The position numbers and the translations under genes were made by a program. A stretch of 34,297 nucleotides of DNA from SAR202 cluster bacterium (GTDB lineage: Bacteria > Chloroflexota > Dehalococcoidia > Lucifugimonadales > UBA6952): the NCBI GenBank assembly GCA_009392515.1, contig VFGE01000023.1, forward strand, positions 1 through 34,297, in the 5' to 3' direction. Under the pieces are notes generated by a model. It saw only the letters and a list, made by a program, of their open reading frames with translations. It made no database searches and had not been told where the DNA came from. Shown here in pieces: positions 1 through 34,297 of this stretch (the stretch's first letter is position 1; the number at the start of each line of letters is the position of its first letter).

Positions 1-1151
1 GGAAGTATTTCAGGATCTGGATTTGCCATGGCAAATACGATAGGATCTTTGTTCATCTTCTTAATATCATCGACAGTTATAGTTCCTGGTCCAGATAATC
101 CTAGGAATAAATCTGCTCCTTCAATAACTTCACTAATTGTACCTTTTTTCTTATCATGGTTTGTATTTTCAGCAAACCAGTTTTTCATAAAATTCATATT
201 ATCTGGTCGTCCCTGATATACAGCTCCAGAACGATCACAACCTATAATATTTTTTACTCCGTATGACAAAAGCATTTTCACACATGCAACACCAGAAGCA
301 CCGACACCTGCTACTACTACATTCAATTCATCTAAATTTTTATTCACTAATTTTGCAGCATTAAGTAAAGCAGCACTAACAACTACTGCTGTACCGTGTT
401 GATCATCATGAAACACTGGAATATCTAGTTGAGCTCGTAAAGAATCTTCTATTTCAAAACACCTTGGTGCAGAAATATCTTCTAAATTAATACCACCAAA
501 TCCTGGTGCTATTCTTTTTACCGTTTCAATAATTTCTTCTGTGTCAGTTGTATCTAAACATATTGGCCATGCATCTACATTTCCAAATTCCTTGAATAGG
601 AGTGCTTTACCTTCCATAACAGGCATTGCCGCACCAGGACCTATATCTCCAAGACCTAAAACAGCTGTTCCATCCGTAACAACTGCAACAGTATTTCGTT
701 TACCTGTTAATTCCCAAAGTGTTTCTGGTTTATTATATATATGCATACAAACACGACCAACACCTGGTGTATAAGCTATAGATAAATCCCTACGTGTTTT
801 TAAAGGGATTTTGCTTTGCATTTCTATTTTTCCGCCTAAATGAGAAGATAATATTGGGTCTGAATAACGTATTACCTTAACTCCCTGAAGTTTTTTTAAC
901 GCCTTTAAAATATCTGATCCAACTTTTTCGTCCCAAACACTAAAAGTTATATCTCGAACTAATTTTGCTCCAGACATTTCAACTAAATCAATTGCTCCAA
1001 CAGTAGCACCTTGATCACCAATAGCAGAAAGAACTTTCCCTATCATCCCGGGTTGGTTAGAAATCTCAAGTCGCAATGTTAAAGAATTTGTAGGGGGAAG
1101 AGTTGAATCTACGCTTTCTATATCGTCTGCCTTAGCTACCTTACGAACCAT
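1..1151 (-). CDS. NAD-dependent malic enzyme with N-terminal ACT domain (3' end cut by window edge)
   Basis: Oxidative decarboxylation of malate to pyruvate, linking the TCA cycle to pyruvate. The reading frame runs open from an ATG at 1151 to the left edge (383 codons seen). Residues about 20-100 look like an ACT regulatory domain (ISNQPGMIGKVLSAIG). The malic N-domain follows with AYTPGVGRV (catalytic Tyr near residue 127), GKALLFKEF (Lys near 182) and the metal/substrate motif FHDDQHGTAVV, then the Rossmann NAD(P) domain with VAGVGASGVA. The end of the C-terminal domain lies outside the window. A Shine-Dalgarno AAAGG precedes the ATG. An ACT domain fused in front of malic enzyme is a known arrangement and suggests allosteric control by a small molecule; which one cannot be told. 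The NAD versus NADP preference is not certain. Confidence 0.93.
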   Translation of the reverse strand, partial: MVRKVAKADDIESVDSTLPPTNSLTLRLEISNQPGMIGKVLSAIGDQGATVGAIDLVEMSGAKLVRDITFSVWDEKVGSDILKALKKLQGVKVIRYSDPILSSHLGGKIEMQSKIPLKTRRDLSIAYTPGVGRVCMHIYNKPETLWELTGKRNTVAVVTDGTAVLGLGDIGPGAAMPVMEGKALLFKEFGNVDAWPICLDTTDTEEIIETVKRIAPGFGGINLEDISAPRCFEIEDSLRAQLDIPVFHDDQHGTAVVVSAALLNAAKLVNKNLDELNVVVAGVGASGVACVKMLLSYGVKNIIGCDRSGAVYQGRPDNMNFMKNWFAENTNHDKKKGTISEVIEGADLFLGLSGPGTITVDDIKKMNKDPIVFAMANPDPEIL

Positions 1152-1236
1152 AATATCGCCTTTTCTTGAGTATATATATTTTTAGAAACTCCAAAGAGTG
1201 CTCAAATTATACCAATGTAAATGAATATTGCAACCA

Positions 1237-1698
1237 CTAAGATTCATCAATATCTATTCCAGCAATTACAACATCATCTACAGGTTTATCTCCAGGCATT
1301 GTTTCAACCTTTGAAATAGTCTCAACGACATCTTGACCTGAAGTAACAGTACCAAAAATTGTATGATTACCATTTAAATGTGGTGTAGGAACTGTTGTGA
1401 TAAAAAATTGGCTACCATTAGTATTAGGACCAGCGTTTGCCATAGCTAACTTACCAGGAGTATCAAACACTAATGAAGATACAATTTCATCTTCAAATTG
1501 ATAACCAGGTCCTCCTCTGCCAGTACCGTCTGGATCTCCACCTTGTATCATGAAATTTGGAATAACTCTATGAAATATTACTCCATCATAAAATCCTGAT
1601 TTAGATAAACTAACGAAATTATCAACTGTTTTGGGTGTTTCTTCAGGTAATAAATTGATAACTATTTCACCGTAATTTGTTTTTATTGTTGCTTGCAA
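1237..1698 (-). CDS. Cyclophilin-type peptidylprolyl cis-trans isomerase
   Basis: Catalyses cis-trans isomerisation of prolyl bonds and assists protein folding, here without a signal peptide, so cytoplasmic. The 153 residues are a single compact cyclophilin domain of the short bacterial type: [21 protein letters not shown] holds the catalytic Arg and the FMIQGGD signature, followed by [22 protein letters not shown] and the [11 protein letters not shown] motif. Start is a TTG at 1698, supported by AAGGAAG six to seven bases upstream and by the fit to the family N-terminus; no ATG lies nearby. It sits between the EamA transporter and the malic enzyme on the same strand, with 85 bases to the latter, so it could share a transcript with either. 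A housekeeping gene with nothing unusual in it. Confidence 0.95.
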
Positions 1699-1794
1699 TG
1701 TGTCTTCCTTTCATAAATCTGAACTTCTTATTACTAAAACTTTAACATATTTATTTACGAATTATTAGGATAAATATAACAATAAAAAAGAGAA

Positions 1795-2706
1795 TTAAAT
1801 AACAAGCAGAACTAACCCAACAACTATAACGGTTGTAGATAAAGCCTTAATAAGGATAATTTTAGGAGAAACTGATTCACCAATAGACCAATTGAATAAA
1901 ATACTTACAAGCAAAGTAAAGAAAAGTAAAAATAAAGATCTGACACTTAATATTGCAGTAACCAAAGAAACAGGGCCTAAAGAAAGTGCAAGTAAAGCAA
2001 AATAGAAATGAATATTAACTAAAACAACTTCATTACTAAATACAAATAAAAATCCTTTACTTTTTGACTGAATCATATTTTTGACATCCAAATAAGAGTC
2101 TCTACGAAAATTTAAAAGAAAGAAAATAAAACCTAAAGCAAACATACGTACAGCATGTACTTGTATAATTGAAGCTTCTTCTACTGCTAATTTACTTGTA
2201 ATATTTGCAGCACTATAAAGTAGGCTACCAATTATTAATAAACCAAATGCTTTATCAATAATTTTAATTTTCCAAAAATCACCGGAAAAATCCATGACTA
2301 TTAATATTGCACCAATTACAACTAATATTATCCCTAACCATTGATAAAGCAGTATATTTTCATCCAAAAAAAGTAAGGCAAAAAAAGCTGTGAATATTGG
2401 ATATATTTGTGAAAATGGAACTGTCCTAGTAACCTCATTTGAAAAAGTTACTTTTAAAAATAGATGCCCCTGTAGTCCAAACAATAATCCAGCAATAAAT
2501 GGCCAAAAGAAATATTGTAATTGTATAGCTTCAAATGTAGAGACTATTAAAATCGTTAATATGCCAAAAGACATCTGTATTAAAGCTATTATGACAGGTA
2601 ATGTATGAGAATTTGTAACATATCTATATAAAACTGTTTTATCAAATATGCTCACTAAGCCAGAAACAGCTGAACTAAATAATGCAATTATTACCCAATT
2701 GTCCAT
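1795..2706 (-). CDS. EamA/DMT-family membrane transporter
   Basis: Predicted drug/metabolite-superfamily permease of 303 residues with about ten hydrophobic segments and the internal duplication typical of EamA proteins: the half ending near LLYQWLGIILVVIGAILIVMD resembles the C-terminal half ending in VVGLVLLVI. Members export or import small metabolites; the substrate cannot be read from the sequence. I place the start at the ATG at 2706 because AGGAAATTT precedes it at good spacing and the protein then begins right at the first membrane helix. A longer frame reaches 2763 but would add a hydrophilic stretch not seen in the family and would overlap the divergent MFS gene. The 51 bases between the two chosen starts must carry both promoters. 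Confidence 0.85.
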   Translation of the reverse strand: MDNWVIIALFSSAVSGLVSIFDKTVLYRYVTNSHTLPVIIALIQMSFGILTILIVSTFEAIQLQYFFWPFIAGLLFGLQGHLFLKVTFSNEVTRTVPFSQIYPIFTAFFALLFLDENILLYQWLGIILVVIGAILIVMDFSGDFWKIKIIDKAFGLLIIGSLLYSAANITSKLAVEEASIIQVHAVRMFALGFIFFLLNFRRDSYLDVKNMIQSKSKGFLFVFSNEVVLVNIHFYFALLALSLGPVSLVTAILSVRSLFLLFFTLLVSILFNWSIGESVSPKIILIKALSTTVIVVGLVLLVI

Positions 2707-2757
2707 AAATTTCCTGTTTAATTGAATGAATACAAAAAGAGGATTATAATCCCTCCT

Positions 2758-4026
2758 ATGCATTCTTACAATAAACCTGATTCAACCTCTAATAAATATA
2801 ATAAACTTCCTTTTTATTATGGATGGATCATATTAGTCGTAACTGGACTAGGAATGTTTATATCTGGCCCTGGACAAACCTATTCTATCTCAATATTTAT
2901 GGAACCCATGAGAAAATCTCTAGGCCTTTCATTATCAGAAATTGCTAGTTTTTATACATTTGGCTCACTCACAGCTGCAACTCTTATGATCATTGTGGGT
3001 AAGTTATTTGACAGGTACGGCGGTAGAATTTTAATGTCCTTGATAACTATTTTATTTGGACTCGCCTGCTTATGGATGACCCAAGTTTCTAATTCATATG
3101 AAGTATATATTGGATTTACAATGCTACGCGCCTTAGGACAGGGAGCCCTAACTCTTGTATCAACCAGTTTAGTAGCAATTTGGTTTATTCAATACCGAGG
3201 AAGAGCTAATGCATTTAATTCATTGGGTAGTGCACTAAGTCAAGCAATATTTCCATTGCTTATATTTTATCTAATCACAAACCTTGGTTGGGAAAATGCA
3301 TGGACTGTTCTCACGTTTGTAATTTGGGGGTGTTTATTATTACCTGCAATCATAATTATACGAAGAAGTCCAGAATCTATAGGTCTTCTACCAGACGGAT
3401 TAACAATAGAACAAAATGACACTATTCAACAATCTAACTTAGAAGTAAATTGGAGTTTACAAGAAGCAATGAGAACTCCAACCTTTTGGCTTTTACTATT
3501 TGCTAGCACTTCACATTCTTTTATTATAACTGCTCTCACTTTTCTACAAGTTCCCCTCTTTGAAAGTCGGGGATTGGCTCCTGAATCTGCTGCACAAGTA
3601 TTTATAATCATCTCCCCAATGATAATATTAGGTTCTTTTTGTTCTGGTTTTATTATTGAAAGAGTAGCTCCTAGATTTCTATTAGGATTTAGTCAAATCA
3701 TATTAATTTCAGGAATGTTATTTATCGGTACTATTTCAGCCAATTGGCATACATATATCTATGGAGCAATCATCGGGTTTAGTATGGGATTTGCTATGAC
3801 TATCGGAAATGTTATCTGGGCAAATTATTATGGAAGGAATTCAATAGGAGCTATCAGAGGATTTGTAACTACAGTTATGGTAGGTTCTGCAGCACTAGGG
3901 CCTTTATCATTTGCTATTATAGTAGACACAACAAATTCGTTTGAACTTACAACTAATGTATTCACATTATTACCACTTTTATGCCTAATTGCAGCAATAT
4001 TAGCTAAACCTCCAATAAAAAAATGA
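2758..4026 (+). CDS. MFS transporter, monocarboxylate/oxalate-formate antiporter-like
   Basis: Major facilitator superfamily permease of about 422 residues with twelve predicted helices. The first helix opens with FYYGWIILVVTGLGMF, which resembles the monocarboxylate/oxalate-formate branch; the loop between helices 2 and 3 carries GKLFDRYGGR, a variant of the MFS GxxxDRxGxR signature. Probable role: uptake or exchange of an organic acid across the inner membrane, which would suit the CoA-ligase and CoA-transferase neighbours; the substrate is an inference. The start at the ATG at 2758 (MHSYNKPDS) is chosen over an upstream TTG at 2722; an AGAGG lies 15 bases before it, so the start is not firmly fixed. 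Divergent from the EamA gene and 75 bases upstream of the FeS oxidoreductase. Confidence 0.85.
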   Translation: MHSYNKPDSTSNKYNKLPFYYGWIILVVTGLGMFISGPGQTYSISIFMEPMRKSLGLSLSEIASFYTFGSLTAATLMIIVGKLFDRYGGRILMSLITILFGLACLWMTQVSNSYEVYIGFTMLRALGQGALTLVSTSLVAIWFIQYRGRANAFNSLGSALSQAIFPLLIFYLITNLGWENAWTVLTFVIWGCLLLPAIIIIRRSPESIGLLPDGLTIEQNDTIQQSNLEVNWSLQEAMRTPTFWLLLFASTSHSFIITALTFLQVPLFESRGLAPESAAQVFIIISPMIILGSFCSGFIIERVAPRFLLGFSQIILISGMLFIGTISANWHTYIYGAIIGFSMGFAMTIGNVIWANYYGRNSIGAIRGFVTTVMVGSAALGPLSFAIIVDTTNSFELTTNVFTLLPLLCLIAAILAKPPIKK

Positions 4027-4101
4027 ACCTAAACAATATGTAACATATTATGATAGAATATATAAATTACGTAATATTGGTGTTTGGTACTGGAGGTAAT
4101 A

Positions 4102-6159
4102 ATGGTTCCACCTGAGAGTCTTTTTGGGATATCCAATGCATTACTAGTGTTGATAGTGTCACTAGTTTCATTTGGTCTAGCTGGTTTCATTTTATGGCAA
4201 AGAGTATTTCGTCTAGTGTTAATCGGTAGAAAAGAAAATAGACTAGATCAACCTATACAAAGAATACTTAAAATGCTTATTGTTGTCCTTGGACAACAAA
4301 GGGTTATGCAACGATTCTCATTAAAAGACATGGCGGGGCTCGGTCATGCGATTATATTTTATGGTTTTGTACTCTTTTCAATAAGTTATGTAATATTTAT
4401 CTTCGGAGATACGGCATGGCATCCATTTTCAGAAACACTATTAACAGAAACTGGAGTGAAATTTTTTGCTTCGCTTTTAAATTTTGTAGCTGTGCTAATA
4501 ATATTTTCATTATCCTGGGCTCTATACAGAAGATGGGTTGCAAGACCCCATAGACTTTCTTTTGATCTTACTAGAGCCAAAGAATCAATAATTATTGTTG
4601 CTGCCATATATGGGCTTATGTTTTTTACATTAATCACAGAAGGTTTTTTTGTTGCAGCTGGTGGCACTGGTCCTGCAGCAGAAACTCCAATTGGTGGAGC
4701 TTTAGGAAATCTATTTATTGATATTGGGATAACTGGAGAAACTGCAAGTAATTTACAAGCACTTTTTTGGTGGTTACATCTTATTATTATTTTAGGTTTT
4801 GCTGTTTATATACCCATATCAAAACACATGCATATGGTTGGGGCTCCAATAAATGTATTATTTACTACTATGCAAGCTCGAGGAACTCTAAAACCTATGC
4901 CTGACTTTGAAACAGCAGAAACTTTCGGAGCTGGAGGAACAGAAGGATTTTCATGGAAATCTATTTTAGACGGTTATGCATGTGCTGTTTGCGGAAGATG
5001 TACAGATAATTGTCCTGCTAATATTAGCGGTAAATTATTATCTCCAATGCATATTGCAGAAGGTATAAAAGAGCACGTCATGGAAACAGGGGCATCTATT
5101 ATAAATGCACAAAAATCAGAACAAACATATCAAGAACCAAGTCTGTTTACTGATAATAGCATGCTTAAGGAATCAGCTGTTTGGGACTGTGTCACCTGTG
5201 GTGCATGTATGGAAGAATGCCCTGTTATGGTTGAACATGTTGACTCTATTGTTGATATGCGTCGATATCTAGTAATGGAACAAGCTAGTATGCCTGAAGG
5301 TGCAGAAGGTGTTTTATTAAACATGGAACAAAGAGGACATCCTTGGAGCGGAAATCAAACCTCCAAAACAGAATGGATGGATGGACTAGATATTCCAACA
5401 TTTGCTGATGAAAATGAAGCAGAAGTTCTTTTATGGGTAGGTTGTACTTCCGCATTGAACGAAGCAAATCAAAAAGCACCACGCGCTATGGCTTCTATAC
5501 TACGTGTCGCTGGTATTAAATTTGCAGTACTAGGAAATGAAGAAGGTTGTACAGGAGATCCAGCCAGAAGAATTGGAAATGAATACCTATACCAAATGAT
5601 GGCTGAACAAAATATTCAAACATTAAACCAATATTCATTCAAAAAAATTGTAACTCTATGTCCACATTGTTTTAACAACATCAAAAACGAATATCCACAA
5701 CTTGGAGGAAATTACAAAGTTTACCACTATACTGAATTTGTGGATGAATTAATTCAAAACGGGAAATTAAAACCTGTCAAAAGCGTTGATATTAGTATGA
5801 CTTACCATGACTCTTGCTATCTAGGAAGACACAACAAAGTTTATGATGCACCACGAAATATCTCAAAAGCTATTCCAGGATTAGAACTTCATGAAATGGA
5901 AAGAAACTGTGAACGAGGATTTTGTTGTGGTGCCGGTGGAGGACATATGTGGATGGAAGATAGCGGTGGTCAAAGAATAAATCATATGAGAATTGATCAA
6001 TTTCTTGATACCGAAGGTGAAACATTAGGTGTTTCTTGTCCATTTTGCTATCAAATGTTCGCTGAAGGAATTCAATCAAAAGGTGTTCAGGAAAATAAAC
6101 AAACCAAAGATCTTGTAGAAATTATTGCTGAAAGTGTTGTGCCTGAAGAAGAGAAATAA
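4102..6159 (+). CDS. Membrane FeS oxidoreductase, NarI-HdrD fusion (probable ETF:menaquinone oxidoreductase type)
   Basis: A 685-residue fusion. Residues about 10-250 form five or six membrane helices of the nitrate-reductase gamma-subunit type, with His in helices (GLGHAIIFYG, WWLHLIII) that may bind heme b. Two 4Fe-4S motifs follow, CAVCGRCTDNCP (C294, C297, C300, C304) and CVTCGACMEECP (C363, C366, C369, C373). Two CCG cysteine-rich domains as in HdrD/GlpC end the protein: VGCTS with EEGCTGDP and CPHCFNN, then HDSCYLGRHN with CERGFCCGAGGG. This domain order matches the DUF224-type protein reported to pass electrons from electron-transfer flavoprotein to menaquinone during acyl-CoA oxidation. 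No ETF genes lie in the window, so the partner is inferred. Start ATG 4102 follows GGAGG; the in-frame TTG at 4084 is rejected. It ends five bases from the convergent acyl-CoA ligase. Confidence 0.88.
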   Translation: MVPPESLFGISNALLVLIVSLVSFGLAGFILWQRVFRLVLIGRKENRLDQPIQRILKMLIVVLGQQRVMQRFSLKDMAGLGHAIIFYGFVLFSISYVIFIFGDTAWHPFSETLLTETGVKFFASLLNFVAVLIIFSLSWALYRRWVARPHRLSFDLTRAKESIIIVAAIYGLMFFTLITEGFFVAAGGTGPAAETPIGGALGNLFIDIGITGETASNLQALFWWLHLIIILGFAVYIPISKHMHMVGAPINVLFTTMQARGTLKPMPDFETAETFGAGGTEGFSWKSILDGYACAVCGRCTDNCPANISGKLLSPMHIAEGIKEHVMETGASIINAQKSEQTYQEPSLFTDNSMLKESAVWDCVTCGACMEECPVMVEHVDSIVDMRRYLVMEQASMPEGAEGVLLNMEQRGHPWSGNQTSKTEWMDGLDIPTFADENEAEVLLWVGCTSALNEANQKAPRAMASILRVAGIKFAVLGNEEGCTGDPARRIGNEYLYQMMAEQNIQTLNQYSFKKIVTLCPHCFNNIKNEYPQLGGNYKVYHYTEFVDELIQNGKLKPVKSVDISMTYHDSCYLGRHNKVYDAPRNISKAIPGLELHEMERNCERGFCCGAGGGHMWMEDSGGQRINHMRIDQFLDTEGETLGVSCPFCYQMFAEGIQSKGVQENKQTKDLVEIIAESVVPEEEK

Positions 6160-6164
6160 TTACT

Positions 6165-7724
6165 CTATTCTATTGGTTCTGGGTACATATCACGTAGTTC
6201 GCGTTTTAATATTTTGCCCATGGGATTTTTGGGTATCTCGTCAGCAAAAATAACTGACTCTGGTTTTTTGTAACTTGCTAAGCGCTCATAACAGTGGTCA
6301 ATTATTTCTTGAGGTTCTACTGACATACCTTGTTTTAGCACGACTACAGCCCTTACTCGCTCTCCCCAATACTCATCGTTTACTCCTATTACAGCTGCAT
6401 CCTCAATACTTGAATGTGTAAGAATAACATTTTCAACTTCATCAGGGGCGATCATTTCTCCCCCGCGTTTAATAAAATCTTTAGCTCTACCAGACAAAAA
6501 GATATATCCTTCCGAATCCATGTACCCTAAATCTCCCGTATACAACCAACCGTCTCTAATAGTTTCGTTTGTTGCATCTTCTTTGTTCCAATATCCTTTC
6601 ATTAACCTTGGTCCTTGTGCAACAATCTCACCTACATCTCCTTGGTTAACTTCATTACCATCCTCATCAACTATTTGAACAATAACGTCATCCAATGGCT
6701 TACCAATAGAACTTAACCTTTGTAGCTTAAGTTCTTGTTCTTCAGGAGTACCGGTAATTTCATGATCTTCCGGAGATAACATGGTAATAGTTGAAGCAGT
6801 TTCAGTCTGGCCAAAAGCATTGATAAAACGTGTTCCAGGAAGTTTAGTTATTGCGTCTTTAATAACAGAAGCAGGCATAGGTGCTGCACCATAAGTAATT
6901 ACACCTAAGCTTGATATATCAAAATTCTGAAATTCTTCATGATCTAAAATTGCTTTAAGCATAGTAGGAACCATCATCGCCCTATTGATTCGTTCTTCTT
7001 GAACTAATCTCATCCAATCATGTGGTTCAAACTGTCTTTGAATAACTAATGTTCTACCGCCATAAATTGCTGATATTACAGCTTGCATACCTGCAATGTG
7101 ATGTAATGGTACGGTCAGTATATTCTTTTCTTCCTCATCAGGATCTGCTGGCATAACATTTGCCAGAATATAGGAAGAAAAACTATCATGTTTTAACATA
7201 ACTCCTTTTGGAGCTCCTGTTGTACCTGAGGTATACATAATTATATTAGTATCATCATCATCATACTCAGGAAATCTATCTTCTGATTCCCCGTCTCGAA
7301 TCAAATCATCATAATTAATCCATCCTTCAGATTCATCGTCCATTGAGATAAATAATTTGACATCACTGTTATTTTTTGTAGCTTGTTTAACTAATTCATG
7401 ATATCTAGAACCTGCAAATATAGCTTTAGGCTTACTATCGGTTAACATAACCTCAAGTTCATCATCCTTAACGCGAAAATTAACTGGAACATAAATGGCA
7501 TCCAAGCTAGTTATTGCAAAATATGCCTCTATATGTTCATTACAATTAACTTGAATAGTAGAAACTCTATCTCCAGCAACAACGCCCAATTTGCTTAATG
7601 AATCAGCAAGTTTATTCACTCTTTGTTGTAAGGTTAAGAAATCAATTCTCTTATCTTCAAAGATAATTGCCGTTCTATCAGGAACTATTTCACTTGATAG
7701 TCGCAAAAACTCGACAGTATTCAT
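6165..7724 (-). CDS. Acyl-CoA synthetase (AMP-forming, long/medium-chain type)
   Basis: Activates a carboxylic acid to its CoA thioester through an acyl-adenylate. The 519 residues show the full ANL family set: the P-loop YTSGTTGAPKG at 164-174, a HHIAGM segment, NAFGQTE (adenine/substrate pocket), YTGDLGYMD, GRAKDFIKRGGEMIAP at the hinge, and the C-terminal catalytic lysine in NPMGKILKREL. The substrate cannot be told from the sequence; the two crotonases upstream in the same unit suggest a fatty or branched acid that is then beta-oxidised. The ATG at 7724 is preceded by GGAGG at good spacing. It is the last gene of the unit tRNA-Pro, crotonase, PHP protein, crotonase, ligase, and is convergent with the FeS oxidoreductase, separated by five bases. 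Confidence 0.93.
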   Translation of the reverse strand: MNTVEFLRLSSEIVPDRTAIIFEDKRIDFLTLQQRVNKLADSLSKLGVVAGDRVSTIQVNCNEHIEAYFAITSLDAIYVPVNFRVKDDELEVMLTDSKPKAIFAGSRYHELVKQATKNNSDVKLFISMDDESEGWINYDDLIRDGESEDRFPEYDDDDTNIIMYTSGTTGAPKGVMLKHDSFSSYILANVMPADPDEEEKNILTVPLHHIAGMQAVISAIYGGRTLVIQRQFEPHDWMRLVQEERINRAMMVPTMLKAILDHEEFQNFDISSLGVITYGAAPMPASVIKDAITKLPGTRFINAFGQTETASTITMLSPEDHEITGTPEEQELKLQRLSSIGKPLDDVIVQIVDEDGNEVNQGDVGEIVAQGPRLMKGYWNKEDATNETIRDGWLYTGDLGYMDSEGYIFLSGRAKDFIKRGGEMIAPDEVENVILTHSSIEDAAVIGVNDEYWGERVRAVVVLKQGMSVEPQEIIDHCYERLASYKKPESVIFADEIPKNPMGKILKRELRDMYPEPIE

Positions 7725-7775
7725 CTACTAACCTCCATTTACTACACAAAATATCTGACGCAAGTATCAATTCTA

Positions 7776-8414
7776 TCATCCTTGTCTAGTTTCGATAATA
7801 TATTCAACACATTTTTTGGCTTCTAAATCTAATCCTTTTGATAAAGGAAGTTCTAAACCTAGTGAAATAGTTGACTTGATTAATCGATTTAATTCTCTAG
7901 GGTTATGACCTAAACGATCTAACAAGCTGTAAGCGAAGTCAATTATATGGCTTCCCTCAATACAATAATCAACCAATCCTATTTCTAAGGATTTATCTAC
8001 ATCTATTTGTCTCCCTAATAATAAAAGATCCAATGAATGACCTAAACCAATTTGACGAGGTATGGTTTGAGTTCCTCCAGCGGCAGGAATGATTCCAAGT
8101 CCTGTTTCAGGCAAACCAATAATTGTATCTTTTGTAGCTAACCTAACATCACATAACATAGCAATTTCCACCCCTGAACCAAATGTGTACCCATGTAACA
8201 CACAGACAATAGGAATTGGTAAAGTCATAAATACTTCCCATAAATCTCTTTCTTTACGAATATTTCTAGCTATATACTGTGATGGAGCTGTCCCAAATTC
8301 AGTTAAATCTGCTCCACCACAAAATCCTTTTGAACCACTACCTTTTAACAAAATACCCTCAACTTCCATATCAAGCTTAATTGCAGTTAGCACTTCATAA
8401 AGTTCATCTCGCAT
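7776..8414 (-). CDS. Enoyl-CoA hydratase/isomerase family protein (N-terminus extends upstream of first ATG)
   Basis: Crotonase-fold enzyme acting on acyl-CoA esters. From the first ATG (8414) it has 212 residues: oxyanion-hole motif KGFCGGADL (30-37), second motif HGYTFGSGVEIAMLCDVRL, and the catalytic Glu region LPETGLGIIPAAGGTQ with E103. The domain is clearly not complete from this ATG. The same frame upstream (8415-8510) encodes IIYEKNKN, then IGTITLNRPKVVNAFN, the conserved first beta-strands of the family, but holds no ATG, GTG or TTG before the in-frame TAA at 8541-8543. The true start is therefore probably a rare codon (ATA 8510, ATC 8513 or an ATT near 8492) overlapping the end of the PHP gene, or the sequence has an error. 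The substrate is unknown; the ligase 51 bases downstream is a likely partner. Confidence 0.85.
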   Translation of the reverse strand: MRDELYEVLTAIKLDMEVEGILLKGSGSKGFCGGADLTEFGTAPSQYIARNIRKERDLWEVFMTLPIPIVCVLHGYTFGSGVEIAMLCDVRLATKDTIIGLPETGLGIIPAAGGTQTIPRQIGLGHSLDLLLLGRQIDVDKSLEIGLVDYCIEGSHIIDFAYSLLDRLGHNPRELNRLIKSTISLGLELPLSKGLDLEAKKCVEYIIETRQG

Positions 8415-8510
8415 TGTGGTATTAAAAGCGTTAACGACTTTAGGTCTATTGAGGGTGATAGTACCTATATTTTTATTTTTTTCATAAATAATTGTGCTAA
8501 ATTGATCTAT
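8415..8510 (-). other. In-frame coding extension of the crotonase gene without a standard start codon
   Basis: Conceptual translation continues the crotonase upstream of its first ATG: from 8510 it reads IDQFSTIIYEKNKN and then IGTITLNRPKVVNAFNTT, directly joined to MRDELYEV. The LNRP motif is the family signature of the first strands, and the third crotonase of this window has ITLNRPESLNAMNSDLR at the same place. The stretch overlaps the last codons of the PHP gene (stop at 8497). GGATGGGAAAATC just before the ATA at 8510 could serve as a Shine-Dalgarno. Homology is seen directly; the start codon is inference. Confidence 0.7.
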
Positions 8511-9105
8511 GATTTTCCCATCCTTGAATTTGCAATTTATTTAAATCGATTCCAGAAGATAACAAATCTTCTAAAGGTATTTCTATATAGTTTTTTCCAA
8601 TATCATTAATATCATGAGCGTCACTAACTTCAGTTAAAATTAAATTATGTTTATCTGCTAATTCATATACTTGGTTTTTATTAATATGCCAATTATGAAT
8701 AGAATTATTAACTTCAATTGATTGAATGTGATTTATTTCTATTTGCTGGGATGGATGACCAGGATGACAATAATTTCTAAATAATTTACCATTTGGTAAC
8801 ATAAATTCACCAACTTCATATGTCTGAAAATAATCATGTTTCATATGTAATTCTATTTCTCTACCAGGAAATACCACTATTTCATTTGGAAAATGTTTAG
8901 TAAAAATTTTGTAATATTCAAAAGAAATTTTTAATAAGTCTGGGTGAGCATGATCATGATCAGTAATTGCTATTCCATCTATACCAATTTTTTTACACTG
9001 ATTGATTACTTTATATGCTGTATCTATGCTAGGTGTTTCAAAACTTGAAGCTTCCCATATATGCGTATGCAAATCAAGTTTCAGTTTTTCCCCTTTATTC
9101 ACCAT
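8497..9105 (-). CDS. PHP-domain metal-dependent phosphoesterase-like protein
   Basis: About 202 residues with the PHP (polymerase and histidinol phosphatase) pattern: LDLHTH at 10-15 (first metal pair H13, H15), IGIDGIAITDHDHAHPD (second motif), FPGREIELHMKHD (Glu/His), NYCHPGHPS and VSDAHD near the end. These are the expected metal ligands of a PHP hydrolase, in order, so the site looks intact. Small stand-alone PHP proteins hydrolyse phosphoesters or nucleotides, but the substrate here is unknown. Two starts are possible: TTG 9132 (11-base overlap with the upstream crotonase) or ATG 9105. I prefer 9105, which has AAGGA 11 bases upstream and begins right before the first motif. Its end overlaps the coding sequence of the next crotonase, which implies translational coupling. 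Confidence 0.82.
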   Translation of the reverse strand: MVNKGEKLKLDLHTHIWEASSFETPSIDTAYKVINQCKKIGIDGIAITDHDHAHPDLLKISFEYYKIFTKHFPNEIVVFPGREIELHMKHDYFQTYEVGEFMLPNGKLFRNYCHPGHPSQQIEINHIQSIEVNNSIHNWHINKNQVYELADKHNLILTEVSDAHDINDIGKNYIEIPLEDLLSSGIDLNKLQIQGWENHRSI

Positions 9106-9121
9106 GTTTTGTATATATCCT

Positions 9122-9904
9122 TCATTCACCAATAAAATTTGGAGGCTCTTTTGTCTTAAAACTGTCTAGTCCTATTTTTCTATCATGAGTAGAATGAAGT
9201 AGTATACTTAAATCAGATTCAAACAAAAATCCTTGTCTTATATTCATATCTAATCCCTCTTTAACTGCTTCTTTGACATATCTCAAAGCAATCGGCGCAA
9301 GAGATTCCAATTTTGTTATTAACTTCGCAGTACTCGTTTCAATTTCAGACTGTGTAACAATGTAGTTAATTAATCCTAACTTAAAAGCTTGTTCAGATGT
9401 AATGACTTCACCAGATAACATCATTTCTATTGATTTTGATTTCCCTATTATCCGTGGCAATCGTTGAGTTGCCCCATCCCAAGGCAAAAATCCATTATTA
9501 ATTTGTTTTAAACCAAACATGCTATCATTAGTACAAATTCTAATGTCTCCACTCAATGCTAACTCTAAAAGGTTATCAAATATATACCCATTCATTTTTA
9601 CAATTACAGGACATTGTATCTTATCTATTTTAGATGCAATTCTATAGCCTTCAATAGAGTCAATATTATCAAAATTTATACTTTTTAAAGAATACGACTT
9701 GTTGGTATTTTTTATATGTAACACCACAACATTTGTTTCTTCATCTTGATTTATTTCACTACAAATTTCTTCAAATTCAGTGCAGATACTTTTGTAGTTC
9801 GTCATAGTAAACATACTGGAATCTATTAATATAGATGTAGTGCTGTTACTTTTTAAAACTTTTACAGATGTAAATTTTTTTCTTTCCGACACAATTTCTC
9901 CCAT
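9122..9904 (-). CDS. Degenerate crotonase-family protein
   Basis: Crotonase fold of about 260 residues, recognisable from the second half: ALSGDIRI, then NGFLPWDGATQRLPRIIGK and the SGEVITSEQAFKLGLINYIV segment, the classic LxGxxxxAxxAxxxGLxxxVV pattern. The N-terminal half is worn: the usual S/A-x-G-x-D oxyanion motif is replaced by SYSLKSINFDN, the second oxyanion GGG by DNL in GYIFDNLLELALSGD, and the catalytic Glu segment reads LKQINNGFLP. It may therefore have lost hydratase activity or act as a partner subunit. Start is the ATG at 9904 (or the GTG four codons later, with GGGAG before it); the frame's continuation to 10045 is the tRNA-Pro gene read as protein and is not coding. First protein gene after tRNA-Pro; its TGA overlaps the possible upstream start of the PHP gene. 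Confidence 0.8.
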   Translation of the reverse strand: MGEIVSERKKFTSVKVLKSNSTTSILIDSSMFTMTNYKSICTEFEEICSEINQDEETNVVVLHIKNTNKSYSLKSINFDNIDSIEGYRIASKIDKIQCPVIVKMNGYIFDNLLELALSGDIRICTNDSMFGLKQINNGFLPWDGATQRLPRIIGKSKSIEMMLSGEVITSEQAFKLGLINYIVTQSEIETSTAKLITKLESLAPIALRYVKEAVKEGLDMNIRQGFLFESDLSILLHSTHDRKIGLDSFKTKEPPNFIGE

Positions 9905-9929
9905 TAAAAAGTATCTTTGAAAACCAATC

Positions 9930-10003
<74 letters not shown>

Positions 10004-10016
10004 ATGATAAAGGAAA

Positions 10017-10045
10017 AGAATACCATTAGCAATTTCCCAGAGCAA
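10017..10045 (-). promoter_or_regulatory. Sigma-70 type promoter for tRNA-Pro and downstream operon
   Basis: Reading the minus strand, -35 TTGCTC (10045-10040), a 17-base spacer and an extended -10 TGGTATTCT (core TATTCT at 10022-10017) place the transcription start near 10010, seven bases ahead of the tRNA 5' end. Spacing and the TGn extension are both good. Confidence 0.6.
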
Positions 10046-10131
10046 GTTGTTTTTATATTGTACCTATTAACATAGCATGATAGACTTGCATAATTAATCA
10101 CGAAATCCCTACAACTACTAAGGAGAACATA

Positions 10132-11292
10132 ATGTTACCTGATCGAATGAAATTTGGCATATTCCTTGCTCCATTTCATTGGAAAGATGAAAATCCCACT
10201 CTATCATTACAAAGAGATTTAGAACTTGTCGAATACTTAGATCATCTAGGATATGACGAAGCCTGGATTGGGGAGCATCACAGTGCAGGTTGGGAAATAA
10301 TAGCATCTCCGGAAGTCTTTATTGCTGCAGCTGCAGAAAGAACAAAACATATTCGACTAGGAACTGGAGTTACAAGCCTTCCTTATCATCATCCCTTAAT
10401 AGTCGCAGATAGAATGGTTATGCTAGATCACTTAACTAAGGGAAGAACAATGTTGGGAGTTGGCCCAGGAGCTCTTGTTACAGATGCCTATATGTTGGGT
10501 ATCGACCCAACCACACAAAGACCTCGAATGGATGAATCACTAAACGTAATTATGCAACTACTTGAATCTGAAGAGCCAGTTACGTGTCAAACTGATTGGT
10601 TTTCTATGAATGAAGGTCAATTACAAATGAGGCCATACACACAACCAAGATTTGAAGTAGCAGTAGCAGCAGCTCAATCTCCTTCCGGTATGGTTGCCGC
10701 TGGTAAATACGGTTTAGGGGTTTTATCTGTAAGTATTCCTCGTGGTGGCAGCATTGCCACTAATTTAAGTGACTTTTGGAAAATTGCAGAAGAAACCGCA
10801 GTAGAACATAACAAAACAGTAGATAGAAAAGAATGGCGCTTAGTCCTCCATGTTTTTTTAGCAGACACAAAAAAAGAAGCATTCACTCAGGCAAGGGAAT
10901 ATGCTGGAAGATATCAAAGGGAATATTTTGAAAAAACCTTAGGTCATCCGGTTACAGTAGATGATAGTGCGGATAAAATTATAGATGCAATGGTTGAAAG
11001 AGGAGCTTGGTGTGTTGGGACACCTGATGATTTAATCAATACGATCAATCGACTAGACCAAGAAAGTGGTGGATTTGGTGGAATTATGATTCAAGCTACT
11101 GAATGGGGAACCAAAGAACAAGTTTTTCATAGTTATGAACTACTTGCACGATATGTAATGCCACAATTTCAAGGTTCAGTAAGAGCTCTTAATAATTCTA
11201 TGCAATGGTCACGTAATAAATCCGCAGAACTCCAAAAAATGAGAACAGAAGCTTTGGAAAAAGCAAAAACAGACTACCAGAATAAAAACTAA
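10132..11292 (+). CDS. LLM-class flavin-dependent monooxygenase (luciferase-like), 386 aa
   Basis: Bacterial-luciferase-fold enzyme using reduced flavin and oxygen, or F420, to oxidise an organic substrate. The N-terminus MKFGIFLAPFHW is the first barrel strand; LELVEYLDHLGYDEAWIGEHHSAG is the diagnostic helix 1/strand 2 with the EHH motif seen in alkanal and long-chain monooxygenase relatives; IRLGTGVTSLPYHHPLIVADRMVMLDHLTKGR is the typical strand 3/4 region. Residues about 290-350 form the usual C-terminal part. The sequence is closer to the LuxA/alkanal branch than to the F420-dependent branch, so FMNH2 is the likelier cofactor; the substrate is unknown. Start ATG 10132 has AAGGAG eight bases upstream. 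The MFS gene follows after 15 bases, suggesting an operon for uptake and oxidation of one compound. Several such paralogues are typical of SAR202-like genomes. Confidence 0.9.
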   Translation: MLPDRMKFGIFLAPFHWKDENPTLSLQRDLELVEYLDHLGYDEAWIGEHHSAGWEIIASPEVFIAAAAERTKHIRLGTGVTSLPYHHPLIVADRMVMLDHLTKGRTMLGVGPGALVTDAYMLGIDPTTQRPRMDESLNVIMQLLESEEPVTCQTDWFSMNEGQLQMRPYTQPRFEVAVAAAQSPSGMVAAGKYGLGVLSVSIPRGGSIATNLSDFWKIAEETAVEHNKTVDRKEWRLVLHVFLADTKKEAFTQAREYAGRYQREYFEKTLGHPVTVDDSADKIIDAMVERGAWCVGTPDDLINTINRLDQESGGFGGIMIQATEWGTKEQVFHSYELLARYVMPQFQGSVRALNNSMQWSRNKSAELQKMRTEALEKAKTDYQNKN

Positions 11293-11307
11293 CCTTACCA
11301 ATACTAT

Positions 11308-12507
11308 ATGAACGAAATATCTAAAGAACAAAAACGAAGACTACTTGTCACTATATTAGCGGGTCATGGTATAAAACATATGTTTAACGCCGCTTTTTTC
11401 TTCCTACTTCCTGGTATAAAAGAAAGTTTATTATTAACTAACAGCCAAGTAGGTTTAATGTCCTCAACCAGGCAATTTGCTGGAGGTATTGCAAACATAC
11501 CTGCAGGGTATATAGGTGATAAATATCCGCAAAAAGTTGCATTAATTCTTTCTATGACAATCATTGTATTAGGTATATTTGCTTTTTTCTTAGGAATATC
11601 TAAATCTTTTTATGTTGCTTTAATATTTTCTGGGCTTTTTAGTATAGTCATATCCTTTTATCATCCAGCGGCTATTGCTTCTCTTTCAAGAAACTTTTCA
11701 GATAGACGCGGTTTTGCTGTTGCTCTACATGGAACTGGTGGAAGTATCGGCGAAACAACAGCTCCTATATTGGTTGGAGCAATAATAAAATACACACCGT
11801 TAATTTGGAGCAGTGTATTACAAATAAGCCTACTACCTGCTGTAATTTTTGGAATATTCATGTATTTACTTTTAAAAAATATACCTCAACAAGTCACATC
11901 TGAAAACCTAACATTTGCAAAATTTGTCTCTGGAGTTGGAGGCTTATTTAAAAATAAGAAATTACTCATTGTGTTATTAATTGCTGCAGGATTTGCTGGT
12001 GGCCAAGGAACAGTTCTAACCTTTTTACCGATATATATGGATGAAAATTTAGGCTTTTCCCCATTACGAATGGGTATTTATCTTGCTCTGGCAAATGTTG
12101 GAGGTATGATAGCGCAACCTATGATGGGTTATTTATCAGATAAATACAACAGAAAACTAATTTTAGCACCTTCTCTAACAATATTGGGTATTAGTTATAT
12201 ATGTCTTCTTACACCAAATATTATTCTTTTCACCATCGTAATAATTATTATGGGTATTTTCTTATTCCCAATGATGGCAATATTAATTGTATCTGCTACA
12301 GACTTAGTTGAATCAAACATTCAAGGCACAACTGTCGCATTAGTATTTGCTGCTGTAACAATATTTTCTAGTTTTATTCCATCACTAGCAGGAGTGCTAG
12401 CTGATACAGATATAAAATATGCTTTTATTTTAGCATCTGGTGTAGGTGTATTTGGGGGTTTACTTGCTTTTATAGGCAATTGGACTGTTCCAAAAGGCTT
12501 GAATTAA
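11308..12507 (+). CDS. MFS transporter, FsrR/fosmidomycin-resistance-like
   Basis: Major facilitator permease of 399 residues with twelve predicted helices. MFS signature A appears as GYIGDKYPQK between helices 2 and 3, and its repeat in the second half as GYLSDKYNRK. HGIKHMFNAAFFFLLPGIKESL in helix 1 and the FYHPAA segment resemble the fosmidomycin-resistance family. Probably exports or imports a small compound; the direction is unknown. No Shine-Dalgarno is seen before the ATG at 11308, so it probably relies on coupling to the monooxygenase that stops 15 bases upstream. Its stop codon overlaps the 3' end of the convergent second monooxygenase by four bases. Confidence 0.85.
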   Translation: MNEISKEQKRRLLVTILAGHGIKHMFNAAFFFLLPGIKESLLLTNSQVGLMSSTRQFAGGIANIPAGYIGDKYPQKVALILSMTIIVLGIFAFFLGISKSFYVALIFSGLFSIVISFYHPAAIASLSRNFSDRRGFAVALHGTGGSIGETTAPILVGAIIKYTPLIWSSVLQISLLPAVIFGIFMYLLLKNIPQQVTSENLTFAKFVSGVGGLFKNKKLLIVLLIAAGFAGGQGTVLTFLPIYMDENLGFSPLRMGIYLALANVGGMIAQPMMGYLSDKYNRKLILAPSLTILGISYICLLTPNIILFTIVIIIMGIFLFPMMAILIVSATDLVESNIQGTTVALVFAAVTIFSSFIPSLAGVLADTDIKYAFILASGVGVFGGLLAFIGNWTVPKGLN

Positions 12508-13496
12508 TAAAGCTTCCCTAATAGAGTTTCCCCAGCTCGTTCTTGCAATTCTGTGATTGAAAATGGTGTCTGTATACGTGGCAAGACTTCAGTACCTAAC
12601 AATTTTATTTGATTATTCCATTCATCTGCACCTGCTACAGGACGCATAACAAATTTTGAAACCCCCACATTAATATAACTATTAATCATTTGTAACACAT
12701 CATTAGAAGTACCTGCAGCACAATAATTATCCGGGCTTATATCATTTCTACGAGATACAAAATATTTAGAAAAATTCTGTTCTGCAATTTGTTTGTCAGT
12801 ATTAATATGAAATGGAATGAAAGTTCCATAATGATCGTCAGGAATTTCATTTCCAGCTTCACTCATTCTTGATTTTATGTATTGTATACCTGAGGAACAT
12901 TCTTGAGGTGTTGTAGCAGATGGCAACCATCCATCTCCCTTTCTAGCAACTCTATCCAAAGCAGCCCAACTTCTTCCACCAATCCATATTGGTGGAAATG
13001 GAGATTGTATAGGTTTAGGAAGTAAACTGACATCTTTAAAATTGAAAAACTCTCCATTAAATTCACATTTTTCACCAGACCACAAAGTCCTCATGACATC
13101 TATAGATTCATCGGTAATTCGACCACGATGTTTTTTAACAACTCCTGCCAAGTCAAATTCTTTTTGTTGATCTTGACCAAGTCCAACCACTACTAATAAT
13201 CTTCCGTTTGAAAGAAAATCTAATGTTGCTAATTGTTTTGCCAAAATCGATGGTTGTCTTAAAGGAAGGATTAATGCACTTGTACCAAATTTCATTTTTT
13301 TAGTTACACCGCACAAAGCTGCAATCGAAATAACAGGATCCAAGGTATTTTCTTGACCACTTAATCGATCACTAAACCAAAGTGAATCTATACCTACTTC
13401 TTCACACAAATTAACAAATTCAAAAAATTCTGACGAATGATATGTAGGAAAAGGCCAGCCACCAACTCCTATTCCAATTCTAATTTTATTATCCAT
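12504..13496 (-). CDS. LLM-class flavin- or F420-dependent oxidoreductase, 330 aa
   Basis: Second luciferase-fold enzyme of the window, from a different branch than the one at 10132. IRIGIGVGGWPFP opens the barrel; FVNLCEEVGIDSLWFSDRLSG replaces the EHH signature with SDR, and MKFGTSALILPLRQPSILAKQLATLDFLSNGRL is the usual strand 3/4 block. LWSGEKCEFNGEFFNFKD and PPIWIGGRSWAALDRVARKGDGWLPS are hallmarks of the F420-dependent or TIGR03619-like group. Likely oxidises or reduces a small organic substrate; the cofactor cannot be decided without modelling. AGAGGAA precedes ATG 13496. It starts 19 bases after the L-2-hydroxyglutarate oxidase stop, so the two are probably cotranscribed. The 3' end overlaps the convergent MFS gene. 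Confidence 0.9.
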   Translation of the reverse strand: MDNKIRIGIGVGGWPFPTYHSSEFFEFVNLCEEVGIDSLWFSDRLSGQENTLDPVISIAALCGVTKKMKFGTSALILPLRQPSILAKQLATLDFLSNGRLLVVVGLGQDQQKEFDLAGVVKKHRGRITDESIDVMRTLWSGEKCEFNGEFFNFKDVSLLPKPIQSPFPPIWIGGRSWAALDRVARKGDGWLPSATTPQECSSGIQYIKSRMSEAGNEIPDDHYGTFIPFHINTDKQIAEQNFSKYFVSRRNDISPDNYCAAGTSNDVLQMINSYINVGVSKFVMRPVAGADEWNNQIKLLGTEVLPRIQTPFSITELQERAGETLLGKLY

Positions 13497-13515
13497 TATT
13501 CCTCTACAGCAAAAA

Positions 13516-14724
13516 TTATAAACTAAACGAAGATTGTGCTAAATCAGCAACATATTTTCCTATAGAAAGTGAAGATGTAGCTGCTGGGGATGGGGCATTC
13601 TGTACATGTATACCCCGAGCAGTTTGTATAATACTAAAATCATCTAAAAGAAATCCAGTAGAATCTACTGCCTGAGCCCTTACTCCAGCTTCAGTGGAGA
13701 CTAAATTTTCCTCACGAATTTCTGGAACAAGCTTTTGGAGAGATCGAGTAAATGATTTTTTACTCAGAGACCTGTACATTTCCGACATTCCAGTTTTCCA
13801 ATATTTTGCTGCCATAATCCAAAACCCACTAAAGGATAATGTCCCGAGAAATTCTTTTGGATTAACAGTGCTGAATTTATAGCCTTCTTTAGCAAATGCC
13901 AAAACAGCATTAGGTCCTGCTTCAACTCCACCATTGATTAATCTGGTGTAATGGACACCCAAAAAAGGAAATTTGGGATCTGGAACCGGATAAATTAAAC
14001 CATTTACCAAATGATGAGAATCTTCGGTTAATTCAAAATACTCTCCACGAAATGGAATAATTTTAATATTTGATTTTTCACCTATCATATTCACAATCTT
14101 ATCTGCATATAATCCAGCACAATTAATTAAATATTTAGCTTTATATTCGCCAGATTTCGTTGTTAATACATACCCATTTTGATCTTCATTTATTTTTACA
14201 ACTTCTGAATTAGTAAAAAGGTCTCCTCCTGCTTCCTGATATTCAGTAGCATAAGCTTGTGAAACTTGAATGTAATCAACTATACCAGTATTAGGAGAAT
14301 GAATTGCTTGTACACCTGATGCATGAGGCTCAATTTCTTTTAAACGTTCAGGTCCAATCATTGTTAAACCTTCTACACCATTAGCAGTACCTCTTTCGAA
14401 AAGATTTTCAAGACGAGGAATTTCTTCCTCGTTGGTCGCCACTACCACTTTACCAACTAAATCATACTTAATATTATGCTCGTCACAAAACTCTCTCATA
14501 TTTCTCGCTCCATCAACGCAGAAAGAAGCTTTCTGAGAACCTGGTCGATAATATAAACCTGCATGAATAACACCACTATTATGTCCAGTTTGATGTTTAG
14601 CTAATGTGTCTTCTTTTTCAACTAACACAACTTTTTGGTTAGGATGATTTTTTGTAATAGTCATCGCAGTTGCTAGTCCTAATATTCCGCCACCAATAAT
14701 TGCGATATCATATTGTCCTGACAT
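13516..14724 (-). CDS. lhgO: L-2-hydroxyglutarate oxidase (FAD-dependent)
   Basis: Oxidises L-2-hydroxyglutarate to 2-oxoglutarate and passes electrons to the quinone pool or oxygen. The 402 residues match the LhgO/YgaF family over their full length: dinucleotide-binding IIGGGILGLATAM at 8-20, the HNSGVIHAGLYYRPGSQKA motif that positions FAD, NCAGLYADKI in the second FAD-contacting region, and the substrate-side PFRGEYFEL, PVPDPKFPFLGVHYTRLINGG and near-C-terminal VRAQAV. GAGGTG lies eight bases before the ATG at 14724. It heads a two-gene unit with the flavin oxidoreductase. L-2-hydroxyglutarate arises from side reactions of malate dehydrogenase or from glutarate and lysine breakdown; which applies here is unknown. 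Confidence 0.93.
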   Translation of the reverse strand: MSGQYDIAIIGGGILGLATAMTITKNHPNQKVVLVEKEDTLAKHQTGHNSGVIHAGLYYRPGSQKASFCVDGARNMREFCDEHNIKYDLVGKVVVATNEEEIPRLENLFERGTANGVEGLTMIGPERLKEIEPHASGVQAIHSPNTGIVDYIQVSQAYATEYQEAGGDLFTNSEVVKINEDQNGYVLTTKSGEYKAKYLINCAGLYADKIVNMIGEKSNIKIIPFRGEYFELTEDSHHLVNGLIYPVPDPKFPFLGVHYTRLINGGVEAGPNAVLAFAKEGYKFSTVNPKEFLGTLSFSGFWIMAAKYWKTGMSEMYRSLSKKSFTRSLQKLVPEIREENLVSTEAGVRAQAVDSTGFLLDDFSIIQTARGIHVQNAPSPAATSSLSIGKYVADLAQSSFSL

Positions 14725-14775
14725 ATTTCACCTCATGTGATCAAAATTTAATAGAAGGATAACATATAAATCCCA

Positions 14776-14804
14776 CTTACAATTACATTTTGCTATTGTA
14801 TAAT
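14776..14804 (+). promoter_or_regulatory. Promoter giving a probable leaderless mRNA
   Basis: -35-like CTTACA (14776-14781), a 17-base spacer and a perfect TATAAT (14799-14804). The ATG of the small membrane protein begins at 14811, six bases after the -10, exactly where transcription would start, and no Shine-Dalgarno is present. Confidence 0.55.
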
Positions 14805-14810
14805 TGCTCT

Positions 14811-15167
14811 ATGTTAAGATTTTTACAAGCAATAATCATAGGTTCTTTAATACCTTTTATAGCAATTTTACCTCCAATTATTCACTTTTTTACAGGTCCA
14901 ATTGGACCATTTATCGGAGGATTAATTGCAGGAACAATAACAAAATCTGATCCTCTAAAAGCAATGCTTTTATCTCTAGGAATAACTATTTCAGTGTTTT
15001 TATATTTCTTTATTGCAATAGTAGTTTTTGGAGAATCTCTCTCACTAGTACCTGATGATTTTTCCCTCGGAGGTATATTGATTACCTCAATATTATTCAT
15101 TTATATTCTTGGGCTTTCTCTTCTTGGCACAATTATAGGTGGATACAATAGTCAAAAAAATAAATGA
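14811..15167 (+). CDS. Small membrane protein of unknown function
   Basis: About 118 residues with three predicted helices: IIIGSLIPFIAILPPIIHFF, then AMLLSLGITISVFLYFFIAIVVF, then GGILITSILFIYILGLSLLGTIIGG. Between the first two is GPIGPFIGGLIAG, a glycine- and proline-rich re-entrant-looking stretch seen in DUF5518-like small membrane proteins of archaea and Chloroflexota; I am not sure of that match. The C-terminus is a short charged tail. The start at 14811 is chosen because a perfect TATAAT box ends six bases before it; an upstream TTG at 14790 has no ribosome site. It stands alone between two minus-strand units. No function can be given. Confidence 0.6.
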   Translation: MLRFLQAIIIGSLIPFIAILPPIIHFFTGPIGPFIGGLIAGTITKSDPLKAMLLSLGITISVFLYFFIAIVVFGESLSLVPDDFSLGGILITSILFIYILGLSLLGTIIGGYNSQKNK

Positions 15168-15179
15168 AGGGGAAATACA

Positions 15180-16184
15180 CTAAATTTGATAAGTTACTTG
15201 TGAGTTACGTTCTGTTTTTTTAACTATATTATTATTATACATATACTCAAGATGAGATAAAGTTTCAGTTGTAGCCATACGTCTAGTCCAAAACCCTATA
15301 TTTTCCCAAGTACCAACATTCCAATGAATATTTGAAGCAACCTGCCAGGCTGTTAAGCCATCGGTAGAATTTTTTATAGCATTTGTCATTTCTTGCATTC
15401 GATCTTCATGATGTTGCTTCATTACGACTACACGATCTTTCAAACCAGTAAACGTACCTTGGTGTGCCGGGTAAACAGTCTCAACATCTAAATTTTCTAC
15501 CTGTGTTAATGAATCAATATATTGCCCCAAAGGATTATGATCATCACCTGGATACATACTTATATTTGGTGTAATTCGTGGAAGAACATGATCCCCTGAA
15601 AATAAGACTTTACGTTTCTTATCGTATACACAAATATGGCCAGGAGAATGGCCTGGAGTCCAAATTGAAACTATATTAGGATCTCCAAATAATTCTTCAT
15701 TTTCTGTTATAAGAATATCTGCATCTGGTACTGGAGAGCGCCAAGGAGAATAATCTTCGTTTGAATGCTTTTCAACCGCTCTTTGCTCTTTTTGCATTAG
15801 CTCAATCGGGATTCCATAAAGTGTATTCCATATCTTAAATGTTTCATCATTAACATCCATTCGATTTCTACGTCGAAACTCAGATTTGGCATCCAATTGG
15901 TGCATGGCAATTTGGGCACCCGTCCATTCTCTCATCCTTTCGGAAAGACCATGGTGATCTGGATGACCATGAGTAATAAGAATATTTTTTATATCGTCAG
16001 GTTTAAAGCCTAAATCAGTAATTGATTGTGTTAAAAAATTATAGCCTTCATCAGTGCCAAGACCTGTGTCAATCAATATCCAACTATCTAAAGATTTAAC
16101 AAGATAAACTAAGGTGTGGTTTAATCCTCGGTCTCTTCCTGGTATAGGAACCCTTATTTGTAATACATTTTCTTTATCTAGCAT
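15180..16184 (-). CDS. Metallo-beta-lactamase-fold hydrolase
   Basis: 334-residue MBL-fold enzyme. The zinc motif is THGHPDHHG with H72, H74, D76 and H77; IWTPGHSPGHICVY gives the third His, FSGDHVLP the bridging Asp, and VYPAHQ the last His. The fold ends near residue 240 and is followed by a winged-helix-like tail (TAWQVASNIHW, ETLSHLEYMYNNNIVKK) as in lactamase-like LACTB2 proteins that hydrolyse thioesters, RNA or CoA derivatives. A role in acyl-thioester hydrolysis would fit the neighbourhood but is inference. The ATG at 16184 overlaps the end of bioY by 11 bases, so the two are translationally coupled. Confidence 0.88.
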   Translation of the reverse strand: MLDKENVLQIRVPIPGRDRGLNHTLVYLVKSLDSWILIDTGLGTDEGYNFLTQSITDLGFKPDDIKNILITHGHPDHHGLSERMREWTGAQIAMHQLDAKSEFRRRNRMDVNDETFKIWNTLYGIPIELMQKEQRAVEKHSNEDYSPWRSPVPDADILITENEELFGDPNIVSIWTPGHSPGHICVYDKKRKVLFSGDHVLPRITPNISMYPGDDHNPLGQYIDSLTQVENLDVETVYPAHQGTFTGLKDRVVVMKQHHEDRMQEMTNAIKNSTDGLTAWQVASNIHWNVGTWENIGFWTRRMATTETLSHLEYMYNNNIVKKTERNSQVTYQI

Positions 16185-16815
16185 TTGTTTTTATTGTATC
16201 AATCAATTTTGTTAAGGTTGGCACTAAACCTGCTGCCAATATTAATTTAATCGTATCGCCAATCCAAAAATTCCCTACACCCCAAGAATATACCAAGCCT
16301 AGTCTTGTTGTTTCATTTGATAATATTTGATCTGATGTAATAAATATGCCAAGCCACATTAATCCAAACAAATATATAAATATTTCACCTATTAACATAA
16401 TACCCGCTAAGCGAATAGGGTTTCTTCCCCATCCTCGTTCAACAAAGTAGCCTATCACTGTTGCAGCTGCTATAAATCCTATGACATATCCTTTACTTAA
16501 AAAACTTCCAGCAAACATCGAAAAACTTAGAACTCCAATATGACTAGCCCAGCCTAAAATGGCATAAAGGCTCATAGCAATAAATCCTTTTTTCATACCT
16601 AAAACTGCACCAGCCATAAGAACTACAAATGTTTGGCCTGTAACGGGGACTGCGGGATTCAAATAAAACTTAAACTGTGCTGCGAGTCCAGTTGCAGCAA
16701 CAAATGAAATTATAGCTAAAAAATCTACAATCACATTAATAAACCCTTTATCTCGGGATATCACCATATCAAGTAATGGCAACTCATTATTGATTGTAAA
16801 ATTTTGTCCACGCAT
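16174..16815 (-). CDS. bioY: BioY, substrate-binding subunit of biotin transporter
   Basis: S component of an energy-coupling-factor biotin importer, or a stand-alone low-affinity transporter. 213 residues with about six helices and the BioY landmarks: AAQFKFYLNPAVPVTGQTFVVLMAGAVLG (the PVPxTxQ motif), the glycine-rich GAVLGMKKGF, GYVIGFIAAA and IGEIFIYLFGLMWLG. A 30-residue N-terminal extension with a hydrophilic start is longer than usual. A GGGGGGAA run before the ATG at 16815 is the ribosome site. No bioMN energising subunits are nearby. Biotin uptake would serve carboxylases of acyl-CoA metabolism. No obvious BirA operator is seen upstream. The 3' end overlaps the MBL hydrolase start. 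Confidence 0.9.
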   Translation of the reverse strand: MRGQNFTINNELPLLDMVISRDKGFINVIVDFLAIISFVAATGLAAQFKFYLNPAVPVTGQTFVVLMAGAVLGMKKGFIAMSLYAILGWASHIGVLSFSMFAGSFLSKGYVIGFIAAATVIGYFVERGWGRNPIRLAGIMLIGEIFIYLFGLMWLGIFITSDQILSNETTRLGLVYSWGVGNFWIGDTIKLILAAGLVPTLTKLIDTIKTNAR

Positions 16816-16880
16816 TAAAATTCCCCCCTTACATTAATTCTATACACAAGATACTAGGGTATCCTTTTCTTAGCATAAGT

Positions 16881-17567
16881 TCAACGTAAATTTTCAGAGA
16901 AAAATGTTAATGTTTTAGACCAAGCCGACTCAGCGGCTTCTTTGTTATAAACCGGTAGGTTAGTATCATTAAAAAAAGCATGGTCAACATTAGGATATAT
17001 AATTATTTCATTAACAACTCCGTTATCATTCAATGCTTTTTCTAACTCTGGCACATTAGAAGTTATACGTTGATCATTTTCAGCATAAATACCCAAAACT
17101 GGGGCTTGCAAATTTTTTACAGAATCCAAGTCTGGGTTACCACCATAATAAATATTACAAGCAGAAATATTGCTATTTTCACAAGCACTTTGTATAGAGA
17201 GTCCACCACCTAAACAATAGCCAACAATACCTACTTTCCCTGTAGAGTCTCCGTTATTTTGTAGATAAGAAACACAGGCATCTATTTCTTCTCTTGCGCG
17301 GGCCTGATCCATTGCTTGAGTTAATTTCATTGCTTCATCAGGTTCAGTTGTAACACTACCATGGAATAAATCCGGGGCTATAGCAAGAAATCCTTGCTCT
17401 GCAAATCTTTCAGTAATACTTTTTATATGGTCATCGAGGCCCCACCATTCTTGTATAACTACAATGCCCGGAGCCTTGGATTCCAAATCGGTAGGTTTGC
17501 TCATATATCCTTCTGCTGAAACTCCATTTATATTCATTTCTACTATTTCTGATTGTATATTACCCAT
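16881..17567 (-). CDS. Dienelactone hydrolase family protein
   Basis: Alpha/beta hydrolase of 228 residues with a cysteine nucleophile in GYCLGGG (C118), Asp in YAENDQRIT (D165) and His in NVDHAFFND (H196): the Cys-Asp-His triad of dienelactone hydrolase, with the family's conserved Glu in IQEWWGLDDHIK (E40). Length equals the family norm. Family members open lactones made during ring cleavage of chloroaromatics or act as general carboxylesterases; the real substrate here is unknown. The ATG at 17567 has AGGAG nine bases upstream. It is divergent from acsA across a 156-base gap and may head the unit with bioY and the MBL hydrolase, 65 bases downstream. Confidence 0.9.
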   Translation of the reverse strand: MGNIQSEIVEMNINGVSAEGYMSKPTDLESKAPGIVVIQEWWGLDDHIKSITERFAEQGFLAIAPDLFHGSVTTEPDEAMKLTQAMDQARAREEIDACVSYLQNNGDSTGKVGIVGYCLGGGLSIQSACENSNISACNIYYGGNPDLDSVKNLQAPVLGIYAENDQRITSNVPELEKALNDNGVVNEIIIYPNVDHAFFNDTNLPVYNKEAAESAWSKTLTFFSENLR

Positions 17568-17665
17568 AATAATTTCTCCTAAATTAAAGTAACGTAGAGT
17601 TATATTACCACGAGTATCCGAATAACTGTCTACATATAAACTGATAAAACTTTATATAATTTGCA

Positions 17666-17694
17666 TTGACTCATTGGTACTTGAAATATAGAAT
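17666..17694 (+). promoter_or_regulatory. Sigma-70 type promoter of acsA
   Basis: TTGACT (17666-17671), a 17-base spacer and TAGAAT (17689-17694) match the housekeeping consensus at 5/6 in each box. The predicted start near 17701 leaves a 20-25 base leader ending in GAGGAGGG before the acsA ATG. Confidence 0.6.
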
Positions 17695-17723
17695 TTCTGT
17701 ACATTGAATTGAGGAGGGCTACT

Positions 17724-19484
17724 ATGGCTTTTGAAGAAATAACGAAACCATCTGTATCAAATATGAAAGAAACTCCAAATCTTATTGATTACCAGTCTAC
17801 TAAAGAAAATTTCGATTGGTTCAAAGATGGGTTTTCCGGCCTAGATTGGCTCCCTGATGGCGGATTAAATAATGCATATGAAGCTGTCGACAGGCATGTA
17901 ATTAATGGTAAAGGGCAACAAAAAGCTTTAATCTGGATAGGTAAAAACGGTGATGAAGAAACCTACACTTATTCTCAATTCAAAGAAGAATCCGATAAAT
18001 TTGGCCAAGTTATGAAAAACCTTGGTATGCAAAGAGCTGATAGGGTTTTTATATTTATGGATAGAATACCAGAACTCTATTTTGCAGCGATGGGAATACT
18101 AAAAGCTGGAGGGGTAATAGCTCCATTATTCTCAGCTTTTGGACCAGACCCTGTTAGAGATCGTATGGAAGATGCAGGAGCAAGTTTTCTTGTTACAACT
18201 CCAGAACTAAAATCAAAAATAGATACTATGCTGCCAGATATTAAAACTCTACAAAAAGTTATTGTGATAGATAAGCCTGGCACTGCAAATATTAATACTG
18301 ACGATAAAACATTACTTTACAAAGATTTAATGAACAAGGTTGATGCTAGCAATTTTGTACTTGAACCAACAACCCAATATGACTTTTCAATTATGCATTA
18401 CACCTCAGGTTCTACTGGGAAACCAAAAGGGGTACTTCATCGCCATCAAGCAGTTGTTCAACAATGGTTAACTGGCAAATGGGCTTTAGATCTCAAAGAA
18501 GGAGATATTTATTTTTGTACTGCTGATCCAGGATGGGTTACGGGAACCTCTTATGGGATGATGGCTCCTTGGACAAACTGCGTAACACAAATTATTTATG
18601 AAGGTGGGTTTGGTGCTGCTTCTTGGTACGAAATCATACAAAAATATGGGGTAACAGTTTGGTATACAGCCCCAACCGCTATAAGATTACTCATGAGAGC
18701 TGGAGAAGCTGTTGTTCAAAGATATGATCTTTCTTCGTTAAGATTTATTGGTTCTGTTGGGGAACCTTTAAATCCTGAAGCTGTTGTATGGGGAAATAAA
18801 AATTATAAAATGCCCATACATGATAATTGGTGGCAAACTGAAACTGGTGCAATTATGTGCGCCAATTATGCAACAACAAATATTAGACCAGGATCAATGG
18901 GGAAACCTTTTCCAGGTATAACTATGGGGATTTTAGACGATCAATATAACGAATTAGGCTCTGGGGAAAGTGGAATACTAGCTGTAAGACCAGGCTGGCC
19001 TTCTCAAATGTTTGCTTATTGGCAACAGGATGAAATGTATAACTCTCGATTCAAAAAAGGATGGTATATTACAGGAGATCAAGCTTCTATCGATGAAGAT
19101 GGATATTTTTGGTTCCAAGGTAGAGCTGACGATGTTATTAATACAGCAGGCCACTTGGTAGGTCCCTTCGAAGTAGAAAGTGCACTAATTGAACATGAAG
19201 CCGTAGCTGAAGCAGGTGTCATAGGTAAACCAGACCCTATAGCTATGGAAGTTGTAAAAGCCTTTGTAACATTAAATCCGGATTATGAAGCAACTGATCA
19301 ATTGAGAAGAGAATTAATAGGCTTTGCTCGAGACAAACTATCAGCAGGGGTAGCACCACGAGAAATTGACTTTATAGATGTTATGCCTAAAACAAGATCA
19401 GGCAAAATTATGCGTAGACTTCTAAAAGCTCGCGAATTAGGATTACCTGAAGGGGACACTTCAACTTTAGAAGATGATGGATAG
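17724..19484 (+). CDS. acsA: Acetyl-CoA synthetase, AcsA-type (AMP-forming)
   Basis: Converts acetate, or a short-chain acid, with ATP and CoA to acyl-CoA. 586 residues. The P-loop is HYTSGSTGKPKGVLHRH; FCTADPGWVTGTSYG and WYTAPTAIRLLMRAG are characteristic of acetyl-CoA synthetase rather than long-chain ligases; DNWWQTETG, YITGDQASID and DDVINTAGHLVGPFEVE follow, and KTRSGKIMRRLLK holds the C-terminal lysine that is acetylated in Acs enzymes. The length fits the shorter Gram-positive AcsA form rather than the 650-residue Acs. The ATG at 17724 follows GAGGAGGG; the TTG at 17709 would overlap that ribosome site and is rejected. It ends two bases from the convergent gamma-glutamyltransferase gene. 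Confidence 0.92.
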   Translation: MAFEEITKPSVSNMKETPNLIDYQSTKENFDWFKDGFSGLDWLPDGGLNNAYEAVDRHVINGKGQQKALIWIGKNGDEETYTYSQFKEESDKFGQVMKNLGMQRADRVFIFMDRIPELYFAAMGILKAGGVIAPLFSAFGPDPVRDRMEDAGASFLVTTPELKSKIDTMLPDIKTLQKVIVIDKPGTANINTDDKTLLYKDLMNKVDASNFVLEPTTQYDFSIMHYTSGSTGKPKGVLHRHQAVVQQWLTGKWALDLKEGDIYFCTADPGWVTGTSYGMMAPWTNCVTQIIYEGGFGAASWYEIIQKYGVTVWYTAPTAIRLLMRAGEAVVQRYDLSSLRFIGSVGEPLNPEAVVWGNKNYKMPIHDNWWQTETGAIMCANYATTNIRPGSMGKPFPGITMGILDDQYNELGSGESGILAVRPGWPSQMFAYWQQDEMYNSRFKKGWYITGDQASIDEDGYFWFQGRADDVINTAGHLVGPFEVESALIEHEAVAEAGVIGKPDPIAMEVVKAFVTLNPDYEATDQLRRELIGFARDKLSAGVAPREIDFIDVMPKTRSGKIMRRLLKARELGLPEGDTSTLEDDG

Positions 19485-19486
19485 AT

Positions 19487-21115
19487 TTATAATGCAGATG
19501 CGTGACCATCCCCACGAGGATCAGAGGCTCCTGCATAAACTCCAGTCTCAGGATTTACACATATAAGTTGAACGATTCCATGACTTATACCCTCTTGGCC
19601 CCAAGTTATAGTGTGTCCCTTACTCTGTAAATTATCTGTAATTGACTCTGGCATCCTAGGTTCAACTTGAACTTCAAATGGATCATTAACTGTTGGTGGA
19701 TGACTCCCAGGTATACTATACCATCGTGGAGCATCAACTGCTTCTTGTGCTCCCAAACCATAGTCAATAATTGAAGTAATAATTTGTAAATTCCCTTGTG
19801 GTTGAAAATCTGCACCTGGTGTACCAGATATAATAAATGGCTTATTATCTTTTAATACGATATACGCATTGAGAGTATGCATAGGTCGTTTACCAGGCTG
19901 TACAGTATTAGGGTGTCCTTCTTCTAATCTGAATCCTTGTTGTCTGTTATTAAACACAATACCTGTACCCTCAGCAACAAATCCAGAACCAAATCCATTA
20001 TAAAGACTATGTATAAATGATAGGGCATTTCCTTCTTTATCAATAACGCAAAAGTAACTGGTATCAGTACCTTCAGCTATTACTGGGCCAGGTCCTACTT
20101 CTACGCTAGCTTTTGAAGGATCTATGGTATCCCTCCTAGAATCTGCAAAATCCTTAGAAATAAGAGTATCCAATGGAATATCTTCAATATGAGGATCAGC
20201 TAAATATTCGTTTCTATCTGCAAAAACTCGCTTTTTAGCTTCAATCATCAAATGAATTGCCTCTGGGCTTAAATGTCCATAATCTGACAAATTAAACCCC
20301 TCGATTATATTTAGCATTTCGAGAAGTATCATACCCTGTGATGGTGGTCTGTTTTCTGCAACAGTATAGCCTCTATATTCAGTCTCGATTGGCTCATATA
20401 CTTCAACTTTATGGTTAGCTAGAGATTCCTTATCCATGATACCTCCAGCTGCTTGAAATTCTGCTACTATTTTTTCAGCAATTTCTCCGTTATAAAATGC
20501 ATCAATACCTTTTTCTGCAACAATTTTCAGTGTGTTTGCTAAATCAACATTTTTAAACATTTCACCTTCGCCATATAATGATCCATCGGATTTTAAAAAT
20601 ACTTTAGCTGATGACGGAAATTGAGCTAATTTATCTTTAGCTCCTTCAAGAACACGAGCAGCTCTGGGAGTTATCGGATGGCCTTCTTCTGCATATTTAA
20701 TTGCTGGTTGCAATAAATCGGCAAGTGACATAGTCCCATAATTGGTATTAAAATATTCATATGCTGCAAGTTCACCTGGAGGCGAAGCCGCAAGTGGACC
20801 TATACCTGGCATCTCTGTATATCCTCTTGAGGTGTAATATTCTGGAGTTGCCTGCTTAGGTGCCATACCAGTTGAAGTTAAACCCTGTGTCTTACCGGTT
20901 TTAGCATCATAAAAAATTGCAAAAACTTCACCGCCAAATCCACACATTCCTGGAACTGTTATCGCTTCAACTGCAGCAGTAGCTAATGCTGCATCAAAAG
21001 CATTACCCCCATCGGCAAGTACTTTAATTCCCGCAGAAGCAGCTAATGGAGAAGTGGAACACACAATTCCATTTTTCGAGTAAACTGTTGGTCTTGATGC
21101 ATAAGGAACGTTCAT
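19487..21115 (-). CDS. Gamma-glutamyltransferase family protein
   Basis: N-terminal-nucleophile hydrolase of 542 residues made as a proenzyme. GGNAFDAALATAAVEAITVPGMCGFGGEVF is the conserved N-terminal block, and NRPPSQGMILLEMLN precedes the cleavage region. Autocleavage would expose T352 in EGTDTSYFCVID, aligning with the catalytic Thr of E. coli Ggt; FNNRQQGF and the PGKRPMHTLNAYIVLKD block follow. No signal peptide is seen, unlike the periplasmic E. coli enzyme, so it probably acts in the cytoplasm. Relatives include glutathione hydrolases, cephalosporin acylases and oxamate amidohydrolases, so glutathione is not assured. GGAGG precedes ATG 21115. It stands alone between two plus-strand units. 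Confidence 0.9.
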   Translation of the reverse strand: MNVPYASRPTVYSKNGIVCSTSPLAASAGIKVLADGGNAFDAALATAAVEAITVPGMCGFGGEVFAIFYDAKTGKTQGLTSTGMAPKQATPEYYTSRGYTEMPGIGPLAASPPGELAAYEYFNTNYGTMSLADLLQPAIKYAEEGHPITPRAARVLEGAKDKLAQFPSSAKVFLKSDGSLYGEGEMFKNVDLANTLKIVAEKGIDAFYNGEIAEKIVAEFQAAGGIMDKESLANHKVEVYEPIETEYRGYTVAENRPPSQGMILLEMLNIIEGFNLSDYGHLSPEAIHLMIEAKKRVFADRNEYLADPHIEDIPLDTLISKDFADSRRDTIDPSKASVEVGPGPVIAEGTDTSYFCVIDKEGNALSFIHSLYNGFGSGFVAEGTGIVFNNRQQGFRLEEGHPNTVQPGKRPMHTLNAYIVLKDNKPFIISGTPGADFQPQGNLQIITSIIDYGLGAQEAVDAPRWYSIPGSHPPTVNDPFEVQVEPRMPESITDNLQSKGHTITWGQEGISHGIVQLICVNPETGVYAGASDPRGDGHASAL

Positions 21116-21279
21116 AATGCCTCCAAATATCTATTTTATACAACTTTTTTGACGAATTGAGTTGGTACATTGTATTTACCACCACTAAGTAATGTCAATG
21201 GACTTGTGTATCAATAAAACTTATTTTATATTTGTTAGCTAAACTCCCGCGGGTATAAATTTCTTTTTGGAGGCAAAAA

Positions 21280-22056
21280 TTGGAATTTGAAAACATTAAA
21301 TTTGAACATAAAAATAAAATTGCAATTATTACGTTAAACAGGCCTGAATCACTAAATGCAATGAATTCAGACTTGAGGCTTGAAATAGTACAAGCAATGG
21401 AAGAAGTAGAAAACAATCAAGATATATGTGCAGTCATATTTACAGGTGAAGGTAGAGCTTTCTCTGCTGGTGGAGATATCAAAGAACAAGTAAAAGTTGC
21501 AGCTATGACCGACGAAGAAAGAATTGCTCATAGAGAAAAAATTAAAAAAGCAAGTAACTTTAGTTGGCTAATCGCAAATAGCAGAAAACCAACTATTGGT
21601 GCAATTAATGGAATTGCATTTGGGGGAGCAGCCTTACTATCCTCTACGTTTGATATCAGAGTTGGATCAGAAAAAACTAGTTTTAGATATCTAGCAGCAA
21701 CCTATGGGCAAGCAAATTCAACTTGGAGCCTACCTATGGTAGTAGGTATGGCCAAGGCGAAAGAACTTATGTTTACCGGAAGAGAAGTTAAAGCTGATGA
21801 AGCTTTTCAAATTGGTTTACTAAATCATTTAGTCGCACCAGATGAAGTAATGCCTAAATCTCTCGAGATTGCAGAACTAATAGCTGCTGGACATGCAAAT
21901 ATGATACAAGGAATAAAAACACTTCTTCATGAGGGTACCAAAATAGGTTATGAAGACAGATTACATTTGGAAAGAGATGCTCTTGGAAGCTGGATGAAAC
22001 CAGTAGATCCAAGAGATGGTTTTGTCGATTTTCTTTCAACAAGAAAATCAAAATAA
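21280..22056 (+). CDS. Enoyl-CoA hydratase/isomerase (crotonase) family protein
   Basis: 258-residue crotonase. IAIITLNRPESLNAMN begins the fold, GRAFSAGGDIKEQ (60-70) is the first oxyanion motif, and NGIAFGGAALLSSTFDIRV (110-128) the second, with the GG pair intact. The segment that normally holds the catalytic Glu reads TYGQANSTWSLPM, lacking the E-x-GL-P pattern, so simple hydration is doubtful; isomerase, dehydratase or CoA-ester hydrolase activity is as likely. The start is a TTG at 21280 with GGAGG seven bases upstream; the next in-frame ATG lies inside the fold. It opens an operon with two CaiB/BaiF CoA transferases, recalling CaiD-CaiB pairs of carnitine-type metabolism, but the substrate is unknown. 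Confidence 0.9.
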   Translation: MEFENIKFEHKNKIAIITLNRPESLNAMNSDLRLEIVQAMEEVENNQDICAVIFTGEGRAFSAGGDIKEQVKVAAMTDEERIAHREKIKKASNFSWLIANSRKPTIGAINGIAFGGAALLSSTFDIRVGSEKTSFRYLAATYGQANSTWSLPMVVGMAKAKELMFTGREVKADEAFQIGLLNHLVAPDEVMPKSLEIAELIAAGHANMIQGIKTLLHEGTKIGYEDRLHLERDALGSWMKPVDPRDGFVDFLSTRKSK

Positions 22057-22074
22057 TTGATTTAGGGAGGATAT

Positions 22075-23295
22075 ATGTCTAGTGAAAAGAAAGGACCTTT
22101 AGTAGGAATAAAGGTAATTGATTTTACTCATGTCTTAGCAGGCCCATTTGGATCAATGATACTATCTGATTTAGGTGCTGAAGTTGTAAATATAGCCAAG
22201 GTGGACGCTAAAGATGATAGTAGAGGTAGCGGACCGTTTGTAAATGGTATTAGTACCTATAGATATTCCTTAGAAAGGGGTAAAAAATCAATTCAGGTTG
22301 ATCTTAAAAATCCCGAGGGGATTAAATTAGTTAAACAGTTAATTGATAAAGCAGATATAGTTACTGAAAATTTTTCACCTGGAACTATGGCTAAACTTGG
22401 TTTGGATTATGAAGAATTAACCAAAACCAATCCAAGACTTATTTTTGCTTCTTGTTCAGGATTTGGACAAACTGGCCCTTATTCCTCGAGGGGAGCTCTT
22501 GATGTAATTGCTCAAGGGTTTAGTGGTTTTATGAGTATAACTGGAGACCCTAGCGGGGGACCAATGAGAGCCGGTTCTTCAATAGGTGATACTCTTGGTG
22601 GAACATATATGGCTATGGGAATAATGTCTGCACTTTATGAAAGAGAACTTAGTGGAAAAGGTCAGAAAATTGATATTAGCATGGTTGAAAGTGTGATATA
22701 TAATTTAGAAAATGCCATTATTCGATACTCAGCAACTGGAGAAGTTCCCCAAAGAGTAGGTGCAAGACATCCACTAACTACCCCCTTTCAGGCTTTTGAA
22801 ACTAAAGACGGATGGATTGTGGTAGCAGGTGTCAGAGACTGGGAGGCGTTTTGTGTAATTCTTGGTATAGAAGAGCTTGCAACAGACGAAAGATTTGATA
22901 CAAATCCAAAACGCACTGAAAATCATAGCATTTTAGAGCCAATTTTATCTAATATAATAAAACAACAAAATAGTGATTATTGGTTTGAAGTGCTTGAGGG
23001 TATAGCATTAACAGGACCAATTAACAATATCGAACAAATGGTTAATGATCCTCATATTAAAGCCAGAAATACTATTATTTCATTACCTGTACCTGGAGAA
23101 ATTGAAAAAGAAGTCCTGGTATCTAACACTCCTGTAAGATTATCTAGAACTCCTGCTGAAATAACTGAAAGAGCGTTTGTAGTTGGAGAGCATACGAGAG
23201 AAATTTTACAAGAATGGTTGGGTTTAAACGAAAAATCCACATTAGAAATGGAAGAAAAAGGTATAGTAAAAAGTTCAGATAATCAATTCATATAA
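22075..23295 (+). CDS. CaiB/BaiF (type III) CoA transferase, first of two
   Basis: Moves CoA between carboxylic acids without a free acid pool. 406 residues with the family N-terminus LVGIKVIDFTHVLAGPFGSMILSDLGAEVV, the middle NLKNPEG-like VDLKNPEGIKLVKQL, FSPGTMAKLGLDYE, and the catalytic Asp in IGDTLGGTYMAMG (D172, aligning with Asp169 of formyl-CoA transferase). The C-terminal part (VSNTPVRLSRTPAEI, VGEHTREILQEWLG) is complete. AGGGAGGAT precedes ATG 22075, 18 bases after the crotonase stop. With the next gene it makes a tandem pair of about 30% resemblance by eye, so the two may form a heteromer or act on different acids. Confidence 0.93.
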   Translation: MSSEKKGPLVGIKVIDFTHVLAGPFGSMILSDLGAEVVNIAKVDAKDDSRGSGPFVNGISTYRYSLERGKKSIQVDLKNPEGIKLVKQLIDKADIVTENFSPGTMAKLGLDYEELTKTNPRLIFASCSGFGQTGPYSSRGALDVIAQGFSGFMSITGDPSGGPMRAGSSIGDTLGGTYMAMGIMSALYERELSGKGQKIDISMVESVIYNLENAIIRYSATGEVPQRVGARHPLTTPFQAFETKDGWIVVAGVRDWEAFCVILGIEELATDERFDTNPKRTENHSILEPILSNIIKQQNSDYWFEVLEGIALTGPINNIEQMVNDPHIKARNTIISLPVPGEIEKEVLVSNTPVRLSRTPAEITERAFVVGEHTREILQEWLGLNEKSTLEMEEKGIVKSSDNQFI

Positions 23296-23309
23296 CTAGG
23301 AGGAGAATA

Positions 23310-24479
23310 ATGGGTGGACCATTAGAAGGTGTTAGAGTACTAGATTTAGGAAGATATCAAGCAGGTCCAAGATGCGGACTGATGCTTTATAGACTTGGTG
23401 CAGATGTCATAAAGATAGAACCCCCAAAAGGTGAAGAAAGTAGAACTAATGGCCAACACTACTGGGTGCAATATAACAGCGGTAAACGGAGCCTAGGGCT
23501 GAATTTGTATTCAGATGAAGGAAAAAATATCCTCTCAGAATTAGTAAAAACAGCAGACATATTTATTCAAAACTTTAGACCAGGTGTAATTGGAAAAATT
23601 GGCTTTTCATACGAAAAGTTAAAAGAATTAAACCCTAAAATAGTCATGGTAAATGTTTCAGCCTATGGGCAATTTGGACCATATAAAGACCGAGTGGGTT
23701 TTGATCCCATAGGACAAGCTATTAGTGGTTTAATGACAACGCAAGGTACAGAAGGAATGGATCCATTTAAGTGTTCCTTCCCTCTTATTGATAGAATAAC
23801 AGCCTTACATGCAACTATTGGAGCTCTATCTGCTTTATGGGAATCACGAATTTCTGGTGAAGGACAAAGTTTAGATGTTTGTTTAGCAGATACAGGCTAT
23901 ACAACTGCAGAAATTCCAATATCTACATACTTAACAACAGGCGCAGCACCAAGAAGAACAGGTAATGGCAATACTTTTACTAACACTTATCAATGTAAAG
24001 ATGGATGGGTGTATCTTATTTCTACTGGCCCCAGAATGTGGAAAAGAGCTGCAGAAGTTGTAGGCAAAAAAGAATGGATAGATGATGAACGATATGCTAC
24101 ACGGCAAGGAAGAACAGAAAATGCCGTAGAAATAGAAGAGTATTTATCTCAATGGTTTTCTGATAAAACTCGTGATGAAGTTATAAATCTTTTCTCCCCT
24201 CACGGTGTTCCAATACAAAAAATTAATACTATTGCTGAAGCAGCACATGATCCCCATATGAGAGAAAGAAATATTATTGAAGAAATTGACGATTATATTA
24301 CTGACGCCCCTAATGTGAGCCGAATTAATGCTATTGGTGACATATTTCATTTCAGTAGAAGTGGATATCAAATTGGACACGCTCCTCTACCGGGAGAACA
24401 CTCTAGAGAGGTTTTATCGGAACTTCTCAATCTTTCAGAAGAAGAATTAGACGCTCTTCATGCTGAAGAAGTAATCTAA
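23310..24479 (+). CDS. CaiB/BaiF (type III) CoA transferase, second of two
   Basis: 389-residue paralogue of the previous gene. The N-terminus is LEGVRVLDLGRYQAGPRCGLMLYRLGADVIKIEPP; NYNSGK-type motif YWVQYNSGKRSLGLNL follows, then FRPGVIGKIGFSYEKL, and PLIDRITALHATIGALSAL with D161 at the catalytic Asp position. The end LPGEHSREVLSELLNLS is complete. IEPPKGEE is the classic nucleotide-contact region, which the first paralogue lacks (IAKVDAKDD there), so this one is closer to the family norm. AGGAGG lies before the ATG at 23310, 14 bases after the first copy. Its stop codon shares a base with the start of the glycosylase gene (TAATG). Confidence 0.93.
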   Translation: MGGPLEGVRVLDLGRYQAGPRCGLMLYRLGADVIKIEPPKGEESRTNGQHYWVQYNSGKRSLGLNLYSDEGKNILSELVKTADIFIQNFRPGVIGKIGFSYEKLKELNPKIVMVNVSAYGQFGPYKDRVGFDPIGQAISGLMTTQGTEGMDPFKCSFPLIDRITALHATIGALSALWESRISGEGQSLDVCLADTGYTTAEIPISTYLTTGAAPRRTGNGNTFTNTYQCKDGWVYLISTGPRMWKRAAEVVGKKEWIDDERYATRQGRTENAVEIEEYLSQWFSDKTRDEVINLFSPHGVPIQKINTIAEAAHDPHMRERNIIEEIDDYITDAPNVSRINAIGDIFHFSRSGYQIGHAPLPGEHSREVLSELLNLSEEELDALHAEEVI

Positions 24480-25114
24480 TGAAAGATTGGGAAATTATAA
24501 AAACTCATTTGATAAAAGCAGATGAGAAAATGGAATCTCTCATACATCAATTTGGTATATCTCCCTTCGCAACACAAGAAAAAAAGAAAATTAATCTCTT
24601 TGATAATTTAATAAGTTCAATTGTATCTCAACAATTATCAACAAAAGTTGCTCGTACAATAAAAGACCGATTATATTCTTTAGGAGAAATGTCAGAATTT
24701 ACTCCAGATTTCTTGATACAAACTCCCACTGAAGATTTAAGAATGTGTGGATTATCATATGCGAAATGTAGAAGTATGAAAGAAATATCTGAGGTTCTCA
24801 TTAAAAGGCCAGATTACCTTACTTCCCTCTATGATAAATCTAATGAATTTATAATTGAAAAGCTCATTAAATTACGAGGAATTGGTATTTGGACTGCAGA
24901 AATGTTTCAAATGTTTTCATTACAAAGGCAGGATATATTTTCTCATAGAGATGCAGGACTAATTAAAGGAATAAGAATAGTCTATTTTGATAAAGAAAAA
25001 GCAGAATTGGAAGAAATCGAAAAAATTACTTCCAAATGGAAGCCGTATCGTTCTATTGGGTCATGGTACATGTGGCAAGTGGCCAATAATGAACCACCTA
25101 TAAATAAAAAATAG
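24479..25114 (+). CDS. DNA-3-methyladenine glycosylase, AlkA/HhH-GPD type
   Basis: Base-excision repair enzyme removing alkylated purines. 211 residues: FDNLISSIVSQQLSTKVARTI opens the HhH-GPD domain, the helix-hairpin-helix is LRGIGIWTAEMF (132-143), and FSHRDAGLIKGIR carries the catalytic Asp at D158. SKWKPYRSIGSWYMWQV is the typical C-terminal motif of the yeast MAG1/AlkA group. There is no FCL iron-sulfur cluster loop. The ATG overlaps the CaiB stop (24477-24481), so translation is coupled, which is odd for a repair gene behind a catabolic pair and probably reflects dense packing rather than shared function. Confidence 0.9.
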   Translation: MKDWEIIKTHLIKADEKMESLIHQFGISPFATQEKKKINLFDNLISSIVSQQLSTKVARTIKDRLYSLGEMSEFTPDFLIQTPTEDLRMCGLSYAKCRSMKEISEVLIKRPDYLTSLYDKSNEFIIEKLIKLRGIGIWTAEMFQMFSLQRQDIFSHRDAGLIKGIRIVYFDKEKAELEEIEKITSKWKPYRSIGSWYMWQVANNEPPINKK

Positions 25115-25158
25115 ACTTGCTTTTTAAATACAAATCCTATACGATTTTCTCCTAATGA

Positions 25159-25233
25159 TCCGCAGTAGCTCAGTGGTAGAGCGGTCGGCTGTTAACCGAT
25201 TGGTCGTAGGTTCGAGTCCTACCTGCGGAGCCA
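25159..25233 (+). tRNA. tRNA-Asn (anticodon GTT), CCA encoded
   Basis: Acceptor TCCGCAG pairs with CTGCGGA; the D arm has GCTCAGTGGTAGAGC, the anticodon arm CGGCTGTTAACCG with GTT at 34-36, the T arm GTAGG-TTCGAGT-CCTAC. Discriminator G at 25230 and the CCA at 25231-25233 is in the DNA, unlike the tRNA-Pro of this window. A weak TTGCTT with TATACG (15-base gap) upstream at 25117-25143 could be its promoter. Confidence 0.96.
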
Positions 25234-25257
25234 ATATATTTCCACCCCTAAATAACA

Positions 25258-26367
25258 ATGCAATATTATAAAAAGTTATTTATTTTTATGCCTCTGATTC
25301 TGATATTTGTAGGATGTTCTCTATCTAAGGAAAACGATTCCAATATTACTACGCAAACAAAAATACAAACTAAAGATCCTACATCTACATATGAATTAAC
25401 AACATCCACTAATTCAAAACAAATAACTGAAAATCTAAAAGTTGCATTTATAGCAGATCAAGGAATTAATGAAAAGGCTGAGAAAGTATTACAATTAATC
25501 AAAGATGAAAAAACAGACATGGTAATACATGCAGGTGATTTTGGATGTTGTAACTCTATTATTAAATATTTATATGGTCGTGAAAGTTATATAGGTACAG
25601 CACTTGACTGGGATGCGCAAATAACAAATATCCTAGGTCCTAATTTTCCTTACTTTGGAGCAATTGGTAATCATGATGGAGGTAACTGGACAACATATCA
25701 AAAATTGTTACAGCAAAGAGTTGATAATAATATAGATGTAACTTGTTTTGGCAATCTTGGTATTAAATCTACATGTATTTATAAAGGATTATTTTTTATT
25801 TTATCTGGAGTTGGAGAAATAGGAGACAATCATAATAGTTATATAAGTAATGCTTTAGAAAACAGTGATGCTTTATGGAAAATATGTACTTGGCATAAGA
25901 ATCAAAAAGAAATGCAAATAGGAAGCAAGAAGGATGCTGTTGGTTGGGAGCCTTATGAAAATTGTAGAAAAAATGGAGCAATAATTGCTTCAGGCCATTC
26001 ACATACTTACTCAAGAACAAAAACTTTAACTAATACCACCACTCAAGAAGTTCATCGGGACTGGAATCAACGAAACGAAATACAAATATCCAAGGAAACT
26101 GAAACTCAAAAAGGTTCTACATTCGTCTTTGTTTCAGGAATCGGTGGAGAAAGTATAAGAAATCAAGAAAGATGTAAACCTACAACTTATCCATATGGTT
26201 GCAACAATGAATGGGCAAAAATATACGCTTCAAACCAAAATGCTAAGCCTGGTGCTCTTTTTATTACATTTCATGTAGATGGAGATCCAACGAAAGCAAA
26301 AGGATATTTTAAAAACATTGATAATGAAATAATCGATGAATTTATTATTCATAATTTTACTAAATAA
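25258..26367 (+). CDS. Lipoprotein with metallophosphoesterase domain
   Basis: Predicted secreted, lipid-anchored phosphoesterase of 369 residues. The signal peptide is KKLFIFMPLILIFVGC with lipobox Cys20; residues 21-58 are a Ser/Thr-rich linker. The calcineurin-like domain then shows AFIADQG (63-69; the usual DxH is DQG), HAGDF (D94), GAIGNHDGG (N138, H139), CTWHKNQ and ASGHSHTYSRT, spaced as in purple-acid-phosphatase-like enzymes. The first motif lacks the His ligand, as in several acid-phosphatase relatives. Role: possibly release of phosphate from organic esters outside the membrane. No Shine-Dalgarno is clear before ATG 25258. It ends three bases from the convergent asparaginase gene. 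Confidence 0.85.
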   Translation: MQYYKKLFIFMPLILIFVGCSLSKENDSNITTQTKIQTKDPTSTYELTTSTNSKQITENLKVAFIADQGINEKAEKVLQLIKDEKTDMVIHAGDFGCCNSIIKYLYGRESYIGTALDWDAQITNILGPNFPYFGAIGNHDGGNWTTYQKLLQQRVDNNIDVTCFGNLGIKSTCIYKGLFFILSGVGEIGDNHNSYISNALENSDALWKICTWHKNQKEMQIGSKKDAVGWEPYENCRKNGAIIASGHSHTYSRTKTLTNTTTQEVHRDWNQRNEIQISKETETQKGSTFVFVSGIGGESIRNQERCKPTTYPYGCNNEWAKIYASNQNAKPGALFITFHVDGDPTKAKGYFKNIDNEIIDEFIIHNFTK

Positions 26368-26370
26368 ATT

Positions 26371-27372
26371 CTAATATTTTTCAAATAAATCTCTAATTTT
26401 TTGTGTATCACTTGTTTGTAATAAGCTTAACATTAGTAATATTCGAGCTTTTTGAGGTGACAAATTATCACAAGTAATAAAGCCTTCATCTCTAAATTTT
26501 TCTGTAAGTACGATCCTACCCATAATAGACCGAGATGCCAATACTACTGGAATACCATCTTTGACCAATTGAAGAGCAGAATCTTTCATTACAGTTGGCA
26601 ATGTTCCAGAGCCAAAACCAGCTAGAATTAGTCCTTGAGATTCATTTTTTTTCACAGCTTCAATCAATAAACCATCACCGCCAGAATAAGCTACGACAAT
26701 ATCAACTCTTGGCAATTGATTTAACCCCTGAGTACTAAACTCACTCTGGTAAGTATGAGTTTTTGTTGAATTACGATAAAAAATTACTTGTCCATCTGAA
26801 TCTACAAAACCCAAAAACCCTAGATCATTAGATTGGAAAGTGTCGACACGTAAGGTGTTCATTTTAATGATTTCCCTTGCCGAATGAATTTGATTATTTA
26901 ATACTCCCATTACACCCATATTTGAAGCATTTTTACTGGAAGCTATACGTATTGCATCAAGTAAATTAATATCTGCATCTGTACTCATGGATGATGGCGG
27001 CCTCATAGCGCCAGTTAACACAACTGGTTTATTAGACTTGACTGTAAGATTTAAAAAATATGCTGTTTCTTCTAAAGTAGCTGTGCCGTGCGTAATAACA
27101 ATACCGTCAATTCCCTCTTGTAAAAGTGTATTTGCACGTTCAGCAATGACCAGCCAATCTATAGGAGTAATATTGGTACTACCAGTAGCTAATAAATTCT
27201 CGTAGGTTAAATTTGCAATGTTTTGCACTTCAGGAATACGTCCTATAAGTTGTTCAATTGTATAACGATTTCCCGTATCGGAATATTGAGTATAATCCAG
27301 TCGATTAGCACCAATACCAGATATTGTTCCCCCTGTAGCAATAATATGTACATTTGGTAATTCTTGTTTCAT
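26371..27372 (-). CDS. Asparaginase family protein
   Basis: Hydrolyses asparagine or a related amide. 333 residues. The nucleophile loop is IIATGGTISG with T16; the second motif reads THGTATLEETAYF (H95 to F106), then LTGAMRPP, and ARKINTLRVDTF-like REIIKMNTLRVDTF with the family Lys. The second motif normally reads HGTDT; the Asp that binds the substrate amino group (D90 of the E. coli enzyme) is Ala98 here, so a different amide may be the substrate. The start is ATG 27372, because AAGGAGGT lies just before it; a longer frame to 27417 adds 15 residues with no support. No signal peptide, so cytoplasmic. Confidence 0.88.
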   Translation of the reverse strand: MKQELPNVHIIATGGTISGIGANRLDYTQYSDTGNRYTIEQLIGRIPEVQNIANLTYENLLATGSTNITPIDWLVIAERANTLLQEGIDGIVITHGTATLEETAYFLNLTVKSNKPVVLTGAMRPPSSMSTDADINLLDAIRIASSKNASNMGVMGVLNNQIHSAREIIKMNTLRVDTFQSNDLGFLGFVDSDGQVIFYRNSTKTHTYQSEFSTQGLNQLPRVDIVVAYSGGDGLLIEAVKKNESQGLILAGFGSGTLPTVMKDSALQLVKDGIPVVLASRSIMGRIVLTEKFRDEGFITCDNLSPQKARILLMLSLLQTSDTQKIRDLFEKY

Positions 27373-27480
27373 ATCTACCTCCTTGTCTGATTTTACACTT
27401 TTGTGTAGAAAACTCATATAAAAATTGACAGTTGAATATCACTAACGTTTAATATTATTAAAGAATGATTGGAGTAAATT

Positions 27481-27867
27481 ATGTATAATCTCGCATTATT
27501 TTTACATGTAATTTCAGCCCTTGGGATAGGGTATGTAGTTCTCTTTGGAATATTTAATTCAAAAATTGAGCTACCTTCAAGTCAATTTAGAATTAACTTA
27601 ACACTGCTTCCAATAGTTAGTCTTCTTTCTTTACTAACTGGAATATGGATAATTCAAGTTGCTAATTATAGCCACGGAGCCTTATGGGTTTCTATCTCAT
27701 ATTCTTTATGGATAGCTCTCATAATTATTAACGAAGTTTTACTTCGACGAAAATATAAAAAAGCTATCAATAATAATCAAGGTGTTGTTTATGTATCTAC
27801 CGAATACTACTTATTGACAATAGTAGCTGTAATACTCGTTGGGTTAATGATTTATAAACCTGCATAA
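27481..27867 (+). CDS. Four-helix membrane protein, DUF2269-like
   Basis: 128 residues with four predicted helices: NLALFLHVISALGIGYVVLFGIF, then LTLLPIVSLLSLLTGIWII, then ALWVSISYSLWIALIIINEVLL, and YYLLTIVAVILVGLMIY at the end. The opening LFLHVISALGIG resembles the DUF2269 family, whose function is unknown, so I give no role. TTGGAG precedes ATG 27481. It is followed after 11 bases by the LysE-type exporter and the two are probably one transcript. Confidence 0.7.
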   Translation: MYNLALFLHVISALGIGYVVLFGIFNSKIELPSSQFRINLTLLPIVSLLSLLTGIWIIQVANYSHGALWVSISYSLWIALIIINEVLLRRKYKKAINNNQGVVYVSTEYYLLTIVAVILVGLMIYKPA

Positions 27868-27878
27868 AAAACAATCCA

Positions 27879-28469
27879 ATGATAGAAGCATACTTTTCTC
27901 TATTTGGTTTTATGATTTTGATGGTAGGTACACCAGGGCCAGCAAATTTACTCGCTATGCTTGGTGGGTCACAAATAGGATTGAAATCTTGTAGTGGATT
28001 TCTCGTTGGTCTCGCTGTAGGCAAAATACCTCTGAATATTCTTATAGGATTTGGATTTGGAGTAATCCTCTCTGACAACCTAACACTATTTCAAATATTT
28101 AAATACGTAAGTGCGGGTTATATGATTTATCTTGCAACACGCTCTTGGAATAGTAAGCCTGTTAATACAGATGATATTCAACAATCACACCAATTTAATT
28201 TTAAACACGGAATTATTGTTCATCCTCTTAACCCCAAAGCATGGGTAATGTCAGCTCTTGCATGGAGTAACTTTGCTCCTGCTATAGGATCTTTTCCTAC
28301 ACAATTAGTAACTGTGGTCTTTGGTTTTGCTATATGTCAATTAACACTCACGAGCCTTTGGTGTTGGGGTGGTAGTGTACTTGGTCGTTCTCTACCAAAT
28401 AACCAAAAACTCATGAGAAGCATGATTATTCTAACTATCTTAGTCGTATTATGGGCAATTCTATCTTGA
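27879..28469 (+). CDS. LysE/RhtB-family amino-acid exporter
   Basis: 196 residues with about six helices. GTPGPANLLAMLGGSQIGLKSCSGFLVGLAVGK is the LysE/RhtB N-terminal motif (PGPA... near residues 20-24), followed by FGFGVILSD, AGYMIYLATRSW and the helix pair HGIIVHPLNPKAWVMSALAW, a segment (NPKA) typical of RhtB proteins. Function: export of amino acids or amino-acid derivatives to relieve overload; the substrate is unknown. No clear ribosome site before ATG 27879, so coupling to the upstream membrane gene is likely. Length fits the family. Confidence 0.85.
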   Translation: MIEAYFSLFGFMILMVGTPGPANLLAMLGGSQIGLKSCSGFLVGLAVGKIPLNILIGFGFGVILSDNLTLFQIFKYVSAGYMIYLATRSWNSKPVNTDDIQQSHQFNFKHGIIVHPLNPKAWVMSALAWSNFAPAIGSFPTQLVTVVFGFAICQLTLTSLWCWGGSVLGRSLPNNQKLMRSMIILTILVVLWAILS

Positions 28470-28483
28470 TATGTTATTCAAAC

Positions 28484-28861
28484 CTATCCATCTATATCCG
28501 AAAAAACTCTTTGAGCAATTCGGAAACATTCAACTCCAACAGGCATACCACAATAAATAGCAACGTGATGTAATATCGATTTGATTTCTTCTCTTGTTAC
28601 ACCATTATTTAATGCCCCACGAAGATGTAATTCCCACTCAGTCATTCTGTTTAATGCAGCAATCATTGCTAAATTTAGCATCGATCTTGTTTTTTGATTT
28701 AATGTTTCATCACCCCATCCAAATCCCCACGCAAATTCAGTTACTAATTCTTGAAATGGTCTATTAAAATCTGTTGCTTGTGCAAGAGATCGTTCTACGT
28801 ATTCTGCACCTAATACTGATTTCCTCTTTGCTAATCCCTTTTCAAAAAGTTCCTTATCCAT
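28484..28861 (-). CDS. Carboxymuconolactone decarboxylase family protein
   Basis: 125-residue CMD-fold protein. FNRPFQELVTEFAWGFGW, TRSMLNLAMIAALNRMTEWELHLRGALNNGVTREEIKSILHHVAIYCGMPVGVECFRIA is nearly the whole family core and resembles 4-carboxymuconolactone decarboxylase (PcaC): Arg in TRSM, His in HLRGAL and HHVAIYCGMP. It lacks the CxxC of AhpD peroxidases, so decarboxylase or lactone chemistry is likelier than redox. Protocatechuate-pathway function is not proved since no pca genes lie nearby. Start ATG 28861 follows GGGAGAG; a longer frame to 28909 runs back into the terminator and is rejected. Confidence 0.87.
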   Translation of the reverse strand: MDKELFEKGLAKRKSVLGAEYVERSLAQATDFNRPFQELVTEFAWGFGWGDETLNQKTRSMLNLAMIAALNRMTEWELHLRGALNNGVTREEIKSILHHVAIYCGMPVGVECFRIAQRVFSDIDG

Positions 28862-28885
28862 AACTCTCCCTTCATTACAATAAGA

Positions 28886-28911
28886 AAATGCCCAGAAAAT
28901 TCTGGGCATTT
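28886..28911 (-). terminator. Intrinsic terminator after the alanine-rich membrane protein
   Basis: A perfect 12-base inverted repeat, AAATGCCCAGAA (28886-28897) and TTCTGGGCATTT (28900-28911), with a two-base gap. On the minus strand the hairpin is followed by TTTTCTTATT. It lies between the membrane protein stop and the CMD-family start, so these two genes are separate transcripts. Confidence 0.75.
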
Positions 28912-28936
28912 CTATTAAAACTATTTAATTGTTAAT

Positions 28937-29659
28937 TTACTCTTCTCTGAGATACGTAAATACACCTGTTACTGCAGTGCTTACCATCATTGCAAACCAA
29001 ACGATAGCCATATTCTCAGAATCGTATCCCATTATAGGTGTACCAATTGCTCCCAAAAGACCTGTAATAATTAAAAGTATTGCTACAACTATATTCCAAT
29101 TTTTTTGGATAATCATACCAAGGCCAATCAATGCAAATCCTAAAAATCCTGCAATAGTACCAATTGTTCCTACACCTTGTGAAGCAACAACTAATGATGC
29201 ACCTATAGACACTCCAGCAGCACTTGCTGTAGCCTCACCTATAGCTGCGGCATTGGCTGCATCTCCTGCTGCAACTGCAGCAGCAGCAGCGGCGGCACCA
29301 GCGGCTTGACCAGTAGAAGAAGCATCAGCTGCAGCTGCTATTAAACCGTTTTCGATTAAAAAGGCAGCAAACATACCAACAATTAAAACAAATCCTATAT
29401 TAGCTAAACCTGCTCCACTTCCTCCAGTCATAGTACTTCGTACGTAACCATAAGATGCAAACATAAGTCCCATAGCTACTGTGACTATAGCCATACCTGT
29501 ACCTATATTCGACGAATTTTCGCCTAACAATAAAGTAATTCCTTTTGTATCAGACCAATCTGCATCTCCTATTGTTGATAACAGTGTAAAAAACATCGCC
29601 AATACAACAATTGGACATATCACTAATAAAACAGCAGATATATTTTTTTCAGAACCCAT
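28937..29659 (-). CDS. Alanine-rich multi-helix membrane protein of unknown function
   Basis: 240 residues. About seven hydrophobic segments: AVLLVICPIVVLAMFFTLL, GTGMAIVTVAMGLMFASYGYV, GLANIGFVLIVGMFAAFLIENGLIAAA, ASLVVASQGVGTIGTIAGFLGFALIGLGMII, NIVVAILLIITGLLGAI and MAIVWFAMMVSTAVTGVFTYL. Between the third and fourth is a run of about 50 residues with 25 or more Ala (AAADASSTGQAAG, AAAAAAAVAAGDAANAAA). It is coded by GCA/GCC/GCT-rich DNA that stands out from the AT-rich surroundings. I recognise no family. Start is the ATG at 29659 with AGGAGGT five bases upstream. The plus strand mirrors it with an Ala-rich frame that is not a gene. Ends in an intrinsic terminator. Confidence 0.65.
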   Translation of the reverse strand: MGSEKNISAVLLVICPIVVLAMFFTLLSTIGDADWSDTKGITLLLGENSSNIGTGMAIVTVAMGLMFASYGYVRSTMTGGSGAGLANIGFVLIVGMFAAFLIENGLIAAAADASSTGQAAGAAAAAAAVAAGDAANAAAIGEATASAAGVSIGASLVVASQGVGTIGTIAGFLGFALIGLGMIIQKNWNIVVAILLIITGLLGAIGTPIMGYDSENMAIVWFAMMVSTAVTGVFTYLREE

Positions 29660-29753
29660 ACACACCTCCTGGGTTTATATTTAACTGCAGGGATTGTAAA
29701 CGAAAACCAAATATAAAGCAAAATATCGTAAAAATTTATCATATTTAACCGTA

Positions 29754-29786
29754 TTATTAATGATTCAGTAACAGAATCGTTAATAA
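29754..29786. repeat. Inverted repeat in divergent intergenic region
   Basis: TTATTAATGATTC (29754-29766) and GAATCGTTAATAA (29774-29786) are complementary at 12 of 13 positions around the spacer AGTAACA. It could be a regulator site for the divergent genes or a hairpin; there is no T-tract. Confidence 0.6.
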
Positions 29787-29889
29787 TGAATAATATGCAC
29801 CAAAAATTTAGCAATATTTATAAATAATTAGAATATTGAGCATTTTATCGTATTTTTGTATATAAATTGTGATTAATAACACAATATTT

Positions 29890-29919
29890 TTGCTATATTT
29901 AAAGAGTCGAGACTATATA
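29890..29919 (+). promoter_or_regulatory. Candidate promoter of the leader and GYD operon
   Basis: TTGCTA (29890-29895), an 18-base gap and TATATA (29914-29919) give a transcript starting near 29926. The leader then begins with AGAGG, 11 bases before the leader ATG. In such AT-rich DNA the match could be chance. Confidence 0.4.
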
Positions 29920-29941
29920 AATTTTAGAGGCCACACTAAAA

Positions 29942-30088
29942 ATGCATATTTTTTCAGCAATATTAAATTCCTATTTATCTTTTTCGATTAACAAATCCTT
30001 TATATCCCTATGTTGTTGTCTATGCTGTTGTCTTCTTTGTTGTAGAAATCTTATGGTCTCTTCAGGGTGGGAGGTGCAGATGAAATAA
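29942..30088 (+). CDS. Candidate cysteine-rich leader peptide (48 aa)
   Basis: Short ORF from ATG 29942 to TAA 30086-30088, too short for usual gene calls. It has AGAGG at 29926-29930. Its first half is unremarkable (MHIFSAILNS), then codons 24-34 read CCCLCCCLLCC, eight Cys out of eleven. The ribosome would translate through 30055-30061, a strand that can pair with the terminator's 5' arm, before stopping 27 bases short of the terminator. This is the layout of a translation-coupled attenuator sensing charged tRNA-Cys. Poly-cysteine leader ORFs controlling sulfur genes are known from mycobacteria. In the +1 frame the same bases hold an 11-codon ORF (30010-30045) reading MLLSMLLSSLL, so a leucine sensor is the competing reading. 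Expression is not proved and the TGT repeats could be low-complexity sequence. Confidence 0.5.
   Translation: MHIFSAILNSYLSFSINKSFISLCCCLCCCLLCCRNLMVSSGWEVQMK
30010..30045 (+). CDS. Alternative leucine-rich leader peptide (11 aa)
   Basis: ATG 30010 to TAG 30043-30045 in another frame of the same leader: MLLSMLLSSLL, with six Leu codons, five TTG and one CTG. It stops ten bases before the antiterminator strand at 30055, which is the classical distance for amino-acid attenuators. It has no clear Shine-Dalgarno, which counts against it. Confidence 0.25.
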   Translation: MLLSMLLSSLL

Positions 30089-30121
30089 TTTGAATTAAGA
30101 ATCACCGACTTAGTAGAGACC
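30055..30121 (+). promoter_or_regulatory. Candidate antiterminator pairing
   Basis: GGTCTCT (30055-30061) is the exact complement of AGAGACC (30115-30121), which is the 5' arm of the terminator. A second short match exists between GAGGT (30071-30075) and ACCTC (30119-30123). Pairing of the first set excludes the terminator hairpin. Confidence 0.5.
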
Positions 30122-30142
30122 TCAAAAGAGGTCTTTTTTTTT
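30115..30142 (+). terminator. Intrinsic terminator upstream of the GYD operon
   Basis: AGACCTC (30117-30123), loop AAAA, GAGGTCT (30128-30134) and a run of nine T (30134-30142). G-U and A-U pairs lengthen the stem to 30115. It points toward the downstream operon, whose ATG is only 20 bases further on, and no ordinary gene ends before it on this strand. It must therefore end either a small RNA or an attenuated leader. Confidence 0.85.
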
Positions 30143-30162
30143 ACTCAAAAAAGGAGGAACAA

Positions 30163-30771
30163 ATGTCAGTTATACTACAAACATTACTCTATCCACATCA
30201 TGGACGATGGACTGAGGTAATCAATGATGTTATTACTTTACGAGAAGAAGAAAATCTAAACACTAACGTGAGTGTTTCTCTTGCAATGCCATTAATTGCT
30301 AACCGCCATATTGCAGTAAATGGTGTTTTTCAAAATCCTGATGAACTTGAAGAACGAATGGAACAGGTCACACCTGAATTTAACGCTAAACATGCACAAA
30401 TTCATGCCAAATGCTCAGATGTCAAAAGAAATCTACTGATTGTGAATCAAATGCCAGAAGGCACTCCAGATAATCCGAAATTTATTGTTCGGCGTACATT
30501 TATAGCAAAAAGAGGGGAAAGAGATTCATTATTAGAATATACAAAAGAAAGATGGGCTAATCAAGAACAAAAACCATTAGTAATGATTCCTTTAGGTGGA
30601 GATGCTGACGTTCTTAGAATGTCTCTCTATTTTGCCTCTCTCAGTGATGTAGTTAATGCATATGAAAGAACAATTGGACCTGATAATTCAGGAGTCAGGG
30701 CAAAAATTGCTGATCTCACAGAAAAATCCTACATATCTTTACACCGAGTGATTTCTAGAGCTCAAAATTAA
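30163..30771 (+). CDS. Conserved-looking protein of unknown function, possible dimeric alpha-beta barrel
   Basis: 202 residues, soluble, no signal peptide. I do not recognise the family with confidence. Two halves each look like a ferredoxin-like alpha-beta unit: SVSLAMPLIANRHIAVNGVFQNPDELEERMEQVT and FIVRRTFIAKRGERDSLLEYTKERW, the second resembling NIPSNAP/ABM-type dimeric barrels. It has a single Cys (AKCSDV), so it is not itself cysteine-rich. GGAGG stands six to ten bases before the ATG at 30163, just after the terminator. It is followed after about 26 bases by a GYD-domain gene, and both seem to depend on the attenuator-like leader. A related small-barrel pair suggests a joint complex, which is inference. 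Confidence 0.7.
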   Translation: MSVILQTLLYPHHGRWTEVINDVITLREEENLNTNVSVSLAMPLIANRHIAVNGVFQNPDELEERMEQVTPEFNAKHAQIHAKCSDVKRNLLIVNQMPEGTPDNPKFIVRRTFIAKRGERDSLLEYTKERWANQEQKPLVMIPLGGDADVLRMSLYFASLSDVVNAYERTIGPDNSGVRAKIADLTEKSYISLHRVISRAQN

Positions 30772-30797
30772 ATATTTAATGAGGGGGGAGGATGAAA

Positions 30798-31124
30798 ATG
30801 GGACATTATTTATTACAAGGGTCATACTCAGCAAATGCTTGGGCTGCACAAATAGCTAATCCACAAAATCGATTAGAACAGGTTTCAAATATGCTTGCAC
30901 CATCCGGTATTAACATAGTTCAGGGATTTGCAGCATTTGGTGAAAATGACTTAGTTTTACTTATTGAAGCTCCAGATGACAAAACAATGGCTGCAGCATC
31001 AATAGCTATTGGAAGCACGGGGGCCGTAACGAATCTAAAAACGACACCATTAATGCCGATAGAAGATTTAGTAGATGCGTTAAAAACTGCACAGGGAATT
31101 AGTTACACTCCACCTACTGGTTAA
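30798..31124 (+). CDS. GYD domain-containing protein
   Basis: 108-residue single-domain protein matching the GYD family: MGHYLLQGSYSANAWAAQIANPQNRLEQVSNML, then INIVQGFAAFGENDLVLLIEAPDDKTMAAASIAIGSTGAVTNLKTTPLMPIEDLVDAL. The name-giving G-x-x-D is FGENDLVLL. The family is a small alpha-beta barrel of unknown function found in many bacteria and archaea. Of two ATGs, 30798 is preferred to 30792: GGAGG would be too close to the first but is six bases from the second, and relatives start at this residue. Second gene of the attenuated operon. Confidence 0.85.
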   Translation: MGHYLLQGSYSANAWAAQIANPQNRLEQVSNMLAPSGINIVQGFAAFGENDLVLLIEAPDDKTMAAASIAIGSTGAVTNLKTTPLMPIEDLVDALKTAQGISYTPPTG

Positions 31125-31145
31125 TTTTACCTATCGCCTCTTTTA

Positions 31146-31188
31146 TTAGAACACTTTAGGGATTGGATTATGACCTAAAGTGTTCTAA
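31146..31188 (+). terminator. Long inverted repeat, probable terminator of the GYD operon
   Basis: TTAGAACACTTTAGG (31146-31160) and CCTAAAGTGTTCTAA (31174-31188) are perfectly complementary over 15 bases around a 13-base loop. It follows the GYD stop by 21 bases. There is no pure T-run after it (TTTAAAG), so it may act as a weak terminator, an mRNA-stabilising hairpin or a regulator site for the next gene. Confidence 0.6.
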
Positions 31189-31240
31189 TTTAAAGTAAAA
31201 TATCTTTAAATATACACTATAAATATTTAGGAGTTTTGTA

Positions 31241-32218
31241 ATGTGGGATGACATGCCTAAAAAAACTGATCAATCTTCTAATCATCCATATAGACCTAAT
31301 GCTATCAATATAGAATCTACGTATTCATTGTCATTTCATGACATTTTTATTAAACCTGGTTTTCTATCTCATCTTGGATCCTACACACTAAGTTTAATCA
31401 TATCAACAATTGGTGGCGGGATTTTGGTAAGTGTTATTGCTGCATTCTTTCTAGATTCTAACGAAAATATGACTGCTAAAGGATTTGGAATTGCATTTCT
31501 TGTTGCAGGTTTTGTTATTCTAGTTTTACCCATGTATGGTGTTATTTCTACTTTTTTAAAATATAACAAACCAACTATTAAAAGTATCGAAAAAAGGTTT
31601 ATTTCAGTACTAGCAACACCTGTGGTTATTTTGGTATTTTTTATTATCTCAGGTATATGTATTGCAACGAACGTTTTGGTGATATTGGTTCCTCTTGCTA
31701 CTATAGCTCTTACAGGCCCACTTCATTTCTATCTATTAACTTCATTTAATAAAGAAAAATATTTAAGTATGTCAGTCAGTAAATCTGTAACAAAAACTGT
31801 TGATGTAAATCCAGAAATCGAAAACCTTCAAAAAGAAATGGAAAACCTTCGAGAAGAAATTGCAAATCAGCAACCAACCATTCAAGAAAATAATCCAGAA
31901 ATTGAACGTATGGCTGAAGAAATAGCTTTTCTTAGAGCACAGTTAGAAGCAAAAAATACTGTAGAATATACACCTGAAGAAACTCAATGGAGACCTTCTC
32001 CTATTACACCAGAACCAGGACGATTTGAGGGGACGTATTTAAAAGGAGGACCATATATTCTTGCATTCATTTTGGCCAGCCTTATACTATCCAGTGCTCT
32101 TGGTGGGGGAATTTATGGTTTGTTTAAAATATTAGACAAAAACGATGACGGAACATCCATAACGAGACAATATGCAAATGAAATATTAGATTGTGATAGG
32201 GCATTGGTTTCTTGTTAA
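31241..32218 (+). CDS. Membrane protein with coiled coil, unknown function
   Basis: 325 residues. A short hydrophilic N-terminus (1-45) is followed by four helices at about 48-71, 81-105, 121-145 and 147-167. Residues 190-238 are a heptad-rich coiled coil (EIENLQKEMENLREEI, IERMAEEIAFLRAQLE), then a proline-rich linker (WRPSPITPEPG), and a last helix at 271-297 (YILAFILASLILSSALGGG). The C-terminus ends in CDRALVSC with two Cys. I recognise no family; the layout suggests a scaffold or multimeric membrane complex. TAGGAG stands seven bases before ATG 31241. The enolase-superfamily gene starts 20 bases after it, so they may be one transcript. Confidence 0.6.
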   Translation: MWDDMPKKTDQSSNHPYRPNAINIESTYSLSFHDIFIKPGFLSHLGSYTLSLIISTIGGGILVSVIAAFFLDSNENMTAKGFGIAFLVAGFVILVLPMYGVISTFLKYNKPTIKSIEKRFISVLATPVVILVFFIISGICIATNVLVILVPLATIALTGPLHFYLLTSFNKEKYLSMSVSKSVTKTVDVNPEIENLQKEMENLREEIANQQPTIQENNPEIERMAEEIAFLRAQLEAKNTVEYTPEETQWRPSPITPEPGRFEGTYLKGGPYILAFILASLILSSALGGGIYGLFKILDKNDDGTSITRQYANEILDCDRALVSC

Positions 32219-32237
32219 TGATAAGTAAAGGAGTATT

Positions 32238-33341
32238 ATGAAAATTACAAATGTAAAAATGGATATGTTCTACTGGAAATCGGAACCATGGAAAGTAGGA
32301 CTTAATTTTCAAACTTTCGGTAGTACTCAAAAACTTGGAGTAGTTACTGTTGAAACAGATGAAGGAATAAGTGGAAACGCTTTTCTCGGTAGCTCGAGGA
32401 TGGGTGCGGATCATTTTGCTCCAGGTTTGATTGAATTTATTAAACCAAGACTTATTGGGAAAAACCCTCAAGATATTGGTGCGATTTGGCAAGATCTTTG
32501 GAAAGCTAACCGATCGGTTTCAACATACATAATTGGTGCAATAGATATTTGTCTTTGGGATATAAATGGGAAAATTACTGGTCAACCAATCCACAGACTA
32601 CTAGGCACATGCAAAGAGGTTGTTCCTGTATATTCGAGTACAGGTTTTTGGGAAACAAAAGAAGAATATGCAGAAGAAGCTATTAAATTTAAAGAAATGG
32701 GCTGGATAGCTCATAAAATACATCCACATGGAATTGCAGCAAACGATATTGAAATATCTGAAGCTGTACGAAAAGCTGTGGGTCCTGAGATGAAACTGAT
32801 GCTAGATTCAACATGGGCTTACAACTACGAAGATGCTGTAAGGGTTGGCCGTGCAATAGAAGAATTAAATTACTATTGGTATGAAGACCCTTTAGCGGAA
32901 GAAGATATTTACAACTATATAAAACTTCATCAAAAATTAGATATTCCTATTCTATCTACTGAATATGCCCCTGGAAGGTATTATGGCATGACTCAATGGA
33001 TCACCCAATTTGCAACTGACATCCTTAGAGGCGATGTAGCGATTACTGGTGGTATTACTCCATTGGTTCGACTATGCCATCTTGCAGAAGGATTCAAAAT
33101 GAAATGCGAGATTCATCACGGAGGAAACTCCTTGAATAATGTAGCCAACCTACATGTTACGATGGCAGTCCCTAACTGTGAATTTTTTGAATTTTTCCCT
33201 TCCACAGGAAGTAATATGTTCGGGTTAGTAGAAGATATCCAATTCGATGGAGGTGTTGTACATGCACCTACAAAACCTGGGCTTGGATATGATATAGATT
33301 GGGAACTTTTACATAAAGAATACGCTGGTACTGCAGAATAA
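32238..33341 (+). CDS. Enolase-superfamily enzyme (mandelate racemase/muconate lactonizing type)
   Basis: 367 residues, full family length. The N-terminal capping domain runs to about 125, then the barrel: AHKIHPHG carries the KxH motif (K160, H162) in place of the KxK of muconate cycloisomerases; metal ligands are D190 (LMLDSTWAYN), E216 (WYEDPLAEED) and E242 (STEYAPG); the His-Asp dyad appears as D266 (RGDVAITGG) and H293 or H294 (EIHHGGNS). This is the layout of acid-sugar dehydratases and mandelate racemase. Probable reaction: proton abstraction next to a carboxylate, likely dehydration of a sugar acid or hydroxy acid. AAAGGAG precedes ATG 32238. It is followed after 12 bases by the OsmC-family selenoprotein gene. 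Expanded sets of such enzymes are typical of SAR202-like genomes. Confidence 0.92.
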   Translation: MKITNVKMDMFYWKSEPWKVGLNFQTFGSTQKLGVVTVETDEGISGNAFLGSSRMGADHFAPGLIEFIKPRLIGKNPQDIGAIWQDLWKANRSVSTYIIGAIDICLWDINGKITGQPIHRLLGTCKEVVPVYSSTGFWETKEEYAEEAIKFKEMGWIAHKIHPHGIAANDIEISEAVRKAVGPEMKLMLDSTWAYNYEDAVRVGRAIEELNYYWYEDPLAEEDIYNYIKLHQKLDIPILSTEYAPGRYYGMTQWITQFATDILRGDVAITGGITPLVRLCHLAEGFKMKCEIHHGGNSLNNVANLHVTMAVPNCEFFEFFPSTGSNMFGLVEDIQFDGGVVHAPTKPGLGYDIDWELLHKEYAGTAE

Positions 33342-33353
33342 AGGAGATCAATT

Positions 33354-33869
33354 ATGCCAAGTGATATACCTCAATCTATCGTAGGTGAAGAATTACCAAA
33401 GGGTGTATTTACTTCAACCGTAGTTGTAGATTGTGAACATATAGAAAAAATGCTTCATAAAGCTACAAGAAATCAATTTACCTTTTATTCTGATGAACCA
33501 GAACGACTTGGAGGAGATGCTAAACATCCCTCTCCTTTAGCTCATATTGTAGCTGGTATTGGATTCTGACTACTTACTCAACTGAAGCGGTACGCTTCAA
33601 TGAGAAAAGTAGGAATTACTACCGCTAAAGTACACGTTGAACTTGACTATTATCTCAAGGGGTCAGTAAAACAAGGTACTGTTGAAAATAAAGTAACGGA
33701 AGTTAGAAGTGAATTTACTGTAGAATCCAAAGATCCTGATTCTGACGTTTTAGAAATAATTAGGATCGCTAAACAAGGTTGTTTTGCAGAAAATCTGGTT
33801 AAAAATGCGGTACCTTTAAAAAGTTCATGCCTACTCAACGGAAAAGAAATAGATGTGACGCAAACTTGA
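33354..33869 (+). CDS. OsmC-family protein, probable selenoprotein with in-frame UGA (Sec)
   Basis: OsmC/Ohr proteins reduce organic hydroperoxides with a reactive and a second cysteine. The frame from ATG 33354 meets TGA at 33567-33569 and continues open to TAA-type stop at 33869 without a shift, 171 residues in total, which is a full OsmC. The first part ends DEPERLGGDAKHPSPLAHIVAGIGF, then U72, then LLTQLKRYASMRKVGIT, matching the family motif PxELLLAALGxCxxxTL, where Sec replaces the reactive Cys. The partner Cys is C143 in AKQGC. A perfect hairpin lies 13 bases after the UGA (see SECIS entry). Usual gene callers would split it into two fragments (33354-33569 and 33600-33869). AAAGGAGAT precedes the ATG. 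It is the partner of the enolase-superfamily gene just upstream. Confidence 0.88.
33567..33599 (+). promoter_or_regulatory. UGA selenocysteine codon and bacterial SECIS hairpin
   Basis: TGA (33567-33569), 13 bases, then TGAAGCG (33583-33589), loop GTA (33590-33592), CGCTTCA (33593-33599): a perfect seven-base stem. The loop begins with G, and lies about 20 bases from the UGA, within the range known for bacterial SECIS elements (about 16-37 bases). The hairpin is inside the coding sequence, as in all bacterial selenoprotein genes. Confidence 0.8.
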
Positions 33870-33935
33870 CAGTACTATCCTGCTCAAGTTTAATGAAGTA
33901 GGTTAGTTATATCTATTAGGTATCATAATATTATT

Positions 33936-34297
33936 ATGGCAAAACAATTAAACATATTTAGTATGGTAATTCTCATGCTAACCATATCGCTTTTTACCGC
34001 GTGTGGAAATGATTCTCCAAAGGAAGCTCCAAATGTTCAAGCTACAATTGATGCTGCTATTGAGATCGGTATAGCAAAAATACCCACTGCCACACCTACT
34101 CCTTTACCTATATCTACACCTACTCCTGTTCCTACTCCTACACCTCTTCCTACTCCTACACCTCTTCCTACACCCACACCTACTCCTACACCTACACCTA
34201 CTCCTACTCCTACTCCTGTACCCACACCTACGCCTACGCCTCTTCCTACACCTACACCTACTCCTACCCCTACACCTACACCTACCCCTACACCTAC
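33936..34297 (+). CDS. Lipoprotein with Thr-Pro repeat linker (3' end beyond window)
   Basis: Open frame from ATG 33936 to the right edge (120 codons seen). The signal peptide [20 protein letters not shown] ends in TAC with the lipid-modified Cys23 (SLFTAC). Then [26 protein letters not shown] is followed from about residue 50 by [12 protein letters not shown] and long TP repeats that run off the window. This Cys plus ATIDAAIE plus Thr-Pro tail is a common plan of Chloroflexota extracellular lipoproteins, where the TP run is a flexible stalk; the functional domain would be further downstream and is not seen. CATAAT at 33924-33929 lies six bases before the ATG and no Shine-Dalgarno is present, so it may be leaderless. 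Confidence 0.75.
34085..34297 (+). repeat. Six-base tandem repeats coding Thr-Pro
   Basis: Degenerate CCTACT/CCTACA/CCCACA hexamers repeat from about 34085 to the window edge. They code the TP stalk of the lipoprotein and create a spurious Gly-Val frame on the opposite strand. Confidence 0.9.

Follow-up and report, generated by a model that had tools for sequence, protein, structure and literature searches.

Near the end of the window, by which is meant the whole stretch of 34,297 nucleotides analysed here, two short reading frames are separated by an in-frame TGA. The locus thus raises the question of whether it carries a broken gene, two small proteins, or a single gene in which UGA is decoded as selenocysteine (Sec). 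The first-pass annotation had favoured the last of these, an OsmC-family selenoprotein easily misread as broken, and the present analyses agree that the gene is real and easily mis-annotated: with a probability of roughly 95%, the segment is predicted to be one intact gene for an OsmC-like selenoprotein with Sec as its active-site residue.

A single reading frame with one internal TGA

Translation with TGA read as Sec (U) gave 171 residues, or 172 codons including the stop (Table 1). The only internal stop of the frame (33354-33866) was the TGA at codon 72, which falls in the catalytic-Cys column, and the second Cys was retained as C143, exactly as had been claimed beforehand and as an alignment of 35 members confirmed. 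The protein matched the NCBIfam family NF041052, 'OsmC-related (seleno)protein' (OsmC_like_Se), with 157.1 bits against a cut-off of 95; the whole model was matched (positions 3-144 of 144), with Sec at the family position, and nothing of substance sets the gene of the window apart from this family, of which it is one more member. The Pfam OsmC model matched as well. The terminal TGA is taken as a true terminator because the reading frames of L052 and L053, both close relatives, stop two codons sooner, at a codon other than TGA. No other OsmC-family place was found in the genome (1.55 Mb, 98% complete).

Table 1. Position and supporting evidence of the features of the OsmC-like locus, in window coordinates.
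Feature	Position	Strand	Evidence
Enolase-superfamily (MR_MLE) gene, upstream, ending 12 nt before the ATG	32238..33341	+	PF13378/PF02746; synteny only in L051-L053 and L058
RBS-like AGGAG, 7 nt before the ATG	33342..33346	+	Read in the sequence
Predicted OsmC-like selenoprotein CDS, from ATG (171 residues, U72, C143)	33354..33869	+	NF041052, E 2.7e-46; PF02566, E 2.5e-14; translation with TGA as U
In-frame UGA, predicted selenocysteine 72, UxxT motif U-L-L-T	33567..33569	+	TGA at this column in each of 35 aligned members; Cys in distant homologues
Full SECIS hairpin including lower stem	33570..33612	+	-18.0 kcal/mol; lower stem in nearest relatives only
Apical SECIS stem-loop UGAAGCG-GUA-CGCUUCA	33583..33599	+	Both sides changed in 5 of 7 pairs; pairing in 90% of cells
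Stop codon TGA of the OsmC-like CDS	33867-33869	+	

Conservation of the in-frame TGA

The codon was followed through two surveys at the NF041052 family cut-off. A search of 250 genomes of the order gave 87 places above the cut-off, of which 86 carried TGA, the sole exception (L059) having Cys at this column; in 400 genomes sampled evenly from the phylum, TGA was present in 26 of 27 members, the exception being L078 with TGC. The sequence following this TGC folded at -1.8 kcal/mol and contained no hairpin, while seven Sec members folded alongside it gave values from -9.9 to -18 kcal/mol. Every member read residue by residue had TGA at the same column, and more distant homologues had Cys there. 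The first-pass annotation had named relatives with an ordinary sense codon unrelated to Cys as a finding that would speak against Sec; none was seen among the 87 members of the order. The residues invariant among the 35 aligned members include D47, E48, U72, T75, R79 and C143, and the UxxT motif is present as U72-L-L-T75 with both U72 and T75 invariant.

These data bear directly on the idea of a pseudogene, or of a sequencing or assembly error, in which a Cys, Trp or Arg codon became TGA. The window does come from a draft assembly, and stray extra TGAs occur in relatives (a second TGA at a conserved Trp in L070, and a TGA at Trp in L068), but the same TGA is found in relatives of 95-98% identity from other assemblies, as well as in all but one of the 87 order members. 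An error at 33567 is thus excluded in practice, and conservation of the frame and of C143 on both sides of the TGA argues equally against a pseudogene, leaving this explanation a negligible probability. Much the same holds for two short proteins separated by a real stop, namely residues 1-71 and an 89-aa ORF that does open with an ATG at 33600: T75 and R79 are invariant yet lie upstream of this ATG, and the split would cut through residues 61-83, the helix at the centre of the predicted OsmC fold, so that this division is extremely improbable.

Some other copies depart from the common pattern. In the family member L069 (G239:C21), the frame is broken just past the Sec position, within the SECIS, where a TAG and a gap of four codons also occur; this is a decayed copy or an assembly error. 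In L071 (G058:C3), which is the second copy in its genome, Ser replaces the second Cys (RGSFAER) and an extra TGA is present; this copy is possibly decaying. Two distant OsmC-like proteins of the order, L067 (G045:C2) and L066 (G007:C148), carry TGA at the same column, followed by hairpins of -18.8 and -12.2 kcal/mol, respectively; these two suggest that the use of Sec is not confined to a single OsmC subfamily.

SECIS hairpin and selenocysteine machinery

The apical stem-loop, described in the first-pass annotation as a 7-bp stem with a G-starting triloop, was confirmed. It begins 13 nt past the TGA and its GUA loop is closed by a G-C pair, giving a SECIS with G in the loop. The surrounding sequence forms one long imperfect hairpin (z -6.15), and none of 200 shuffles was equally stable. 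Across 20,000 synonymous recodings that kept the protein fixed, the mean was -4.8 kcal/mol (sd 2.3) and no recoding matched the stability of the hairpin, which is explained neither by composition nor by the encoded protein.

Covariation analysis of the apical stem gave a score of 0.447, compared to 0.112 for shuffles; none of 500 shuffles reached it (28 distinct sequences), a count that is not a probability because related sequences are non-independent. The score was also far above that of slid controls, which preserve relatedness. In both subgroups, every sequence has G as the first base of the loop. The lower stem is not conserved past the nearest relatives. The sequences of the tetraloop subgroup (alignment A2) are too uniform for a covariation test, and in several members the minimum-energy fold lacks the apical stem, so that their SECIS case rests on covariation.

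The same genome contains the complete machinery for bacterial selenoproteins: SelA (515 bits), SelB (338 bits), SelD (354 bits) and a tRNA-Sec with anticodon UCA (61 bits, against a gathering score of 47), which upholds the proposal that the organism uses Sec. SelA was above cut-off in 71 of the 78 member-bearing genomes of the order, and the other seven are draft assemblies of 55-91% completeness. The SelD gene itself has an in-frame TGA (CAG-U-AAKF) followed downstream by a hairpin, UCCAAG-UGA-CUUGGA (L017:1531, G000:C37, about 32689); the OsmC-like protein is therefore not the only candidate selenoprotein of the genome. The UGSC selenoprotein family gave no match in this genome, but the controls gave none either, so that this negative is uninformative.

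Decoding of UGA as Trp or Gly genome-wide, or unspecific read-through, has nothing beyond the open frame in its favour and can be dismissed, since the window's ordinary genes are uninterrupted and terminate normally with translation table 11, the genome has the full Sec machinery, the hairpin covaries, and homologues have Cys, not Trp or Gly, at the site. Taken with the match to NF041052, the hairpin and the Sec machinery, the OsmC-like protein is almost certainly a selenoprotein. Judging from these parts and their conservation, SelA would make Sec-tRNA(Sec) with selenophosphate from SelD, and SelB carrying this tRNA would bind the hairpin just 3' of the UGA, leading to insertion of Sec at codon 72.

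Predicted fold and activity

Structure prediction of the OsmC-like protein (pLDDT 88) showed an OsmC fold, with best structural matches to 1lql (Z 14.8) and 2onf (Z 14.7). The alignment placed U72 on the catalytic-Cys column, as had been anticipated, and the aligned residue is Cys in 3cje, 2opl, 2onf, 9wo1 and 1vla. Sec72 would therefore occupy the site of the reactive Cys of the OsmC fold, and C143 that of the second Cys. The nearest solved structure by sequence was 3CJE, an OsmC-like protein of Jannaschia sp. CCS1 (E 4.8e-19), which has Cys where the protein of the window has Sec, and a second Cys (GCF) at the C143 column. The Ohr/OsmC hydroperoxide reductases (TIGR03561; 1usp, 1n2f, 2bjo, 1nye) share the fold (Z about 11-13), with the reactive residue in the same place and a second Cys. 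However, solved Ohr proteins carry NPEQLFAAGYAACF, with a Glu ten residues ahead of the reactive Cys (Cys-10), whereas this position is Leu in 31 and Met in four of the 35 aligned members. Since the catalytic-Glu position is Leu or Met in all of them, a strict Ohr-type mechanism appears unlikely. TIGR03561 gave no match at E 1e-30 or over its cut-off in this genome and 249 related ones, while five control genomes matched.

The combination of OsmC fold, Sec and second Cys suggests a selenol peroxidase or reductase. Ohr and OsmC, the best-characterised proteins of this fold, act as peroxidases, and Sec is a typical feature of enzymes that reduce peroxides. Peroxide reduction is given an even chance of being the activity of the protein, and a Sec72-C143 cycle would be a plausible route to it. 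In the most likely mechanism, Sec72 would attack the peroxide, or another electrophilic or disulfide substrate, and then form a selenenyl-sulfide with C143, after which a dithiol reductant would reset Sec72. A selenol-based reductase or transferase not aimed at peroxides, which the precedent of Ohr and OsmC disfavours, is rated at slightly under even odds: the Ohr Glu is missing in all members, which instead share the invariant polar residues D47, E48, T75, R79 and N162, the gene context is not conserved, and the family is listed in the papers found, but with no tested function. It is also possible, though rather doubtful, that an OsmC subfamily regularly occurs in its Sec form throughout this order of Chloroflexota, with an active site lacking the Ohr Glu and a chemistry or substrate perhaps unseen in characterised OsmC/Ohr enzymes. 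Retention of Sec almost order-wide in the absence of the Ohr Glu in any case poses a definite, testable question on the chemistry of the family.

Relation to known OsmC-like selenoproteins

The gene is not new in kind, as the family is already catalogued and has been known from marine metagenomes since 2005. Such reports had been mentioned in the first-pass annotation: three OsmC-like UxxT selenoprotein sequences were obtained from environmental reads of the Sargasso Sea (PMC1088965, 2005) and five from those of the GOS survey (PMC2398784, 2008), and reviews of 2022 and 2026 include OsmC-like selenoproteins. These sequences (COG1765/PF02566) have in common with the present one the UxxT motif, a SECIS directly downstream and a marine origin. 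They differ in being environmental reads, while here the gene lies in a genome akin to Dehalococcoidia/SAR202 records and accompanied by Sec machinery. No literature joining SAR202 with a selenoprotein was found in the library searched, and plasmid homologues comprised only remote OsmC proteins of less than 31% identity.

What is added here is the host group (the public records of the relatives are Dehalococcoidia, SAR202 cluster), the observation that Sec is almost fixed, the covariation found in the SECIS, and an exchange between Sec and Cys in which the hairpin is missing as well. An apparently broken gene thus becomes one intact predicted selenoprotein gene, and a family previously known from short marine reads can be placed in SAR202-type Dehalococcoidia genomes with complete Sec machinery.

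Genomic context

The upstream enolase-superfamily gene is possibly co-transcribed with the OsmC-like gene. The close relatives L051-L053 and L058 keep the order GYD-domain protein, unnamed gene, enolase-superfamily gene, OsmC and lipoprotein-like protein, while outside these the neighbours are carbamoyl-phosphate synthase, SbcC/Rad50-like, glycosylase, DUF1800 and NHL-repeat genes. The proposal that the protein detoxifies organic hydroperoxides formed beside flavin and enolase enzymes found no support, given that the enolase neighbour is kept only in close relatives, more than 18 kb separates the window's flavin-type enzymes from the OsmC-like gene, and the Ohr Glu is absent. Assignment of a function from gene neighbours was rejected because they are not conserved, and the context points to no substrate.

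The gene at 31241-32218 had no Pfam match. Downstream, a lipoprotein-like ORF with a long Pro-Thr (PTPTP) repeat occupies 33936-34297 and runs off the window end. Elsewhere in the window, positions 4084-24479 hold a catabolic-looking set with two luciferase-like monooxygenases, an FAD oxidoreductase, acyl-CoA ligases, enoyl-CoA hydratases, two family III CoA-transferases and a dienelactone hydrolase. The records L051 and L052, labelled Rickettsiales and Rhodospirillaceae, respectively, share their gene order with the window and have 95-98% protein identity to it, as does the Dehalococcoidia record L053; the labels of L051 and L052 are probably wrong.
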